DNA of 64,000 bases from Leucothrix arctica (GTDB taxonomy: Bacteria; Pseudomonadota; Gammaproteobacteria; Thiotrichales; Thiotrichaceae). The notes under the pieces were generated by a model. That model was not told the origin of the DNA, did no database searches, and worked only from the letters and a program-made list of their open reading frames with translations. Made by a program: the position numbers and the translations under genes. Positions 1-64,000 of the stretch are shown piece after piece. Location: contig NZ_QGKL01000016.1 of the NCBI RefSeq assembly GCF_003172895.1, positions 1-64,000 on the forward strand, given 5' to 3'. How positions within the stretch are numbered: position 1 is the stretch's first letter; the number at the start of each line of letters is the position of its first letter.

Positions 1-130
1 GTTTAAGGCGTTGTGGTGAAACAGTTTTAGATGGTTTGCACCAGTAACGGTAACTACTTCGGTTGACCGCCAATACTCGACATAAACGGCTGACACTGTG
101 GCTCTCTTGCTGCTGACGGATCAGCGCAAA
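1..130 (-). CDS. IS3-family transposase OrfB, N-terminal part (runs off the window)
   Basis: The minus strand stays open from about position 130 to position 1 in the frame one base back from orfA. It encodes residues reading ALIRQQQESHSVSRLC and then VLAVNRSSYRYW, the start of the IS3 OrfB integrase (HTH_21-type region before the DDE domain). The DDE catalytic core would lie beyond position 1. It is expected to be expressed by -1 frameshifting from orfA. Confidence 0.8.
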
Positions 131-432
131 CCTTTGATTGAGTCCTGCATCAAGAGAGCTGAAGCCTTTTTTAGGATGTCGTTATCGCCTTCCAACCGTT
201 TGATTTTACGTTCAAGCTCACGAATTTTAAGTTGATCAGAGGTCAGTGGTGCAGCGCTAGAAAGCTGACCGTTACGCGCTTGTTTAAGCTGTCTTGCCCA
301 TTTATCGACCGTCGATTTTCCTAATCCTAAACTCTCTGAGACGTCCTTAACATTGCGCCCTTTATCGACGACCTCTTGAGCAACTTCAAGGCGGAACTCG
401 GGTGAGTAGGTTGGTCTGGTTCGTTTTGTCAT
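121..432 (-). CDS. IS3-family transposase OrfA
   Basis: This 103-residue protein is the DNA-binding subunit of an IS3-type transposase. Residues 9-50 form a helix-turn-helix (TYSPEFRLEVAQ ... LGLGKSTVDKWARQ), and residues 65-95 form the usual leucine-zipper-like coiled coil ending in DNDILKKASALL. The length is typical of the family. The reading frame closes with TGA at 121-123, and orfB overlaps in the -1 frame, so the active transposase would be an OrfAB fusion made by frameshifting. No canonical A6G slippery heptamer is obvious; only an AAAGG run precedes the stop. Confidence 0.92.
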   Translation of the reverse strand: MTKRTRPTYSPEFRLEVAQEVVDKGRNVKDVSESLGLGKSTVDKWARQLKQARNGQLSSAAPLTSDQLKIRELERKIKRLEGDNDILKKASALLMQDSIKGLR

Positions 433-502
433 ATTTACACCTGCTTAGTTAAAGTGAGTTTATCACCTCTAATCAGGTGGCCAAATTTAGTGTGCCACTA
501 CA

Positions 503-2194
503 TCTACCGGCTATACCACAAACGATGTAGCTGAGGATGCAATACTTGCTCTGCTTGATGGTGTTCCAGTTGCACAGCACCCTTTATTATCCCGTCACCT
601 GATAGTTGATGATATTTTCGGTCTTGAACCTACAACGACTGTAACTAACAGACGCCATGGTACAGCTATGGCATCGCTGCTCATTCATGGTGATCGAAAT
701 AATCATGAAGCAGCTCTACCCAGAAAAATACATACTGTTCCTGTATTAGGAGAAAACGATGAATTTCCAGAACATGAACTAATTGTAGATATTGTTTATC
801 GTGCGGTTTACTCAATGCTAGATGGAGAAGAACCATCGGCTCCTAATGTCACAATCATCAACCTTTCATTAGGCAATAAATATCGCCCTTTTCATGGACA
901 GCTTTCACCTTGGGCTCGTCTGATAGACAGTCTCTCCTATAAATATGGCATTCTATTTTTAGTAAGTGCAGGTAACATTACCGATAGCTTTCCACTAGCA
1001 GGCTTCACTACACGAATTGGTTTTGAAGATGCTGACGATAATGAAAAAATTAATAACACCATTACAGCCATCGATACCGTCAAGGCCGAGAGAAAATTAC
1101 TTTCTCCCGCAGAAACAGTCAATGGGCTAACCATTGGGGCTATAAACAAAGATTGGGTTCCTGATTTACAGCGGAGAAGCGCATCTATAAATATAAACCC
1201 ATACCCAAACATAGAGATGATAAATCCTTCTAGTGCTTTAGGCCCTGGGTTTGCAAACTCAGTAAAACCTGAGCTTATATTCCCAGGCTCTCGTGAAAGC
1301 CTAAGTGTCATAAACAGTTCAGGTAACGAGCCGATAATCGTTGTCCCTTCAGGACTCCCAACAAGAGCAGCAGGACTTAAAGTTGCATCACCTCCAACCG
1401 GAGGTGATGAAGCATTTGAGGGATTTACAAACGGAACAAGTGCAGCCACTGCACTTGCATCTAGAACAGCACATAGAATTCACGACGCTCTAGAAAGTGA
1501 ATATGGTGTCGAATTTCTCAATCTACCAAAAAAACACAAAGCAGTATTACTTAAAGCACTACTAGTACACCCAGCCTCATGGCCAGAGGAGACAGCATCA
1601 ATTATTAAAAGCATAATTGGTCCAGCTAATGGAAGACAACACGTAAAGCAAAAAGACAATATAAGGCGTTTCCTTGGGTATGGAACTCACGATCTTGATA
1701 CGGCGGTTGCGTGTGCAAGCGACCGAGCTACGTTTTGGGCTGTTGGTGAGCTAGGGACAGATCAATCTGTATTGGTATCAGTGCCAATTCCTGTAGCAAT
1801 AGCAAATAAACAGCAATATCATTCTATTTCTTCTACTCTTGCATGGATGACACCAACAAATAACGGCAGCCAACGTTATCGCTCAGTTCGCTTAAAGTTA
1901 ATTGCTCCTGACAATATCCAAGATCTTGGAGTACAACCCAGTAAAACCCAACCAGATAATAATCAAATACATAGAGGAACAGTAGCCACAAGGCGTTGGG
2001 AAGGAGAAGGAAGCGCTATTGTAGGGAATCAAGAAACACTCGCATTCAAAGTTGAAAGGCAGCCTGACTCAGGAGCACGAGTAGACGACAATGCGATTTT
2101 CGCAGTAGCAATTACAATATCGATGCCTGGTATTAATGAGATATATAGTCAAGTCAGAGATATTATAAGACAACAAACACAACAGCGTATTTAA
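503..2194 (+). pseudogene. S8 (subtilisin-like) serine peptidase, 5' end removed by the IS3 element
   Basis: The frame is open from the IS junction to the stop at 2194. The first ATG (668) lies inside the catalytic His motif, so the true N-terminus is missing. All three catalytic segments of a subtilase are visible: Asp in ALLDGVPVAQHPLL (codon 557-559), His in RHGTAMASLLIHG (codon 656-658) and Ser in TNGTSAATALASR (codon 1439-1441). The oxyanion Asn lies in LFLVSAGN. The C-terminal 250 residues have no motif I recognise. Proteases of this LLDG...HPLL type are often paired with an AAA ATPase in defence loci. That is family-level knowledge, and no ATPase is visible here because the upstream side is the IS. 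The gene is probably inactive unless transcription and a start codon come from the IS. Confidence 0.82.
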
Positions 2195-2201
2195 GACACT
2201 C

Positions 2202-2252
2202 AAATGTTGCTCACTAAGTTTTATTCTTTCTAAACTAATTCGAGCAACATTT
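2202..2252. terminator. Convergent hairpin between protease remnant and fic
   Basis: An 11-bp perfect inverted repeat (AAATGTTGCTC at 2202-2212, GAGCAACATTT at 2242-2252) sits between the two convergent genes, with an AT-rich 29-base loop and T-runs on the plus strand. It probably acts as a terminator, although the long loop is unusual. Confidence 0.55.
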
Positions 2253-3446
2253 TTATTGTTCTGGAAACAGCCCCGGCATCCACCGCCCCGCCAAACTAGC
2301 AGGAAAATTAAGCAACAACGGCGCACGAGTAGACTCAGAAACCAGCACACTTTTTTCCAGCAAAACAGAAGTCACGCGCCTAGCATGACGGTCGCTTGTG
2401 CCCAAAACACCTGCAACTTCCCCACGTAGCAGCTCCCCTCGATACAGCACAGATTCTAATACTAAATTAGACTTTAACGGTAAACGGTCAGCTTGTATTT
2501 CCTCCTCTGTCCACACTAGTATTCGATCACGAAGCCCTTTTGGGTTTACCAAGGTTTCCATGAAGTCGACTTGATCAATACACGTTTTCAAAAAGAATAT
2601 TGCGAAGTTTACTAAAGCCTTTTCACTCAGATTTCCTCGGCCATCTCGTTCACTTTGTCGTGGTAAATCACATTGCGCGAGTAAGCTTTTATATTCTGCT
2701 TCATTCCTTGCTAATCCACGTGCGACGGACCAAATACCGCCAGTATCTAGTGCATCTCGTAGCATGGCATAAGACATTAAGCGCGCTACTCTACCGTTAC
2801 CATCAAGGAAAGGGTGCATCCATAACAAGCGATGGTGTGCAGAGGCAGCAGACACTATTGCATCAACTCGACCAAGGTTTTTATAGGACTTTTCAAAACG
2901 CGCCATAAAACGAGGAAGCGCACCTGAGCTTATCGCAATGTGTTTTCCCACGATCACATCACGTTGGCGATATTCCCCCGCGATTAGTTGCTCTTGCTTG
3001 TCGCCATCAGGAGATGAGACCCAGAGTAACTCGTCTGGTAAACGCTCACAGAAACGACGGTGAGTTTCCAGTACGCCCTCAGCTGTGGCTGCTTTCTCTT
3101 TTAAACCATCGTTATCAATCCACTCTTGAACGGCAATGTGTGCTTTAGCTTCAAGCTGTAAATCGCGCTGTTTCGCATCAGAGCTATAGTCTTCGTTGAG
3201 CGCACGTTCTATATCAATTGGGTGAGTGTCATGGCCTTCTATGAGATTACTGTAGTAGCAGTTCATCGCACGAACTAAGTCTGACAAGGCTCTGACCACG
3301 CCACTAGGCAAACTATTCCGAAGTGCTGTTGATTTAGCGGTAAGCTCTAGCGCAAGGTCTGCGAGTTCTGAGCGGGCACTCGATGATTCTGAAACCAAAA
3401 GCGGCTCCATTATACTAATATGTTCGTTTCTATCTTCTGCTGCCAT
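2253..3446 (-). CDS. Fic family protein (adenylyltransferase-type), class II
   Basis: This 397-residue protein has an intact Fic core, HPFLDGNGRVARL, near residues 215-227, with the catalytic His and the phosphate-binding loop. An autoinhibitory helix of the form SxxxEG (SNLIEG, about residues 66-71) precedes the Fic domain, which makes it class II. Fic proteins of this kind transfer AMP from ATP to target proteins and are kept off by the helix. The C-terminal third resembles a winged-helix region (GVLGTSDRHARRVTSVLLEK). The start at 3446 overlaps one of the atgtccgc repeats, and no clear Shine-Dalgarno is present. An alternative start is Met13. Its target is unknown. It sits in a cluster of toxin-like genes. 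Confidence 0.85.
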   Translation of the reverse strand: MAAEDRNEHISIMEPLLVSESSSARSELADLALELTAKSTALRNSLPSGVVRALSDLVRAMNCYYSNLIEGHDTHPIDIERALNEDYSSDAKQRDLQLEAKAHIAVQEWIDNDGLKEKAATAEGVLETHRRFCERLPDELLWVSSPDGDKQEQLIAGEYRQRDVIVGKHIAISSGALPRFMARFEKSYKNLGRVDAIVSAASAHHRLLWMHPFLDGNGRVARLMSYAMLRDALDTGGIWSVARGLARNEAEYKSLLAQCDLPRQSERDGRGNLSEKALVNFAIFFLKTCIDQVDFMETLVNPKGLRDRILVWTEEEIQADRLPLKSNLVLESVLYRGELLRGEVAGVLGTSDRHARRVTSVLLEKSVLVSESTRAPLLLNFPASLAGRWMPGLFPEQ

Positions 3447-3464
3447 GTCCGCTATTATGTCCGC
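3445..3464. repeat. Paired 8-bp direct repeat atgtccgc, 12-bp period (copy A)
   Basis: Two copies of atgtccgc begin at 3445 and 3457. The first overlaps the fic start codon on the minus strand. The same pair with the same period recurs at 3547 and 6682. It may be an operator or a recombination or transposon-end repeat. Confidence 0.6.
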
Positions 3465-3546
3465 TTTATTTCACAAGTTACTTAAACGATAACATATTAA
3501 TAATATTCAATTTATTTTATTTTAAAACTATCTAATAGAAGCATCT

Positions 3547-3566
3547 ATGTCCGCTTTAATGTCCGC
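3547..3566. repeat. Paired 8-bp direct repeat atgtccgc, 12-bp period (copy B)
   Basis: Two copies of atgtccgc begin at 3547 and 3559, about 100 bp upstream of the fic start and in the same orientation as copy A. The four intervening bases (ttta) are the same as in the 6682 copy. Confidence 0.6.
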
Positions 3567-3677
3567 TTAAAAACATACTTGCTATAGCTACGATACCAAC
3601 ATCCTAAAACCTACCATTTTTTGATAACGTAGTTAGCACTTCACCAAACCTAAATATACCGATGGCCACTCATCTGA

Positions 3678-3959
3678 TGTGCGTACTTCGTTTTAGCATC
3701 AAAAGAATTGAATATTGATATTTACTTTGCTGACCCGCATTCACCTTGGCAGAGGGGTAGCAATGAGAACACTAATGGCTTGCTCAGGCAGTATTTACCA
3801 AAAGGCACTGATTTATCCGTTCACAGCCAAATAGTTTTAAATGATATTGCTTGGCTGCTCAATACAAGACCTCGTAAACGACATGGTTGGCGATCATCTC
3901 AAGAACTGATGGATGAAATAACGACTACCCATTTAAACTCTCTTGCACTTGAAAGTTGA
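3678..3959 (+). pseudogene. IS30-family transposase, C-terminal fragment
   Basis: The open frame from 3678 carries the end of an IS30 transposase: IYFADPHSPWQRGSNENTNG followed by LLRQYLPKGTDLS. This region holds the catalytic Glu of the DDE triad and the conserved basic tail. The N-terminal HTH and the first two Asp residues are absent, and there is a stop just upstream (3675). It is a dead remnant of roughly the last quarter of the gene. It marks a past insertion in the Fic/Hip island. Confidence 0.85.
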
Positions 3960-3992
3960 GTCTAAGCACCCGCCCCTGCACTCAAGAAAAAT

Positions 3993-4742
3993 TCAGGCTT
4001 CAACCAACCTCAAACGCTGACTTAGCGCCTCAACAACCTGCGCAGCAACTAACTGATGAAAATCTGCTTTATCTTCCTCAACATTGCACTTTTCTAGCGC
4101 ATCGTAATAAGCAAGCCGCGCTTCATTATCACCATGAAAAATCGCTAACGGGAAGCCATGTTGCATCAAAACCAAGTTCATCACCAAGCGAGCCGTTCGC
4201 CCATTTCCATCAACAAATGGGTGGATCGTTACTAACCTTTCGTGCATCTCTGCCGCTAAAATGACGGGGTGTAATTGCTCTCGTTGCTCTTGATAAAACA
4301 GGAAGTAATCTTCCATGAGCTTTTCCACCTGCCACGGTTGCGGTGGAACATGACGACTACCACTGATGGTCACTGGAATATCACGGTAACGACCTGCATA
4401 TTGCTTATCAATACTACGTAAAATAAGGCCGTGTAAACTCAATAGAGCGAATTGATTAAAAGGCTCTTTTCCTTGTACCCAATCACGAACAAACTCCACT
4501 GCCTCATAATGATTGATCGCCTCTAAGTGCTCTACTAACGGCTTACCACCAATCGTTAAGCCCTTATGAATAACCAAGTCAGTCTCGCGCAATGTAAGCG
4601 TATTACCTTCTATACGGTTACTTTCATAGGTGTACTCGACGTTGATAGCTCGACGAATCGATTCATTATCCCACTCGCGGAAATGCTGTAGACGCGCAAG
4701 CTTGTCATCGGCTTGTTTTAACAGAGATTGAAGTGTAGACAT
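3993..4742 (-). CDS. Fic family protein, class II, short
   Basis: This is a second Fic protein of 249 residues, much shorter than the one at 2253-3446. It has the complete active-site loop HPFVDGNGRTARL (about residues 171-183) and the inhibitory helix SNRIEG (about residues 39-44), so it too should be a self-restrained AMP transferase. There is no C-terminal winged helix. A Shine-Dalgarno-like AAGG lies just upstream of the ATG at 4742. The two Fic proteins are not close paralogues. Both sit in the same island as hipBA, which suggests accumulation of toxin-like genes rather than an operon, since each has its own upstream gap. Confidence 0.88.
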   Translation of the reverse strand: MSTLQSLLKQADDKLARLQHFREWDNESIRRAINVEYTYESNRIEGNTLTLRETDLVIHKGLTIGGKPLVEHLEAINHYEAVEFVRDWVQGKEPFNQFALLSLHGLILRSIDKQYAGRYRDIPVTISGSRHVPPQPWQVEKLMEDYFLFYQEQREQLHPVILAAEMHERLVTIHPFVDGNGRTARLVMNLVLMQHGFPLAIFHGDNEARLAYYDALEKCNVEEDKADFHQLVAAQVVEALSQRLRLVEA

Positions 4743-4901
4743 TCGGCGACCTTTTGATCATTGCTTACTGAGTAAAGTATACCAGTAATCATACTTTTCG
4801 GTTGGTAGCTGCTACCACTGTTTGCTTCGCTATTTGAGTTAGACACTCACTCAGCTGATCATCTATATCGATATTAAAATTCATCATGGCACCTTCTGTA
4901 G

Positions 4902-6158
4902 TCAAGTAGCATCAGAGAAGGCAGGCTTCATTCTTTCCTGCTCCGCTCGACTAATTCCAATGGCTTCAGCTTTTTCACGCCAGTGACCAACACTTGTAGT
5001 CACTTCGTTAATAATTTCATTAGCTCGATTTTGGCTTATCCTAAAATAGCTAATCACTTCCAGCGCCAACTCAAAGTCCAAACGGTTATCTAACTCAGTA
5101 ATATTCAGGTGCAAACCGTATGAGGGAGTAACAGGGTTAAGGTCATAAGCTGGGGAAAGTCTCCAGCCTTGCTTATCAAGCATAAAACCATGATTTCTCA
5201 AGTGGTCATCAGTATTAGACACTGCAATATTAAATACTATGCGTCGCCACAGTTGCTCAAGGTCAGCGGCTGTTTGTGAGCCATGTTGTGTAAGAAATTC
5301 GGCTAGCTCTAGGTAACTCGCTTCATAGTCACCGTCGTAATAACGCAGCTGCGTCATGGCAGAGCTAAAGTGGAAACGCTTTGCATCCTGTCTATCGAAA
5401 CGCTTGGTAATAAACGTGTGATAAGGACTATTAAAGCGCTGAATTCTGGACTCGGCCATTTCAATGCCAGCATCCAACGCCAACTGATAAACAACGTACT
5501 CCCACGCGCCAATATCGTGGTCATCATAACGGCTTGGAAACTTGGCAATCCATAGCGATTGGTCATCATCAATTACACAGGCTTTAGGACGTGCGCCGCC
5601 CAATGACGAACCCGGGGAGATCAGCATAAATAACCATTTGAGATAATCAGGATTATCCGCCTGCTGATCATCTTCAACTTTCGACGCTGCGTACTCCAGC
5701 TATCGCAGTGAACTCATTGGCGGTGCTGCTAGCTTGTTATTGTTATCTAGAAACACACCATCTAACTCCTGCTTGAAACGAAGCCCGCCCATACGGTATT
5801 CATCATGCACGCCCAGCAAGTAGTCTGTCTCGGTTAGTAACTTAGCGCGTCGACCATCTATCCTCGCTAAAGCGGCTTCACGACGTTTCATGAGCAACCT
5901 ACCCCAGCGGTCAGGACATGAGTCTAAGAACACACGGAAATTACTTTCATCGCTAAACTGTCTTTCCTCATATAACTGAAGGTCAGGGTCAATAGGCAAA
6001 GCAAAGGGTGAACTCAACCACTCAGGCGCATAGCTAAAACTAAAAAGTTCTTTGTTGCGGATGACATTGGAGGTCAGCGTTCCGACAAGTTGCGGCTCTT
6101 CAGAGTCAGTCCCATCGGGTAGTGACCAGTCAGCGAATACATAGATAGTCTTTTCCAT
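4902..6158 (-). pseudogene. hipA: HipA-type Ser/Thr kinase toxin interrupted by an in-frame amber codon
   Basis: Two open segments in the same frame are separated only by a TAG at 5700-5702. The N-terminal 152 residues (HipA N1 domain, ending APPMSSLR) continue after the stop as LEYAASKVEDD. Family members usually read SLRELE here, so the stop most likely replaces a GAG codon by one G-to-T change. The downstream part has the ATP-binding SSLGGARPK loop, the catalytic NTDDHLRNHGF segment and the metal-binding AYDLNP. Read through, the product would be about 418 residues, normal for HipA. The family phosphorylates translation factors or tRNA synthetases and causes dormancy. It starts directly after the hipB stop codon, so the two were one operon. 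Confidence 0.85.
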
Positions 6159-6503
6159 TTATGTCGTACCCTTCCCTGACAGGAGCTTTGCATCTTGTAA
6201 CTTACGCCCCAAATCATCATCTAAAGCAACATCGGCAAGGTCTCCCGCTAGCCCTAGCACTGCTAGAACACTCAAGTAGTGACCGATCGAAACAGTTGGG
6301 TCACCATTCTCTATTTTGCGCAGGGTAACGCTGCTTATACCAGTACGCTGACTCGTTAGCTGTTGAGTTAACTTACGCCTCTTTCGCGCTAGTTTTATGT
6401 TTTCACCTAATACGCTCAATACTTGCTGCTGTTTAGGGAAAACAACTGCCTGACGGCGCTCGGTACTATTTTTTAAAATAGACACTATAGTTTGCTTTTT
6501 CAT
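6159..6503 (-). CDS. hipB: HipB-type XRE-family antitoxin/repressor
   Basis: This 114-residue DNA-binding protein has an XRE helix-turn-helix at about residues 32-85 (ENIKLARKRRKLTQQLTSQRTGISSVTLRKIENG). Its stop codon abuts the hipA ATG (TAAATG), the usual antitoxin-first arrangement. In the family the protein binds HipA and represses its own promoter. Since hipA is broken here, it may now act only as a repressor. An ACACTATA inverted repeat covers its start region. Confidence 0.85.
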   Translation of the reverse strand: MKKQTIVSILKNSTERRQAVVFPKQQQVLSVLGENIKLARKRRKLTQQLTSQRTGISSVTLRKIENGDPTVSIGHYLSVLAVLGLAGDLADVALDDDLGRKLQDAKLLSGKGTT

Positions 6504-6524
6504 TAATAATACAAAATATAGTGT
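6482..6524. promoter_or_regulatory. Candidate HipB operator
   Basis: ACACTATA at 6482-6489 and its inverse TATAGTGT at 6517-6524 flank the hipB start codon in an AT-rich stretch. The position and symmetry fit an autoregulatory operator. The assignment is inferred only from the repeat. Confidence 0.4.
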
Positions 6525-6877
6525 GCTTTTTGTAAGTTTAAGTCAAATTTAAGAAGTTGTTGATAAACAAATATCAGCAATACATAAACAACTTTCTAAA
6601 AAGGAGGTTTCTTCTTTTTTTATATTTTTTAAAAAATAAGGTATTTAATATCAAATACTTAATTAGTTTTAATCAAAATTCATGTCCGCTTTAATGTCCG
6701 GTTCTAATAACTCCTAACAACAGCCTCCATATCATAACAATTACATTAATAACAAGACATAAATAAGTTAATAGTAAGATTTTAACGCGTGTAATCCTTA
6801 ACTTTTAGCAGTAGCATACTTAAATAAATTTTTGTGCGAAATAACTACAAAGTTTCAAAAAAAGGAGTGCTATTAGA
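6525..6877. other. Non-coding gap, AT-rich, upstream of the methyltransferase array
   Basis: No gene is seen in these 353 bases. The gap contains a run of A and T around 6600-6670, a small hairpin (AGGTATTT / AAATACTT near 6639-6660) and the third atgtccgc repeat pair at 6682. The methyltransferase promoter should lie in the last 100 bases. An AAAAGGAG ribosome site precedes the first gene at 6878. Confidence 0.6.
6682..6701. repeat. Paired 8-bp direct repeat atgtccgc/g, 12-bp period (copy C)
   Basis: Copies begin at 6682 (atgtccgc) and 6694 (atgtccgg), with the same 12-base period and orientation as at 3445 and 3547. Copies B and C enclose about 3.1 kb with the IS30 remnant, the short fic and hipBA. 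Confidence 0.6.
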
Positions 6878-7651
6878 ATGACTGACATCAAAAACTGCGA
6901 TGCAGCCCAGCAACACTTCGTGGAGTCTTGGGATCAACAGACACGCGCCATCTGGCCTGTGACTTATCCCGAGTCACTATCGCATGAGTTAAAAAAGCTA
7001 AACGTAAGCACTATTCTCGACACCTGTGGTGGTACGGGTTTTCCATCGATTGAGCTAAAGCAAATGGGCTGGGACATCACCTACTCTGACGGCTGGGACA
7101 CGATGTTAGGTTTCTTCAGCAAGCGCCTTGATGAAACAAAGTTGGATATCCCAATGTATCTGACACGCTGGGAAAACTTATCTAGCAACATTCCCAACAC
7201 CTACGACGCACTGCTATGCGCAGGTAACTCGTTTGTCGGCATCAATACTTATGATCACAACACGCCGATCAACGCTAATGCGGCTAGAACCAATATGGTA
7301 TTGGCGGTGAAAGAGTTTCATCAGATGTTAAATACAGGCGGTGTTTTGTATATAGACCTTTTCAAGGAGAAATACGCATTCCCTGAGCAGCCCTATACCC
7401 GCGTCATCACAACCGATACTCACCGCATTTTTACCAACGTCAGTTATGACCCTGTTCGAGATACGCTCGCTAGCTTTACTACTAGAAGCTCGCTGTTAGA
7501 TGGTTCGGAGACGGACACGATTCTTAAAGTAACACCGATGCTTGCCGAAGACTTGATTGAAGTTTTATTGGAAGCAGGCTTTGCTCGTGTTGAACGCTCT
7601 ACGGTCGATGATGCTGAGTACGTGGATAGCTTTTTTGCGTTTAAAGACTAA
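6878..7651 (+). CDS. SAM-dependent methyltransferase, GNMT-like, array copy 1
   Basis: This is the first of five adjacent paralogues of exactly 257 residues. The SAM-binding motif I is ILDTCGGTG (residues 46-54), the acidic ribose-binding residue follows in TYSDG (Asp71), and motif IV reads YDALLCAGNSF (about 106-116). The last matches the YDAVICLGNSF signature of glycine and glycine/sarcosine N-methyltransferases. Where those enzymes have a DHRNYD substrate loop (with the carboxylate-binding Arg), this protein has IDLFKEKYAFP, so glycine is unlikely to be the substrate. The protein is cytosolic, without signal peptide. A strong AAGGAG site lies upstream. The 36-base gap to copy 2 suggests one operon. 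The substrate is unknown. Confidence 0.82.
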   Translation: MTDIKNCDAAQQHFVESWDQQTRAIWPVTYPESLSHELKKLNVSTILDTCGGTGFPSIELKQMGWDITYSDGWDTMLGFFSKRLDETKLDIPMYLTRWENLSSNIPNTYDALLCAGNSFVGINTYDHNTPINANAARTNMVLAVKEFHQMLNTGGVLYIDLFKEKYAFPEQPYTRVITTDTHRIFTNVSYDPVRDTLASFTTRSSLLDGSETDTILKVTPMLAEDLIEVLLEAGFARVERSTVDDAEYVDSFFAFKD

Positions 7652-7687
7652 CTACTTCGCGTCAAATTAACGATAAGGATATAAGCA

Positions 7688-8461
7688 ATGACAGACATCA
7701 AAACCTCTAAAGAAGCAGTCAAAAACTTTGCAGAGGCATGGGATCAGGAAGTACGCAGCCTATGGCCTGAAAGCTACCCAAATGAGCTTTCCAATATGCT
7801 CAAAGATTATGGTGTAAAGACTATTTTAGATTGCGCAGGTGGGACTGGTTACCCATCAATTGAGCTCAAACAGATGGGGTGGGACATCACTTATTCTGAT
7901 GGCTCCAGCGTTATGCTAGGCATTTTTACTGAAAAGCTTGAAGCAACACAGTTAGGCATACCAAAGTACCACTCTCGGTGGGAGGAGTTATCACAAAAGG
8001 TACCCGATACCTATGATGCACTAATGTGCATAGGAAACTCATTCATTGGTATCAACTCTTATGAAAGTGTATTTGCCATTTCTGATGAGACGGTTAAAGC
8101 AAACATGCTTAGTGCTGTGAGTGAGTTTTATAAGAAGCTAAATAATGGCGGCATACTCTATATAGACCTTATGAACGCGAATAGCTCGGCTCCAGATCAG
8201 CCCTATTCACAGGTATTAACAACCGAAACCGACCATATATTTACAACCATCAGTTACGACCCTGTCACGAATATACGAACGAATTTCAAATCTAAAACAT
8301 CTTTAATTGATGGGTCTGTAACTGATGCAGTCACCAAACTTGTACCACTATTCACAGAAGAGTTAATTAATCTGCTCCTTGAAGCAGGTTTCTCTCGCGT
8401 TGAACGCTCAACCGTCGATGATGCTGACTACGTGGATAGCTTTTTTGCGTTTAAAGACTGA
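7688..8461 (+). CDS. SAM-dependent methyltransferase, GNMT-like, array copy 2
   Basis: This 257-residue paralogue has motif I ILDCAGGTG, the acidic residue in TYSDGSS and motif IV YDALMCIGNSF. The position of the GNMT substrate loop reads IDLMNANSSAP. The N-terminus (WDQEVRSLWPESYP) and the C-terminus (VDSFFAFKD) are the best-conserved ends of the family. The last 29 coding bases are identical to those of copies 1 and 4 although the bodies differ, which hints at recombination between copies. A Shine-Dalgarno (AAGGA) precedes the ATG. It lies 34 bases before the start site of copy 3. Confidence 0.82.
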   Translation: MTDIKTSKEAVKNFAEAWDQEVRSLWPESYPNELSNMLKDYGVKTILDCAGGTGYPSIELKQMGWDITYSDGSSVMLGIFTEKLEATQLGIPKYHSRWEELSQKVPDTYDALMCIGNSFIGINSYESVFAISDETVKANMLSAVSEFYKKLNNGGILYIDLMNANSSAPDQPYSQVLTTETDHIFTTISYDPVTNIRTNFKSKTSLIDGSVTDAVTKLVPLFTEELINLLLEAGFSRVERSTVDDADYVDSFFAFKD

Positions 8462-8495
8462 CCTCTCACCTATATAAACAATAAGGAAATTAGCT

Positions 8496-9269
8496 ATAAC
8501 CGATATTAAAAACGCCAAGGACGGTGTAAGAAATTTTGCAGAAGCATGGGATCAAGAAGTACGTGAAGCATGGCCAAAAAGCTACCCAAGCGAAATTTCA
8601 GACGTACTCAAAAAGTACAATGTGAAGACTATTTTGGATTGTGCAGGTGGTACAGGTTATCCATCGATTGAGCTGAAACAATTGGGTTGGGACATAACTT
8701 ATTCTGACGGTTCTAGCGCTATGCTAGATATCTTCACTGAAAAACTTGAAGCTTCGAAATTAGACATGCCAAAGTATTTCTCACGCTGGGAAGACCTGTC
8801 ACAGAAAGTACCTAATACCTATGATGCGCTTATGTGTGCTGGAAACTCATTCATTGGCATCAACTCTTATGAAAGTGATTTTGCCATCGCTGATGAAGTG
8901 GTTAAAACGAACATGCTCAGCGCTGTTAGTGAGTTTTACAACAAGCTAAATACGGGTGGCGTACTTTATATCGACCTTTGCAAAGCGGACAGAGCAGCGC
9001 CAGAGAAACCTTACTCCGAAAGTATCACCGACGATAACGCCCATATATTCAGAACGATTAGTTATGACTCTGTAACTAATATTCGAACTAACCTCACGAC
9101 AACAACATTATTAAGTGACGGTTCAGCCACAGACACCATCACAAAAGTTGTGCCGCTGTTTGCAGAGGAGTTAATTAACTTACTCCTTGAAGTAGGCTTC
9201 TCTCGCGTTGAACGCTCTACTGTAGCTGACGCTGATTACGTCGATAGCTTTTTTGCGTTTAAAGACTAA
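8496..9269 (+). CDS. SAM-dependent methyltransferase, GNMT-like, array copy 3 (ATA in place of ATG start)
   Basis: Aligned to its neighbours, this copy begins at 8496 with ATA-ACC-GAT-ATT-AAA (where copies 1 and 2 have ATG-ACN-GAC-ATC-AAA). AAGGA sits at a normal distance upstream, and the open frame then gives the standard 257 codons. The first in-frame ATG is codon 43 (8622), just before motif I. Starting there would delete the conserved N-terminal WDQEVR helix region. Motif I (ILDCAGGTG), TYSDGSS and YDALMCAGNSF are intact. Either a rare ATA start is used at reduced level, or only a shortened protein is made, or the copy has been silenced by one G-to-A change. The rest of the frame shows no decay. 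Confidence 0.7.
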   Translation: MTDIKNAKDGVRNFAEAWDQEVREAWPKSYPSEISDVLKKYNVKTILDCAGGTGYPSIELKQLGWDITYSDGSSAMLDIFTEKLEASKLDMPKYFSRWEDLSQKVPNTYDALMCAGNSFIGINSYESDFAIADEVVKTNMLSAVSEFYNKLNTGGVLYIDLCKADRAAPEKPYSESITDDNAHIFRTISYDSVTNIRTNLTTTTLLSDGSATDTITKVVPLFAEELINLLLEVGFSRVERSTVADADYVDSFFAFKD

Positions 9270-9297
9270 CTCCAATTCCCCACAAGAGAGAAATACT

Positions 9298-10071
9298 ATG
9301 TCAGATATCAAGAGCGTTAAAAGGTCCGATGAAAACAAGGCTAAGTCTTGGGATCAAGAAGTCCGAAGCTTATGGCCTGAAAGCTACCCGGAGTCACTTT
9401 CAAACGCATTTAAAAAGTTTGGTGTTTCTAGCATCTTAGATGCTGCTGGAGGAACGGGTTACCCTTCGCTAATACTCAAAGACATGGGCTGGGATATTTC
9501 ATACTCTGATGCTTCATTGGTCATGATGGACTTCTTCAAGCAACAAGCTGATGTTCAGCACCTAACGATTCCAATGTATCAATCAAGATGGGAAACGTTA
9601 TCTCAAAACATTCCCCACACCTACGACGCACTCATGTGTGCAGGCAACTCAATCACCAATATCAATTCATATGATAATGAGTACCCCCTGATAGCTGATT
9701 CAATAAAAGCTCAAACACAGCTCGCAGCTAATGAGTTTTATAAAATGCTCAATACTGGCGGTGTGTTGTATATCGACCTCTATAATAAAGAGTGCTCAAG
9801 GCCTGATAAGCCCTACAGTGTCACAACGACCAATGACACACACCGAATATTTCGAACCATCAGCTATGATCCAGTTCGTAACATTCGTACTAACTTAACA
9901 ACTACCTCATCGCTCACCGATAACTCTGAAGTGGACGACATATCTAAGACTATCCCTATTCTTCCAGAAGATTTAATTGAGTTTCTGTTAGCTGCTGGCT
10001 TCTCACGTGTTGAGCGAGCGACGACTGATGATGCTGACTTCGTGGATAGCTTTTTTGCGTTTAAAGACTGA
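9298..10071 (+). CDS. SAM-dependent methyltransferase, GNMT-like, array copy 4
   Basis: The start was chosen at 9298 (ATG-TCA-GAT-ATC-AAG) by alignment with the other copies and because a GAGAG site lies just upstream. The frame also opens 45 bases earlier at 9253, overlapping copy 3. From 9298 it is again 257 residues. Motif I is ILDAAGGTG, followed by SYSDAS and YDALMCAGNSI; the substrate-loop position reads IDLYNKECSRP. It is one of the more diverged copies internally yet shares the 29-base 3' end with copies 1 and 2. Confidence 0.82.
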   Translation: MSDIKSVKRSDENKAKSWDQEVRSLWPESYPESLSNAFKKFGVSSILDAAGGTGYPSLILKDMGWDISYSDASLVMMDFFKQQADVQHLTIPMYQSRWETLSQNIPHTYDALMCAGNSITNINSYDNEYPLIADSIKAQTQLAANEFYKMLNTGGVLYIDLYNKECSRPDKPYSVTTTNDTHRIFRTISYDPVRNIRTNLTTTSSLTDNSEVDDISKTIPILPEDLIEFLLAAGFSRVERATTDDADFVDSFFAFKD

Positions 10072-10104
10072 CCTCAACCTAACGACTAAGAGAGAACTTT
10101 AACT

Positions 10105-10878
10105 ATGTCAGATGTCAAAACCTCTAAAGACTCTATGAAGAGCTTTGCTGAAACATGGGACCAACAAGTACGTCACCTGTGGCCAGAAGCGTACCCAGAG
10201 TCACTGTCCAACGAACTGAAGAAACTCAACGTTAGCAGCATCTTGGACTGCGCAGGTGGTACGGGCTACCCTGCCATTGAGCTTAAACAAATGGGATGGG
10301 ATATCAGCTACTCAGATGGTTCTGAACTACTTAACACGTTCTTCAAAAATCGTATTGAAACACTCCACCTAGATATCCCAACCTACCAATCGCGCTGGGA
10401 AAATCTAACTCAGAACATACCAAAAACCTACGATGCGCTAATGTGTTCAGGTAACTCATTTATTTCCATCAACTCTTATGATAATGACGCCTCTTTCACA
10501 AAAACTGTCGTAAAACAAAACATGCAGCAGGCAGTGAATGAGTTTTATAAAATGCTAAACGCCAATGGTGTTTTATATATCGACATGTTCAACGAAAGTT
10601 ATGCCTTTCCTAAGCAGCCTTTTAGCATTAGTTCAGAGAGTGACACGCACCGTATATTCACCACTGTTAACTACGACTCGGTTCGGAACGCCCGTACCAC
10701 TCTTACTACAACCTCCTCACTCCACGATGACTCAGAAGAACACATGATTACTAAATTAACGCCCATTCATACAGAGGAGTTGATTGAGTTTCTTAAAGAG
10801 GCAGGTTTTTCAAGGGTAGAGTTCGCCGCAACTGACGATGCTGATTATGTTGACAGCTTCTTCGCATTCAAAGACTAA
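10105..10878 (+). CDS. SAM-dependent methyltransferase, GNMT-like, array copy 5
   Basis: This is the last paralogue, 257 residues, with motif I ILDCAGGTG, SYSDGSE and YDALMCSGNSF; the substrate-loop position reads IDMFNESYAFP. Its protein C-terminus (VDSFFAFKD) is the same as in the others, but the codons differ at many synonymous sites. It therefore escaped the sequence homogenisation seen in copies 1, 2 and 4. It ends 3 bases before the convergent dehydrogenase gene, with no obvious T-rich terminator between them. Confidence 0.82.
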   Translation: MSDVKTSKDSMKSFAETWDQQVRHLWPEAYPESLSNELKKLNVSSILDCAGGTGYPAIELKQMGWDISYSDGSELLNTFFKNRIETLHLDIPTYQSRWENLTQNIPKTYDALMCSGNSFISINSYDNDASFTKTVVKQNMQQAVNEFYKMLNANGVLYIDMFNESYAFPKQPFSISSESDTHRIFTTVNYDSVRNARTTLTTTSSLHDDSEEHMITKLTPIHTEELIEFLKEAGFSRVEFAATDDADYVDSFFAFKD

Positions 10879-10881
10879 CCA

Positions 10882-11748
10882 TCAACAAGCCTTAATCAAA
10901 ACCGAAGTATCCATACGCCCTAACCCTTGCGATTGAAGCTGCTCATAATCAGCATCAACTTCAGTCGTGAGGGGTAGCGTCCAACCATGCTTCTTCGCCT
11001 CATCCAAACAAATACCAAGATCTTTACGCATCCAGTCAATCGCAAAGCCAAAGTCGAACTTCCCTTCTGACATAGTCACCGCGCGGTTTTCCATCTGCCA
11101 CGAGCCAGCCGCGCCATGCTTCAGCACATCAACCACTTGCTCCACATCCAACGCAGACTTATCCGCCAACGTCAGCGCTTCACTTAGCCCTTTCAACACT
11201 CCCGCGATACAGATTTGATTAACCATTTTGCAACGCTGCCCTTGGCCATGTGTGCCCAGCAAAGTCGTTTTCTTCGCATAGCTATTTAACATAGGTGCTA
11301 GGCGCTCAAACACAGCAGCTTCACCACCACACATAACCGTCAACGCTGCGTTTTCCGCACCTGCTTGCCCGCCTGAAACTGGTGCATCCATAAAGTGAAT
11401 GCCTTGTTTTTCACAGGCTGCGGCTAGCTCTTCCGCCAAATCCGCAGAGGTGGTGGTGTGGTCGATTAGTATCGCGCCTGCTTTCATGCCCGCAAGCACG
11501 CCATCGTCACCGTAAACCACGCTGCGAACGTCGTTGTCATTTCCCACGCATAGCGCCACCACATCGGCATTTTGAGCCACTAGCTTTGGCGTGCTTGAGG
11601 CATTGCCTTTGTACTTTGTCACCCAGTCTTGGGCTTTAAAGGCGGTACGGTTATACACATCAACATTAAAACCCGCTTGAGAAAGGTGCCCCGCCATTGG
11701 AGAACCCATCACACCTAAACCGACAAACGCTATATTTTGTAATTCCAT
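10882..11748 (-). CDS. NAD(P)-dependent beta-hydroxyacid dehydrogenase (GarR/HIBADH family)
   Basis: This 288-residue enzyme belongs to the family of 3-hydroxyisobutyrate dehydrogenase and tartronate semialdehyde reductase. The N-terminal Rossmann signature FVGLGVMGSPMA starts at residue 9. The substrate-binding DAPVSGGQAGAE and the catalytic Lys in GQRCKMVNQ are present. The C-terminal all-helical dimerisation part is complete. The substrate cannot be decided from motifs. A MocR-type regulator is transcribed divergently across a 137-base gap and may control it. Confidence 0.85.
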   Translation of the reverse strand: MELQNIAFVGLGVMGSPMAGHLSQAGFNVDVYNRTAFKAQDWVTKYKGNASSTPKLVAQNADVVALCVGNDNDVRSVVYGDDGVLAGMKAGAILIDHTTTSADLAEELAAACEKQGIHFMDAPVSGGQAGAENAALTVMCGGEAAVFERLAPMLNSYAKKTTLLGTHGQGQRCKMVNQICIAGVLKGLSEALTLADKSALDVEQVVDVLKHGAAGSWQMENRAVTMSEGKFDFGFAIDWMRKDLGICLDEAKKHGWTLPLTTEVDADYEQLQSQGLGRMDTSVLIKAC

Positions 11749-11885
11749 CGTTGTTCTCCTAGAGGACGTTAAAGTATTTGATATAAGTTAATCTAAATAA
11801 TTGACCTATGTCAATATGTATTTTCATTTCCATCACAAACCGATTAAACTAAGTCAATATTTAAAATGCCATACCCAGAGAGTCC

Positions 11886-13226
11886 ATGAGCGATACGAAA
11901 TTTAGCAACATAGCGCAGATCATCGAGCAACGAATTGATAAGGGTGACTACCCTGTTAACGCCAAACTCCCAACACATCGTGTGCTTGCTAGCGAGTTAG
12001 ACACCACACCTGCGACGGTTGCCAAGGCTTATAAACTGCTGTCAGACAAAGGCAGGCTGGAGTCGTTTGTCGGTCGTGGTAGTTTTGTGCGAAGCCAATC
12101 AGATTTAAACCAAGTGATTCAAGCACCAAAAGACGAAGATGATTTTAACTTTTCGATCCTACAACCGTGCCTCTATAAAAACGTCAATGCGCTGCAAAAC
12201 GCCTACCAAGTTGCTGGTGAAAGACTGACCTCAGAACTCATTGGTTACACCGAGCACTCCGGGCATGAAGCGCACCGTCAAGCAGGTGTGACTTGGGCGA
12301 AACGCTATGGTTTAGAAGGCGGTGACACCTGTAATACGGTGTTAACCAATGGTGCTCAACACGCGCTGTCATTACTGATCAATGCGCTGACAAAACCGGG
12401 GGATACCATTGCAGTAGAAGCATTGACCTACCCCGGCATTTTAGCCATTGCCAGCTTGTCTGGGCGCAATGTGGTTGGCATACCGATGGACGAGTCTGGC
12501 GCATCACCTGAGGCGCTTCGTTCGGTTATCACAGAGCATCAGCCCAAGCTGGTTGTGTTGATTCCTTCGCACCAAAACCCGACGGGTATCACTATGCCTG
12601 AGGCGCGTCGCAGAGAAATCGCGGCAGTCATTAAGCAGGAAGATATTTGGCTTGTCGAAGATGATATTTACGGCTTTTTAAATGAGGCGGCTATTCCTGC
12701 GATCAGCAACTTTGTGCCTGAAAAAGCGTTTCATATTTCGGCACTGTCAAAAGCGATTAGCCCTGCGATGCGCTGTGGGTATATCAAAGCACCAGCGGAT
12801 AAGGTTGCTTTATTAAATGCGCATATTCGTGCCAATATTTGGCTGTCATCACCCATCAATAATATCGCAGGGACTCACCTGATTGAGTCGGGAAAAGCGT
12901 TTGAAATAGCAGATATGCAACGTGAAACGGCTAGTGAGCGACAGCGTTTAGCTCGTAGTATTTTAACGTCTATTAGTTGTGACGCTGAGGGCTATCATTT
13001 GTGGCTTCCGTTGCCTAAGCACTGGACGACTGAGCACTTTGTGATGGCGGCTAAAAACCGTGGGTTGATTGTGAGTAGTGGTAGTTATTTTGAGGTATCA
13101 GGTAACGAGGAGAATCATATTCGCCTGTCACTGATGTCGATTGCTACTGAGGAGCGGTTAGCGCAAGGCTTAGGGGAGTTAAAAGCACTGCTGGAATCGG
13201 ATATGGATACGCTATTTCCTTTTTAG
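11886..13226 (+). CDS. MocR-type GntR regulator with aminotransferase-like domain
   Basis: This 446-residue protein has an N-terminal GntR winged helix (about 8-70; LPTHRVLASELDTTPATVAKAY) joined to a fold-type I PLP-dependent aminotransferase domain. The cofactor motifs are visible: SHQNPTG, VEDDIYG and the PLP lysine in ISALSKAIS. Such proteins are transcription factors that sense PLP or an amino compound. It is divergent from the hydroxyacid dehydrogenase gene. The shared 137-base gap has two similar GTCAATAT segments (near 11810 and 11853) that could be its sites, though this is weak evidence. Confidence 0.88.
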   Translation: MSDTKFSNIAQIIEQRIDKGDYPVNAKLPTHRVLASELDTTPATVAKAYKLLSDKGRLESFVGRGSFVRSQSDLNQVIQAPKDEDDFNFSILQPCLYKNVNALQNAYQVAGERLTSELIGYTEHSGHEAHRQAGVTWAKRYGLEGGDTCNTVLTNGAQHALSLLINALTKPGDTIAVEALTYPGILAIASLSGRNVVGIPMDESGASPEALRSVITEHQPKLVVLIPSHQNPTGITMPEARRREIAAVIKQEDIWLVEDDIYGFLNEAAIPAISNFVPEKAFHISALSKAISPAMRCGYIKAPADKVALLNAHIRANIWLSSPINNIAGTHLIESGKAFEIADMQRETASERQRLARSILTSISCDAEGYHLWLPLPKHWTTEHFVMAAKNRGLIVSSGSYFEVSGNEENHIRLSLMSIATEERLAQGLGELKALLESDMDTLFPF

Positions 13227-13290
13227 CCAAATTATTTAATTTCAGGATAGTGTACAAAATCCATCCTAATTCCATAAAAACATCATATAG

Positions 13291-13308
13291 CCGTCATATA
13301 ACTGTCAC
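13291..13308 (+). promoter_or_regulatory. Pho box (PhoB-binding site) upstream of phoX
   Basis: CCGTCATATAACTGTCAC differs from the classical CTGTCAT-AWAW-CTGTCAC Pho box at one position in the first half-site, and it has the exact 11-base period. It lies 80 bases before the phoX start and would serve as the -35 region. An AT-rich AAAATAT follows where a -10 would be expected. Confidence 0.75.
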
Positions 13309-13387
13309 AGTTTCAAAATATCCTACGCCCCGATAACAGATACCCAACCAAGTCATTCGGGCTTAAAAAAAATTAGGAGATTGAACT

Positions 13388-15436
13388 GTGAGTAAGGCAA
13401 CTTTTGATCCAACGCGCTTTAACAAAAGCAACAACGAAACCTTTGCAGAAGTACTAGAAAAAGAAGTATCACGCCGTTCTATGTTGAAGTTTGGCGGCGG
13501 CATGGCTGCACTCAGCATGATGGCTGGTTTCGGTCTAGCGGGTTGTGACAGTGACAGCAAAGACACAGCAACTGTTGCTGATATCGATAAAGTAGCTGAT
13601 GTAAGCCTAGGCTTTCAGTCTATTGCTGGCTCTAAGCTTGACGCAGTAGCAATTCCAGCAGGTTATGTTGCACGTATTCTAGCGCCTTGGGGAACGCCAC
13701 TAAACAGTGACGCTGACGCTTGGAAAAACGACGGTACAAACAGCGCAACAGACCAAGATAACGCGGTTGGTATGCACCACGACGGTATGCGTTTTTTCTC
13801 GCTAAATGACAGCAGCACTGAAGGTCTACTTTGTATTAACCATGAGTACATCGACCAAAATGCCCTTCACCCAACAGGCGCGTCGTTTGATGATGCTGGC
13901 CTACGCAGCAGTGTTGAAGAAGTGCGTAAAGAGATCAATGCTCACGGTGTGACAGTTGTTCACGTTGAGTTAGTCGCAGGTGTTTGGCAGGTTGTTGATA
14001 ACGCGGCTCAAAACCGTCGTTTTACAGCTGCAACAGAAATGGATATTGCTGGCCCACTAAAAGGTCATGAGTCGCTAGTCACTGCATACGCGCCGAATGG
14101 CGATGTTGCGCGTGGTACTTTGAACAACTGCGGTAACGGTGACACACCTTGGGGCACTTACCTAACGTGTGAAGAGAACTGGCCTGGTTACTTCACAAAC
14201 TCTGACACACTGACAACAGCTGATGCACGTATTGGTATCTCGACGCGTGGCACACGTTACAGCTGGGAAGATGTTGCAGGTGATGAGAGTGAAGTGGACA
14301 GCGAGTTCGCACGTTATGACACAACAGCAACAGGCGATACTGCTGCTGATGATTACCGTAACGAAGCGAATGGTCACGGTTATATCGTTGAAATCGATCC
14401 TTACGATGAGTTAACTAAAGCAGTTAAGCGTACTGCGCTTGGTCGTTTCAGACATGAAGGCTGTGCATACGGCAAGCTAACCGCTGGCAAGCCAATCATC
14501 TTCTACTCTGGCCACGACTCTCGTTTTGAGTACATTTATAAGTTTGTGTCGACAGCAATGTGGGATGCAGCAGACGCAAATGCAACTGACCGTCTAGCAG
14601 TCGGCGCTAAGTACATGGACGAAGGTACGCTTTATGTAGCTAAGTTCTCTGAAGGTGGCGTTGGTGAGTGGTTGCCTTTGACACTAACAGGCGCAACAAC
14701 AGATGGCGGCACACTAGCGGATACATTCGCAACACAAGCTGAGATCATTTTGAATACCGCTGGTGCAGCTGACTTGGTCGGTGCTACGCCGATGGACCGT
14801 CCTGAGTGGACTGCGGTTGACCCAATCACAGGTGTTGTTTACCTAACGTTGACAAACAACACTCGCCGTACAGAAGAGGAAGGCACTAACCCTGCTAATC
14901 CACGTCTAAATAACAGCTTCGGTCACATCATTCGCTGGGAAGAGTCTGACGATCAGACAAGCTTTGAGTGGGACATCTTTGTATTCGGTTCAGATGATGA
15001 GGGTGACGCTGAAACTAACCTTTCTGGTCTTGATGAGCTAAACCAGTTTGCTAGCCCTGACGGTCTTGCGTTTGACTCTCGCGGTATCCTTTGGGTACAG
15101 ACGGACAACGGCGCGGATGAAGTTGAAGAGTACACAAACGACCAGATGCTTGCAGTTATCCCTTCACAACTACGTGACGATAATGGCGACATGGAAGTCA
15201 TCAATGCTGATAACCAGACTGAGCTACGCCGTTTCTTCGTAGGGCCAAATGGTTGTGAGGTAACGGGTTTATCATTCACACCTGACCACAAGCATTGCTT
15301 CCTAAACATTCAGCATCCTGAGAACTGGCCTTACAGCCTTGATGCAACTGAGGAAACACCAGCAGGCGTATCTGTTCGCCCACGTGCTTCAACAGTAGTT
15401 ATCTCACGTGTTGATGGTGGCGATATTGGTGTTTAA
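13388..15436 (+). CDS. phoX: PhoX-type alkaline phosphatase (DUF839), Tat-exported
   Basis: This 682-residue protein uses a GTG start, chosen because AGGAG lies 9 bases upstream. The Tat motif SRRSMLK is at residues 28-34, followed by a hydrophobic stretch ending LAGC (residues 50-53). It may therefore be a Tat-exported lipoprotein. The remainder is a PhoX beta-propeller: GTYLTCEENW, YIVEIDPY, RFRHEGCAYG, PDGLAFDSRGILWVQTDNG and the C-terminal GCEVTGLSFTPDHK. The family hydrolyses phosphate esters in the periplasm or outside the cell with Ca and Fe cofactors. The upstream Pho box ties it to phosphate starvation. A decayed paralogue lies at 23.5-24.3 kb. Confidence 0.88.
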   Translation: MSKATFDPTRFNKSNNETFAEVLEKEVSRRSMLKFGGGMAALSMMAGFGLAGCDSDSKDTATVADIDKVADVSLGFQSIAGSKLDAVAIPAGYVARILAPWGTPLNSDADAWKNDGTNSATDQDNAVGMHHDGMRFFSLNDSSTEGLLCINHEYIDQNALHPTGASFDDAGLRSSVEEVRKEINAHGVTVVHVELVAGVWQVVDNAAQNRRFTAATEMDIAGPLKGHESLVTAYAPNGDVARGTLNNCGNGDTPWGTYLTCEENWPGYFTNSDTLTTADARIGISTRGTRYSWEDVAGDESEVDSEFARYDTTATGDTAADDYRNEANGHGYIVEIDPYDELTKAVKRTALGRFRHEGCAYGKLTAGKPIIFYSGHDSRFEYIYKFVSTAMWDAADANATDRLAVGAKYMDEGTLYVAKFSEGGVGEWLPLTLTGATTDGGTLADTFATQAEIILNTAGAADLVGATPMDRPEWTAVDPITGVVYLTLTNNTRRTEEEGTNPANPRLNNSFGHIIRWEESDDQTSFEWDIFVFGSDDEGDAETNLSGLDELNQFASPDGLAFDSRGILWVQTDNGADEVEEYTNDQMLAVIPSQLRDDNGDMEVINADNQTELRRFFVGPNGCEVTGLSFTPDHKHCFLNIQHPENWPYSLDATEETPAGVSVRPRASTVVISRVDGGDIGV

Positions 15437-15481
15437 GCCGGTAGCCTACTAATAAAAAAGTTATAAAAAAGTGCGTCATTA

Positions 15482-15514
15482 AGCCCTACAGTCTTTTAGA
15501 TTGTGGGGCTTTTT
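15482..15514 (+). terminator. Intrinsic terminator of phoX
   Basis: AGCCCTACA and TGTGGGGCT form a 9-bp stem with one G-U pair, followed by TTTTT. The same hairpin follows the phoX pseudogene at 24384. Confidence 0.8.
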
Positions 15515-15565
15515 AGTTTATCCGTCATTTGAATCCCATTTTCACCACCTCACGTATTACAATAA

Positions 15566-15730
15566 AGAGAAAACAAATTAGCGTTTGCTCACAAGTTGAT
15601 TATTAGTCCAAACAAAAGTCTGCTGAAAGGCCAAGAAAGCTTTGAAGGAGAAGTGCTTCACTTTGGACAAGGGCGTTTTCCTGACTGGCTGGCAGTGCGG
15701 GATTATTTAGAGTTTTGGCGCTATCGCTAA
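15566..15730 (+). pseudogene. Unidentified C-terminal gene fragment
   Basis: An open frame without a good start runs from just after a stop at 15563 to TAA at 15730. It encodes about 54 residues with normal-looking composition, including LIISPNKSLLKGQESF, GEVLHFGQGRFPDWLAV and DYLEFWRYR at the end. It reads like the tail of a larger soluble protein whose front part was deleted. I do not recognise the family. Its last 24 bases overlap the 3' end of the convergent FMN reductase gene. Confidence 0.4.
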
Positions 15731-16240
15731 ATAAAACTCATTTAGGCCATGTCGTATAACCGTCGACATTTCAGGATGCTCTACAACCCCTTGAGCATCT
15801 AACTCCGTGCCCAACAACGGTATCGAGACAGACGCTTTTTCAATAACTCGACCTGACATCGTCGTCACAACTTCTCTCAATGCATCTTGTGCATGCCTAG
15901 CTCTTGGGGATGTATTAATAAGCATGATGGGTATCTCAGGAAACTCACTGCCACTCACCAGCCAATCCAGTGCATTTTTCAATGGACCACTAATACCGTG
16001 TGCATACTCAGGGCTTGATATAACCAACCCATCAGCCGCTTCAAGCGCTAACTTCAACGTAGCCAACGCGGGTATATTTTCACCTTCTCGATCAGGGTTA
16101 AATAAAGGCAACTCACTTATACTTCCGATTGTGACCTCGACATGATCAGGCGCTAATATCTTCAATGCCTTAACCGCTGTCGTGTTATGCGATAACCGAC
16201 GCAAGCTTCCTGAGAGTGCTAATAATTTCATATTTTCCAT
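15707..16240 (-). CDS. NAD(P)H-dependent FMN reductase
   Basis: This 177-residue flavodoxin-fold enzyme starts with the phosphate-binding loop ALSGSLRRLSHN (residues 8-19). It has the FMN-contacting SSPEYAHGISGPLKNALDW around residues 95-115. This is the NADPH-dependent FMN reductase family (chromate or quinone reductase type), which passes electrons from NAD(P)H to flavin or quinones. The start could also be Met4. It stands alone between a gene fragment and a lipoprotein gene. Confidence 0.87.
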   Translation of the reverse strand: MENMKLLALSGSLRRLSHNTTAVKALKILAPDHVEVTIGSISELPLFNPDREGENIPALATLKLALEAADGLVISSPEYAHGISGPLKNALDWLVSGSEFPEIPIMLINTSPRARHAQDALREVVTTMSGRVIEKASVSIPLLGTELDAQGVVEHPEMSTVIRHGLNEFYLAIAPKL

Positions 16241-16285
16241 CAGTGGTTTTCGTCTAATTCTATTTCCATGTTAGAACCAGCGTTA

Positions 16286-17443
16286 TCAATCCAAACCCAA
16301 CATCCCCTCCATAAAGTCTTGCTTGTATCGCTCAACCCCTTGCATATTAACTTTGTATTTCTCACCATCAAACATCTTCGCAATCTTAGCTTTTTCCTCA
16401 GTCACTGTCCCCACACGATAAGACGTCACCAACCTCAACGCACGAGGCATCAAATCAGGTAGCGTCACATACTGCGCCCCCGGAGGCCCATCTCTCCCCG
16501 GCAAACTCCGCTTCTCACCTAACCTGCCCTTAAAGGTATAAAAAGCATCCGCCGTCGGCAGAAACTTCAATGTGTATTCCTGCTCTTGTTGGCCATGAGT
16601 AATATCCCACCCCGCCATCATCGGCTTGTTTTCGCCCGTCTTTAAAAACGCCAGATTATCTTTACCTGCAAATGAAACACTGGGGTGTTCAACCAACTCA
16701 GTGGAGTGCAGGTAAAGCTCATTTGACTGCATCGCTACATCAACGCTGATGCGGCTGTCTTGCGGTAGCGGAATGCTTGATTTTTGATTAGTTTTGGCAC
16801 GATTATCTAATAACCATGTGGTTTGATAATTATGCTGCTGTAACATCACCGCAACGGGTTTATTCTCATAAAGCGTCACTGTCATTCCTACATAATGATC
16901 CAACTGATGCCAGTCAGCATTATCCCCAGCGATGCCCATTAAAGCCCGTTGCCACGTCGGTAAACCTTTGAGCAAACCACTGTTGGTAAACGGTATATTG
17001 TAGCTAAGAAACGTCAGCGGATATTGCTGTTGCTTGTACTCAAGCGTGCCGTAATCCACTCGACCATAAACCGTCGGTGAGACATTTGTTGTCTGTGTGG
17101 TATGACGAAACTCAGCGGTAAAGCTATCTTTGTATTGGTTTAACAACTCGGGAGTCACAGCTTTGCTAATGAGTTTATCGTCGTTATACAACGCGCCATT
17201 GGCGATGTAATCATCATAAAAATCAATAAAACGAGTCTGACCTTCGGCTAGAAAAACACGCGGTCTATATTGTTTTAATAGGCCTTGTTCGCTGACGGTG
17301 GGTAACGCGTCAGACGGTTTGTTCTTTTCCAAATACGAGTCAAAGCCAGGAAACTCACTGAATAATGTTTCTTTCTGGCTGCAAGCACTGACAAAAACAC
17401 AAAGGATTGAAACAAATGAAAACTGTAAAAGCGTGCGTGTCAT
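16286..17443 (-). CDS. Putative lipoprotein of unknown function
   Basis: From the ATG at 17443 the protein begins with a lipoprotein signal peptide (MTRTLLQFSFVSILCVFVSAC) whose lipobox is VSAC, Cys21. The frame opens ten codons earlier, but the basic n-region fits better here. The mature part of about 365 residues has no motif I recognise. It is rich in aromatic residues and beta-type sequence (VYGRVDYGTLEY, YPLTFLSYNIPF, HQLDHYVGMTVTLYEN). It is likely a periplasmic or outer-membrane-anchored protein. It is divergent from the TetR regulator gene, and a TetR-type operator lies in the shared gap. Confidence 0.75.
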   Translation of the reverse strand: MTRTLLQFSFVSILCVFVSACSQKETLFSEFPGFDSYLEKNKPSDALPTVSEQGLLKQYRPRVFLAEGQTRFIDFYDDYIANGALYNDDKLISKAVTPELLNQYKDSFTAEFRHTTQTTNVSPTVYGRVDYGTLEYKQQQYPLTFLSYNIPFTNSGLLKGLPTWQRALMGIAGDNADWHQLDHYVGMTVTLYENKPVAVMLQQHNYQTTWLLDNRAKTNQKSSIPLPQDSRISVDVAMQSNELYLHSTELVEHPSVSFAGKDNLAFLKTGENKPMMAGWDITHGQQEQEYTLKFLPTADAFYTFKGRLGEKRSLPGRDGPPGAQYVTLPDLMPRALRLVTSYRVGTVTEEKAKIAKMFDGEKYKVNMQGVERYKQDFMEGMLGLD

Positions 17444-17494
17444 ACGCCCTCTCTTTATTGGTGTGTACCTCACTTTAACCGATTTGACTTGTTT

Positions 17495-17512
17495 TGACCA
17501 ACCAGTATAGAC
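17495..17512. promoter_or_regulatory. Candidate TetR operator 1
   Basis: TGACCAACCAGTATAGAC resembles the two sites before the AhpD-like gene (18164 and 18199), sharing ACCnAnnnGTAnAnAC. It lies between the lipoprotein and tetR genes. The pattern fits the ACC(N4-5)GT half-site symmetry of many TetR-family operators. Confidence 0.5.
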
Positions 17513-17546
17513 TTATTCCAACGACACCTCTTTTGATGAGTAGCTT

Positions 17547-18128
17547 ATGCCTTGGGTAAAAACATTCGACACCAATATCGCGATTGATCGCGCCACTCAA
17601 GTATTTTGGGCAAAAGGCTATGAGTCGACCTCGCTGGCTGACTTATTAAAAGCGACTCAGATCAATAAAGGCAGTTTTTATAATGCCTTTGGCAGTAAAA
17701 AGTCACTCTTTACGCAGTCTCTGACGAAGTACGATCAAGAAAATAGGCGCGTCGCAATCACTCAATTAAGTGCTTTAAATGATCCCATTGTCGCTATTAG
17801 TCATTTCTTTGACATGGTGCTAGATGAGAGCGTGAACGATAAAGACTGCAAAGGCTGCTTTCTTATCAACACCGCACTGGACTCACCCAACCACGACGCA
17901 GATATTCAAGCGATTGTGAAAACCGGACTGATGGAGCTTCAAACGTTTTTTGAAGAACAAGTGAGTCTTGGCATTAGCACAGGTGTGATCCCTTCGGACA
18001 AGAACCCTAACGCGATCGCTAAGTCATTAGTGGCCCAACTTGTTGGACTCAGAGTGCTCGCTCGTGGTGTGTTTGATGTGGATAGCCTGACAACGATTAA
18101 GTCTCAAGCACTAAACCTGATCAAGTAA
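17547..18128 (+). CDS. TetR/AcrR family transcriptional regulator
   Basis: This 193-residue repressor has an N-terminal helix-turn-helix (about residues 10-57: AIDRATQVFWAKGYESTSLA, then LLKATQINKGSFYNAFGSKK), the form seen in TetR proteins that control oxidoreductase or stress genes. The C-terminal ligand-binding part has CKGCFLINTAL, whose two Cys residues may respond to electrophiles; that is inference. It is followed after 107 bases by the AhpD-like gene. Three related operator-like sequences surround both genes, suggesting autoregulation and control of the neighbour. Confidence 0.9.
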   Translation: MPWVKTFDTNIAIDRATQVFWAKGYESTSLADLLKATQINKGSFYNAFGSKKSLFTQSLTKYDQENRRVAITQLSALNDPIVAISHFFDMVLDESVNDKDCKGCFLINTALDSPNHDADIQAIVKTGLMELQTFFEEQVSLGISTGVIPSDKNPNAIAKSLVAQLVGLRVLARGVFDVDSLTTIKSQALNLIK

Positions 18129-18163
18129 ATATACCCTTAGGCATTTAAATAAATAAAGTTATT

Positions 18164-18215
18164 GACCGATAGGTACAAACTAAACTAACCTCTGTTTATA
18201 CCAATCAGTACAAAC
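18164..18215. promoter_or_regulatory. Two candidate TetR operators before the AhpD-like gene
   Basis: GACCGATAGGTACAAAC (18164-18180) and TACCAATCAGTACAAAC (18199-18215) are near-identical sites 35 bases apart, in the promoter region of the gene at 18236. They share the pattern found at 17495 near tetR. Confidence 0.55.
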
Positions 18216-18235
18216 AATTTAACAAGAGAATTAAC

Positions 18236-18799
18236 ATGACAACTTTTACAGTACACACACCAGAAACAGCTCCAGAAGGTTCTAAGCAAATCCTATCAGG
18301 CGTAAAGAGCGGACTTGGTTTTGTTCCTAACCTACTAGCAACAATGGCTGAAGCGCCTGTGCTACTTGAAGGTTACACAACGCTAGCAGGTATTCTTGAT
18401 AAGTCTGACTTGTCAGAAACTGAGCGCCAAATCGTACTGCTTACAAACAACCGTTTGAACGGCTGCACATACTGCATGGCTGCTCACACAACACTGTCAC
18501 AAATGGGTGGTGTTGATGACGTTGTTATCGAAGCACTACGTACAAACACACCAATCGCTGATGCAAAGCTAGAAGCACTTCGCACGTTTGCAGCAGTAAT
18601 GAACGAGTCTCGCGGCTGGCCAGAAGCAGCTCAACTAGAAGCGTTCTTCGCAGCGGGTTACAAGCAGCAGCACGTACTAGAAGTGATTGTGGCGACTAGC
18701 TTGAAAGTTATGTCTAACTACACAAACCACATTGCTGAGACTGAACTAGACGACGCATTTGCTAAAAATGTTTGGTCTGAGTCTGACCTGAAAGCATAA
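18236..18799 (+). CDS. Carboxymuconolactone decarboxylase / AhpD-like alkylhydroperoxidase
   Basis: This 187-residue all-helical protein has the redox-active CxxC of the AhpD class in NGCTYCMAAHT (about residues 75-85), with the His that follows at the usual spacing. The family reduces organic peroxides or, in other members, decarboxylates lactones. The CxxC-AAH form favours the peroxidase-related branch. The gene is probably repressed by the TetR protein upstream, through two operators in its promoter. Codon use looks like a well-expressed gene. Confidence 0.88.
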   Translation: MTTFTVHTPETAPEGSKQILSGVKSGLGFVPNLLATMAEAPVLLEGYTTLAGILDKSDLSETERQIVLLTNNRLNGCTYCMAAHTTLSQMGGVDDVVIEALRTNTPIADAKLEALRTFAAVMNESRGWPEAAQLEAFFAAGYKQQHVLEVIVATSLKVMSNYTNHIAETELDDAFAKNVWSESDLKA

Positions 18800-18815
18800 A
18801 GTACTACGCTCTACT

Positions 18816-18843
18816 CCCGAGGCCGGTCATGACTGGCCTTGGG
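18816..18843 (+). terminator. Strong hairpin after the AhpD-like gene
   Basis: A 28-base palindrome centred on TCATGA pairs over its length with two G-U pairs and is followed by TTTCAT. It lies 16 bases after the stop codon. The T-tract is short, so termination may be imperfect. Confidence 0.65.
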
Positions 18844-19028
18844 TTTCATATTCAGTACCCCTTAAAAAGTGATCTCTCACTTAGCATTTCGGACTCCGTC
18901 CACGTTCAACACCAAATGCACCTACCCTTGATTTACATCAACTCATCACGGCCACTCCTCGCTTATCATCAAACCATACCTGCAAAGGAATAACGTTTGT
19001 GACTTTGTAAAACCATAGGAGTATGACC

Positions 19029-19442
19029 ATGTACAAGAACATATTAGTCCCTGTTGCCCCACATCATCCTGCCAATACTAAAGAAGCGATAGCCTTGGCT
19101 CAGTTACTAAAAGCCGAAGGCGGCAAGATCACTTTGATCTCTGTACTTGAGTCTATTCCTGGATATGCCACTCAATACTTACCAGCAGATCAATTAGAGA
19201 AAACAAAGGAAAAAACCAAAGCGCGTCTAGTTGAAGATGCTCAAGGCATCAGCGATGCGACGGTTAAAGTGTTAACTGCGGGCGGCTCTGCCGGTGCGAC
19301 AGTGGTTGAGTATGCTAAAACCCATGACATGGATTTGATTATCATTGCTTCGCATAAACCAGGTTTGCAAGATTACTTTCTGGGGTCTACTGCGGCACGT
19401 GTTGTGCGCCATGCTGATTGTGCGGTACATGTTATTCGCTGA
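19029..19442 (+). CDS. Universal stress protein (UspA family)
   Basis: This protein of about 137 residues has the Usp alpha/beta fold. The N-terminus is YKNILVPVAPHHPAN. The ATP-binding tail GSTAARVVRHADCAVHVIR carries the family's G-x-(S/T) phosphate-binding end. The second of two close ATGs was chosen because AGGAG lies 7 bases before it. It is a single gene with a perfect 11-bp inverted repeat over its stop codon. Confidence 0.9.
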   Translation: MYKNILVPVAPHHPANTKEAIALAQLLKAEGGKITLISVLESIPGYATQYLPADQLEKTKEKTKARLVEDAQGISDATVKVLTAGGSAGATVVEYAKTHDMDLIIIASHKPGLQDYFLGSTAARVVRHADCAVHVIR

Positions 19443-19461
19443 TGTAACACCAGCGAATAAC
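19431..19461. terminator. Inverted repeat at the end of the usp gene
   Basis: GTTATTCGCTG (19431-19441) and CAGCGAATAAC (19451-19461) form a perfect 11-bp stem with a 9-base loop, between two convergent genes. No clear T-run follows. Confidence 0.5.
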
Positions 19462-19487
19462 CGTTTCACTTAAGTCTTGCTCAGCCG

Positions 19488-19730
19488 CTATTTGTCGGCT
19501 TTGAGCATAGAATAAAGTTCATCTTTCAGACGTAAGCGTTTTACTTTTAATGTTTCAACGAAGTCGTCTGAAGGTGTTTCTATTTGCTGCTGAATTCGAA
19601 TCATTTCATGTGCTAATTCATCGTACTCATCAAACAACTTCTTAAAGTGACCACCTTTAACTTTTAAGTCGTGGATTTCGTCGTGGTATTCAGGAAATTC
19701 CTGATGTAAATCGTGCATTTCACCAAACAT
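19488..19730 (-). CDS. YdcH/DUF465 family small protein
   Basis: This 80-residue, highly charged, all-helical protein matches the DUF465 (YdcH) pattern: FPEYHDEIHDLK, then HFKKLFDEYDELAHEM, and a basic LKVKRLRLKDELYSML near the end. These proteins are short coiled-coil proteins of unknown role, common in proteobacteria. It stands alone. Confidence 0.85.
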   Translation of the reverse strand: MFGEMHDLHQEFPEYHDEIHDLKVKGGHFKKLFDEYDELAHEMIRIQQQIETPSDDFVETLKVKRLRLKDELYSMLKADK

Positions 19731-19997
19731 ATGCTTATTCCTTTTTTAATACTCAGTTATACCTTCGGTATTTGTTCTGGAGTAATTCCCAGAGATACCC
19801 TTTCAGTTATATAGACCTTAAAGATCGACTCCTTTATAGGCACAACTTCATAGTAGACCCAGCACGCAATCAGTGCATTGATATGAATCAAGAATGATCA
19901 CTGAAAGAACCAATAAATCAGCCGTGTCACTAGACCATTCAACACGTTAGCGTGTATTGTCCCTATCAATAAAAATTTATACTGAGAACAATCCCAA

Positions 19998-21287
19998 ATG
20001 GCATATATTGAAATACAAGGCGGCAAGCCTTTGTCAGGCAGAATCACTATATCTGGCAACAAAAATGCATTACTACCAATGGTATGCGGCAGTCTTTTAA
20101 CGAGTGAACCGATTGAAATTTCAAATGTGCCAAAAATTTCTGATGGGTTAAAAATTCTCAAAATGTTCGAAAGTATCGGATCGGATGTTGTTCAAGATGA
20201 CAACTCCATGAAAATAGATCACTTGAGTGACATTACACACATCAATTCTTCGCTGATTCCTGTCGGCATTCGTTCTGCTGTTCTGTTGTTTTCACCAATT
20301 ATTTATAGAACGGGCCGCTTCGAGTTTGACCAAGATGCAAAAGGTTGTGCATTGGGTGTGCGTGAGATCGACCCTCATCTAGAAGTACTAAAAAGCTTTG
20401 GTTGCGACATCGCATACAACGGTCAAAAGTGCGTTATCACGTGTCTTGATGGTTTTAAAGGCGCAGATGTTTGGTTGGACTACCAGTCAGTTACGGCCAC
20501 TGAGACTTTCTTGATGGCAGCGGTTGTTGCTAAAGGCACCTCAACGCTGACAAATGCTGCCTGCGAGCCTCATGTAAAAAGCTTCTGTGACTACCTAACA
20601 GGTATGGGCGCGAAAATTTCTGGTGTGGGTACGTCAATTTTAACGGTTGAAGGTGTTGAAAAGCTTTCAGGTGTTACTTGTCGCGTACCTGACGATCATC
20701 ATGAAGCGGCAACTTATGCTGCGATTGGTGCGTCTACTGGCGGTATCCTGAATATCGAGACGCACATTTCCTCTGAAATGAAGCTGATTGTGCGTCAGTT
20801 CCAAAAGGTTGGACTAAACGTTTCTATTACAGAGACTGGCTTAGTCACTGGCCCTAGTAGTTTCCGTGTTCAGAAAAACTTCACTCCAGAAGTTATTACT
20901 AAGGTTGAAGCTGCGCCTTGGCCATACTTCCCTGCGGATATTTTGCCGCAGATTATTGGTGCTTCTATTCAATCTGAAGGTGAAGTGCTGTTCTGGAATA
21001 AGGTGTATGAAGGTGCGTTATTCTGGTCTTCAGAGCTGCAAAAATTTGGTGCGCGTGTTCACCTTTCAGACCCACACAGATTACTTATGATTGGCTCAGG
21101 TCAGTTGCGTCCAGCGACTGTTGAAGCGCCGTATATCATTCGTGTAGTGCTTGGCTTGGTTATCGCTGCGTTGCAAATACCGGGTGAGTCTGTTGTTAAA
21201 AAGGCGGATCCTATTGCACGCGCACATCCTGACTTTATTGAGAAATTGCAAAGTTTGGGTGCTGATATTCGCTGGGTTGAAGAGTAA
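19998..21287 (+). CDS. MurA-like enolpyruvyl transferase, divergent
   Basis: This 429-residue protein is related to UDP-GlcNAc 1-carboxyvinyltransferase but is clearly not the standard enzyme. Phosphoenolpyruvate and catalytic residues are kept: Lys22-Asn23 in GNKNALLP, the active-site Cys117 in KGCALGVREID with Arg122, the Asp in YFPADILPQ and Arg in IIRVVLG. The UDP-GlcNAc side differs: DRIEAGT is replaced by DDHHEAAT and FENRFMH by YEGALFW. It therefore probably transfers enolpyruvate to another acceptor. It lies 22 bases before the SelD fusion gene and may be cotranscribed with it. A true murA would be expected elsewhere in the genome. Confidence 0.75.
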   Translation: MAYIEIQGGKPLSGRITISGNKNALLPMVCGSLLTSEPIEISNVPKISDGLKILKMFESIGSDVVQDDNSMKIDHLSDITHINSSLIPVGIRSAVLLFSPIIYRTGRFEFDQDAKGCALGVREIDPHLEVLKSFGCDIAYNGQKCVITCLDGFKGADVWLDYQSVTATETFLMAAVVAKGTSTLTNAACEPHVKSFCDYLTGMGAKISGVGTSILTVEGVEKLSGVTCRVPDDHHEAATYAAIGASTGGILNIETHISSEMKLIVRQFQKVGLNVSITETGLVTGPSSFRVQKNFTPEVITKVEAAPWPYFPADILPQIIGASIQSEGEVLFWNKVYEGALFWSSELQKFGARVHLSDPHRLLMIGSGQLRPATVEAPYIIRVVLGLVIAALQIPGESVVKKADPIARAHPDFIEKLQSLGADIRWVEE

Positions 21288-21309
21288 TAAACACCCATTA
21301 ACGTAGAGT

Positions 21310-23487
21310 ATGCCCATGAATTCACAAATACCTTTAACACGTGATGTAGTCCTAATCGGTGGCGGGCATACTCATGCACTAGTCTTGCGGAAGTGGGGCA
21401 TGAACCCATTACCCGGTGCACGACTCACCGTGATAAACCCCGGGCCAACAGCACCTTACAGTGGCATGTTACCGGGCTTCATTGCCGGACATTACACACG
21501 TGATGAGCTGGATATTGATCTGGTTCGATTGGCACGGTTTGCTGGCGCTCGGGTGATTATCGGTAAAGCGACGGAGATTGATCGTAACGCTAAGTTGATT
21601 CATGTCACAGGACGTGAGCCGATTGCTTACGATATTGCGTCGATTGATGTGGGCATTAATTCGGATATGCCGGAGATTCCTGGGTTTATGCAACACGGTG
21701 TTTCAGTGAAGCCTTTGGATATCCTGAGTCAACGCTGGCCGCAGTATTTAGATCAAGTAGAAGGCACAGCTAACCTTGCGGTGATTGGTGGCGGTGTTGC
21801 AGGCGTCGAAGTGACGCTGGCGATGATGCATGCGCTAAACAGCCGAAATATAACGGCCAACATGAGCCTGGTTGATGCCACTGAGGTTCTTAGTGGTGTT
21901 GCGCCTCAAGCTAAAGCAAAACTGCTGCAACGATTAGCGGATTATAACGTTCGTTTACGGCCCCTAAGTAGAGTCGCAGAAGTGACTGCTGACGGCATAA
22001 CACTTGTCAGTGGCGAGCCAATTGTCTCTGACTTTACCTTAGGTGCTGCGGGCGCGCGTGCTTATGACTGGATGTCAGATCTCGGTCTTGACGTGCATGA
22101 TGGCTATATAGTCGTTGATGAGATGCTGCGCTCTAGTGACCCAACTATTTTTGCAGCTGGCGACTGTATGCATTTGCCAAGTAACCCTAGAGCTAAAGCC
22201 GGCGTATTTGCGGTTCGTGCTGCGCCTGTGTTGTGGCATAACCTGCGCTCGGTGCTAAGTGGCAACACGCTACATACATTCCGGCCACAGGGTGATTACC
22301 TGAAATTGATTTCGTTAGGCGATAAATCTGCTCTAGCGGAGAAGTTTGGTATTGCGTTGTCGGGCCCTGCGCTATGGCGTTGGAAAAATCAAATTGATCA
22401 GAAGTTCATGGATCAGTTCTACGAATACCCAACGATGAAGGTTGAGAAGCTACCTTCTGAAATGGCTGCGGGCGTGAGTGACCTACTAGCCGATGGAAAG
22501 CCAATGTGTGGCGGCTGTGGCGCTAAAGTTGGGCGTGATGTATTGGCTCGCGTGCTGAAAAAACTCCCTACTATAGACCGTAATGACGTTCTGTCTAAGC
22601 CCGGTGACGACGCGGCAATTATGCGTTATGGCGATAAATATCAAGTCATTACTAACGATCATTTACGGGCGTTTACCCAAGATATTTCGCTTCAATCACG
22701 CATCGCTGCGATACATGCAATGGGCGATATTTGGTCGATGGGCGCGCAGGCTCAAACCGTGTTATCTACGATTATCCTGCCGCGAATGTCTTCGGATATG
22801 CAGGAGCGTTATTTAACCGAAATAATGACCGCTGCATCGGAGGTGTTTGGTGCTCAAGGTGCTGAAATTGTGGGTGGCCATACTTCGCTTGGGTCAGAGT
22901 TGACGATTGGTTTTACCATCACGGGTATCTGCGAACATGAGCCTATTCAACTGTCAGGTGGGCAAGCGGGTGATGTGCTGATTCTGACCAAGCCTATTGG
23001 CACGGGCACGCTATTGGCTGCTGAGATGACGATGAAAGCGCGTGGTGCAGATGCTATCGCAGCGTTAAATGGAATGCAGCAAGACCAAGCGGCAGCGGCT
23101 GCAATTTTGCATGATGCACATGCAATGACGGATGTGACTGGTTTTGGTTTGGCGGGTCACTTGATGGGAATTTGTGAAGCATCGTGTTGTGCGGCTAAAT
23201 TGGATCTTCAGGAAATTCCATTGCTAGCCGGTGCTGAAGCATTGGCTGAGCAAGGGGTGCGTTCTACCTTGTATCCGGATAACTTTGAAGTATCAACACT
23301 GATGTATTTGACGGAGCCAGACAGTGCTCGGACTGCGTTGTTATTTGACCCTCAAACTGCGGGTGGCTTACTGGCTGCAGTGAGTGCTGAAAGTGCGGAT
23401 GAGAAGTTGGCGCAGTTATTAGACGCTGGTTATGCCGCAAAGAAAATTGGTGTCCTGCTTAAGGGTGACGGTTTTATTTCGGCATAG
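21310..23487 (+). CDS. selD: Flavoprotein-SelD fusion: selenide, water dikinase with N-terminal NADH dehydrogenase-like domain
   Basis: This is a two-domain protein of 725 residues. Residues 1 to about 370 are an FAD/NAD(P)-dependent oxidoreductase (VVLIGGGHTHALV at the start, IGGGVAGVEV near 158, FAAGDCMHL near 283). From about 395 it is SelD, which makes selenophosphate from selenide and ATP. The catalytic segment GGCGAKVGRDVL keeps the essential Cys and Lys; the second Cys of the E. coli CGC motif is Ala. KPGDDAA and GGHTSLGSE are also present. This fusion is known in many proteobacteria; the flavin domain may supply reduced selenium. No selA, selB or mnmH is in the window. It follows the MurA-like gene by 22 bases. 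Confidence 0.92.
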   Translation: MPMNSQIPLTRDVVLIGGGHTHALVLRKWGMNPLPGARLTVINPGPTAPYSGMLPGFIAGHYTRDELDIDLVRLARFAGARVIIGKATEIDRNAKLIHVTGREPIAYDIASIDVGINSDMPEIPGFMQHGVSVKPLDILSQRWPQYLDQVEGTANLAVIGGGVAGVEVTLAMMHALNSRNITANMSLVDATEVLSGVAPQAKAKLLQRLADYNVRLRPLSRVAEVTADGITLVSGEPIVSDFTLGAAGARAYDWMSDLGLDVHDGYIVVDEMLRSSDPTIFAAGDCMHLPSNPRAKAGVFAVRAAPVLWHNLRSVLSGNTLHTFRPQGDYLKLISLGDKSALAEKFGIALSGPALWRWKNQIDQKFMDQFYEYPTMKVEKLPSEMAAGVSDLLADGKPMCGGCGAKVGRDVLARVLKKLPTIDRNDVLSKPGDDAAIMRYGDKYQVITNDHLRAFTQDISLQSRIAAIHAMGDIWSMGAQAQTVLSTIILPRMSSDMQERYLTEIMTAASEVFGAQGAEIVGGHTSLGSELTIGFTITGICEHEPIQLSGGQAGDVLILTKPIGTGTLLAAEMTMKARGADAIAALNGMQQDQAAAAAILHDAHAMTDVTGFGLAGHLMGICEASCCAAKLDLQEIPLLAGAEALAEQGVRSTLYPDNFEVSTLMYLTEPDSARTALLFDPQTAGGLLAAVSAESADEKLAQLLDAGYAAKKIGVLLKGDGFISA

Positions 23488-23491
23488 GACT

Positions 23492-24338
23492 AAAGGTTGG
23501 TGGCGGTATGGCTGCACTTAGCGCGATGGCTGGCTTCGGTCTTTCTGGTTGTAATCTCACTGATGATGACGATGACTCAGTCGCATCTAGAGTTGCTAAT
23601 ATTGACCAACAAGCAACGGTTAGCCTTGGTTTTCAATCAATTGATGGCGCTAAGCTAGACGCAGTGGTTGTACCTGCGGGTTATGTTGCACGCATTTTAG
23701 CGCCTTGGGGCACTTACCTAACGTGTGAAGAGAACTGGCCTGGTTATTTCTCTGATACAGGCACTCAATCAGCAGCGTATTGGTATTTCTTCAAGTGCAA
23801 CGCGTTACGGTTGGGACACGATTACAGGTGTTTTTTATCTAACGCTGACTAATAATACAAACCGTACTGAAGTGACTGGCACAAACGCGGCTAACCCACC
23901 TCTAAACAACAGTTATGGTCATATCATTCGCTGGGAAGATTCTGACAATCAGGTTCATTTCTAGTGGGATATTTTTGTATTCGGTGCGTAAAGTGAAGAT
24001 GACGAAGCGGCAAATATCTCAGGTCTAGGTGAGCTAAACCAATTTGCTACCCCAGACGGCTTGGTGTTTGATTATCGCGGTATTCTTTGGGTTCAGACAG
24101 ACAACGGCGCGGATGAGGTGACTAGCTACGTTGTTTCTTCGTCAGTCCAAATGGTTGCGAAGTCACTGGCTTGACGTTTACACCTGACCACAAACACTGC
24201 TTCCTAAACATTCAACACCCTCGTAACTGGCCTTACAGTTTTGATGCGGCTGAGGAAACACCGACAGGTGTTGAAGTTCGTCCACGTGCTTCAACAGTGG
24301 TTATTTCTCGCATTGATGGTGGCGAGATTGGTGTGTAA
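23492..24338 (+). pseudogene. phoX (DUF839) pseudogene with internal deletions
   Basis: This is a decayed relative of the phoX at 13388. It begins 4 bases after selD, in the middle of the Tat signal (KVGGGMAALSAMAGFGLSGC), so the start is lost. Compared with the intact copy it lacks at least three internal blocks, has frameshifts near 23760-23820, and has stops at 23962 (TAG) and 23989 (TAA). The remaining pieces are clear: VSLGFQSIDGAKLDAVV, GTYLTCEENWPGYF, TGVFYLTLTNN, RGILWVQTDNGADEV and GCEVTGLTFTPDHK. The first deletion joins two places that both read CCTTGGGG in the intact gene, as expected from slippage between short repeats. No Pho box remains. Confidence 0.88.
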
Positions 24339-24383
24339 AGAGTCCTTCTTTATATAAGCTAACGTCACACTATCTTGTGACTA

Positions 24384-24416
24384 AGCCCTACAATTTTCTC
24401 GGTTGTGGGGCTTTTT
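24384..24416 (+). terminator. Intrinsic terminator after the phoX pseudogene
   Basis: AGCCCTACAA and TTGTGGGGCT form a 10-bp stem with one G-U pair followed by TTTTT. It is the counterpart of the terminator behind the intact phoX. Confidence 0.8.
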
Positions 24417-24447
24417 ATGGCGTTTTTTATGGTGCGTTTTTAAGTCG

Positions 24448-24852
24448 TTAAACGCTAATTTCCATTTTAAAATAGGGAACACCTGACTTTAAAAACTCTT
24501 CTCCTTGCTGCTCCAATCCAAAACGCTGATAAAAACTAACGGCACTCGTCCGAGCATCACACCAAAAGCGCTCTACACACTCATCCCGCAAAGTCTCCAT
24601 TATATGCGCAATAACCTGAGAGCCAATACCCTTCCCCTGACATTCTGGCAGCGTAGCGAACTTACGTAATCGAGCACTACGTCCATCAATATAAACAGAC
24701 GCTACACACACCAATTCACCCTTAATAAAAGCACCATAGTGATTAGCTGTCTCATCTCCCTGAACCTGACAAAACGATGGTGGTTTACTAGGCCAAAGTA
24801 CCTGATGCCTTATTAGCAAAGCGTCTTGCCACTGGATTGTTTCTATCTTCAT
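24448..24852 (-). CDS. GNAT family N-acetyltransferase
   Basis: This 134-residue protein is a single GNAT domain. The acetyl-CoA-binding motif A reads LRKFATLPECQGKGIGSQVI (the Q-x-x-G-x-G form) near residues 68-87, and the C-terminal motif B is AVSFYQRFGLEQQG. The acceptor substrate cannot be told from sequence. It is a monocistronic gene. Confidence 0.88.
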   Translation of the reverse strand: MKIETIQWQDALLIRHQVLWPSKPPSFCQVQGDETANHYGAFIKGELVCVASVYIDGRSARLRKFATLPECQGKGIGSQVIAHIMETLRDECVERFWCDARTSAVSFYQRFGLEQQGEEFLKSGVPYFKMEISV

Positions 24853-24891
24853 TTATACCCTTTTAAGCCGCAAATAAACGAGCTTTTCAAA

Positions 24892-24926
24892 CAAAAAAGC
24901 ACCCGTCACATTACATAACGGGTACT
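24892..24926 (-). terminator. Intrinsic terminator of the smoS-like gene
   Basis: On the minus strand AGTACCCGT and ACGGGTGCT pair with one wobble and are followed by TTTTTTG. It lies 42 bases after the dehydrogenase stop and closes the polyol gene cluster. Confidence 0.75.
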
Positions 24927-24967
24927 TTAAAATTACAACGCACTTCAAGAAGTAGTCATACAAACCA

Positions 24968-25747
24968 TCAACTCATCCACTGACCACCGTCAACGTTATA
25001 AGTCTGCGCAACCACATAGTCAGAATCACTACTCGCAAGGAAAACAGCCATTCCAGTGAGATCTTCAGCAACGCCCATGCGTCCAAAAGGGACATTAGCG
25101 GCCACTTGCTTTTTCTTTTCACCTGGCTGTAAATTTTCGTGTTTGGCAAAAAACGAATCCACAATATCCCAATGCTCACCATCAACCACACCCGGCGAAA
25201 TAGCATTCACGTTAATGCCGTACTGGATCAAGTCCAAGCCAAACGACTGAGTTAAACTAATAATTGCTGCTTTAGTAGAACAATACACCGCCACTAACGC
25301 TTCACCACGGCGCCCTGCCTGACTTGCCATATTAATGATTTTACCGCCCTCGCCTCGCTCGATCATGTGCTTGGCAGCGGCCTGCAACATAAACAACGAA
25401 CCCGAGACATTTACCGCATAGAGCTTATCGTAATCTTCACGCGTAATTTCAACCGTTGGCGCAGCACTAAATAACGCGGCGTTATTAATGAGAATATCAA
25501 TTTTACCTAAATGCTCAACCGTCTCATCAACACATGCGTCGATGCTTTCCTGTTTAGTCACATCGAGGGCAATCGCAGTACAGTGTTCACCGAGTTGGTC
25601 AGCGGTTAGTTGCGCTCGATCGATATTAATATCAGCAATGACGACGCTAGCACCTTCGTCAAGATAGCGCTCAGCAAAGCTACGACCAATGCCACGTGCA
25701 GCACCTGTAATTAAGGCCACACGGCCTTCTAAACGTTTATTCGTCAT
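24968..25747 (-). CDS. smoS: SDR-family sorbitol (L-iditol 2-) dehydrogenase, SmoS-like
   Basis: This 259-residue short-chain dehydrogenase has the NAD-binding GAARGIG (residues 15-21), NNAALF, catalytic Ser in NMASQAG and the Tyr-x3-Lys pair in VYCSTKA. Strong resemblance in unusual stretches (GRRGEALVAVYC, NAISPGVVDGEHWD, VAQTYNVDGG) to the Rhodobacter sphaeroides sorbitol dehydrogenase SmoS is the reason for the name. That enzyme oxidises sorbitol to fructose with NAD. The gene ends a same-strand cluster with a LacI-type regulator and a polyol ABC transporter in smo order. Confidence 0.85.
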   Translation of the reverse strand: MTNKRLEGRVALITGAARGIGRSFAERYLDEGASVVIADINIDRAQLTADQLGEHCTAIALDVTKQESIDACVDETVEHLGKIDILINNAALFSAAPTVEITREDYDKLYAVNVSGSLFMLQAAAKHMIERGEGGKIINMASQAGRRGEALVAVYCSTKAAIISLTQSFGLDLIQYGINVNAISPGVVDGEHWDIVDSFFAKHENLQPGEKKKQVAANVPFGRMGVAEDLTGMAVFLASSDSDYVVAQTYNVDGGQWMS

Positions 25748-25841
25748 TGAAAATACCTCAGAAATTCACACGGAAAAGTGCAGTCGCACTTACAGGTAAT
25801 CGGTATGTACCTCTACGGACGTAGAGGTCGTATTAAAACTG

Positions 25842-26902
25842 TTAAGCTGAGTCGCGTAACTTCAATTGCACACTAAACAAATGTTCAGCAGACGCTGACT
25901 TTGCGTCATTTTTTGTCAGGTCACGAAGACAATCAACAGCCGTTCTAGCGATCTGTTTAACGTCTTGAGATACGGTTGTCAGTGACGGCCACACATAACT
26001 ACTTAAGGCATGGTCATCATGACCAGCCACACGTAAACCACCTTGTTGACCCGCACGATCACTAAATAAAGCCGCTTCGTTACCCGCGCGTAACACGCCC
26101 ATAGCAAGTCGGTCATTAGAACATAAAATCGTTGCATCTTTGTACTCACCCTTCGCAAACAACCCTTTCATAAGGTTATAAGAGTAAGCTTCAAAGTTAC
26201 CGTATTCGCCATTCCATTCGTCTGACAGCACTTCAGGCTCAAAGCCAAGCTCCGTCATACGTGCCTTATGCCTGCTTCACGCTCCAAAGCGTTACTGTTA
26301 GTTACTGACGGCATACTCAGAAAAACAGGTGGTTTTCCAGAGCGTGATAGGTAGTCCACCATCAGGTGAATACTTTGTTGATTATCTGTGCCAACGAATG
26401 GAAACTGATTTTCCAAACCGGGGCATCTAGCATCTACAAACACAAGCGGAAGCTGTCCTTGAAGGCGCTTAAATTGGGTAGAATTTTCTTTAGAACCCAC
26501 CGGAGCAATGATGATGCCTTCAGCATTCATCGAGCGAAAGTTCTCAACGGCTAACAATTCCTTTTCAGGATCGTCATGGGTATTTTGAATCAGAATCGAA
26601 TAATCTAATTCTTTGGCACGCAGTTCGATTTCTTGCAACAACTCCATGAAGTAGAAGTCATTAACATGCGGAATAACAACACCGAATAAACGTGTGTTAC
26701 GTCGATTCATGTTTCGAGCAAAAAAGTTTGGAACGTAATCTACTTCAGACAAACCTTTCTCGATCCTAGCGCGCATTGAATCGCGAACGGATGACTGGTC
26801 TGCAAAGTACTTGGATAGAGTGGGCCTAGAGACACCAATCTCTATAGATAACTCCTCCATTGTCTTAATTTGTTTCATTTTCTCGCTGGGTTGTTTAGTC
26901 AT
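25842..26902 (-). pseudogene. LacI-family regulator, broken by a single-base deletion
   Basis: Two frames together make one LacI-type repressor. The N-terminal part (from ATG at 26902) has the helix-turn-helix IEIGVSRPTLSKYF, the hinge VPNFFARNMNRR and the first half of the sugar-binding domain, ending LEREAGIRHV. The C-terminal part starts in another frame with MTELGFEPEV and includes CSNDRLAMGVLRAGNE and VAGHDDHALSSY. Restoring one T near 26266 would give EREAGYKARMTELGF, the normal family reading, so the cause is a one-base deletion (or a sequencing error). The HTH protein alone might still be made. It lies between the ABC transporter and the smoS-like gene and probably controlled both. 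Confidence 0.85.
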
Positions 26903-27015
26903 TTCGGGTAGCCTAGCATTCAATTCTAACGCATGTATATGGAACTCTATAGTGTCGCCACTACAGTGAAAATAAAAAAACGTAGAAACTGTATATATTC
27001 CGATCAGCCTTTCTA

Positions 27016-27049
27016 CATTTGCTCCATTTGCTCCATTTGCTCCATTTGC
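27016..27049. repeat. 9-bp tandem repeat (catttgctc), 3.8 copies
   Basis: Three full units and seven bases of a fourth occur in perfect tandem about 115 bases upstream of the lacI-type start, within its 5' region. The unit length is a multiple of three and an open frame runs through it, encoding repeated Asn-Gly-Ala. Such repeats change copy number by slippage. Confidence 0.85.
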
Positions 27050-27170
27050 ATACAATTCTCAGGAAAATCAATCATTAGAACCTGTGACAACCCTATCGTG
27101 CAGTTTACCACAGGCTCTAAAGATCAAGTACGGCTATAAATTGTTATGACAATTCCAGCAAAGCGACGCT

Positions 27171-28178
27171 TTACAGAGCCAGCCCTTCTGAATCAAAACG
27201 ATGTACTCGGCTAGCGTCAAACTCTACGCCAACTGTATCGCCAATTTTCAGTTCAGTACGTACATACTGTCTAACAATTATCTGGTGCTTGCCGGCAATT
27301 TTCATATGGATCAACGTCTCATTACCTAAAGACTCAACCAACTCAACAACACCACTAAGTGCTGCGCCTTCTGCACCAACTGCTTTCATATGCTCAGGAC
27401 GAATACCCACTTCAGCAGAACCTTCAGCGACAGCTGGTAAGAAATCAGCCGGTAGAAGGTTCATCTGAGGCATACCAATAAACTGAGATACAAAACGGTT
27501 TTTCGGATGATCATAAAGGTCTAGTGGTGTACCCACCTGCTCAATAATACCGTCACGTAATACAACCACTCGATCTGCCAACGTCATCGCTTCAACTTGG
27601 TCATGCGTTACATAGACAGTGGTTGCACCCAACTCTCTGTGTAGTTCTGCAATCTCAACTCGAGTTTGACCACGTAGTGCCGCATCCAAGTTAGATAGTG
27701 GCTCATCAAACAAGAAGACTTTTGGAGAACGAACAATCGCACGACCGATAGCGACACGTTGACGCTGTCCACCAGACAACATCTTAGGCGTACGCTTTAG
27801 GTAAGCCGTCAGGTCTAGTTTTTCAGCAGCCTTTTCAACTTTCTCTTGAATCTCAGCTGGGTCAACCTTAGCTAGACGCAATGCAAAAGACATATTGTCT
27901 TCAACCGTCATGTGCGGATATAGCGCATACGACTGGAATACCATTGCTAGATCACGCTGAGCTGATGGAGTCGTCGTAATGTCTTTACCATCTAGAATCA
28001 ACTCACCACCATTGATGACTTCAAGTCCTGCAATCATTCGAAGCAGTGTCGACTTACCACAACCTGACGGCCCAACAAATACGATGAACTCACCGTTTTC
28101 GATTTCTAGGTTAACGCCTTTGATTGCGTGTAATTTACCGTAGTACTTGTCTACGTTTTGTAATTTTAAAAATGCCAT
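27171..28178 (-). CDS. smoK: ABC transporter ATPase, polyol/sugar type (SmoK/MalK-like)
   Basis: This 335-residue ATPase of the CUT1 (MalK/UgpC) class has Walker A GPSGCGKST (residues 36-44), the signature LSGGQRQRVAIGRA, Walker B VFLFDEPLSNLDA and the switch VYVTHDQ. The C-terminal third forms the TOBE/regulatory domain (AEVGIRPEHM). It powers uptake through the two permeases encoded just upstream. The gap to the preceding permease gene is 13 bases, so they share a transcript. The smoK name rests on the cluster context with smoS. Confidence 0.9.
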   Translation of the reverse strand: MAFLKLQNVDKYYGKLHAIKGVNLEIENGEFIVFVGPSGCGKSTLLRMIAGLEVINGGELILDGKDITTTPSAQRDLAMVFQSYALYPHMTVEDNMSFALRLAKVDPAEIQEKVEKAAEKLDLTAYLKRTPKMLSGGQRQRVAIGRAIVRSPKVFLFDEPLSNLDAALRGQTRVEIAELHRELGATTVYVTHDQVEAMTLADRVVVLRDGIIEQVGTPLDLYDHPKNRFVSQFIGMPQMNLLPADFLPAVAEGSAEVGIRPEHMKAVGAEGAALSGVVELVESLGNETLIHMKIAGKHQIIVRQYVRTELKIGDTVGVEFDASRVHRFDSEGLAL

Positions 28179-28191
28179 GTCTAAAAAACCT

Positions 28192-29058
28192 TTATTTCAC
28201 TGCACCGAAAGTTAATCCCTGTACCAACTGCTTCTGGCTGAACCAACCAAAGATAACAATCGGAGCGATGGCCAATACTGATACTGCAGATAACTTCGAC
28301 CAGAACAAGCCTTCAGGACTTGAATATGAAGCTACCAAAGAAGCTAGCGTTCCTGCGTTTGCTGATGTCAAGTTCAAGACCCAGAAAGCCTCATTCCATG
28401 ACAATACTAAACACAGTAATCCTGTCGATGCCAAACCACCCATCGCAAGAGGAAGTAGTACATATCTAAACTCTTCCCAAAGTGTTGCACCATCCATACG
28501 TGACGCTTCTAATATCTCACTTGGAATCTCTTTAAAGTTTGTATAAAGCATCCAAACCATAATCGGTAGATTCATTAGCGTGAAGATAATGATCAGTGCG
28601 AAGACGTTATCTAGTAAGCCCAATTTTTGGCATAGAAGATAGATCGGAATCAATGCACCAACAGCTGGCATCATCTTTGTAGATAGCATCCACATAAGGA
28701 TGTTTTTCGTCTGTTTCGTTGGGTTAAATGCCATGCTGTAAGCAGCAGGCGTAGCAATCATTAATCCTAAGATCGTAGAACCCACACTTGTTACAACAGA
28801 GTTCCAAGCAAAGCTAAAGTAGTCACTTCGCTCTTGTACTTCTGTGTAGTTCTCAAGCGTTGGTTCAAATATCCATAAGCTTGGCACCGCAATGGCTTGA
28901 AGCTCAGTCTTGAACGACGTCAGGATCATGAAGAAAATAGGGAAAAACATTAGTAACGCAACACCGTACGACGCTACGGTGCGAGTAATCATCGCCCCAT
29001 TCCAAGTATATTTTCCAGTTCTTACTGGCTTTTTAACTGTAGTAGTACTCATAATCAT
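28192..29058 (-). CDS. smoG: ABC transporter permease, MalG type (SmoG-like)
   Basis: This 288-residue inner membrane protein has six predicted membrane segments, beginning at ASYGVALLMFFPIFF. The coupling-helix EAA motif, EASRMDGATLWEEFRYVLLPL, is near residues 185-205. It partners the permease encoded upstream. Its ATG overlaps the upstream TGA by one base (TGATG), indicating translational coupling; the second Met (third codon) is an alternative start. Membership in the polyol transporter follows from gene order. Confidence 0.9.
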   Translation of the reverse strand: MIMSTTTVKKPVRTGKYTWNGAMITRTVASYGVALLMFFPIFFMILTSFKTELQAIAVPSLWIFEPTLENYTEVQERSDYFSFAWNSVVTSVGSTILGLMIATPAAYSMAFNPTKQTKNILMWMLSTKMMPAVGALIPIYLLCQKLGLLDNVFALIIIFTLMNLPIMVWMLYTNFKEIPSEILEASRMDGATLWEEFRYVLLPLAMGGLASTGLLCLVLSWNEAFWVLNLTSANAGTLASLVASYSSPEGLFWSKLSAVSVLAIAPIVIFGWFSQKQLVQGLTFGAVK

Positions 29059-29933
29059 CAGTCCAAGTTTTTGCCGACAATGCGGATTAGGAAAAACGCA
29101 ACGATGTTAGCCAGAATGATGGCGAACATAGCACCAGCAGAAGCTGAGCCTACATCAAAGTTCACAAGTGCTTCGTTATAAATCAAGTATGCCAAGTTAG
29201 TACTTTGAGTACCTGGGCCACCATTGGTAGTCGTAAATATCTCAGCAAAAACACTTAATAAGAAGATCACTTCGATCATAATTACTACCGTAATAGCACG
29301 AGCCATATGTGGTAAGTAAAGATATCTAAATTTTTGTAAATACGTCGCACCATCTAGGTCTGAAGCTTCTAGCTGCTCACGGTCCATTGACTGTAGAGAA
29401 GTAATGAAGATCAAACATGCAAATGGCATCCACTGCCAACTCAACATAAGAATGACTGAGAAGAGTGGTAAATCTTGGAGCCAGTTAACGGGTTCGAGCC
29501 CAAAGAAGGTCCAGACCTGCGCTAGCACACCATAGATTGGATTCATCATCATATGCTTCCACAACAAAGCATTTACCGTAGGCATGACGAAGAACGGAGA
29601 AATTAATAATATACGTACAAAGCTCTGGCCCGGAAAAGGGTCATTGATCAGCATTGCAATCGCTAAACCAAAAGCTACTGTGATAAATACCGTACTACCA
29701 AGCAGTACTAACGTATTTAAAACTGCATCAGTAAAGGCAGGGTTTGTAACAAAGAATTCATAGTTAGCCCAACCGACAAAACCTGTTAGCTCGGGAGACA
29801 TTAAATTATAACGAATAGCGGAGAAATAGAGTGTCATTCCTAGAGGAACTAACATCCATAACAATAGCGTAGCTACTGCTGGGGACAATAATAGTCTTGG
29901 AACGAACCGATTACCTGCTGAGGATGACTGCAT
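29058..29933 (-). CDS. smoF: ABC transporter permease, MalF type (SmoF-like)
   Basis: This 291-residue permease has six membrane segments, the first being LLLSPAVATLLLWMLVPLG. The EAA loop EASDLDGATYLQKFRYLYLPH lies near residues 195-215 and contacts the ATPase. It forms the channel with the MalG-type protein whose gene overlaps its stop codon. It follows the binding-protein gene after about 205 bases containing a small hairpin. Confidence 0.9.
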   Translation of the reverse strand: MQSSSAGNRFVPRLLLSPAVATLLLWMLVPLGMTLYFSAIRYNLMSPELTGFVGWANYEFFVTNPAFTDAVLNTLVLLGSTVFITVAFGLAIAMLINDPFPGQSFVRILLISPFFVMPTVNALLWKHMMMNPIYGVLAQVWTFFGLEPVNWLQDLPLFSVILMLSWQWMPFACLIFITSLQSMDREQLEASDLDGATYLQKFRYLYLPHMARAITVVIMIEVIFLLSVFAEIFTTTNGGPGTQSTNLAYLIYNEALVNFDVGSASAGAMFAIILANIVAFFLIRIVGKNLD

Positions 29934-30101
29934 CTCTTGATACCATTTTCGGACAGGGGTTTAAGAAAGACACAACTGGAAAGTCATACAAACACAAAAG
30001 TATATTGGCGGTGAGGTATCCACATCGCCCCCCACCCTCGGAAGGTAAAAAATAGGGAGCGATGTGACTCTAACTTATGCGTCAGTATTGTTTAACTGAC
30101 T

Positions 30102-30119
30102 TCCCGGTTGAGCCCGGGA
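30102..30119 (-). promoter_or_regulatory. Intercistronic hairpin after the binding-protein gene
   Basis: TCCCGG and CCGGGA pair around a six-base loop, 21 bases after the binding-protein stop. There is no T-tract, so it is more likely an mRNA-stabilising stem, as in other transport operons where the binding protein is made in excess, than a full terminator. Confidence 0.5.
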
Positions 30120-30139
30120 GGATTAATTAAGCGTTAAAC

Positions 30140-31453
30140 TTAATAGTATCCTGCACGACGCATCTCACGATCTGCCGCGACTTGTGCTGCTGCTAGTGCT
30201 TCTTTTACAGTTTTGTCGCCTGATAGAGCTGCAGCCATTTGCTGACCAACTGCTGTACCAATCGCCTGGAACTCAGGGATAGCTGCGAACTGAACACCGG
30301 TGTACGGGTTCTTGTTAAACGTACTATCGTCTGGGTTAGCACTGAAAATTGCTTTCAGCTCTGCATCAGCAAAACTTGCCGCTGCTTTGAACTCAGGAAT
30401 GTTGTACGTTGACGCACGGCTACCAGTAGGAACTTTACCGTATCCGTTAGTCTCACCAATTAGCTTGATGTAGTCTTTAGACGTAGCCCACTCGATGAAC
30501 TTAGTCGCTTCTGCAACCTTAGTTGAAGATGCTGGAACAGCTAGTGCCCAAGCCCACAACCAGTTAGCGCCACGTGCAGTCTTTTGAACAGGAGCCTGTG
30601 CGAATGCTATCTTGTCAGCAACTTTAGACTGAGATGGGTCAGATACGAATGAAGCAGCGATAGTTGCATCAATCCATGCACCACACTTACCTTCATTGAT
30701 CAAAGCTAGGATTTCGTTGAAGCTGTTAGATGCAGATCCTGGAGGACCATACTTCTTCATTAGATCAACGTAGAACGTAACCGCTGCTTCCCACTCAGGA
30801 GAATCAAGCTGTGGCTTCCAATTCATGTCAAACCACTGCGCACCATAAGTGTTAGCAAGGGTAGATAGGAAAGCCATGTTATCGCCCCAACCAGGCTTAC
30901 CACGTAGACAAATACCGTAAACGCCATCGTCTGGACTATGCATTGCTGCTACAGCCTGTTCCATGTCAGACCAAGTAGGCTTGTCAGGAAGGCTGATGCC
31001 AGCTTTATCAGTTAGATCTTTACGATACATAACCATAGAGCTCTCACCGTAGAACGGTGCAGCATACATTTTGCCTTCGTGAGAAAGACCGTTACGGATA
31101 GCTGGGAAGATATCGTCAGCGTCATAAGCTTCACTAGTTACTAGTGGTGCTAGCCAACCTTTCTTACCCCAGATTGGAGTCTCGTACATACCGATAGTCA
31201 TGATATCAAACTGACCACCTTTAGTAGCGATGTCAGTTGTTACACGTGAACGTAGTACGCTTTCTTCTAGCGTAACCCACTTAACAGTGATGCCTGGGTT
31301 AGCTTTTTCAAAAACTTCAGTATGCTTCTGCATTTCGATCATGTGACCGTTATTCAGAGTAGCAACAACCAACTCTGTATCTGCAGCTGCAGCGCCAGAA
31401 AATATGACACTACCAGCTAGAGTTATAGCCGTTGCAAGTTTATTCATCTTCAT
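30140..31453 (-). CDS. smoE: Extracellular polyol/sugar-binding protein (SmoE-like)
   Basis: This 437-residue solute-binding protein is the first gene of the transporter operon. A cleavable signal peptide (MKMNKLATAITLAGSVIFSG, then AAAADT) directs it to the periplasm. The mature protein has the family-1 binding-protein layout, with FDIMTIGMYETPIW near residue 85 and GKCGAWIDATIAASF in the second lobe, both typical of mannitol/sorbitol binders. The ATG at 31453 has GGAGGAG seven bases upstream, the best ribosome site in the cluster. The upstream gap should hold the operon promoter. Confidence 0.9.
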   Translation of the reverse strand: MKMNKLATAITLAGSVIFSGAAAADTELVVATLNNGHMIEMQKHTEVFEKANPGITVKWVTLEESVLRSRVTTDIATKGGQFDIMTIGMYETPIWGKKGWLAPLVTSEAYDADDIFPAIRNGLSHEGKMYAAPFYGESSMVMYRKDLTDKAGISLPDKPTWSDMEQAVAAMHSPDDGVYGICLRGKPGWGDNMAFLSTLANTYGAQWFDMNWKPQLDSPEWEAAVTFYVDLMKKYGPPGSASNSFNEILALINEGKCGAWIDATIAASFVSDPSQSKVADKIAFAQAPVQKTARGANWLWAWALAVPASSTKVAEATKFIEWATSKDYIKLIGETNGYGKVPTGSRASTYNIPEFKAAASFADAELKAIFSANPDDSTFNKNPYTGVQFAAIPEFQAIGTAVGQQMAAALSGDKTVKEALAAAQVAADREMRRAGYY

Positions 31454-31648
31454 TTCAATACTCCTCCTATTGGAACTTTGACTTTCAAAAGTCCGGATTC
31501 AGTTTACGTTTCATTAACCACTAGTAAACTTTCTCTAAACGAGCATTTAGATTACTCATCAGACTTTCTCATGTCAATTATTTTTTTACGCGTGTAAAGA
31601 AATAACATCACCAACGTTAAGTATTATATTAGTTAATACTAGTTCCGA

Positions 31649-31927
31649 CTACATTCGATAAATAGTCTGCACCAAATGAAAACCAAACTTTGTCTTAACA
31701 GGTCCGTGTACTGTTAACACTGGTTTTTTAAAGACAACATCATCAATCGCTTTAACCATTTTTCCCGGACTGAACTCACCCAAGTCCCCGCCATTTTTAG
31801 CGGTATTACACGTTGAGTGCTTTTTAGCTAACGAAGCAAAGTCAGTGCCGCCGGTAATCTGTTGCTTAATTGTTTCAGCTTCTTCTTTGGTCTTTACCAA
31901 AATGTGTCGAGCGCTAGCAGTGGGCAT
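31649..31927 (-). CDS. ppiC: Parvulin-type peptidyl-prolyl isomerase (PpiC)
   Basis: This 92-residue protein is a single parvulin domain. It starts with SARHILVKTKEEAE, holds GGDLGEFSPGKMV in the centre and ends TKFGFHLVQ, all conserved in PpiC. It has no signal peptide, so it acts in the cytosol, isomerising X-Pro bonds. It is monocistronic. Confidence 0.93.
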   Translation of the reverse strand: MPTASARHILVKTKEEAETIKQQITGGTDFASLAKKHSTCNTAKNGGDLGEFSPGKMVKAIDDVVFKKPVLTVHGPVKTKFGFHLVQTIYRM

Positions 31928-32006
31928 GGTTATCTCTCTTTATCAGGTTATCGTTGCACAAATTATCCCATACTTTAGTACTAAACCTTATGCTTATAGT
32001 GCGTAC

Positions 32007-32987
32007 TCAGCTGCTTGAGATTGATTTATAAAACCAACGTTGTCGAGTCGCCTCATTCATTAACGCCATGCCGCGGGTCAGCACTAACATCAAAGCAAAG
32101 GTAAACAAAAGTCGCCACCAAAAGATGCCGTGGAAGTCTGCGCCAATCAGTAAAATCAACAAAGTGTCTTCAATCAATGCATGCACCAAACTCAGCAATA
32201 CAATCGTTGTGAATATATCGCGTGTTTTAATATGCCCTTTGCGTGCCTCGCTAATAAGTAAACCACCACCGAATGAAAGCCCCAGAGTAATTCCGATAAT
32301 GGCAAAATTAGTCGCCTCTTTACCGATACCCAATAGGCGTAATAAAGGGCTCAATAAAATACCCATGACCTTCTCAATGCCCAACAACTTTAAAACTTTT
32401 AGTACAAACAACAGACACGTTACTACCAAGATAATGACGCATAAGTTTTGTAACTGCCCAAACACCCAACTGAGTAAGTCAGTCGTCTGACTAGTTTCTA
32501 TCTGTAGTAGGTTGGTTACGGGTTGCTGTAAGAAACCACCATACTGGTAGGCTTGATTCAATATAGACGCGAACATCAACGCACCACCGAAACGTACCAG
32601 TAAAATCACCCAGATACTGACACCCGCCTTCTTTGCAATCGCAACCTCTACTGGGAGCGCGTGAGCCATTAACATGAGGCTGCCCAAAATAGTCGCCTGC
32701 GCGACCGTCATTCCACCTTCTATGGCAGTATCCGCCAAGATCACTAAACCACCATAGATATTCACAGCGAAAGTCGTTGCCCACACCAAACCTAAACTGT
32801 CCGGCAAACCGACACTTTCCATGACGGGCCCCATCGCCTGTCCTAGCAAAGCTACACCTCCCAATTCTTGTGCTATTTTTATAATAATGATGGCTGGAAT
32901 CATTACCTTGAACAGCGTACTGCAAACATTGTAGACCTCTTGGATTAACGCCAAGAAAAACTGTTTTAAAAAGCTAATTGCTTGCAT
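32007..32987 (-). CDS. Nucleoside-recognition (Gate) domain membrane protein
   Basis: This 326-residue protein has about eight hydrophobic segments in two halves, with the Gate-domain signatures FKVMIPAIIIIKIAQELGG in the first half and AIIGITLGLSFGGGLLISEA in the second. Related proteins include YjiH and the spore maturation proteins. Transport of nucleosides or other solutes is suspected but unproven for the family. It lies 80 bases upstream of ppiC and may be independent of it. Confidence 0.75.
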   Translation of the reverse strand: MQAISFLKQFFLALIQEVYNVCSTLFKVMIPAIIIIKIAQELGGVALLGQAMGPVMESVGLPDSLGLVWATTFAVNIYGGLVILADTAIEGGMTVAQATILGSLMLMAHALPVEVAIAKKAGVSIWVILLVRFGGALMFASILNQAYQYGGFLQQPVTNLLQIETSQTTDLLSWVFGQLQNLCVIILVVTCLLFVLKVLKLLGIEKVMGILLSPLLRLLGIGKEATNFAIIGITLGLSFGGGLLISEARKGHIKTRDIFTTIVLLSLVHALIEDTLLILLIGADFHGIFWWRLLFTFALMLVLTRGMALMNEATRQRWFYKSISSS

Positions 32988-33056
32988 GGATGTTGCTCAC
33001 TAGGGGGTTAAGTAGTGCAATGATAGTTCACAGGTTTGGCATTGAATAGCCACTAG

Positions 33057-33206
33057 TTATTGCCAAAAACGCTTACGCCCTTCTCGTCTCGCATCTGAAA
33101 CGTCTACGGCAATATCTTTTAACTGCTCGGGGGATAAATCCAATAACTGCTTTCGAGTACGCTGACGTTGACTTGCTTGCTGCACTAACTTAAGTAACCG
33201 CTTCAT
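33057..33206 (-). CDS. DUF1127 small basic protein (YjiS-like)
   Basis: This 49-residue gene begins with MKRLLKLVQQAS, is rich in Arg, Lys and Gln, and contains RKQLLDLSPEQLKDIAVDVS and the terminal EGRKRFW, the hallmark of DUF1127. AGGAG lies upstream of the ATG. In other bacteria DUF1127 proteins bind RNA or affect phosphate and carbon metabolism. It is divergent from a MocR regulator gene, the same arrangement as yjiS and yjiR in E. coli, so it is probably the regulator's target. Confidence 0.82.
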   Translation of the reverse strand: MKRLLKLVQQASQRQRTRKQLLDLSPEQLKDIAVDVSDARREGRKRFWQ

Positions 33207-33287
33207 AATCATTCTCCTTATTAAGTTTAGGAAAATATTAGCCCTCTATATAACTTGCAAACAGATGTAAAAACTGATTAATTAACT

Positions 33288-33343
33288 AGTACAGATCAAC
33301 CAATTTTGCAACTGTACTGGTGCGTTTACGTCCAATCTGTACT
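33288..33343. promoter_or_regulatory. Three CTGTAC-type boxes between the DUF1127 and MocR genes
   Basis: AGTACAGAT (33288-33296), AACTGTACT (33310-33318) and ATCTGTACT (33335-33343) share an ACTGTAC core. The first and third are exact inverted copies. They are likely binding sites for the MocR protein encoded downstream. Confidence 0.6.
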
Positions 33344-33371
33344 ACCTTTAAATCTAAACTGTAAGGCCATT

Positions 33372-34799
33372 ATGAAACTGTACCAATCGATTGCTGAAAA
33401 AATACGTGAGCGTATTGAACAAGGCTACTACCAAGTAAACGAAAAGCTACCTTCGATTCGTACGTTAAGTCAGGAACATGATGTCAGTGTGTCAACGGCT
33501 CAGCAAGCCCTGTTATTTCTCGAAAAAGAACATTGGATAGAAGTTCGGGCCAAATCAGGATCTTATGTAAAAGCACAGCTAGCCGCCGCAGAAATGCCAC
33601 AACCATGTCGTCCAGCACAATACCCACTCAAGGTTTCACAATGGAAAGAGGTTCGTGCATTACGCAGTCTCTATAAAGGCCACTCCGATGACTTTCTTTA
33701 TCTAAGTTCGGGTATGTCAGATATTGATGCGCCCACTTTAAAGCCGCTGCTCAAAATCATGAGTCACCTCACCATTAGGGAAGGTGTTCGTTGCCTAACC
33801 CCTGACACGCTGCAAGGTGCTGTTGAGCTACGTGAGCAAATTGCACGATTAGCGCTAGATGGTGGGACACGTTTACACCCTGATGACATCATTACCACAA
33901 CGGGTTGCCAAGAAGCGCTAGCCATTAGCTTGCAAGCACTCACTAAAGCGGGTGACGTGGTGGCGGTAGAGTCACCGGGATTTTACGGCCTTATGCAAAT
34001 ACTTAAAGCGTTGGATCTTCAAGCTTTAGAAATTCCAGCGCATGCTGACGATGGTATGAGTCTGGATGCCTTAGAAATGGCGCTTGATCAGTGGCCTATC
34101 AAAGCTATTTTAGTCATCCCTACCGAAAACAACCCGCTCGGTAGCACCATGCCAGATGAGAATAAAGTGCGCCTTTTGAAAATGACCCAGCGCTATAACA
34201 CGCCCATTATTGAAGACGATATTTATGGCGACTTGCGTTATAAGCAGCCGCGACCAAGGACTCTGCACTCGTTTGATACGGAAGGACGTGTCATTTTATG
34301 CAGCTCTTTCTCTAAAACCATGTCAGCCGCTTTACGTATTGGTTGGGTTGCACCTGGGCGCTATAAAGAACGTATCGAGCACATGAAATACATCGGGACG
34401 GCCAACACCACTACCCTCACCCAACTGGCCATCGCTGAGTTTATTAAACAAGGTTATTACGAGAGGCATGTGCGTACCGTGCGACAACAGTACCGACTTA
34501 ACCGTGACCAGTTAACGCATATGCTGCAAACGTATTTTCCAAAAGGGACACGTATCAGCGCACCAAGAGGTGCCTATATATTATGGATAGAGCTACCCGG
34601 AGACGTTGACACCTTGCTACTTAACAAACGTCTGGTACAGCACAAAATTCAAATAGCACCGGGAGTGATTTTCTCTGCTTCGGGTAAGTACAGAAACTGC
34701 CTACGAATTAACTATGCAAGGCCCGTTCCTAAGTCTGCGGTGTTGGCTATCAGTCAGGAGGCGAAGGAATTACTGGCAGAATCATTAATGCCCCAGTGA
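33372..34799 (+). CDS. MocR-type GntR regulator with aminotransferase domain (YjiR-like)
   Basis: From the ATG at 33372, preceded by AAGG, the protein has 475 residues. The frame opens 22 codons earlier but without a ribosome site. The GntR winged helix covers about residues 3-68 (LPSIRTLSQEHDVSVSTAQQA). The aminotransferase-like domain follows with PTENNPLGS, IEDDIYGDL and the PLP lysine in CSSFSKTMSAALR. It is divergent from the DUF1127 gene, with three CTGTAC-type boxes between them. It is not a close relative of the MocR protein at 11886. Confidence 0.9.
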   Translation: MKLYQSIAEKIRERIEQGYYQVNEKLPSIRTLSQEHDVSVSTAQQALLFLEKEHWIEVRAKSGSYVKAQLAAAEMPQPCRPAQYPLKVSQWKEVRALRSLYKGHSDDFLYLSSGMSDIDAPTLKPLLKIMSHLTIREGVRCLTPDTLQGAVELREQIARLALDGGTRLHPDDIITTTGCQEALAISLQALTKAGDVVAVESPGFYGLMQILKALDLQALEIPAHADDGMSLDALEMALDQWPIKAILVIPTENNPLGSTMPDENKVRLLKMTQRYNTPIIEDDIYGDLRYKQPRPRTLHSFDTEGRVILCSSFSKTMSAALRIGWVAPGRYKERIEHMKYIGTANTTTLTQLAIAEFIKQGYYERHVRTVRQQYRLNRDQLTHMLQTYFPKGTRISAPRGAYILWIELPGDVDTLLLNKRLVQHKIQIAPGVIFSASGKYRNCLRINYARPVPKSAVLAISQEAKELLAESLMPQ

Positions 34800-35046
34800 T
34801 CTGTGCATTTATAAGACATTGAAAATAGAGGGGAATCTGACAGACTGTGCTTTATGGTTTATTATTTAACAAAATCCAACACTACCCGACAGATGGTTAC
34901 TCAAATCACGGATAAAAGCTGTCCTGAATATTAAAATACGTTAATGTTGAAGCCTGTAACATAGTGTCCGCCACCAAATACTAAAAAATAGGCGCAAAAA
35001 CAGTCGAGTCATAGGCTGAGAAAAAACAATAAAGAAGGGAGAGTTT

Positions 35047-36162
35047 ATGAACCCGCACAAGCTTCTACAACCCGTAAGAAATGATGATCCAAGCTTCGAT
35101 ACTGTCACTATTTCAGAAGACCAGTTTGAATCCATATTAAATATCCAACAAAGTATTTTAGACTCCATCGCACTTGACCATAAAGAGCCTGACATTCTCA
35201 GCGACCTGTGTCGTCTTGCACAAGACCTGTTACCTGAATCTGCAGCCTGCATAATGCTACTAGATGATAAAACCGATACTCTGAACGTGCTTTGTGCACC
35301 AGGTGTTCCTACTGAGCACCACCACCGACTCAAAGGAATAAAGCCTGGTCATCATAATGGTTCTTGTGCCGCTGCTGTCTACTTTGGTAAACCTGCTTAT
35401 GTCGTCAATACCTTCAATGACCCCCGCTGGGAAGGTAATCGCGACCTAGTTAAAGACTTTAATATGTGCTCAGTTTGGTCTATGCCCATACGCAACCGTG
35501 ATAAAAAAGTGATTGGCTCATTTGCGTTGGCTTCTTTTGAACATCGTTCTCCGACAAACTTTCATGATCGTTTATTAAAAATGTGTGCCTCGGCTGTGGG
35601 TATCTTGCTTGAGCGTAAAGCGCTAAGAAAGCTCGCGTTGATAGATAAGCTCACAAAGTTATGGAACAGAACAAAGCTTGATGAAACGCTGACTAAGCAA
35701 CGTGAACTCATGAGTGACCCTGACCATGGTTACGCGGTCATGCTTGTCGATATTGATCTTTTTAAAAACGTGAACGATACTTTTGGTCACAACGTAGGTG
35801 ATGCGGTTTTAGTAGAGCTAGCCGATATTTTTCGCGAGCAAATAGGCTCTGACGGGATCGTTGGTCGCTGGGGTGGTGAGGAATTTATGGTGATACTGAC
35901 TAAACCACACTGCAACAGAGCTCCTGAACTTGCTCAACGACTTCGCCAAGCTATTCAGCAACATAGTTTCAAAACAGTCGGGACAGTGACGGTGAGTATC
36001 GGTGTTTGCGTGGTTGCTAAAAAGACTCGAACTATAGAGATTATTGACTCTGCAGACCAAGCGCTCTACCAAGCGAAAAAACTAGGCCGTAACCGTGTTT
36101 CTGTACATTACAAAAACAAGCCTAAACAATGGTCTATCGAAGAATTAGTCGAATGTGCTTAA
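35047..36162 (+). CDS. GAF-GGDEF diguanylate cyclase
   Basis: This 371-residue soluble signalling protein has a GAF sensor domain at about residues 45-195 (ESAACIMLLDD, GSCAAAVYFGKPAYV) and a GGDEF domain from about 200. The active-site signature is GGEEF, with the metal-binding DIDLFKNVND upstream, so it should make cyclic di-GMP. The product-inhibition site (RxxD, five residues before GGEEF) reads IGSD, lacking the Arg, so feedback inhibition is probably absent. The start is supported by GGGAG six bases upstream. It is monocistronic and followed by a good terminator. Confidence 0.92.
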   Translation: MNPHKLLQPVRNDDPSFDTVTISEDQFESILNIQQSILDSIALDHKEPDILSDLCRLAQDLLPESAACIMLLDDKTDTLNVLCAPGVPTEHHHRLKGIKPGHHNGSCAAAVYFGKPAYVVNTFNDPRWEGNRDLVKDFNMCSVWSMPIRNRDKKVIGSFALASFEHRSPTNFHDRLLKMCASAVGILLERKALRKLALIDKLTKLWNRTKLDETLTKQRELMSDPDHGYAVMLVDIDLFKNVNDTFGHNVGDAVLVELADIFREQIGSDGIVGRWGGEEFMVILTKPHCNRAPELAQRLRQAIQQHSFKTVGTVTVSIGVCVVAKKTRTIEIIDSADQALYQAKKLGRNRVSVHYKNKPKQWSIEELVECA

Positions 36163-36176
36163 GTAGATAAAAAAAT

Positions 36177-36205
36177 AGCACCCTCAGTATCCACTAGAGG
36201 GTGCT
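36177..36205 (+). terminator. Terminator of the diguanylate cyclase gene
   Basis: AGCACCCTC and GAGGGTGCT form a perfect 9-bp stem with an 11-base loop, 15 bases after the stop codon. The T-tract behind it is interrupted. Confidence 0.7.
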
Positions 36206-36544
36206 AGCTTTCTCTATGTCAGTCGCCTATTTTGGGGGACGATCTGCTTTTAGATAATATCAATGCAGCCGGCTAAAATCCTTTCACCTTATGCTGTCAT
36301 GATATCGTTAAAAAAGCATAGCGGCAGGGATGTACCGAACTAAGCTCTCAACCAATTAAGCGCAAAGAGTTCCATAAAAGGCTCAAATAAATTCAATTAA
36401 TTGACTAATTCATTAAAAAACATGAACTTAGTACAAATAATTAGCACAACCCTCACCCTAAACTCATTCCCTCCTTGAAAGCCGAGACAAATAACGGCAA
36501 AGTTGTCCTTTATATTGGTATTTAGCGCAAGGTATACACAGCTC
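36206..36544 (+). other. Non-coding leader upstream of tyrS
   Basis: No gene is seen in these 339 bases. The region is AT-rich from 36380 on and should hold the tyrS promoter. I looked for a T-box and found none. Confidence 0.5.
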
Positions 36545-37816
36545 ATGAATGTGATCGAAGACTTAAGACAACGCGGAATGATTCAGGACATAATGCCTGG
36601 TACAGAAGAACTGTTTGCGAAAGAAAAAGTCGCAGCGTATGTCGGTGTAGACCCAACAGCGGACTCTATGCATGTGGGAAACTTAGCAACGATGATGTTG
36701 TTGGTTTATCTACAAAAGTATGGTCACACACCCGTTGCATTAGTCGGTGGCGCAACAGGCATGATCGGTGATCCATCTGGTAAAAGCGCTGAGCGTAATT
36801 TGCTAGATGAAGAAACACTACGCAAAAACCAAGAAGGTGTTGGCGCACAGCTAAAAGGCTTATTGGACTTTGAAGCCGCTGACAACCCAGCGCGTTTAGA
36901 GAACAACTACGACTGGTTTAAAGACATGGGTGCGTTGGACTTCCTGCGTAATGTCGGTAAGCACCTCACCATCAACTACATGATGGCGAAGGACTCTGTA
37001 AAAAGCCGTGTTGAAACAGGTTTGTCATTCACTGAGTTTTCATACCAGCTAATCCAAGGTTATGACTTCTACCACTTGTACAAAAACGGCGGCGTTAAAG
37101 TACAAATGGGTGGTTCTGATCAGTGGGGAAATATCACGTCAGGTACTGAGCTTATCCGTCGTATGGATGGTGGTGAAGCATTTGCCTTTACTTGCCCGCT
37201 AATCACTAAATCAGACGGTAGTAAGTTTGGTAAAAGTGAAGGCGGTAACATCTGGTTAGACCCTGCTAAAACGAGTCCTTACAAGTTCTACCAGTTTTGG
37301 TTAAACGCGTCAGATGAAGATGCAGAAGTATTCATCAAACGCTTTACACTGCTACCAATGGAAGAGATTGAAGCCGTTGCTGCTGAACATAAGGAAGCAC
37401 CTCACCAACGTGCTTTGCAGCATAAATTAGCTGAGCAAGTGACTGTGATGATTCATGGCCAAGAAGGTTATGACAAGGCGGTTAAAGCGTCTGAAGCGAT
37501 GTTTAAAGGGAGTAAAGAAGACTTGATGGCGCTTAGTAAGCAAGAGCTTTTGGAAGTCCTTGAAGGTGTTCCAACGCACACACTTAAGCGCGACAACCTT
37601 GGTGATGCACTGGATACGATTAGCTTTTTGTCGACTGAAACAGATATTCTTCCTTCAAAGAGTGAAGCGCGTCGTAGCTTGCAAAGTAACAGCATCAGTA
37701 TCAATAAAGAGAAAGTAGGCGTTGATAGTGAAATCACCGCTGCTGACTTACTGAATGATGAGTTTATCTTGGTTCAAAAAGGTAAGAAGAATAAGTTTTT
37801 GGTTATTGTTGAATAA
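36545..37816 (+). CDS. tyrS: Tyrosyl-tRNA synthetase
   Basis: The enzyme charges tRNA-Tyr in the cytosol. The ATG at 36545 was chosen because the protein then begins like other TyrRS ([15 protein letters not shown]), giving 423 residues. The class I signature is HVGN (43-46) in place of HIGH, and the KMSKS loop is KFGKS near residue 232. Tyrosine and adenylate contacts such as GGSDQWGNI are intact. The C-terminal S4-like RNA-binding domain is complete ([17 protein letters not shown]). It is followed by a strong terminator. Confidence 0.96.
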
Positions 37817-37872
37817 CCGCTAACGACTATTCACAGTGCTCCACTTTTAAGTAGAGTACTGAACGACACAGA

Positions 37873-37900
37873 AAGGCGTACTCATGAGTACGCCTTTTTT
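37873..37900 (+). terminator. Intrinsic terminator of tyrS
   Basis: AAGGCGTACTCATGAGTACG is part of a palindrome (AGGCGTACTC / GAGTACGCCT) followed by a run of six T. It lies 57 bases after the stop. Confidence 0.88.
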
Positions 37901-37950
37901 AATGGACAATTACGTTACTATAAGCCATCAACCTCACGCTGGAATAACCA

Positions 37951-38802
37951 ATGAACCAAGCTTCTGATACTGCTTTAATAGACTGTCGCCCACTTGCAGA
38001 ATATGTACTAGGCCATATTCCACGCGCTTGTTCACTCCCAACGGATAGCTTATTTACACGCATGCATGAGTTACCTAAGCGCACCACACCTATACATTTA
38101 TGTGGTAAAGCTGAAGACTTAAAAGCGGCAACAGAGTACTTGATTGATCGAGGTCATGAGGTCATTGAGCAAACACTTTGGACAGAGGCTTTGCAGCAGG
38201 AATTAAGCGCTTCTGACACTTTAGAAAAAGGCGAGGTGTCGCATCAGCTTTGGCAGGCAGCGCCATTGTTACAGCGCTTTGTAAATGAGATTGTACCCAA
38301 ACATAATATTGCTGCTGGCAAGGGCTTAGACATCGCTTGTGGTGCAGGCCGTGATCTTGCCTACCTTGCAGCACAAGGTTGGGAGATGACCGGCATAGAC
38401 CGCTCCATTGACTCTTTAGAGCGCGTTGCTACACTCGCTAAATACTGCAAAGTTGAAATACCCACGCTACAACTGGATACAGAAACAGGTACTGACCCAT
38501 TCACCCTGTTTGAGGATGGCAGTTTTGACCTAATTTGTGTTGCTCGATATCTGCACCGCCCACTGTTTCCTTATATCAAACGACTACTAAAGCCTCACGG
38601 AGTCATCATCTACCAGACGTTTATGGTGGGTTGTGAGGAGACTAAAATAGGACGACCTAAAAACCCTAATTTCTTGTTAAAAAATGGTGAGTTGGCTGAG
38701 ACATTCGCAGGCTATGACGTGCTGCTTGATGAGGTTGAAATGCTTGAAGATGGGCGGCCTGTGGCGGCGTTTATAGCACGCCAAAAGCTACCCAACCCTT
38801 AA
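37951..38802 (+). CDS. Rhodanese-like / class I methyltransferase fusion protein
   Basis: This 283-residue protein has a rhodanese-like N-terminus (about 1-90: LIDCRPLAEYVLGHIPRA). The active-site loop reads HLCGKAED, which keeps the Cys but not the usual CxxGxR pattern. From about residue 105 it is a TehB-like SAM-dependent methyltransferase, with motif I GLDIACGAGRDLAYLA and acidic GIDRS. The fusion suggests methylation of a sulfur-, selenium- or tellurium-containing compound, but this is inference. It is preceded by its own promoter region after the tyrS terminator and is convergent with the IgaA-like genes, 3 bases apart. Confidence 0.8.
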   Translation: MNQASDTALIDCRPLAEYVLGHIPRACSLPTDSLFTRMHELPKRTTPIHLCGKAEDLKAATEYLIDRGHEVIEQTLWTEALQQELSASDTLEKGEVSHQLWQAAPLLQRFVNEIVPKHNIAAGKGLDIACGAGRDLAYLAAQGWEMTGIDRSIDSLERVATLAKYCKVEIPTLQLDTETGTDPFTLFEDGSFDLICVARYLHRPLFPYIKRLLKPHGVIIYQTFMVGCEETKIGRPKNPNFLLKNGELAETFAGYDVLLDEVEMLEDGRPVAAFIARQKLPNP

Positions 38803-38805
38803 AGG

Positions 38806-40794
38806 CTACTTAAAAAGTCTAGAACAAACAAGCCAGAGTAAATATGGGAGGAAGAGCAAATAAACACCCCATATGAACACGATGAATGCAGCCGTTGAAG
38901 CTGACGCGATTGAGTGGTGCTCATTATGCACAACCATTTTCGAATCATTCTCATAACGATAGAGAATACCGTCGATGGGCGCTGTGACAGGGTATGCACT
39001 CAAGTATCCAATAAATTGCTCATAGTTTTCTGGCGAGGTAGTCCGAAGCTCTCCCCAATGGCCCCTATACTTCGTTTGCCACTCCTTAAAAAATGACAAG
39101 TTATACCCTGTAACTACCGTACCCTGTTGATTATTCAAACGATAAACAATCTCCAAGTCCTTCTCAATAAGCTGTTGTGTAACTTCCAATGACTCAGCAA
39201 GCAACTTAGCGAGTGCCGAAGCAAGCGTCTTGCCACGAGTATTTTTAGTTTCAATAAGCTGCTGAACAACTGCTATAGACGGAAACTTTTCAACCGCAGG
39301 ACTAGCTAATACGCTTAGAAGGTATGACGTTTTATCCTCAGATAGTTTACTGATTGGTTTATTGATGATCGCAACGCTACCCAACAACTCATAACTTTTT
39401 TCAATCTTCCTTGCGATAACTAACGCTTCTTTAGCCTGTGCAAAGTCAGGGTACTGTTGCAAAGCCGCTTCTTTATTTCGAATAAAGAAAAGCTCTGTTC
39501 TTTCAGGACACTTACCAATGAGGAATGAACAGTCACTCGTCCGTTTCATCGAAGGAATAGCCAACCCGTGCGTCGCGACTGCCTGATAATTTGCCACTTT
39601 ATTTGGATCATATAAGTCTTTATCAGAAGCCAGCTCTGTAGAACCGGACATAGCACTATAGCTATTAAAGACCTCCAAAAAGGCAACCGTTATAGGCGTT
39701 GTCGTTATGTTGATTGTTAGTAAAATAGCGGTAATCAGCGGTAACCAAATACCTTTAGCGACAGGCACACTATCTAAATTAATATCGAGAGCTTCACCCT
39801 TAATAGAAATAGGCTGATACTTAGAAATAGTATAATCACTTTCTAAGTAGTCATAACTATGCAGCATCGCCTCCATCTTTACCTCGCCAAACTCCTTACC
39901 CTGTTTTTTTAAACACTTTAACCATTTAGGTGGCAACTCAAGAGAATGCTTAACCGTACCAAAGTGCTTCTCCTTGATATCTAACTCTTTTAACCACTCA
40001 GGCGACATCTCAATAGTCTGCTCAAAAAGCCCGTAGTCATAACGTTCTTCGTCGAATCTTAAGTTACCTGATAATTGAACAATATCGCGTGACTGTATGT
40101 ACTTAACTCGCCTTTTGTAGGCTAACCACATTAAGAAACACAGCGGCACTAGAGGTATCGAATAAATAAGTAGTACACCCTCAATTTCAGCAAGAATAGT
40201 ATCTGATATAAATTTAGACGATATAACCAAAACAAACAGCCAAGTAGGGAGCGTTATCCATGGGGAGAGTAAAAATGCATTCTTTTCAGCTTTTGTTGCT
40301 GGACGCCTATTAAAATTCTCTTCCAACCTTTGCTGGTATAAGTGCTTTAGCCCTGTGACTTCATGCATTTCATGTAACACTAATTGCCCATCAAACCTCA
40401 GCTCTACACGCTTACCACCTAGCTCCTGCCCGTCAACAAACTCCCCCTCTAGCTCTGGAGGAATAGTCACCACAAACAGTTTACTCCCCAGATGTATATC
40501 AAACGTTAAGCGAGGAAAACCACCAAGCGGTTTATGCCTTTTGATAGCAATATAGTCAGCATGAATAGTATAAATTGCACCCCAACGTGCCTTGGTTTTT
40601 GGCGATGCCGCTAAGCCAAAATTATAGAAATGCTGCATCACTGCTAGGTCTTCTTGACCCATCTCACGAGTCTCAGCCCCGTGCTGTTTATTGAACGCAC
40701 GTCTAAACTTTAGCCGGGCAAAATAGGGGTATATAAGCACCACTAAGGGCACCAAAATAATAAGAACAACGACGAAGGTGAAATACTCTTTCAT
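38806..40794 (-). CDS. IgaA-like multi-domain membrane protein, second of a coupled pair
   Basis: The start at 40794 was chosen because its ATG overlaps the TGA of the upstream gene (ATGA) and the paralogue begins in the same way; this gives 662 residues. Layout: an N-terminal membrane segment (YFTFVVVLIILVPLVVLIY), a cytoplasmic part (to about 180), two more segments, a second cytoplasmic part, a segment near 365 (LITAILLTINITTTPI), a long periplasmic part and a final segment. The order and size match IgaA (YrfF), the inner membrane brake on Rcs signalling. The family assignment rests mainly on topology. It is a diverged duplicate of the gene before it. Confidence 0.65.
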   Translation of the reverse strand: MKEYFTFVVVLIILVPLVVLIYPYFARLKFRRAFNKQHGAETREMGQEDLAVMQHFYNFGLAASPKTKARWGAIYTIHADYIAIKRHKPLGGFPRLTFDIHLGSKLFVVTIPPELEGEFVDGQELGGKRVELRFDGQLVLHEMHEVTGLKHLYQQRLEENFNRRPATKAEKNAFLLSPWITLPTWLFVLVISSKFISDTILAEIEGVLLIYSIPLVPLCFLMWLAYKRRVKYIQSRDIVQLSGNLRFDEERYDYGLFEQTIEMSPEWLKELDIKEKHFGTVKHSLELPPKWLKCLKKQGKEFGEVKMEAMLHSYDYLESDYTISKYQPISIKGEALDINLDSVPVAKGIWLPLITAILLTINITTTPITVAFLEVFNSYSAMSGSTELASDKDLYDPNKVANYQAVATHGLAIPSMKRTSDCSFLIGKCPERTELFFIRNKEAALQQYPDFAQAKEALVIARKIEKSYELLGSVAIINKPISKLSEDKTSYLLSVLASPAVEKFPSIAVVQQLIETKNTRGKTLASALAKLLAESLEVTQQLIEKDLEIVYRLNNQQGTVVTGYNLSFFKEWQTKYRGHWGELRTTSPENYEQFIGYLSAYPVTAPIDGILYRYENDSKMVVHNEHHSIASASTAAFIVFIWGVYLLFLPYLLWLVCSRLFK

Positions 40795-42698
40795 CTTAAA
40801 CGAAACCTCGAAAACGCTAGCCAAAGTAGATATAGGGTGTACAACAAAGAACTCAGCCATACCAAGCTTAAAACTATCGCGGTAATAAATGACGATACCG
40901 AATAATGTTCATTGGTCACTGTTGTTTTGTAGTTAGTGTTTTTGTAACGGTTGAGAACACCGTCAATTGGCGCTGTCACTGGGTATATACTCAAATCATC
41001 AATCAGCTTCTGATATTCATTCGGAGAGATATAAAGGTCATGTCTCCTCATCCCATACGAGGTGAGCCAACCATCAAAGAACGTTAGGTTATAGCCTTTC
41101 GCGACTACGCCTTCTTGATGGCTTAACTTATAGAGAGTTAGCATGTCTTTATCTAGGTGCTGCTGAACAACTTGCAATGCCTCATCTCTTAGCTGCTCTA
41201 GACCTGCAGCAAGCGCTTGGCCTCTGGCGCGCTCAGTCCTAATCAACTGTCTAATGCCCTTTGCGGAAGGAAGCTTTTCAACTAAAGGGCTGTCTAAAAC
41301 TTCAACCAAATAAGCAAAGTCACTTTTAGATAATCGATCGATTGGATGGTCTAAAACAGACACCAAGCCCAGCGATTGGTAGCTTGTATCAATCATTTTG
41401 GCAGGCAACAATGCTGCACTCATTTGTGCAAAATCAGGATACTGTTCCAGCGTAGCCGCTTTATCTTTCACAAAGAAAAGCGCATCTAGTTCAGGACAGT
41501 GATCAGAGTCCATATAACGACAATGATTTTCCGCGTCGATGTAAGGAATAGCTAGCCCATGAGTAGAAATAGCCTGCCCATCACCGACCTTTTTAGCGTC
41601 ATACAACCCGCTACTTGAGGAAAGCTCTGAAGAACTAAATAAACTCTTTGAGCTATTCATAACTTCTGAAAACAACGTCGGAACAGGTGTAGCAAAGACG
41701 TTAACACTAACGAATGCACCAATAAAAAGTGTGAGAAACCAACTTCTAGCCACCGGTAAATTATTTATAGTGAGATCTAAGTCTGTGCCCTTAAGAGATA
41801 TAGGCTGGTACTGGTGAATTGGATGACTATCTTCTGACAAGCCCAACGTATGCAGCATTGCTTCCACCTTAACGTGACCAAGCTTCTTGCCCTTAGCTTC
41901 TAAACGCTTTAACCAGTTGCTCGATAACTTAAGCGGCTGCCCATTTACTTGGTATTGCCCCTTACCTCGGTGATAACTTAACTCACCTGATAGCTGAATA
42001 ATCTCACGAGACTTTATATAGCCCTTTCTAAGAAAGTACAATATGGGTATTGAGAGTGGAACATACACAAATAAAAACCCGTCTAAACCTAGCTCATTAA
42101 CGGCAGGCATCACCCAAGGTACGACACAAAACATAAGCACCGAATTTGACACCGTACTCCAGCGCGATAGCAGGAAAGAGCTTTGTTCTACTGATGTTGC
42201 AGGCCGTCTGTCGTGACTCCCAATACGCCTTTGTTGATACAAGGTTCTTAAGCCTGATACACCCTCAATTTCGTGTAACACGACCCCTCTTCTGTCGAAC
42301 ATAACCTCGATAGTTTTATCGGAAAATTGCCGACCCTCAGAAAATTTATGTTCTATTTCTCTAGGTATGTAAACAACAACGCCTCGATTATCTAACGTAA
42401 TTGAGAACGTAGAATACGGAATTCCTCTGTGTGGGCGATGTCTCTTAATCGATATTGAATAGACATTAATCGTATAAATTTTCCCCCAACGAGACTTCAT
42501 CTTTGGAGTCGCGACCAAGCCATTATTATAATAGTGCTGCATGACCGCTAAGTCTTCTTCGGTCATCTCTCTAATATGCGTTTCAGGCAGATTATTCAAC
42601 GCCTCTTTAGTCCTCTTCTGCTCTTTATGAGAGTGAAGCACTATAAATATTAGTAAGGGCACACCAATAATAAAAAAGATGGCGAAAAGAAACTCCAT
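40791..42698 (-). CDS. IgaA-like multi-domain membrane protein, first of a coupled pair
   Basis: This 635-residue protein starts at 42698, where AAGG lies upstream; the frame opens 16 codons earlier without a ribosome site. It is a clear paralogue of the protein encoded after it: EEDLAVMQHYYNNGL, LYQQRRIG, RRPATSVEQ, STHGLAIPY and SIYPVTAPIDGVLNRY recur in both. The predicted segments (N-terminal, two near 190-235, one near 340, one at the C-terminus) leave two cytoplasmic domains and one large periplasmic domain, the plan of IgaA. The four-base ATGA overlap means both are made together and may form a complex. No rcs genes are in the window. Confidence 0.65.
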   Translation of the reverse strand: MEFLFAIFFIIGVPLLIFIVLHSHKEQKRTKEALNNLPETHIREMTEEDLAVMQHYYNNGLVATPKMKSRWGKIYTINVYSISIKRHRPHRGIPYSTFSITLDNRGVVVYIPREIEHKFSEGRQFSDKTIEVMFDRRGVVLHEIEGVSGLRTLYQQRRIGSHDRRPATSVEQSSFLLSRWSTVSNSVLMFCVVPWVMPAVNELGLDGFLFVYVPLSIPILYFLRKGYIKSREIIQLSGELSYHRGKGQYQVNGQPLKLSSNWLKRLEAKGKKLGHVKVEAMLHTLGLSEDSHPIHQYQPISLKGTDLDLTINNLPVARSWFLTLFIGAFVSVNVFATPVPTLFSEVMNSSKSLFSSSELSSSSGLYDAKKVGDGQAISTHGLAIPYIDAENHCRYMDSDHCPELDALFFVKDKAATLEQYPDFAQMSAALLPAKMIDTSYQSLGLVSVLDHPIDRLSKSDFAYLVEVLDSPLVEKLPSAKGIRQLIRTERARGQALAAGLEQLRDEALQVVQQHLDKDMLTLYKLSHQEGVVAKGYNLTFFDGWLTSYGMRRHDLYISPNEYQKLIDDLSIYPVTAPIDGVLNRYKNTNYKTTVTNEHYSVSSFITAIVLSLVWLSSLLYTLYLLWLAFSRFRLR

Positions 42699-43005
42699 AT
42701 CGGAAACCTTATGATAACTGCACGTTAAGTGGTTATGAAAAATCATCTGTGCAGTCCCAGATAACTCAAACCTCGGCTAGATAGGTATAGCCTTGTGCTT
42801 TGGTGTGCACTCTCTTTCTTCTATTAAGCGCTGTCTTTTAGCATTCCGTGTTTTTTTTATCCACTAGGAAGCTGTATTTAACGACTAACGTATATCAAGC
42901 ATCGATAAGTTGATCACCGCGATGGCTGCGAATTAACGAACGCAAGTATTTGCTATACAATAATATTAACTGGTAGCAACACTTGCGTTTTCTAAGGGGA
43001 AAATC

Positions 43006-44022
43006 ATGCACACACGTAAACTAGGTTCGTTAGAAGTATCTGCCGTTGGCTTAGGCTGCATGAATATGTCGATGGGCTACGGTGCTGCTGACCGTGACAC
43101 CTCCATTCGACTACTCAACGAAGCACTAGACTCAGGCTATTCCTTCCTCGATACCGCGACACTGTATGGCGGTGGACATAATGAATTACTCATTGGTGAA
43201 GCACTCCGCACTCGCAGAAATGAATATGTTCTTGCGAGCAAATGCGGCATGGAACGAGATATAGATGGCAAAACGGTGACCGATGGACGCCCTGAAAACA
43301 TCAAGCGACAATGCGAAAATAGCCTAAAGCGACTGCAAACAGACGTTATCGACCTTTATTACCTGCACCGCATGGACGCAGGTGTCCCTATCGAGGAAAG
43401 CGTTGGCGCATTAGGTGACTTGGTTAAAGAAGGAAAGCTACGCGAGATTGGCTTATCTGAAATTTCGAGTGAGACACTCATGCGAGCGCACAAAGAATTC
43501 CCTGTTGGCGCGGTGCAATCTGAGTATTCTCTGTGGTCACGTACACCTGAGTTAAAGATGTTAGCGACTTGCGAAGCACTTGGCGTCGCTTTTGTACCAT
43601 TTTCACCGCTAGGTCGTCAGTTCCTCACCGGGAAGTCGGTCAATAACTCACTGTTAGGGCCAGAAGATATTCGTTGCACTAACGCAAAACCACGTTTTGA
43701 TCCCGCTTGTTTCGGGCAAAATATAAAGCTGCTAGACCCTTACAGTAAAGTAGCCAATCGAGTCGGTTGCAGCATGGCTCAGCTGGCGCTTGCATGGGTA
43801 CTCTCTCAGCAAGATTCTCAGGGTCATAAACGCCTCATTCCTATCCCTGGAACGAAGCATATTGAATACATGCATGAGAACCGTCAGGCCAGCGAAATTG
43901 CTTTAGACGACGATACGATTGCAGAATTGAATGACCTGATCAATGAAATGACCATCGCTGGCGAGCGCTATACCGATGCGCTAATGAAATCAATTGACTC
44001 CGAACGCGACCGCGACGTTTAA
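43006..44022 (+). CDS. Aldo/keto reductase
   Basis: This 338-residue TIM-barrel oxidoreductase has the full catalytic set: Asp and Tyr in FLDTATLYGGGHNE (about residues 47-60), Lys in VLASKCGM and His in DLYYLHRMD. NADPH-binding IPIPGTKHIEYMHEN is near the C-terminus. It resembles the YakC/general stress branch of the family, acting on aldehydes or ketones. It has GGGG upstream of the ATG and a terminator just after. Confidence 0.92.
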   Translation: MHTRKLGSLEVSAVGLGCMNMSMGYGAADRDTSIRLLNEALDSGYSFLDTATLYGGGHNELLIGEALRTRRNEYVLASKCGMERDIDGKTVTDGRPENIKRQCENSLKRLQTDVIDLYYLHRMDAGVPIEESVGALGDLVKEGKLREIGLSEISSETLMRAHKEFPVGAVQSEYSLWSRTPELKMLATCEALGVAFVPFSPLGRQFLTGKSVNNSLLGPEDIRCTNAKPRFDPACFGQNIKLLDPYSKVANRVGCSMAQLALAWVLSQQDSQGHKRLIPIPGTKHIEYMHENRQASEIALDDDTIAELNDLINEMTIAGERYTDALMKSIDSERDRDV

Positions 44023-44035
44023 GCAGATATAACAT

Positions 44036-44060
44036 AAGCCACCAAACATTACGGTGGCTT
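44036..44060 (+). terminator. Terminator of the aldo/keto reductase gene
   Basis: AAGCCACC and GGTGGCTT pair over 8 bp with a 9-base loop, 13 bases after the stop codon. The T-run is short. Confidence 0.7.
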
Positions 44061-44062
44061 TG

Positions 44063-44523
44063 TTATGCATACCGCTATCTCCCTGTAAAACATTACTAAA
44101 GTTAGATATCTTGCAGTTATCAACGAGGTTATGCACCATCTTATCCACAGCCTTGGAAAACTCCAAGAGCCTTATGGTTACTGTCTCTAAAGGGGAAAAC
44201 TTCCCCGAAATAAACGTCAGTAAATTACTTATCCACCGCTACTCAGAAAATCGTTGGATAACTTAAGTACTTGATATTTTTTAACAAAAAGTTAATAAAC
44301 TGATACTTGTTTGGACAACATTGGCGCTAATTTCACGCCATGTAACTTATCTTCCGCCTATGGTTTTGGAAACTTGTTAGCTTCAAATAAAAACTTTTCC
44401 ACAAATCTACCCATACACAAGCTGAACGATTTTTAACCATATAGAGCTACAGTAAGCTATAGCTAGCTCTAACAGAGTTGTAGGAATAGTGTTCACAGAG
44501 TTATCCACAACTTTTGGGGATAA
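44063..44523. other. Cluster of DnaA boxes in non-coding DNA (candidate replication origin or DnaA-titration locus)
   Basis: The 527-base gap after the aldo/keto reductase holds two perfect DnaA boxes TTATCCACA (44141-44149 and 44501-44509). Five more have one mismatch: TTATGCATA 44063, TTATGCACC 44129, TTATCCACC 44229, TTTTCCACA 44395 and, on the minus strand, TTATCCCCA at 44515-44523. A weaker one (TTATCCAAC, minus) is at 44253. Between the two groups is an AT-rich stretch (44270-44305, GATATTTTTTAACAAAAAG) that could unwind. Two hairpins are also present (GGGGAAAACTTCCCC at 44192; AGAGCTA/TAGCTCT near 44443-44470). No gene is seen. Confidence 0.6.
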
Positions 44524-44549
44524 CTCCACAAACAAGTGATGCGTTAACT

Positions 44550-45596
44550 TTAAGGCGCTAGCGTCAGTTTCTTCATAAAAGAGCCATCAGCCGCGTTCAA
44601 AATACTGATAAAACCCGCTCCGTTATTTCCCCTAGAACAACGACTACCGTAAGCAATCAATTGCCCATTTGGACTAATATCGGCTGCCTGACTCGGTCGG
44701 CAATTATTCGGTAAACTTAAGCTAATTCCTTTTTTCTGTTTGCTGCTTAAGTCATAGCGCAATAATTGATTATTTCCGAACGACACCAATAAAAAACGCC
44801 CATTTGGAGTGAAGGTTGCTGGCACAGTATCGTCACTACGCGTTATTTTAGTGATGCCATCAGTCGTTAGATCCACCAGATTAGTACCAACCAGCAAGTA
44901 CTTCCCTTTAGCGCCAAAAGAAATGGTATCAACATTAAACGTCTGACCGCTCTGCGTAGCCAAGTCCAAAATTTTCGTCACCTTCTTTTGGTAAGTATCA
45001 TAAAGGTGAAGCTGGCTTTTGGCGGCAGACATCGTTTGTATATAAGCGACAGTGCGCCCGTTTTGACTAATCCCCATGGCAGAGAGTGTGCCTGTGGGTA
45101 ATTTGATCGCAGCAAGCACCCTGCCATTCCCTGTGTGGACAACGCTTAGCACTCGCTTGTTAGCACTATGGAATAACTGCGCAGTTCCGCTTTTGTTGGT
45201 GATGGCTGGCCCAGCAACGTACTGGTTTGGCCACGGTAACGACGGTACTTTTAACGTGCGTAACACCTTGCCCGTTTTATTATGCAAAATACTCAGACCT
45301 TTAGGCTCAAGCACTGCCGTTTTAAAACCGTCGGGCGTGAAACCCATAATGCGACTTTTGACTGACAACGGAGTCGTAACGGTCGTTTCACCTGTTTTGA
45401 GACTTACAAAGTTGATCGTTGTTGCTTTAGCCGTACTATAGTTACTCAGGTATAACACTTGGCTTGAGTCATTACTAAACGCGACTTGCTGTATGCTGAC
45501 AGGTGGTTGCGGACGTGCAGCCCCTTGATTAACGAGTAAAACCATCAGACCTATCCCTAGTCCGATGTTATTTTTTTGAAGTATATTTTTTAGCAT
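44550..45596 (-). CDS. Exported WD40-like beta-propeller protein
   Basis: From ATG 45596 the protein has 348 residues with an N-terminal signal peptide (MLKNILQKNNIGLGIGLMVL, ending about NQGAARP); the frame opens 14 codons earlier. The rest is a seven-blade-type propeller with repeated blade ends such as VAFSNDSSQVLYLS, MGFTPDGFKTAVL, MGISQNGRTVAYI, TFTPNGRFLLVSF and DISPNGQLIAYGS. Such proteins act as periplasmic scaffolds or binding proteins; the specific role is unknown. It flanks the DnaA-box region. Confidence 0.78.
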   Translation of the reverse strand: MLKNILQKNNIGLGIGLMVLLVNQGAARPQPPVSIQQVAFSNDSSQVLYLSNYSTAKATTINFVSLKTGETTVTTPLSVKSRIMGFTPDGFKTAVLEPKGLSILHNKTGKVLRTLKVPSLPWPNQYVAGPAITNKSGTAQLFHSANKRVLSVVHTGNGRVLAAIKLPTGTLSAMGISQNGRTVAYIQTMSAAKSQLHLYDTYQKKVTKILDLATQSGQTFNVDTISFGAKGKYLLVGTNLVDLTTDGITKITRSDDTVPATFTPNGRFLLVSFGNNQLLRYDLSSKQKKGISLSLPNNCRPSQAADISPNGQLIAYGSRCSRGNNGAGFISILNAADGSFMKKLTLAP

Positions 45597-45676
45597 TATT
45601 ATATCCTTGTGGCCGCTGGCATCAGAGTGCAAGACCAACGCACCATTACGTTTTAAACAACCTAAGTTATTTAGCT

Positions 45677-46213
45677 ATGAACCAAACAATCGCCTCATCT
45701 ATCCGTACTATTCCCGGTCATCCAAAACCAGGCATAAACTTTAGGGACATCACCACTTTACTGGAAAACCCTAAAGCATTCCGAATGACTATTGACCAGT
45801 TCGTGCAGCGTTACATGGACCAAAACATCACTGCTGTGGCAGGTATTGAGTCCCGTGGTTTTGTATTTGGTTCAGTGCTCGCTTATGAGCTTAGTGTTCC
45901 TTTTCTCAGCATTCGTAAAGCGGGTAAACTCCCTGCTGAAACCATCAGTCAGTCGTACCAACTTGAGTACGGCGAAGACGTTATGGAAATCCACAAAGAC
46001 TGCGTTAAGCCCGGTGATCGTGTGCTTATCATTGATGACTTGATTGCTACCGGTGGCACAGTGTCAGCGGCGATCAAACTGGTTCGTCAACTAGGTGGTG
46101 TGGTGGTCGAAAGCTGTTTTGTTATCGACTTACCAGACCTAGGTGGCAGCAAAAAAGTTCAGGAAGAAATGGACTGCCCTTGTTACTCAATCTGTGAGTT
46201 TGAGGGAGACTAG
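45677..46213 (+). CDS. apt: Adenine phosphoribosyltransferase
   Basis: This 178-residue purine salvage enzyme makes AMP from adenine and PRPP. The PRPP-binding motif VLIIDDLIATGGT (about 117-129) and the N-terminal IPGHPKPGINFRDIT are characteristic of Apt, with AGIESRGFVFG in the core. It is followed 2 bases after its stop by a nucleosidase gene, which produces adenine in its MTA/SAH form, so the two make a coherent salvage operon. Confidence 0.95.
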   Translation: MNQTIASSIRTIPGHPKPGINFRDITTLLENPKAFRMTIDQFVQRYMDQNITAVAGIESRGFVFGSVLAYELSVPFLSIRKAGKLPAETISQSYQLEYGEDVMEIHKDCVKPGDRVLIIDDLIATGGTVSAAIKLVRQLGGVVVESCFVIDLPDLGGSKKVQEEMDCPCYSICEFEGD

Positions 46214-46215
46214 TC

Positions 46216-46797
46216 ATGACGACAGCAACCGCGAAGCGTTACATTATTGTGGCAGCATTGGAAATGGAAACACCTGAGCTAGAGCAACTTGCGCCTGTTG
46301 TGCATACGGGTGTCGGCAAGGTGAATGCAGCGATCAAACTGTATGAAGCGATACTACTGCACAAGCCTGATTTTGTTGTGAATTACGGCACGGCAGGGGC
46401 TATTACTAAGCAGTCTGGATTATTGAAAGTGAACACCTTTATTCAGCGTGATATGGATACGCGAGGGATTGGAACAGCGCGTGGTGTAACCCCTTTTGGT
46501 GAGACGGATGTATTGCCAAAAGCACACGGCATTGTTCTAGGTTCTGGTGATTCGTTTGTGACTGACCCTGTTGCTGAGCTGGAAGGTTTAGAGATTGCGC
46601 TCGACCTGATCGATATGGAGGCTTTTGCACTTAAAGAAGTGTGCGACCACCTTGGTATGCCGTTTGAGTGCTATAAATTTGTGTCGGATGATACAAATGA
46701 GGATTCGTCTTCGGATTGGGCAGAGAATGTGGCTAAGGGAGCGGTATTGTTTAAGGCGTTTGCTGAGGAAAATATTGGGCGATCAGCACTACTTTAA
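46216..46797 (+). CDS. Purine nucleosidase, MTA/SAH nucleosidase-like
   Basis: This 193-residue protein of the PNP/UDP phosphorylase superfamily has THTGVGKVNAA-like VHTGVGKVNAAI at about 32-43, VNYGTAGAI and the nucleoside-binding DLIDMEAFALKEVC, where the Glu contacts the ribose. The catalytic Asp region reads KFVSDDTNEDSS. It is shorter than Pfs (about 230). It likely splits methylthioadenosine or S-adenosylhomocysteine, giving adenine for the Apt encoded immediately upstream. Confidence 0.82.
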   Translation: MTTATAKRYIIVAALEMETPELEQLAPVVHTGVGKVNAAIKLYEAILLHKPDFVVNYGTAGAITKQSGLLKVNTFIQRDMDTRGIGTARGVTPFGETDVLPKAHGIVLGSGDSFVTDPVAELEGLEIALDLIDMEAFALKEVCDHLGMPFECYKFVSDDTNEDSSSDWAENVAKGAVLFKAFAEENIGRSALL

Positions 46798-46868
46798 TGT
46801 ATCAATTATACAATTAAATTTTCAGAATAAACTCGGGCGCCTAAATACCAGACGCCCGAAAAATAGCT

Positions 46869-47132
46869 TTAATGCAATGAATCCCAACTAGGTACATTGT
46901 CGCTTTCTTCAACAGTATCCAGCATGCCGTTCACTTTAGACTTCAACTCAGCAAAGCTTTTATTTGCCATTCTTGCTTCGATAGTAGAAAGCGCTTCAAG
47001 CTGGCTAATCTGTGTCGTTAACAGATAGTTAGCTAAATTATTCATGGAAACACCCTGGAGTTGCGCCTCTGACTCTAAACGCTTTTTTAGATCAAGAGGA
47101 ACTCTTAAGGTCACTACTTGTGTTTTACTCAT
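46869..47132 (-). CDS. Ribbon-helix-helix antitoxin (orphan)
   Basis: This 87-residue protein begins with an Arc/RHH DNA-binding fold (QVVTLRVPLDLKKRLESEAQ, then GVSMNNLANYLL). It has an acidic C-terminal tail (VEESDNVPSWDSLH) of the sort that wraps a toxin. Its ATG overlaps the end of a PIN-toxin relic encoded upstream on the same strand (ATGAGTAA). It was therefore the second gene of a toxin-antitoxin pair and now seems to be alone. Confidence 0.8.
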   Translation of the reverse strand: MSKTQVVTLRVPLDLKKRLESEAQLQGVSMNNLANYLLTTQISQLEALSTIEARMANKSFAELKSKVNGMLDTVEESDNVPSWDSLH

Positions 47133-47337
47133 GGTCTTTTCTCCACTGTTGGTAAAATTGCTTTGGCGTTACCACATCGAAGCCAAAGCCTTTGAGTTCA
47201 CCACTTTCAAAATCACAAATAAGTTATCTTTCTTATCTGTCAAGTTTGGACGAAGCCTGAAATAGGTTTCATCCTTACTGTGCTAGAAAATCTAAAGCGT
47301 CCTCAATTTGAACTTTCACTATATATTCATACGACAT
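47125..47337 (-). pseudogene. PIN-domain toxin relic
   Basis: Pieces of a PIN toxin can be read in shifting frames: MSYEYIVKVQIEDALDFLA, then DETYFRLRPNLTDKKDNLFV, then CDFESGELKGFGFDVVTPKQ with FYQQWRKDHE at the end. The order and the LRPNL...DN...FGF.V.TPK pattern fit PIN toxins paired with RHH antitoxins. Most of the N-terminal half and the segment with the third acidic residue are missing. At least two frameshifts or deletions separate the pieces, so no active toxin is possible. Confidence 0.65.
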
Positions 47338-47377
47338 ATAATTATTAAATTAACCAGTTCAATTTATCTTATTTATC

Positions 47378-48718
47378 TTATTTATCTGATAGCCTTATAC
47401 ATCTCCCCATATAATCACTAACCAATGAATTTTCTTTATTAACAGCCAAACTAAATCCATAAAAAAAATCAGGATTTAATGCCAGTATTGAAAAACTCAC
47501 CTTACTCCCTCTTGAAATTAATTTATATTGTTCAATAGAAGGTTTGAAGATAACTATGTAGTTATCTTTATCCGTCATTATCTCGCCATCTATATCAAAC
47601 TTTTTATTATCTATTTCAAGTATAAATTCCCCGGAAGGAATTATATTTCCTTTACTATACATAGCCGTAGCGTAAATTAAATCCTTTGAGTCGCATGTAA
47701 ATAGTAGCTTACCGACCCCTCTCCACGTCCTTTGGACACCTTTAAGATATAAAATACCTTTACCTTTCAAACTTTCAATAGTCCAACTTTTTTGTTCTCC
47801 ATTACTATTAACTAATTTTAAAATTGATGCATCCTTCTTTGATATAATATCAATACTATCTTTACTCGTATTACTCATACGATCAAATAACTGAACATCA
47901 ATTCCCATATCAAGTAAATATTTTATTATTTTAGCAGATACAACTTGAGCTAAGTCCAAGTCATTCTTTGAAGATAACTCTTTAGAAAAACGATGTACAC
48001 CTACTCTACCCCCACTCGATAAAGACCGATAAACACCACCTGAATAGGCTAATACACAAGCACTAAAACAGCTAGACTCTCTGTATTCAGAAACACTGGC
48101 GTTAACTGAAATACCCGTTGAGAAGCCATAGTTCCTTATTAACCTTCCTATACCCATTCCAGCAAGGAGATCTCCACCAGGAGAGTCAAAATAAACAATC
48201 GCACTCTTTATGTTATTAGATGAAATAGTTTTTTTTAAATTAATCAACATATCTTTAGATATAACACCTTTAACATAAATTGATTGGGGAAGATCAAGAA
48301 GGGCTGTTTCCTTATTTCTTTTAAAATAAATCCCTCCACTATTTTCACTTATTAACTCATCATCAGCTTTTGATTCAACCAAAGAGATATTTTTATCACT
48401 TGCGAATTTTTCAGCCCATTTATTATTGGGTGATAAATCCAATAAAATTAAAAGATAATTTTTCGATAAATCTTTATTTCCTTTACTAAACTCTGCAGCA
48501 GAAAGACTAGCTAAACTCGATATTTTTTGCTTCCTTTCTTTAGCACATTGGTAAGCATTCTTATAGAAAACTACCGCACCAGAGTAGTCTTTAACGTCAT
48601 TTAAAATATTCCCTTTATAAATATTTTTTTCATAACATTCATTCAGAATCAATGAATTAGCTTGTAAAGGAGATAATATCAACAAAATAAAAAATGTAAA
48701 AAATAACTTATAAGCCAT
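47378..48718 (-). CDS. Exported ClpP-like serine protease-fold protein with TPR-like N-terminus
   Basis: This 446-residue protein has a signal peptide (MAYKLFFTFFILLILSPLQANS). A helical part like tetratricopeptide repeats follows (about 25-105; DYSGAVVFYKNAYQCAKE). A ClpP/crotonase-like domain lies at about 130-290: IVYFDSPGGDLLAGMGIGRL, then SSCFSACVLAYSGGVYR, where the Ser of FSAC sits at the ClpP nucleophile position, and RVGVHRF where the His is expected. This resembles the periplasmic COG3904-type proteins. The last 130 residues are unrecognised. The gene is markedly more AT-rich than its surroundings, suggesting recent transfer. Confidence 0.68.
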   Translation of the reverse strand: MAYKLFFTFFILLILSPLQANSLILNECYEKNIYKGNILNDVKDYSGAVVFYKNAYQCAKERKQKISSLASLSAAEFSKGNKDLSKNYLLILLDLSPNNKWAEKFASDKNISLVESKADDELISENSGGIYFKRNKETALLDLPQSIYVKGVISKDMLINLKKTISSNNIKSAIVYFDSPGGDLLAGMGIGRLIRNYGFSTGISVNASVSEYRESSCFSACVLAYSGGVYRSLSSGGRVGVHRFSKELSSKNDLDLAQVVSAKIIKYLLDMGIDVQLFDRMSNTSKDSIDIISKKDASILKLVNSNGEQKSWTIESLKGKGILYLKGVQRTWRGVGKLLFTCDSKDLIYATAMYSKGNIIPSGEFILEIDNKKFDIDGEIMTDKDNYIVIFKPSIEQYKLISRGSKVSFSILALNPDFFYGFSLAVNKENSLVSDYMGRCIRLSDK

Positions 48719-48908
48719 AGTCTATCCGAAACTTTCTAAAAAATGCTATCAAACGCTGGAATAATACAATCAGTGCAACATATATCTGATTGAAAAAATG
48801 AGTTAATTGGCATTACCACTTTAGTTCTCACAAAAAACAGATATGCTATGAGCACATATTATCACCAGCTAACTCTGGCACAACTGCACTTACTGCTTGA
48901 AACCAGCC

Positions 48909-49313
48909 TTACTCTAAAGGAAGCCAATTCTCCAACCTCAAACCATCAACACGCTCAAACTCTTTAATATTATTAGTTATTAGCACAGCATCCAAATAAC
49001 GTGCATGTACTGCAATAAATAAGTCGTTACCACCAATTGGTGTACCTTCACGACGAAGTTGAGCACGAATATGTCCGTAGTATCTCCCAGCCTCTTCTGG
49101 CCAAGGTAGTACACTTATGTTTTGCAGAAACAATTCAAATTGTTCTCTGCGAGCCGCTCTTATTGAAGCTTGACTATTTTCTATGCCATACCAAAGTTCA
49201 GCACAAACAATACTTGATATACATAGGTCTGGCGTACTTCGGAAGCGTTGCTGTAATTCTAAAGACCGTCTTTTTAAAACATAAATACAGATATTCGTGT
49301 CTAGCATTACCAT
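48909..49313 (-). CDS. vapC: VapC PIN-domain ribonuclease toxin
   Basis: The start was placed at the ATG at 49313, which overlaps the vapB TGA by one base, giving 134 residues. The frame can also open one codon earlier at a TTG. PIN-domain acidic residues are visible: Asp in MLDTNICIYV, Glu in CAELWYG, and Asp in GGNDLFIAVHA. NNIKEFERVDGLRLENW is the common VapC end. The family cleaves tRNA or rRNA. It is neutralised by the VapB encoded just before it. Confidence 0.92.
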   Translation of the reverse strand: MVMLDTNICIYVLKRRSLELQQRFRSTPDLCISSIVCAELWYGIENSQASIRAARREQFELFLQNISVLPWPEEAGRYYGHIRAQLRREGTPIGGNDLFIAVHARYLDAVLITNNIKEFERVDGLRLENWLPLE

Positions 49314-49546
49314 CAAAAGAAGTCCCTTTCTTGAGGAAGGTCATCTTCACGGTCAGCTAAAAAGTCATCATCAAATGCACTTGCTTGATTAAAAAAGTCG
49401 TCCCAAGAGGGCTTTTTTGCAGAGATGATAATATTGTCTCCCTGTCGAATCAGGTAGACCTCTTCTGTGTCGAAACGAAATTCTTTTGGTAATCGAATGG
49501 CTTGGCTTCGACCATTCATAAATACTTTTGCGGTTTGTGCTTGCAT
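49313..49546 (-). CDS. vapB: VapB antitoxin (AbrB-type)
   Basis: This 77-residue antitoxin has an N-terminal swapped-hairpin AbrB DNA-binding domain (QTAKVFMNGRSQAIRLPKEF) and an acidic C-terminal tail for VapC binding (DDDFLADREDDLPQERDFF). It is directly coupled to vapC. It should also repress its own promoter in the 49547-49640 gap, where AGATATATATCA-like palindromic AT sequence occurs. Confidence 0.92.
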   Translation of the reverse strand: MQAQTAKVFMNGRSQAIRLPKEFRFDTEEVYLIRQGDNIIISAKKPSWDDFFNQASAFDDDFLADREDDLPQERDFF

Positions 49547-49653
49547 AGTAATTACCTCACTAATTTAGATATATATCAAATAGTATATACCACAAACAAC
49601 GATTACTATACCTTTGATTTTTAATCGTTTATCAGAGGCTTTCGTATATTAAA

Positions 49654-50604
49654 TTATCCACTGATATCCCAACACCAAACACTCTCAGACGTTAAATGCA
49701 CACCACCAACCCAACGATCAACCTTAGACACATCAAGCCAATTAACCTTCCCCGCCAACACGCCTAACCCAGCTTCTGTGACAGTTAATTCCCGCCCCTC
49801 TAAAGCAGGCAAAGTTAACGCCTCTCCTTCAGAAACCTCAATCAAAGGCAGACTAGACCCAAGCAACTCATTAAGCACCACCCAAAAACTAGCATCCCCT
49901 AAGAACTTCCTCTCTTCCATTTTCTGCGTTTTAGAAAAGACCTTCATCAATGATTTCTCACCCTCAGAAATCACCTTCAACGCCTGCTCTGCCGTTCGAG
50001 ATAAACCATTAAGACAACTCGGATACTCTTCCAACATCCTAACAACAGCACCTTCCAAAAAAGGTAAAGCCGAAGTTTCCTCACTCAAAAGCTCACACCA
50101 CTTTTCAGGTGTGTCTGAGCGAAAAGCCGCCCAAGCCTTTGTAGATAAATTCAAGTGGGATTCTGTAACAGGCTGCTCATATTGCACAAGCAGCTTCATT
50201 TCGTCAGGTGAAAGCAGTCCCAAGTATTGGTCAGTACAAATGATTGATAACTCAACACCAACCAAGTCTTGCTGAGCAAACCAATCCAATATTTGAATGA
50301 CTTGCAGCTGGTCATAAAGGTCATACTCAAACCATAAAATGACTTTTTGATATTCGCCAAAAGCCTTCAGCACGTTATCTCTTTCAACGAAGCATTCTGT
50401 AATTTCTTCGACAGTTCCCCAGCCTCGATCAGCAATAAACTGCGCCCTTACCTTAGACAACTCCTCAAGTGATAACCCCGCAGGAACCGGTCCTTCATGC
50501 AAGACATCACGCCAAGGCAGGAACTCACCAGAAATGCCTGCTTTTTTCATTATCTCAACGGCACAATCACCATTTGTAATATTTAATGTGCTGCTCACTG
50601 TCAT
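49654..50604 (-). CDS. DUF1835 domain-containing protein
   Basis: This 316-residue cytosolic protein has the DUF1835 signature at its start: LNITNGDCAVEIMKKAGI and, a few residues later, PWRDVLHEGPVP. The middle contains the partner segment ILWFEYDLYDQLQVIQIL. The biochemical role of the family is unknown. It follows a phosphoribosyltransferase gene on the same strand by 23 bases, so the two may form an operon. Confidence 0.85.
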   Translation of the reverse strand: MTVSSTLNITNGDCAVEIMKKAGISGEFLPWRDVLHEGPVPAGLSLEELSKVRAQFIADRGWGTVEEITECFVERDNVLKAFGEYQKVILWFEYDLYDQLQVIQILDWFAQQDLVGVELSIICTDQYLGLLSPDEMKLLVQYEQPVTESHLNLSTKAWAAFRSDTPEKWCELLSEETSALPFLEGAVVRMLEEYPSCLNGLSRTAEQALKVISEGEKSLMKVFSKTQKMEERKFLGDASFWVVLNELLGSSLPLIEVSEGEALTLPALEGRELTVTEAGLGVLAGKVNWLDVSKVDRWVGGVHLTSESVWCWDISG

Positions 50605-50627
50605 GACTCACTCTGTAACTTGAGGCT

Positions 50628-51197
50628 TTACTTCACAGCTGGCAAATGATCCTTAAGAATCTCAAAAATCTCAGGTCGCTTCTGCTCCATTTCCTCAACC
50701 GTCAGCCCTTCCAACGAATGCGGATACTTCAACCAATCCGACGTTTCATGCACGACATAGTCAGGCGCAAAATCGACCTGATTTCGGCTAGGTTTATAAT
50801 ACGGCACGGCAATACGAATATCTTCTGGCGTATTCAAACGCGCTTGCGCCTTTAATGCGTTAATGATTGCTTCCACAGATCGGCCAGTATCGAACACATC
50901 ATCGACAATCAATAAACGATCGTGGTGTTGAATATTTTTAACCAAATACTCCAAACCAAAGACTTTAACTTCGCGTGACTGATTATCAATCCCTGAATAG
51001 GACGAGGTACGAATCGCAATGTTATCCGTCGGCACGTTGTGAAACTCTAAGTACTCTTGAACAGCAATACCAATCGGTGCGCCACCACGCCACACAGCGA
51101 TGATGAAAGTAGGTTTAAAACCTGACTCCAGCACTTGATGTGCTAATTTAAACGAGTCTTCCAGCAGATCTTGTGCGGTTAGATAAACTTTGTTCAT
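50628..51197 (-). CDS. Purine-type phosphoribosyltransferase (copy 1 of a divergent pair)
   Basis: This 189-residue type I phosphoribosyltransferase has the PRPP motif RLLIVDDVFDTGRS (about 95-108) and FIIAVWRGGAPIG at the diphosphate-binding loop. The C-terminal hood segment has YVVHETSDWLKYPHS, like xanthine/hypoxanthine transferases. The base it uses cannot be told. A paralogue is divergently encoded 97 bases away. Both share the order of motifs and the WL.(F/Y)P end, pointing to an inverted duplication. Confidence 0.85.
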   Translation of the reverse strand: MNKVYLTAQDLLEDSFKLAHQVLESGFKPTFIIAVWRGGAPIGIAVQEYLEFHNVPTDNIAIRTSSYSGIDNQSREVKVFGLEYLVKNIQHHDRLLIVDDVFDTGRSVEAIINALKAQARLNTPEDIRIAVPYYKPSRNQVDFAPDYVVHETSDWLKYPHSLEGLTVEEMEQKRPEIFEILKDHLPAVK

Positions 51198-51294
51198 AGT
51201 AAAACCGTTAACTTAGTCGTTAGTTGAGTGTAATCGACTTTATCAAAGCCGCATTAGTAGAGTATATTAATACTTTCACTTTGCACCTATCGCT

Positions 51295-51882
51295 ATGAAT
51301 AAGAAATTTCTTGATGAACAAAAACTCATTGAAGATGCTTTTAAACTGGGTGTAAACATCTTCGAGTCAGGCTGCAGGCCAACTTTCATCGTCGGTTTAT
51401 GGCGTGGCGGTAGCTCAGTTGGTATTTATGTTCAAGAATGCCTTCAAGCCTTAGGTGTTGAGACGAACCATATTTCGCTGCGTACGTCCTATCGCGGACA
51501 ACCCTCATATCATGAAATGGCGAATGCGCCCTCTTCTGATATTCGTGTGCATGGCACAGGTTTCTTGCTCGAACACTTAAATGCCGATGACTCACTGCTG
51601 ATTGTGGATGACGTGTTTAGTACCGGAAAAAACATCGAAGCGGTGATCAACCGACTGAACTTCATACTTAAACGTAACATGCCTAAAGAAGTCAAAGTTG
51701 CGACACTGTGGCAACGTGCTTCGTATAAGTCGGTTGATATTAAACCTGATTTTGTATTGCACAAGACCGAAGATTGGCTCGTGTTTCCTTATGAAATGAC
51801 AGGGTTAAGCTTGGATGAAATCGCTGAGCATAAGCCGTTTTTAGTGCCCTACTTGAAGCCTGAGCTTATTTCTGAGAATTGA
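51295..51882 (+). CDS. Purine-type phosphoribosyltransferase (copy 2 of a divergent pair)
   Basis: This 195-residue paralogue of the protein at 50628-51197 has FIVGLWRGGSSVGIYVQE, the PRPP motif SLLIVDDVFSTGKN and FVLHKTEDWLVFPYE. It has an eight-residue longer loop before the PRPP motif (YHEMANAPSSD). It is transcribed away from copy 1, so a common regulatory region of 97 bases serves both. Different base specificity is plausible but unproven. Confidence 0.85.
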   Translation: MNKKFLDEQKLIEDAFKLGVNIFESGCRPTFIVGLWRGGSSVGIYVQECLQALGVETNHISLRTSYRGQPSYHEMANAPSSDIRVHGTGFLLEHLNADDSLLIVDDVFSTGKNIEAVINRLNFILKRNMPKEVKVATLWQRASYKSVDIKPDFVLHKTEDWLVFPYEMTGLSLDEIAEHKPFLVPYLKPELISEN

Positions 51883-52054
51883 TTTTGGTGGCTTTAGTCT
51901 ATAACTGCTTAGTAAGTATGCGGCCTTTCTGCAGTTTTTTGATCCAAAGCAAATAATTTCAATCTGAATATTGCACATACTCTCCAATGAATCTAACGCT
52001 CAAATAAACTTCGGCGTCAAAGCCGGCATCAGCCTTACTTTTCTTATTAGGTTA

Positions 52055-52987
52055 TTACACAACAAGACGCTGAGAAGAACCTTTGAGTTTGCCAACCATT
52101 CGGGCTAATGTCTCTGACTTTTCAGAAGAATACACATACTGTGCCGCTGCAAGTGTAGTTCGTTTATTCATGTTCCTTGTATCAAATTTATCGAGTTGTA
52201 CTGATGCGCAATCCAGAATATTGTATTGGCTTGACGTTCGCTTTATAGAAGGAGAGAAGATAAGCATAAGGTCCTTTCTGAGCGGAAGTGTCACTTCAGA
52301 AAGCGGATGCATTGGTCCAAAGTGGTCACCAACTTCTTCTCTATATTCTTCCGGCACTTGGAAGTAAACTGGATTATCAGAAGTAACGAAGGTCATTCCA
52401 TCAGCTGGTACGGCGAAACTCCATATTTTTTCCTGCAATCTAGCAGCCCCCTCTGTAGCCATATTAATCATCGGCCTCAAGCTTACAAACGGCTCGATAT
52501 CAATTTCTATTTCGCCACGTTCGTGTAACTCTTCAATTTTTTTTGGCAAAGTTCCATCAGCTTTGCTCTTAGCCACTATATGACCAAATGACATTTCCAT
52601 TAATTTTTGATACGTCTCATTAATGCCTTCACGGAAACTTGGGACTCGAAAAAGCTGAATAGCTGCGAAAAAACTTAGAATTACACGTTCTTCATCAGTT
52701 AAAATCACTTTATTGCCGGTGCCAGGGAATTTGATCTTCTTAATCACCCGCGGAGACTCATCCTCTATCTTACAAAAGGCATTCTCCATAGACTCATGAT
52801 CATTCGACCCATCTTCGCGTTTCTGGGCATAATAATGGTGTTTGGCACATATATATCTTATCGACTTTGCTTGGCGTGAGATCTCTCCAGTGTTTTTATC
52901 GTACTCCCAAATAAGTGATTTTTCTCCTTCTATTGTGAAGCCTCGAAGGTACCCCTGAGGAACGTAGTGATGATTATCTTTCGCCAT
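52055..52987 (-). CDS. DUF4238 domain-containing protein
   Basis: The start was set at the ATG at 52987 (310 residues); the frame opens three codons earlier at a TTG. The N-terminus HHYVPQGYLRGF and the later FVTSDNPVYFQVP are the DUF4238 hallmarks. These proteins are soluble, scattered among bacteria and often near mobile or defence genes; their activity is unknown. It stands alone beside the nitrate reductase operon. No partner was recognised. Confidence 0.82.
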   Translation of the reverse strand: MAKDNHHYVPQGYLRGFTIEGEKSLIWEYDKNTGEISRQAKSIRYICAKHHYYAQKREDGSNDHESMENAFCKIEDESPRVIKKIKFPGTGNKVILTDEERVILSFFAAIQLFRVPSFREGINETYQKLMEMSFGHIVAKSKADGTLPKKIEELHERGEIEIDIEPFVSLRPMINMATEGAARLQEKIWSFAVPADGMTFVTSDNPVYFQVPEEYREEVGDHFGPMHPLSEVTLPLRKDLMLIFSPSIKRTSSQYNILDCASVQLDKFDTRNMNKRTTLAAAQYVYSSEKSETLARMVGKLKGSSQRLVV

Positions 52988-53247
52988 AAGACTCAACTCT
53001 TTTTTACCTAATAATGGATCAATAAGGTCTAAGACCTTTTAATATATTATCAGGATTTAAGATTTTTTTTATGAGGTGCTTTACAATTTTTCAAGTATTA
53101 ACGTTCATGAAAACAATAAACGTACGTCTATTCTGCAAGCTTTAAAACAGAACTCAGACCTGTGCCTAATAGTAGAATTAACAGTTCACTCAGAGCAAAG
53201 TATAAACCACCCTCAGCCATTGCAGCCAAGGGCGTAGATATTATTTC

Positions 53248-55917
53248 TTACAAAAAGCCTTTCAGCTCAGGAATACAAGAACCACAGTTAGTACCCGCCT
53301 TCAAGCAAGCCCCAATCTCTTCAACGCTACAAAGCTTCTGCGCTTGAATCGCCGATTTTATCGTCTTTTCACCGATATTAAAGCAAGAACAGACCACTTT
53401 ACCCGTGTCTTCCATTGGCGTACTTGGCTTGCCAGACAGTAAACTCAGTCGCTCTTCTTTGTTCAATGACTCTTGAGTAAATAACTGTTTTAGCCAGTTG
53501 GTTGCAGGAAGCTCCTTAGCCGTTTGACTGACAAATACACAGCTCTCAAGCCTGTCATTCACAAAACGTGCACCTCGGTAAATTTGACGGGACTTGTCAA
53601 AGTACTCTGCCCAGTCACCTTTATCATCTGACTGACAAAGTAACTCACGACTCATCTCAGCCCAGTTTTCAGGCAGTTGTTCACCTGCCAAACTGTAGTA
53701 CCAAGCGCCTTCGACTTTTTGACAGTGCCAGAAGCTCGCCATATCAAGATTGAGTTGGCGACGAGAGATTAGGAATCCATGCCAAACTGTATCAACGGCT
53801 TCAATCTCAACCGCTGAAAATTTAGACTCTGGTTGCCCTGACACAGGGTCAACAATAGGTGGCATAACATCACTAACCACCGACGAGCCACTAAACTGTT
53901 TCGTCCAGTGAATCGGTACAAATACATTACCTTTACGCAAACCTTTATCAAATTTGGCAGGTAAGCACAGCTCTCCGTATTCGTTGTGAACGCGTAGTAA
54001 GTCGCCCTCTTTAACGCCACGCATGTCGGCGTCGTCAGGGTTAAGCTCTACCGTAGGCTGTGAAACATGAGAGGACAAACGCGCCGAAGTACCAGTACGT
54101 GTCATGGTATGCCAGTGATCCCGCACGCGCCCCGTGTTGAGTATTAGGGAGTACTCATCAGAGGTTTGTGTGGCCGGCATTTCAGCGGATACACTGATAA
54201 ATCGGGCTTTGCCATTCGGCGTGAAGAATTTTCCATCTTCAAATAAACGCTGAGTACCTACTAGGGAACCATCAGCATTTTCTTTTAGCGGCCATTGAAA
54301 AGGTTGCAGTGCGTCAAACTCTTCTACTGACAAATCTGCCAGTGGAGAGATATCGAAACAACGCTCGCCTTCATTTTTGTAACCACTTAACGCTGCATGT
54401 TCACGGAAAACATCCAGTGAAATATCATATTGGAACTGCTCTGCATGACCCATTTTGTGAGCTACTTCGGTAATGATCTGCCAGTCAGGCTTTGCTTCAC
54501 CGGGAGCATCAAGAAATGGTCGTTGACGAGAAATAGCTCGCTCACTATTCGTCACGGTTCCATTACGCTCACCCCACGTTAACGCAGGTAGGCGAATGTT
54601 CGCGTACTTCAGCGTATCGGTGTTGGATACACAGTCAGACACGATGACGTTTTCACACATGTCGAGTGCTTCACGCACGCGATTAGTGTTTGGCAAACTC
54701 ACTGCTGGGTTGGTCGCCATGATCCAAACGGCTTTTATTTTTCCGCTATGAACGGCTTCAAAAAGATCGACCGCTTTCAAGCCTTGTTTTGGTGCAATCG
54801 TTGGCGATTGCCAAAAATCCTGCACCAATTGGCGACTTTCAGAGTTTTCTATCTCCATGTGCGCTGCAAGCATGTTGGCTAGTCCACCAACCTCGCGTCC
54901 ACCCATGGCATTTGGCTGACCGGTGAATGAGAACGGCCCCATTCCTGGCTTACCAATTTTTCCTGTCAGCAAGTGGCAGTTGATTAAGGCATTACCCTTA
55001 TCAGCACCGCTTGAGGACTGGTTTACGCCTTGTGAAAAGACAGATACGACCTTGTCAGTTGAGGCAAATAAGGCGTAAAACGCGTTTACTGCTTCAACTG
55101 ACAAGCCGCATTGCTCAGCGACTGCCACAACATCTTTTGCGCTTGTTTTTGCTTCATTAATTGCGCCTACCGAGTTATCGGTATGCTGTGCGACAAAAGC
55201 AGTCGCCGTGTGCCCGTTGTCTGCTAAGTAAGCTAGCAAACCATTAAACAGGAACGCATCACTACCCGGTTTTAGCGGTAAGTGAAGGTCAGCAAGATCC
55301 GCTGTTTGTGTTTCACGTGGATCAATCAAAACGACTCTAAGCGCGGGATTTTCCTTCTTTGCAGCAACCATTCGTTGATACAAAACAGGGTGACACCACG
55401 CGGTATTGCTACCGATCAAGACGATTAAGTCGGTTTGCTCTAAATCTTCATAGTTGCAAGGTACTAAGTCCTCACCAAACGCTCGCTTGTGTGCCACTAC
55501 TGCGGATGACATACATAACCGCGAGTTGGTATCGATGTTTGCCGAGCCAATGAATCCTTTCATTAGCTTGTTGGCAACATAGTAGTCTTCGGTCAGTAAC
55601 TGGCCTGAGACATAGAAGGCCACGGCTTCTGAGCCGTGTTCTTCTATAATGCTGTTAAAGCGTTGTGCTACCTCGGTAGAGGCCACATCCCAGCTGACTT
55701 GTTTACCCTCGATTTCTGGGTATAACAAGCGCTGTGGATTATCCAGCGTGTCACCAAGTGCCATGCCTTTTGAGCATAGTCGTCCAAGGTTAGCCGGGTG
55801 TTTCTGGTCAGGTGTGACCTTCACTGCCCCGTCTAGGCCTTGTTCTACCTTGACGCCACACCCTACACCACAATATGGGCAAGTTGTGCTTACTGGATTA
55901 CTGCTTAATTCAGACAT
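53248..55917 (-). CDS. nasA: Assimilatory nitrate reductase, catalytic subunit
   Basis: This 889-residue molybdopterin enzyme reduces nitrate to nitrite in the cytosol. The N-terminal [4Fe-4S] ligands are CPYCGVGC (14-21) with the fourth Cys in GRLCSKG. Molybdopterin-binding segments follow (SNTAWCHPVLYQRM, FTGQPNAMGGREVGGLANM, NTGRVRDHWHTMTRTG). The C-terminal 55 residues form a BFD-like [2Fe-2S] domain (VCSCFNIGEKTIKSAI ... CGSCIPEL), as in other NasA-type enzymes that take electrons from NADH or ferredoxin partners. It is the last gene of nirB-nirD-nasA, 60 bases after nirD. Confidence 0.95.
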   Translation of the reverse strand: MSELSSNPVSTTCPYCGVGCGVKVEQGLDGAVKVTPDQKHPANLGRLCSKGMALGDTLDNPQRLLYPEIEGKQVSWDVASTEVAQRFNSIIEEHGSEAVAFYVSGQLLTEDYYVANKLMKGFIGSANIDTNSRLCMSSAVVAHKRAFGEDLVPCNYEDLEQTDLIVLIGSNTAWCHPVLYQRMVAAKKENPALRVVLIDPRETQTADLADLHLPLKPGSDAFLFNGLLAYLADNGHTATAFVAQHTDNSVGAINEAKTSAKDVVAVAEQCGLSVEAVNAFYALFASTDKVVSVFSQGVNQSSSGADKGNALINCHLLTGKIGKPGMGPFSFTGQPNAMGGREVGGLANMLAAHMEIENSESRQLVQDFWQSPTIAPKQGLKAVDLFEAVHSGKIKAVWIMATNPAVSLPNTNRVREALDMCENVIVSDCVSNTDTLKYANIRLPALTWGERNGTVTNSERAISRQRPFLDAPGEAKPDWQIITEVAHKMGHAEQFQYDISLDVFREHAALSGYKNEGERCFDISPLADLSVEEFDALQPFQWPLKENADGSLVGTQRLFEDGKFFTPNGKARFISVSAEMPATQTSDEYSLILNTGRVRDHWHTMTRTGTSARLSSHVSQPTVELNPDDADMRGVKEGDLLRVHNEYGELCLPAKFDKGLRKGNVFVPIHWTKQFSGSSVVSDVMPPIVDPVSGQPESKFSAVEIEAVDTVWHGFLISRRQLNLDMASFWHCQKVEGAWYYSLAGEQLPENWAEMSRELLCQSDDKGDWAEYFDKSRQIYRGARFVNDRLESCVFVSQTAKELPATNWLKQLFTQESLNKEERLSLLSGKPSTPMEDTGKVVCSCFNIGEKTIKSAIQAQKLCSVEEIGACLKAGTNCGSCIPELKGFL

Positions 55918-55977
55918 GTTTACCTACTTCGCGGTTATCTTCACACACTTTGGGCTGCACGCTTTTGCATGCAATAC

Positions 55978-56301
55978 TTAGCCTTTCGCTGTTAGGTTTA
56001 GCAAGACTTTGCCTTGCTCAACTTTGACAGGAAACACGTTGGTACAACCTTCGTCAGCGCCTAATGCAGAGCCGCTAGCAAGGTCAATTTTCCAATTGTG
56101 TAATGGGCAAGTGACCGAGCTGCCGTGCATAATGCCTTGTGATAATGGCCCTTGTTTATGCGGACACTCATCACGAATCGCAAACACTTGATCATCGGTT
56201 GTTCTAAACAATGCAATATTTGAACCAACATCCGACTCTACAATGCGAGAACCTAGTACCGGAATGTCTTCCAGTGCAACTACTTCAATCCACTCACTCA
56301 T
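55978..56301 (-). CDS. nirD: Nitrite reductase small subunit (Rieske-type)
   Basis: This 107-residue partner of NirB has a Rieske fold with the two ligand pairs CPHKQGPLS and CPLHNWKIDL, so a [2Fe-2S] cluster is likely (in some NirD the ligands are lost; here Cys and His are both present). It overlaps the nirB stop by four bases (ATGA), so translation is coupled. Confidence 0.95.
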   Translation of the reverse strand: MSEWIEVVALEDIPVLGSRIVESDVGSNIALFRTTDDQVFAIRDECPHKQGPLSQGIMHGSSVTCPLHNWKIDLASGSALGADEGCTNVFPVKVEQGKVLLNLTAKG

Positions 56302-58742
56302 ACTAATTCTCCTAACGCTGATACTTTAATCGGTGCAAATTCAAGCGCTTCCACGCCTTTAGCACGTTCTTTCCAAGGGTCGATCTGTGCATTTTTCTGA
56401 GAGATTGCAAAACGCTCAGCAAGTGTCTCTCTCTGCTCAGCAGTTTCTAATGCTTCCTTCACTCTTTCTAGACCAATACGCTCAACCCATGGTGCTGTAC
56501 GCTCAAGGTAGTGTGCATCTTCGCGATAGAACTGTGTAAATGCCGCACAATATTCGATAACTTCTTCTTCTGTTTCAACTTTACAAAGGAAGTCTGTTAC
56601 ACGAACAGTGATACCACCGTTACCAGCGACATGTAGCTCATAACCAGAGTCAACACAGATAATGCCGAAATCTTTGATCGTTGCTTCTGCACAGTTACGT
56701 GGGCAACCAGACACTGCAATCTTGAACTTATGTGGCATCCAAGAGCCCCATGTTAGCTCTTCCAGCTTTACACCCAGACCTGTTGAGTCTTGTGTTCCAA
56801 CACGACACCAGCGCTTACCAATACAAGTCTTTACTGTACGTAAACCTTTTGCGTAAGCGTGTCCTGAGACAAAGCCTGCTTCACTTAGGTCATGCCAAAT
56901 TGCTGGTAGCTCTTCTTTCTTAATACCGAATAAGTCAATACGCTGACCACCCGTAACCTTCATTTCAGGTACTTTGAACTTGTCTGAAATATCGGCGATG
57001 TCACGTAGGTTTTGAGCAGTACATAAACCACCAAACATACGAGGAACGACTGAATAAGTACCGTCTTTCTGGATGTTTCCGTGTACACGCTCATTAACGA
57101 AACGAGACTGTGGATCATCTTGGTAAGTTAGTGGGAACGCACATAGTAGGTAATAGTTAAGCGCCGGACGACAGCTTGCGCAACCGTCAGGGTTAGTCCA
57201 GTTAAACTGTTCACGAACCGCTTTCATTGTCGTCAACTGCATATTAACGATGCCTTGACGTACTTCTTCGTGGTTCGCATCTGTACAGCCACATACTGGC
57301 TTTGCTTTCGGTGCTGCAAGCTCTGCGCCTGTTGCAAATGCAATGACTGATTCTACTAGACCAGTACATGAGCCACATGACGCTGATGCTTTCGTGTGAG
57401 CTTGTACTTCAGCTAAAGTCGTTAGGCCTTTTGCTTTGATTTCATTAACGATTGTGCACTTGCTAACACCGTTACAACCACAGATCTCTGCGTCGTCTGG
57501 CATTGCTGCGATACGCTCTAGCGGGTCAGTATCTGATGAGCCTGCTGCTTGACCAAAGATCAATGTGTCACGGAATTCTGAAACATCCATCTCGTCTTTG
57601 ATCATTTGGAAGAACCAGCCGCCATCAGCGGTGTCTCCGTACATGACAGCGCCTTTGATGATGTTATTTTCTAGGACTACTTTCTTGTAGACACCCGCTG
57701 ATACATCTTGGAAAACAATCTCTTCTGAGTTGTCGTTACCAACGAAGTCACCGGCTGAAAATAAGTCGATACCCGTTACTTTCAGTTTTGTTGAAGTAAC
57801 TGTACCTAGGTAACGCGCAATTCCCATCTCTGCAAGGTGATTAGCACATACTTTAGCCTGGTCCCAAAGAGGTGCTACAAGTCCGTAAGCGATACCACGA
57901 TGCTGCGCACACTCACCGACTGCATATATTTTAGGGTCATACGTTTGCATGGTGTCATCAACAATAAGACCACGCTCACAATGTAAACCTGCTGATTGGG
58001 CGAGTGCGATGCTTGGTTTGATACCAACTGCCATCACTAGTAGGTCTGCTTTTACTTCTGTGTCGTCATTGAAGCGTAAGCCTGTCACACGCTCGCCACC
58101 TAATACTTCAGCACTGCTGTGCTCCATTAGGAAGTTCATGCCACGCTCTTCTAGTGACTTACGCAGCATCGTTGCAGCAGGTGTATCTAACTGACGATCC
58201 ATTAGGCTTGCACCAAGGTGAACAACTGAAACAGTCATTCCCTGCTTCATTAATCCATTTGCTGCTTCAAGTCCAAGCAGACCACCACCGATGACAACTG
58301 CATGCTCATACTTTTTAGTCGCCGCCATCATGGTGTTAACGTCTTTGATGTCACGGAAGCCGATGACACCTTCTTTGTTCGCACCCGGAATTGGTAACAT
58401 GAATGGCGTTGAGCCTGTTGCGATGATCAACCGATCGTAAGGCACGCTCATGCCGCAATCCGTTGTCACTACCTGCTCTTTACGCTGAATTTTGGTAACT
58501 TTTTTGTCTGTGTGTAGTGTGATGTTGTTATCTTCATACCACTGAAGATCATTCAACATAATCTCATCGACTGTTTTTTCACTTGCCAGTACTGGCGACA
58601 GCATGATTCGGTTGTAGTTACCGTAAGGCTCTTCACCAAAGACTGTTATGTTGTAACGATCTGCGTCGAGCTTTAGTAACTCTTCAAGCGTTCGCACACC
58701 AGCCATTCCGTTTCCGATCAAGACCAAATTCTGTTTAAGCAT
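56298..58742 (-). CDS. nirB: NADH-dependent nitrite reductase large subunit
   Basis: This 814-residue enzyme reduces nitrite to ammonium. Order: FAD and NAD domains (LVLIGNGMAGVRTLEELL at residue 5, VVIGGGLLGLEAANGL near 148), two BFD-like [2Fe-2S] segments (CGCNGVSKCTI ... CGSC; CGCTDANHEEV ... CASC), and the siroheme/[4Fe-4S] part, with the ferredoxin-like half and cluster ligands CIGKRWC and CPRNC near 640-690. Length and domain order are standard. It is the first gene of the operon, behind a leader with a terminator hairpin. Confidence 0.95.
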   Translation of the reverse strand: MLKQNLVLIGNGMAGVRTLEELLKLDADRYNITVFGEEPYGNYNRIMLSPVLASEKTVDEIMLNDLQWYEDNNITLHTDKKVTKIQRKEQVVTTDCGMSVPYDRLIIATGSTPFMLPIPGANKEGVIGFRDIKDVNTMMAATKKYEHAVVIGGGLLGLEAANGLMKQGMTVSVVHLGASLMDRQLDTPAATMLRKSLEERGMNFLMEHSSAEVLGGERVTGLRFNDDTEVKADLLVMAVGIKPSIALAQSAGLHCERGLIVDDTMQTYDPKIYAVGECAQHRGIAYGLVAPLWDQAKVCANHLAEMGIARYLGTVTSTKLKVTGIDLFSAGDFVGNDNSEEIVFQDVSAGVYKKVVLENNIIKGAVMYGDTADGGWFFQMIKDEMDVSEFRDTLIFGQAAGSSDTDPLERIAAMPDDAEICGCNGVSKCTIVNEIKAKGLTTLAEVQAHTKASASCGSCTGLVESVIAFATGAELAAPKAKPVCGCTDANHEEVRQGIVNMQLTTMKAVREQFNWTNPDGCASCRPALNYYLLCAFPLTYQDDPQSRFVNERVHGNIQKDGTYSVVPRMFGGLCTAQNLRDIADISDKFKVPEMKVTGGQRIDLFGIKKEELPAIWHDLSEAGFVSGHAYAKGLRTVKTCIGKRWCRVGTQDSTGLGVKLEELTWGSWMPHKFKIAVSGCPRNCAEATIKDFGIICVDSGYELHVAGNGGITVRVTDFLCKVETEEEVIEYCAAFTQFYREDAHYLERTAPWVERIGLERVKEALETAEQRETLAERFAISQKNAQIDPWKERAKGVEALEFAPIKVSALGELV

Positions 58743-58763
58743 TAACTCATCTCCCTAAAAAGC

Positions 58764-58809
58764 AAAAAGCCCTGAACTGTCCAAATATTACTCAGACGAT
58801 TCAGGGCTT
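58764..58809 (-). terminator. Terminator hairpin in the nirB leader (attenuator)
   Basis: On the minus strand AAGCCCTGAA and TTCAGGGCTT form a 10-bp stem followed by a T-run, ending about 22 bases before the nirB ATG. A complete intrinsic terminator between promoter and first gene implies regulated read-through, as in nitrate/nitrite assimilation leaders controlled by NasT or NasR. Confidence 0.75.
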
Positions 58810-58867
58810 CTTTACCCGGATTAATACTGCGCAGCGACACGCAAAATGTAATGTATGTATTGCGATT

Positions 58868-58885
58868 CCCATCGCCGTTGACGGG
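58868..58885 (-). promoter_or_regulatory. Candidate ANTAR-target hairpin in the nirB leader
   Basis: On the minus strand CCCGTC-AACGGC-GATGGG forms a six-pair stem (one G-U) with a six-base loop that has A in position 1 and G in position 4, the pattern recognised by ANTAR proteins. It lies 58 bases before the terminator stem. The expected second hexaloop hairpin was not clearly found; CTGCGCAG and CGCAA/TTGCG stems lie between. Confidence 0.5.
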
Positions 58886-59157
58886 AGCAATAACTGTTAT
58901 ATAACAATAAGCAAAAGTTGTGCCATAAACAGTAATGACTTTTTTATCAACAACTTAAGTTTATTCTGGTTGTTTTTTATGATTATTAATTGATATTTTG
59001 CTCACCATTGGTGCGGGTAATTGACGTTGGTTAACCATATGTAAGGAGACACGTAATAAGATATGACCAATAATAAGCTTCAATAGCGCGCTGCTGTACA
59101 CGCTAATAAGTCTATAAATAATGAATAAACAATTACTATTCTGAATGGTATTTACCT
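58886..59157. other. Intergenic promoter region between nirB and the DUF1800 gene
   Basis: With the leader, this makes a 415-base divergent gap. It contains the nirB promoter on one side and that of the DUF1800 gene on the other. The sequence is AT-rich from 58900, and no gene is seen. Confidence 0.5.
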
Positions 59158-60504
59158 ATGGCTACACTCACATTCGAGCAAAGCAAACACCTCGTTGAAA
59201 GGTCTGGCATTGGGGCAGAGTTGGAGATGATTGAAATATTATCTCAGATGACTAAACCGCAAGCAATCGACTACCTGTTAAATATGCCTACGGATTATTT
59301 AGTGCCACTACCTCGATTCTCATCTTTTGATGAGGTGAGAAAAGTACGAAATGAAAAAGGCCCTGACAGTCGCTTTAAAGCTAATAAAATGGTCAGAAAA
59401 GAGCGCGGTATCCTGCAAAGGTGGGCGATTAGCCAACTTCTAGAAAACCCAACAGCACTTCAAGAGCGTATGACGTGGTTTTGGCACAACCACTTTACAA
59501 GCTCCATTGTCAGATCCTCTAGAACGATTGACTTAATGAAAAATCAAACGCTGCTAATGAGAGAGCAGGCACTAGGAAACTATGCTGATTTACTAAAACG
59601 GATTAGCTTTGACCCACTTATGCTGGTCTACCTTGATGGGCAGAGTAATAAAAAAGGCAAACCAAACGAAAATTTTGCACGTGAGCTATTAGAATTATTT
59701 ACACTTGGTGAAGGTAACTACACCGACCAAGACGTCAAAGAAGTGGCCAGGGCTTTTACTGGTTGGCGCTTGAATAAGAACAACAAAGCGGTACTTGGCA
59801 AAAGAAACTACGATAGCGGCCAGAAAGTTATTTTAGGCAAGCAAGGGCGTTTTGATAGTCACGATGTTTTAAATATCTTACTTAAGCATCCTAAAACAGC
59901 TGAGTTTGTCGCAACTAAACTGTGGTATGAGTTTGTCAGCACCGATACCCCAGAAACAGCAACAATAAAACGCTGGGCGCATACATTACGTAGTAATAAC
60001 TATGAGATCAAACCACTGTTGAAAGATATTTTCTCTAGTGATGCTTTCTGGGATGGAAAGTACAAGGGTACGTTGATTAAGTCACCTATGGATATAATCA
60101 TAGGGACGACCAGAACGCTCGACCTCGAAGATAAAAACCTTCCTGTTCAGTCGCTTCATGCGCAGCTAAAAAGGATGGGGCAAGAACTCTATAATCCACC
60201 TAATGTTAAAGGCTGGCCAGGTGGAGCTGCTTGGGTTGATGGAATTACATTGCCGGTAAGACAGCAATTTCTTAGACGCTTGACTCGTGGTAATAATAAC
60301 AACCAAAAAGCGCCATCCCAAATGATGATGCAGGCTCAAGCTAAAAAAGCAAAAGAAATGCCTCCGACTGCAACGCCAACGCTACCTATTGAAATGTGGG
60401 AGGCTTGGTTATTACCCATCCCAGCCATCACACCCATCAAATCTAAACAACCACGTCAACGCCTACAAGCGTTGTTACTTGATCCTGCCTACCAACTGAA
60501 GTGA
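59158..60504 (+). CDS. DUF1800 family protein
   Basis: This 448-residue protein has the DUF1800 core: ERMTWFWHNHFTSS (about 100-113), ENFARELLELFTLGEGNYT and EVARAFTGWR, then NPPNVKGWPGG near residue 340 and QFLRRL. The family is widespread, and its members are almost always followed by a DUF1501 gene, as here after 10 bases. Function is unknown; a role in secretion or extracellular polymers has been guessed. No obvious signal peptide is seen in this member. The last 60 residues are Pro- and Lys-rich. Confidence 0.88.
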   Translation: MATLTFEQSKHLVERSGIGAELEMIEILSQMTKPQAIDYLLNMPTDYLVPLPRFSSFDEVRKVRNEKGPDSRFKANKMVRKERGILQRWAISQLLENPTALQERMTWFWHNHFTSSIVRSSRTIDLMKNQTLLMREQALGNYADLLKRISFDPLMLVYLDGQSNKKGKPNENFARELLELFTLGEGNYTDQDVKEVARAFTGWRLNKNNKAVLGKRNYDSGQKVILGKQGRFDSHDVLNILLKHPKTAEFVATKLWYEFVSTDTPETATIKRWAHTLRSNNYEIKPLLKDIFSSDAFWDGKYKGTLIKSPMDIIIGTTRTLDLEDKNLPVQSLHAQLKRMGQELYNPPNVKGWPGGAAWVDGITLPVRQQFLRRLTRGNNNNQKAPSQMMMQAQAKKAKEMPPTATPTLPIEMWEAWLLPIPAITPIKSKQPRQRLQALLLDPAYQLK

Positions 60505-60514
60505 GGACACTATA

Positions 60515-61660
60515 ATGAACAGAAGAGAATTCATTCAACTATCAAGCCTGCTTCCAACACTAGGCTTATCAAGCAATATTTTTGCTAAAGCAAATCAGGC
60601 GAAAGCTCCGATATTATTATTAGTCGAGCTGAAAGGCGCAAATGATGCACTCAATACCTTAGTACCTATTGATGATGATAACTACCGAAAACTGCGTCCT
60701 AAGCTTGCGTTAAAGACTACTGACACCATCGCTCTCAATGAGGGTTTTGCAATGCATAAAGCGTTACAACCTCTTATGAAGCATTGGAGTGCAGGCGAGA
60801 TGGCCTGGCTTCATGGGCTTGGTTATAGTAACCCTAACCGCTCTCACTTCCGCTCAATAGAAATTTGGGAGTCAGGCAGTGACTCTGATGACTATGACAC
60901 TGAAGGTTGGTTATCAAAACTCTATACAACAAGAACAGACCATCTGACTGGGGTTGTTATTGGTAGTGACGCCGGCCCTATGGCAGGAGAGACTCTAGAC
61001 ACACTCGTTATGGAAGATGCCAAAAGCTATGAAGCGCTCGCGAAACGCCTAAAAGCTGTTCGAGCAGAAACGTCTAACAATGCATTATCACGAATTTTGG
61101 ACGTTCAAAATAACGTACAACAAAATGCCAAGTCAGTTATTCAAACATTAAATGGGGGGCAAAGCAGTAAAACAACGTTCCCTAAAAACAAGTTCGGAAA
61201 GCAGCTTGAGCAAGCAGCACACTTAGTGCGAAATGATCTAGGCGCTAGCATCTATAAAGTTGAACTAGGTGGATTTGACACTCACAGGGGACAACTAAAA
61301 ACTCAAGACCGACTACTAAAACAACTCGCTCAAGGCCTTTCAGCTTTCGCAGAAGAAATGAAACAGCATGGTCAGTGGGATAACGTTGTTGTCATGACCT
61401 ATTCGGAGTTTGGTCGACGTGCAGCAGAGAATAAAAGTGGCGGAACCGACCATGGTACTGCGGCGGCTCATTTTGTGATGGGTGGGCGTGTACGTGGTGG
61501 TTTTCATGGAAAAGCGCCAAGACTAGATCAACTAGATAATAACGGTGATCTAATTTATACGTCAGATTTCCGTTCGCTGTATAACACAGTTGCGACTCAA
61601 TGGTTAAAGAGGCCATCGCCTTGGTCAAGCTTTGCACCCTTCTCGTTAATACATACCTAA
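60515..61660 (+). CDS. DUF1501 family protein, Tat-type signal
   Basis: This 381-residue partner of the DUF1800 protein starts with MNRREFIQLSSLLPTLGLS, a short Tat-like signal (RREF). The body has the sulfatase/phosphatase-like DUF1501 motifs LVELKGANDALNTLVP, NPNRSHFRSIEIWES and, near the C-terminus, VVVMTYSEFGRRAAEN plus GTDHGTAAAHFVMGG. The fold is related to alkaline phosphatases and sulfatases. Its substrate is unknown. The two genes form an operon closed by a terminator. Confidence 0.88.
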   Translation: MNRREFIQLSSLLPTLGLSSNIFAKANQAKAPILLLVELKGANDALNTLVPIDDDNYRKLRPKLALKTTDTIALNEGFAMHKALQPLMKHWSAGEMAWLHGLGYSNPNRSHFRSIEIWESGSDSDDYDTEGWLSKLYTTRTDHLTGVVIGSDAGPMAGETLDTLVMEDAKSYEALAKRLKAVRAETSNNALSRILDVQNNVQQNAKSVIQTLNGGQSSKTTFPKNKFGKQLEQAAHLVRNDLGASIYKVELGGFDTHRGQLKTQDRLLKQLAQGLSAFAEEMKQHGQWDNVVVMTYSEFGRRAAENKSGGTDHGTAAAHFVMGGRVRGGFHGKAPRLDQLDNNGDLIYTSDFRSLYNTVATQWLKRPSPWSSFAPFSLIHT

Positions 61661-61671
61661 ATGGCATAAAA

Positions 61672-61700
61672 AAAGAGAGCTGAATATTACAGCTCTCTTT
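61672..61700. terminator. Bidirectional terminator between DUF1501 and desaturase genes
   Basis: AAAGAGAGCT and AGCTCTCTTT form a 10-bp perfect stem with a 9-base loop and A/T tracts on both sides, between convergent genes. Confidence 0.88.
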
Positions 61701-61733
61701 CTTCTAACAAACAACTAAAACGATCGGTAACAC

Positions 61734-62888
61734 TTAAACCATCGAGTATCCGCGTAAGCGTTGGGCAAATACTTGCAGCGAGTGAATACCTGTTTCTTCA
61801 GCATCATGAACCCAAGCTTGAACTGACTCTAAACGAGCCTGTTGGTTTGAGGTCGTACGGCCCCATAACTCATGCAACTGCTCTTGTGCTTTATACACTG
61901 ACTGCAGAGAAGGGCTTGTCGCTAACAGCTTTAACACTCGCTCTTTAGCGTCTGTTTCAAGCTCTACCGCACCACTCAATACTCGCTGAATAAGCGTTTG
62001 ATCTGCTTTATCAAAAGCAACTAACTCAGTTTTAAGCACAGGATTAACCACTTGCTTACCAAAATTAGAAATAACCTGCATGCGGTTACCTAATACGGCG
62101 CTCATTGTTTCCAAATCTACACTTAACTTCTTACGGTTCACTCTAAGTCGTGGCGCTACTTTATTTACCTTGGCCATTTTTAGAATTTCCATTAAACGAA
62201 TGTAAAACCAACCGATGTCGATTTCATACCATTTATTAGATAAGCGTGCAGATGAAGCAAATGCGTGATGATTGTTGTGCAGCTCTTCACCACCCACCAA
62301 AATACCAATCGGTGAGATATTGCGAGAAGCGTCACCAGTAGACCAATTACGGTAGCCCACAAAGTGCGCAACACCATTAATGACGCCAGCAGCCCAGAAT
62401 GGAATCCATGCCATTTGAACAACCCATACCGCTAGACCAAACCAACCGAATAATAACAAATCAAGCACTAGCATAATTGAAATACCCGCTGCAGGGTGCT
62501 TTTTGTAAACGTTATTTTCTAGCCAGTCTTTGGGTGTACCACGACCGTATTTTTCTAATGTCTCTATGTTTTGTGCTTCTTTGCGGTACAAAAATAAGCC
62601 ACCCCACAGCACTTTATTCAAACCGTGAATTTGTGGACTGTGCGGATCGTCTTCTGTTTCACACTTAGAGTGGTGTTTACGATGGATAGCCACCCACTCT
62701 AGCGTAACAATACCCGTCGTTAGCCATAGCCAAAAGCGGAAAAAGTGAAATAGAATTGGTCCAAGAGTAACGGAGTTATGTGCCTGTGAACGATGTAAAA
62801 AGACGGTCACTGAAACAATTGTTATATGCGTCAGACCTAATGTAATAAGCACAATGTGCCATAAACCAAGATCGGGAAAAAATCCCAT
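61734..62888 (-). CDS. Acyl-CoA/acyl-lipid desaturase (delta-9 type)
   Basis: This 384-residue membrane enzyme introduces a double bond in fatty acids. The three His boxes that bind the di-iron centre are HRSQAH (about 28-33), HRKHH (about 69-73) and HNNHH (about 204-208). Hydrophobic segments lie before and between them (LWHIVLITLGLTHITIVSVTV and a group at 130-170). The C-terminal 130 residues are a helical extension found in gammaproteobacterial DesC-like enzymes. It helps keep membranes fluid in the cold. It is monocistronic. Confidence 0.92.
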   Translation of the reverse strand: MGFFPDLGLWHIVLITLGLTHITIVSVTVFLHRSQAHNSVTLGPILFHFFRFWLWLTTGIVTLEWVAIHRKHHSKCETEDDPHSPQIHGLNKVLWGGLFLYRKEAQNIETLEKYGRGTPKDWLENNVYKKHPAAGISIMLVLDLLLFGWFGLAVWVVQMAWIPFWAAGVINGVAHFVGYRNWSTGDASRNISPIGILVGGEELHNNHHAFASSARLSNKWYEIDIGWFYIRLMEILKMAKVNKVAPRLRVNRKKLSVDLETMSAVLGNRMQVISNFGKQVVNPVLKTELVAFDKADQTLIQRVLSGAVELETDAKERVLKLLATSPSLQSVYKAQEQLHELWGRTTSNQQARLESVQAWVHDAEETGIHSLQVFAQRLRGYSMV

Positions 62889-63076
62889 GTTTCTCTCCTT
62901 AAATATCGGTGATATGTTTTTAGCAAATCAACATATCACTCCAAGCAAGGCTCTGCGATGAATACGAAAAACATTACTGATCTAGGCTGAATATCTACGA
63001 AATAAAAAACTATTTCATAGATGACTGAACATATTTGTTATTTTTACTGAAGCTTTTTGGTAGTCACTAAAACTGG

Positions 63077-63529
63077 CTATCGCTTATATCTACTTAAAAA
63101 ATTCATCATTCTCACATTACCCATTACTTCAGCAATGTCAAAAACCGTCGCACCATCTGAGGTACGAAAGTTTACCGGCGCACCACTTGCCAACAAGTAA
63201 TTTACAACGTGTTGATGTCCAAAGCGTACAGCATGATGCAACGGGATCCAGTTTTTGACGGTACGTGCATTCATATTGCCTCCCTTCGCTCTCAAATACT
63301 GAATGATGTGCAAGTGACCACGTGACGCTGCTTTATGCATCGCTGTCTCACGATCTGAGTTCATGTGATTAACATTTGCACCGTTGTCTAGCGCCGCTAC
63401 AACTGATGGCATATGACCATATTCAGCGGAGAAAAGCAGTGCTTCTGATTGTTCTTGTTGATTGGCATGACTTGCAATTGGTGACAGTGCTAATACCATA
63501 GCCACCATCATCATTTTAATATAGGTCAT
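63077..63529 (-). CDS. Exported ankyrin-repeat protein
   Basis: From the ATG at 63529, which has AAGGAG upstream, the protein has 150 residues and a signal peptide (MTYIKMMMVAMVLALSPIAS, cut near HANQ). Four ankyrin repeats follow: SALLFSAEYGHMPSVVAALD-like start, DRETAMHKAASRGHLHIIQY, NWIPLHHAVRFGHQHVVNYL and a shorter DGATVFDIAEVMGN. It is a periplasmic binding scaffold; partner unknown. Twelve extra codons upstream are open but lack a ribosome site. Confidence 0.88.
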   Translation of the reverse strand: MTYIKMMMVAMVLALSPIASHANQQEQSEALLFSAEYGHMPSVVAALDNGANVNHMNSDRETAMHKAASRGHLHIIQYLRAKGGNMNARTVKNWIPLHHAVRFGHQHVVNYLLASGAPVNFRTSDGATVFDIAEVMGNVRMMNFLSRYKR

Positions 63530-63565
63530 TGTTTGCTCCTTGAAAGCATATTTAAAACAGAGCAT

Positions 63566-63909
63566 TACGGGGGATTGAAAACTCTGTATGACACATTAGG
63601 CCGATAAGTATGCCAAATATGTCATCATCAAAAACATCTAACCATGACCAAGGGTACTGAATAGCACCTAATATGATGTTACCCCATATACATATCGCCG
63701 ATCTTTGGTTAATTTTTGTTAGCTTAACACTACCTGAACAAAAATAAAGTAATAACTATTACGCTCATAAAATAAACACTATCGTTGACAGAACCTTACC
63801 AACAAAAACGCTGCTTATATATAATGTGTGTCCATATATAGGCAAAAAATAGCAATGCTATAATGTAATTTAGAATCCTTATGCCAGCGTCATAGAATGG
63901 AAAAATAAT
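63566..63909. other. Non-coding gap
   Basis: The 344 bases hold divergent promoters for the ankyrin gene and the gene starting at 63910. The sequence is AT-rich. No RNA gene or repeat was recognised. Confidence 0.5.
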
Positions 63910-64000
63910 ATGAAAACACCGCAATTACCGCTGCACCTATTATTAGGGTTGATCACAAGTCTACTAATGGTGGTCAGCCTTCCTAGTTACTCAGACTCCA
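63910..64000 (+). CDS. Start of an exported protein (runs off the window)
   Basis: The last 91 bases encode a signal peptide-like start, MKTPQLPLHLLLGLITSLLM, then VVSLPSYSDS, with a short charged n-region and a hydrophobic core. The reading frame is open to the end. Only 30 residues are visible, so the product cannot be named. The ribosome site is weak. Confidence 0.55.
   Translation, partial: MKTPQLPLHLLLGLITSLLMVVSLPSYSDS

Follow-up and report, generated by a model that had tools for sequence, protein, structure and literature searches.

Five intact methyltransferase genes of one family lie side by side on the + strand in a Leucothrix species, a filamentous bacterium of marine origin, at positions 6878–10878 of the window (the whole stretch of 64 000 nucleotides that was analysed). 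With moderate confidence, they are interpreted as an operon-like array of neofunctionalised small-molecule methyltransferases, derived from an old tandem duplication, whose members would have separate specificities or act stepwise. No internal stop was found in any of the five. Each coding sequence measures 774 nt including the stop (257 codons), the gaps within the array are 36, 34, 28 and 33 nt and hold no other gene, and the start-to-start spacings of the homologous copies are 810, 808, 802 and 807. Five collinear homologues in register cannot be due to chance. The layout given in the earlier note (five adjacent same-strand paralogues of 257 codons, separated by 28–36 nt) was confirmed from the CDS coordinates. 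A purine-rich stretch resembling a ribosome-binding site, as judged by eye, precedes all five genes. The features are as follows.

6504..6877, + strand, intergenic leader of 374 nt, expected promoter region
6878..7651, + strand, copy 1, 257 aa, ATG start, with AAAAAAGGAG upstream
7607..7652, + strand, 46-nt stretch at the 3′ end of copy 1, which recurs in copies 2–5
7688..8461, + strand, copy 2, 257 aa, ATG start, the sole copy folded
8496..9269, + strand, copy 3, 257 codons counted from ATA
9298..10071, + strand, copy 4, 257 aa from ATG 9298
10105..10878, + strand, copy 5, 257 aa, ATG start

In copy 4, a TTG located 45 nt upstream of ATG 9298 gives an ORF of 272 aa. A consensus promoter scan detected no + strand promoter-like site within the 6504..6877 leader, and promoter and terminator counts were not above those of shuffled sequences (9 vs 10.7 and 3 vs 4.3, respectively). 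The five genes are presumably co-transcribed.

The array proteins are predicted to be class I SAM-dependent methyltransferases with a GNMT/GSMT-type fold. Motif I (ILDxxGGTG) is present in all five. Motif IV, described earlier as of GNSF type throughout, is GNSF in four copies and GNSI in copy 4, a small correction. Residues D48, G52, G54, D71 and N117 do not vary across the 15 aligned proteins, which include one true GSMT, and the C-terminal end VDSFFAFKD is identical in the five copies. The best PDB fold matches of the AlphaFold2 model of copy 2 (pLDDT 88.1, pTM 0.86) were small-molecule N-methyltransferases: GSMT (Z 25.4), CalS10 (25.0), TylM1 (24.6) and GNMT (24.0). The GSMT match (NF051855; 5hil, 5gwx) covers 232 residues at 3.0 Å with 25% identity; the array shares with GSMT and GNMT the near-full-length fold, the SAM motif and the Asn of GNS (Asn134 in GSMT). 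The amino-sugar N-methyltransferases TylM1, DesVI, CalS10 and KedS8 are alike in fold (Z 23.0–25.0) but only 15–17% identical, and no deoxysugar gene was found in the ten ORFs flanking the array. Pfam Methyltransf_25 scored above its cut-off for copy 2 and for copy 3 (read from GTG 8622), and below it for copies 1, 4 and 5. The GNMT-like fold proposed earlier is supported by sequence matches to solved GSMTs and by the fold search with copy 2. No close characterised relative of the family turned up when PDB chains and NCBIfam models were searched.

The GSMTs are the nearest solved relatives by sequence, which would suit a set of glycine or sarcosine (betaine) methyltransferases serving osmolyte synthesis, but this is extremely unlikely. 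Arg167 of GSMT anchors the substrate carboxylate (PMC5146677). At its position (in DQRNYD), copies 1–5 carry F, M, C, Y and F. The position of the catalytic Tyr26, which precedes the W of the WD pair by eight residues, is occupied in them by A, A, G, S and S; Tyr is present there in the GSMT row (L012) of the alignment. The equivalent of His138 is also missing. Asn134, which contacts the acceptor nitrogen, corresponds to the invariant N117. Equivalents of Tyr185, Tyr206 and Met218 were set aside because this stretch is poorly aligned. Against the GSMT model NF051855, copies 1, 2, 4 and 5 scored 57.1, 79.1, 58.9 and 81.5 bits and copy 3 scored 70, for a curated cut-off of 350 bits, whereas a true GSMT of another genome (G025) reached 494. 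The glycine methyltransferase identity was rejected on the absent carboxylate Arg and catalytic Tyr and on these scores (57–82 vs 350 bits). In the SDMT/DMT type, the acceptor site of MpSDMT comprises Asp142 and His146 (PMC3176816), with Pro-Met at the Gln-Arg position of GSMT. At these sites, assigned by position, the array has N117 and, at 121, G, G, G, N and S; Met occurs at the GSMT Arg position in copy 2 only.

The narrow family is patchily distributed. The search for other tandem arrays suggested earlier was run: the other searched genomes hold one or two dispersed copies, and no second array was found in them. Copy 5 is closest to G4a, the lone array-type gene of another Leucothrix genome, G004 (76.3% identity). 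Since copy 5 is orthologous to this gene, the duplications are older than that Leucothrix split. All eight aligned members of the family that fall outside the array clade keep R115 of CRGNS, just before motif IV, and none of the six within the clade does (A, I, A, A, S and S); the array clade has lost this Arg. The array would have arisen by old local tandem duplication of a paralogue that already lacked it. Scanning genome contigs with the five copies alone gave no relatives among 137 stretches, and with a broader alignment five loci among 32 stretches. Viral contigs gave 91 pattern matches and no relatives, phage records queried with copy 1 gave no relatives, and plasmids queried with copy 2 gave two records at about 28% identity; the scans rely on short peptide patterns, and the genome of the window itself or those closest to it may be missing from them. 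Contig C22 carries the C-terminal remnant of a related gene, and a dispersed family member of the window's own genome is on C37. GNAT genes adjoin the relatives at L026, L027 and L031, and none is among the ten ORFs beside the array; GNAT was rejected as a consistent partner.

Identity between copies is 56–76% for proteins and 60–76% for nucleotides (10 pairs). NG86 dS was undefined for seven pairs and 1.49–3.0 for three (1.49 for copies 2 and 3). Codon likelihood was chosen because pairwise dS was mostly undefined. The GY codon model gave omega = 0.092 for the five copies and 0.131 with the G004 gene added, values that are rough because dS is saturated or undefined in all pairs but copies 2 and 3. 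The dN/dS proposed as a check in the earlier note is therefore about 0.1, far from 1, which supports purifying selection on all five. Branch omegas were estimated by codon likelihood on the assumed tree ((c2,c3),c1,(c4,(c5,G4a))), c1–c5 being the copies, with the start codon left out. Those of copies 1, 2, 3 and 5 did not differ from the background; copy 3, at 0.114 (2ΔlnL 0.17), is not relaxed. The value of copy 4 (0.027, 2ΔlnL 4.2) was discarded because its branch length, 18.9, was unrealistic. The lone G004 orthologue had a raised omega (0.678, 2ΔlnL 14.4; one of six branches tested), and its function there may therefore be dispensable or changing. With lid residues picked by hand (1–30, 119–142 and 161–223 of copy 2), the lid-to-core divergence ratio was 1.51–2.18 in paralogues (10 pairs) and 1.56–2.45 in orthologues (four pairs). 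These ranges overlap and give no indication of a speeding-up in the lid; a faster change in paralogues than in orthologues was not seen.

The 3′ ends are more alike. The 46-nt stretch of copy 1 recurs with 91–96% identity in copies 2–4 (8417–8462, 9225–9270 and 10027–10072) and 80% in copy 5 (10834–10879). Fisher tests on silent-site identity over the final 14 codons, a stretch picked after the recurrence had been noticed, gave p = 1.5e-4 (copies 1–2), 4.8e-4 (1–4), 1.7e-5 (2–4), 0.0062 (1–3), 0.012 (3–4) and 0.15 (2–3), and 0.57–1 for the four pairs with copy 5. The best p of a run-length permutation per pair was 0.022, uncorrected (1–2); a trailing-run test, also picked post hoc, gave 0.0002 (1, 2 and 4) and 0.0004 (1–4). 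The homogenised look of these ends suggests that exchange between copies probably occurs: gene conversion among copies 1–4 is likely, not firm, and the ends may instead be constrained at the nucleotide level. This silent-site likeness, as in partial concerted evolution, and the tandem arrangement would suit amplification of one enzyme for dosage. That explanation, raised earlier, is nevertheless very improbable: copies that differ at 24–44% of residues, which dosage does not require, with mostly saturated dS, have been kept different, and copy 3 would contribute little.

No obvious biosynthetic partner occurs among the ten flanking ORFs scanned, in agreement with the earlier note. The left flank carries a truncated IetS-type gene (545.6 bits), two Fic genes, hipB and a split hipA, and a transposase-OrfA-like ORF lies at the contig end. 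Downstream lies a GntR/aminotransferase (MocR-type) gene for which the six other Leucothrix-genus genomes, three of them <70% complete, gave no match at E 1e-100. Such a left flank might indicate an anti-phage or self-modification island acting by small-molecule or nucleotide methylation, and the four copies scanned weakly matched the methyltransferase part of PADLOC mad2 (E 3e-4 to 2e-9). However, that match is confined to the generic SAM domain, the best fold matches are small-molecule enzymes, the relatives sit in other genomic contexts (ORF lists) and neither phage records queried with copy 1 nor viral contigs yielded a match, which makes such an island highly doubtful.

Copy 3 lacks a normal start codon. 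Downstream of an in-frame stop at 8475, no ATG, GTG or TTG occurs until GTG 8622, from which the product would have 215 aa without the N-terminal helices of the copy 2 model. ATA 8496 aligns with the ATG of the other copies and retains a Shine–Dalgarno-like AAGGA 8 nt upstream. Copy 3 may be poorly produced. This start, the truncated and split genes, Fic genes and transposase-like ORF of the flanks, the unmatched MocR-type gene and the remnant on C22 would all suit a neutral or relict duplication in a region that is variable and in decay, where the copies drift and one is already losing its start codon. Old neutral copies should have decayed, but the five 257-codon frames are free of stops despite their divergence, omega is low and the copy 3 branch is not relaxed; neutrality is therefore quite improbable. 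The earlier note would have recognised it by relatives that are always single-copy with a known substrate, together with a dN/dS near 1 and decay in most copies; half of this is seen, as the relatives found are single or dispersed copies but dN/dS is far from 1. GNMT is a tetramer. Mixed oligomers or regulatory subfunctionalisation, with each gene supplying one subunit and a weakly made copy 3 the minor one, would agree with the equal length, common orientation and close spacing of the genes and with the invariant C-terminal end. The G004 gene stands alone, though, and since the SAM motifs are kept in all five, no copy looks like a dead subunit; mixed oligomers are judged unlikely.

In the favoured reading of a neofunctionalised array, the common core (ILDxxGGTG, GNS) would hold SAM in every copy, each presumably catalytic, and each copy would close its own lid over a small acceptor, for which an amine other than glycine or sarcosine is the likeliest candidate. 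The copies would differ in specificity or act stepwise on related acceptors, and their retention probably serves to modify a group of related small molecules. A narrower version, a combinatorial tailoring set in one operon in which each of the five paralogues methylates a different position or homologue of a small molecule at a partnerless locus, is possible but doubtful.

The mmaA1–4 genes of mycobacteria, whose products modify mycolic acids and belong to a different methyltransferase family, resemble the array in being adjacent, diverged SAM methyltransferase paralogues, but number four and have a known substrate class. In two sources (PMC10272862, PMC3089613), mmaA1–mmaA2–mmaA3–mmaA4 are tandem diverged SAM methyltransferases with distinct reactions, a precedent that leaves the earlier remark on the lack of a described system with this layout unsupported. 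The gsmt–sdmt betaine clusters combine two adjacent genes whose N-methyltransferases methylate a single acceptor step by step (PMC3176816), and in Methanohalophilus sahh and sams lie upstream of them; the array has five paralogues, and neither sahh nor sams is among the flanking ORFs scanned. The enzyme type is familiar, and the five-copy array is unmatched in the genomes searched. Together with its sister-species relatives, the array forms a natural series of old, constrained paralogues of one small-molecule methyltransferase, and this series offers a direct route to learning how a GNMT-type fold changes its acceptor.

The array consists of five consecutive genes:

6878-10878, + strand, methyltransferase genes c1 to c5, 774 nt each

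Successive genes are separated by 36, 34, 28 and 33 nt and encode proteins of 257 aa that align collinearly without gaps. Protein identity was 76% for c2-c3, 63% for c4-c5 and 56-59% for the remaining eight pairs. In c3, ATA stands at the position of the ATG of the other copies, and the Shine-Dalgarno-like AAGGA is retained. No canonical in-frame start was found upstream as far as the stop at 8475; the first one downstream is a GTG at 8622. AUA is a poor initiation codon in E. coli. c3 might either initiate naturally at AUA or have been silenced recently.

Selection was estimated with codon models. Omega (dN/dS) was 0.092 for the five copies and 0.131 for six sequences when G4a, the lone array-type gene of another Leucothrix genome (G004), was included; the c3 branch (0.114) was not relaxed and the G4a branch, one of six tested, was raised (0.678, 2dlnL 14.4), all values being rough since dS was mostly saturated. 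A neutral duplication, for which the earlier note expected dN/dS close to 1 and decay of most copies, is at odds with these rough estimates. At comparable silent sites of the last 14 codons, c1, c2 and c4 are identical (13/13, 12/12 and 13/13), c3 is partially so (9-10 of 12-13) and c5 shows low identity (5 of 13-14). The identity of c1, c2 and c4 suggests local exchange between copies at their 3′ ends.

A maximum-likelihood protein tree (LG+G4) separated c1-c5 and G4a from all other sequences with a support of 99 in the Newick string (88 in the re-rooted listing, which shifts support labels). The c2-c3 and c5-G4a pairs were supported at 99 and 100, and c1 and c4 were placed more weakly (88 and 65). 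c5 is 76.3% identical to G4a, and its identity to the other copies does not exceed 62.6%. The array duplications are therefore older than the c5/G4a split, and G004 kept or received one copy only. G4a is located as follows:

L025:8564-9337, lone c5 relative in another Leucothrix

Its neighbours, compared by eye, differ from those of the array; the locus was therefore moved or transferred. ORFs around G4a resemble, by eye, toxin-antitoxin and transposase genes.

Just ahead of motif IV the family sequence is C-R-G-N-S, with I-R-G-N-S in a Woesearchaeota protein. The Arg is found in 8/8 family sequences aligned from outside the array clade and in 0/6 inside, where it is replaced by A, I, A, A and S in c1-c5 and by S in G4a. 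Three more distant archaeal matches gave one Arg, one Met and one sequence without the motif pattern sought. The row of glycine sarcosine N-methyltransferase (GSMT) has Leu at this position, described as Leu132, which binds the amino group of SAM through its main chain (PMC5146677). Judged from the alignment, the Arg would have been lost on the array-clade stem, before the duplications, as a simple mark of neofunctionalisation.

Relatives were sought in several genome samples. In the 'relatives' sample, 4/57 genomes matched at E 0.001, own included, one of them (G025) with a true GSMT. The order sample gave 3/63 at E 1e-20, own included and all of one genus. In the class sample (369 genomes), own and four others matched at E 1e-20, and these four all read CLGNSFTHL and DQRNY, which is GSMT-like. 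A contig-level search detected relatives in L. pacifica and in one MAG each of Campylobacteraceae, Diapherotrites, Berkelbacteria and Woesearchaeota, with one match per genome at E 1e-15:

contig NZ_QGKM01000047.1 (39,607 bases), L. pacifica relative

In the class of the Campylobacteraceae MAG, only that MAG matched at E 1e-30 (1/298 genomes). In the phylum of the Woesearchaeota MAG, 4/371 genomes matched with one copy each, three of them more weakly (E 2e-35 to 4e-44). A woesearchaeal 566-aa protein (L034:7032-8732) carries the family methyltransferase as its C-terminal domain, and its long N-terminal part had no Pfam match at E 0.001. At L032:246-2464, the Diapherotrites member and the end of a gene for a B12-binding radical SAM protein overlap by 4 nt; of the family members seen, this one comes nearest to having a partner gene.

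The own assembly (4.75 Mb in 44 contigs) contains two further dispersed copies on contig C37 and a remnant on contig C22:

L024:6338-6481 (C22:109334-109480), C-terminal remnant of a family methyltransferase

By eye, a PhoX-like ORF lies about 3.4 kb downstream of this remnant; a PhoX gene also lies about 2.5 kb downstream of the array. Within the genus, G004 has two dispersed copies and G003 one; no family copy was found in the remaining four genomes, three of which are less than 70% complete. The other tandem arrays that the earlier note proposed to look for were not seen in the genomes sampled, which are part of those known; matching genomes carry single or dispersed copies.

The region that holds the array is variable, with defence-type genes close by:

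121-432, transposase-OrfA-like ORF (named by eye), left flank, contig end
668-2194, IetS-type subtilase fragment, left flank (545.6 bits, PADLOC profile matched from position 346 on), probably a truncated defence gene
2253-3446 and 3993-4742, - strand, two Fic-domain genes, left flank, both matching SoFic in PADLOC
4902-6503, - strand, hipB-like HTH gene then split hipA (ORFs of 152 aa, N-terminal, and 241 aa, C-terminal), left flank, apparently a broken toxin-antitoxin operon
Right flank, 3-hydroxyisobutyrate-dehydrogenase-like gene, GntR/aminotransferase (MocR-type) regulator and PhoX-like gene

The dehydrogenase-like gene has 54-55% matches in 5/6 other genus genomes and a second own copy; the MocR-type gene matched in 0/6 at E 1e-100. 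No biosynthetic partner was visible among the flanking genes, as had been noted earlier. Elsewhere in the window, two adjacent ORFs resemble, by eye, paralogues of one membrane protein, a further tandem duplicate:

38806-42746, - strand, ORFs of 684 and 651 aa with a 70-nt overlap

A 725-aa ORF (21310-23487) is, by eye, a putative FAD-dependent oxidoreductase fused to selenophosphate synthase.

Methyltransf_25 was the sole, marginal Pfam match of the array proteins, and the NCBIfam GSMT model matched them far under its cut-off. With this profile the own genome gave seven matches, none over the cut-off; the G025 gene, as positive control, scored 494 bits. In a PDB sequence search, GSMT and glycine methyltransferase (GNMT) ranked first. 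An AlphaFold2 model of c2, built from ten sequences (pLDDT 88.1, pTM 0.86), best matched GSMT (Z 25.4), CalS10 (25.0) and TylM1 (24.6), then GNMT (24.0). The first three count as tied under the fold-search rule, and the fold thus does not discriminate between possible substrates.

In GSMT, the substrate carboxylate is described as bound by Arg167 and Tyr206 and the nitrogen by Asn134, with His138 and Met218 touching the substrate and Tyr26 and Tyr185 lining the transfer channel (PMC5146677). In the alignment, Asn134 is retained in the array, whereas c1-c5 have F, M, C, Y and F at the Arg167 position, A, A, G, S and S at Tyr26 and G, G, G, N and S at His138; the Tyr185, Tyr206 and Met218 positions align unreliably. 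A glycine/sarcosine methyltransferase set was rejected as unlikely because of these three differing positions. Sarcosine/dimethylglycine enzymes are reported to have Met at the Arg position (PMC3176816), and an acceptor of that type is thus compatible with the loss of Arg alone.

That five mutually diverged copies have been kept under constraint, with equal length and similar spacing, is most readily accounted for if they do different jobs. The enzymes would transfer methyl groups from SAM to small acceptors, probably amines since the characterised enzymes closest in sequence are N-methyltransferases, and each might have a copy-specific lid. Against different jobs and such lids, orthologues show the same lid-to-core divergence as the copies do, and the c3 start is poor. 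Among the papers listed by a literature search on bacterial tandem methyltransferase arrays, none described an array like this one, though this says little about whether such arrays exist. Diverged methyltransferase genes that lie in tandem and catalyse distinct steps are described for mmaA1-4 (PMC10272862, PMC3089613), and adjacent genes for stepwise N-methylation for gsmt-sdmt (PMC3176816). The array is a five-gene expansion of a GNMT-like subfamily without characterised function.
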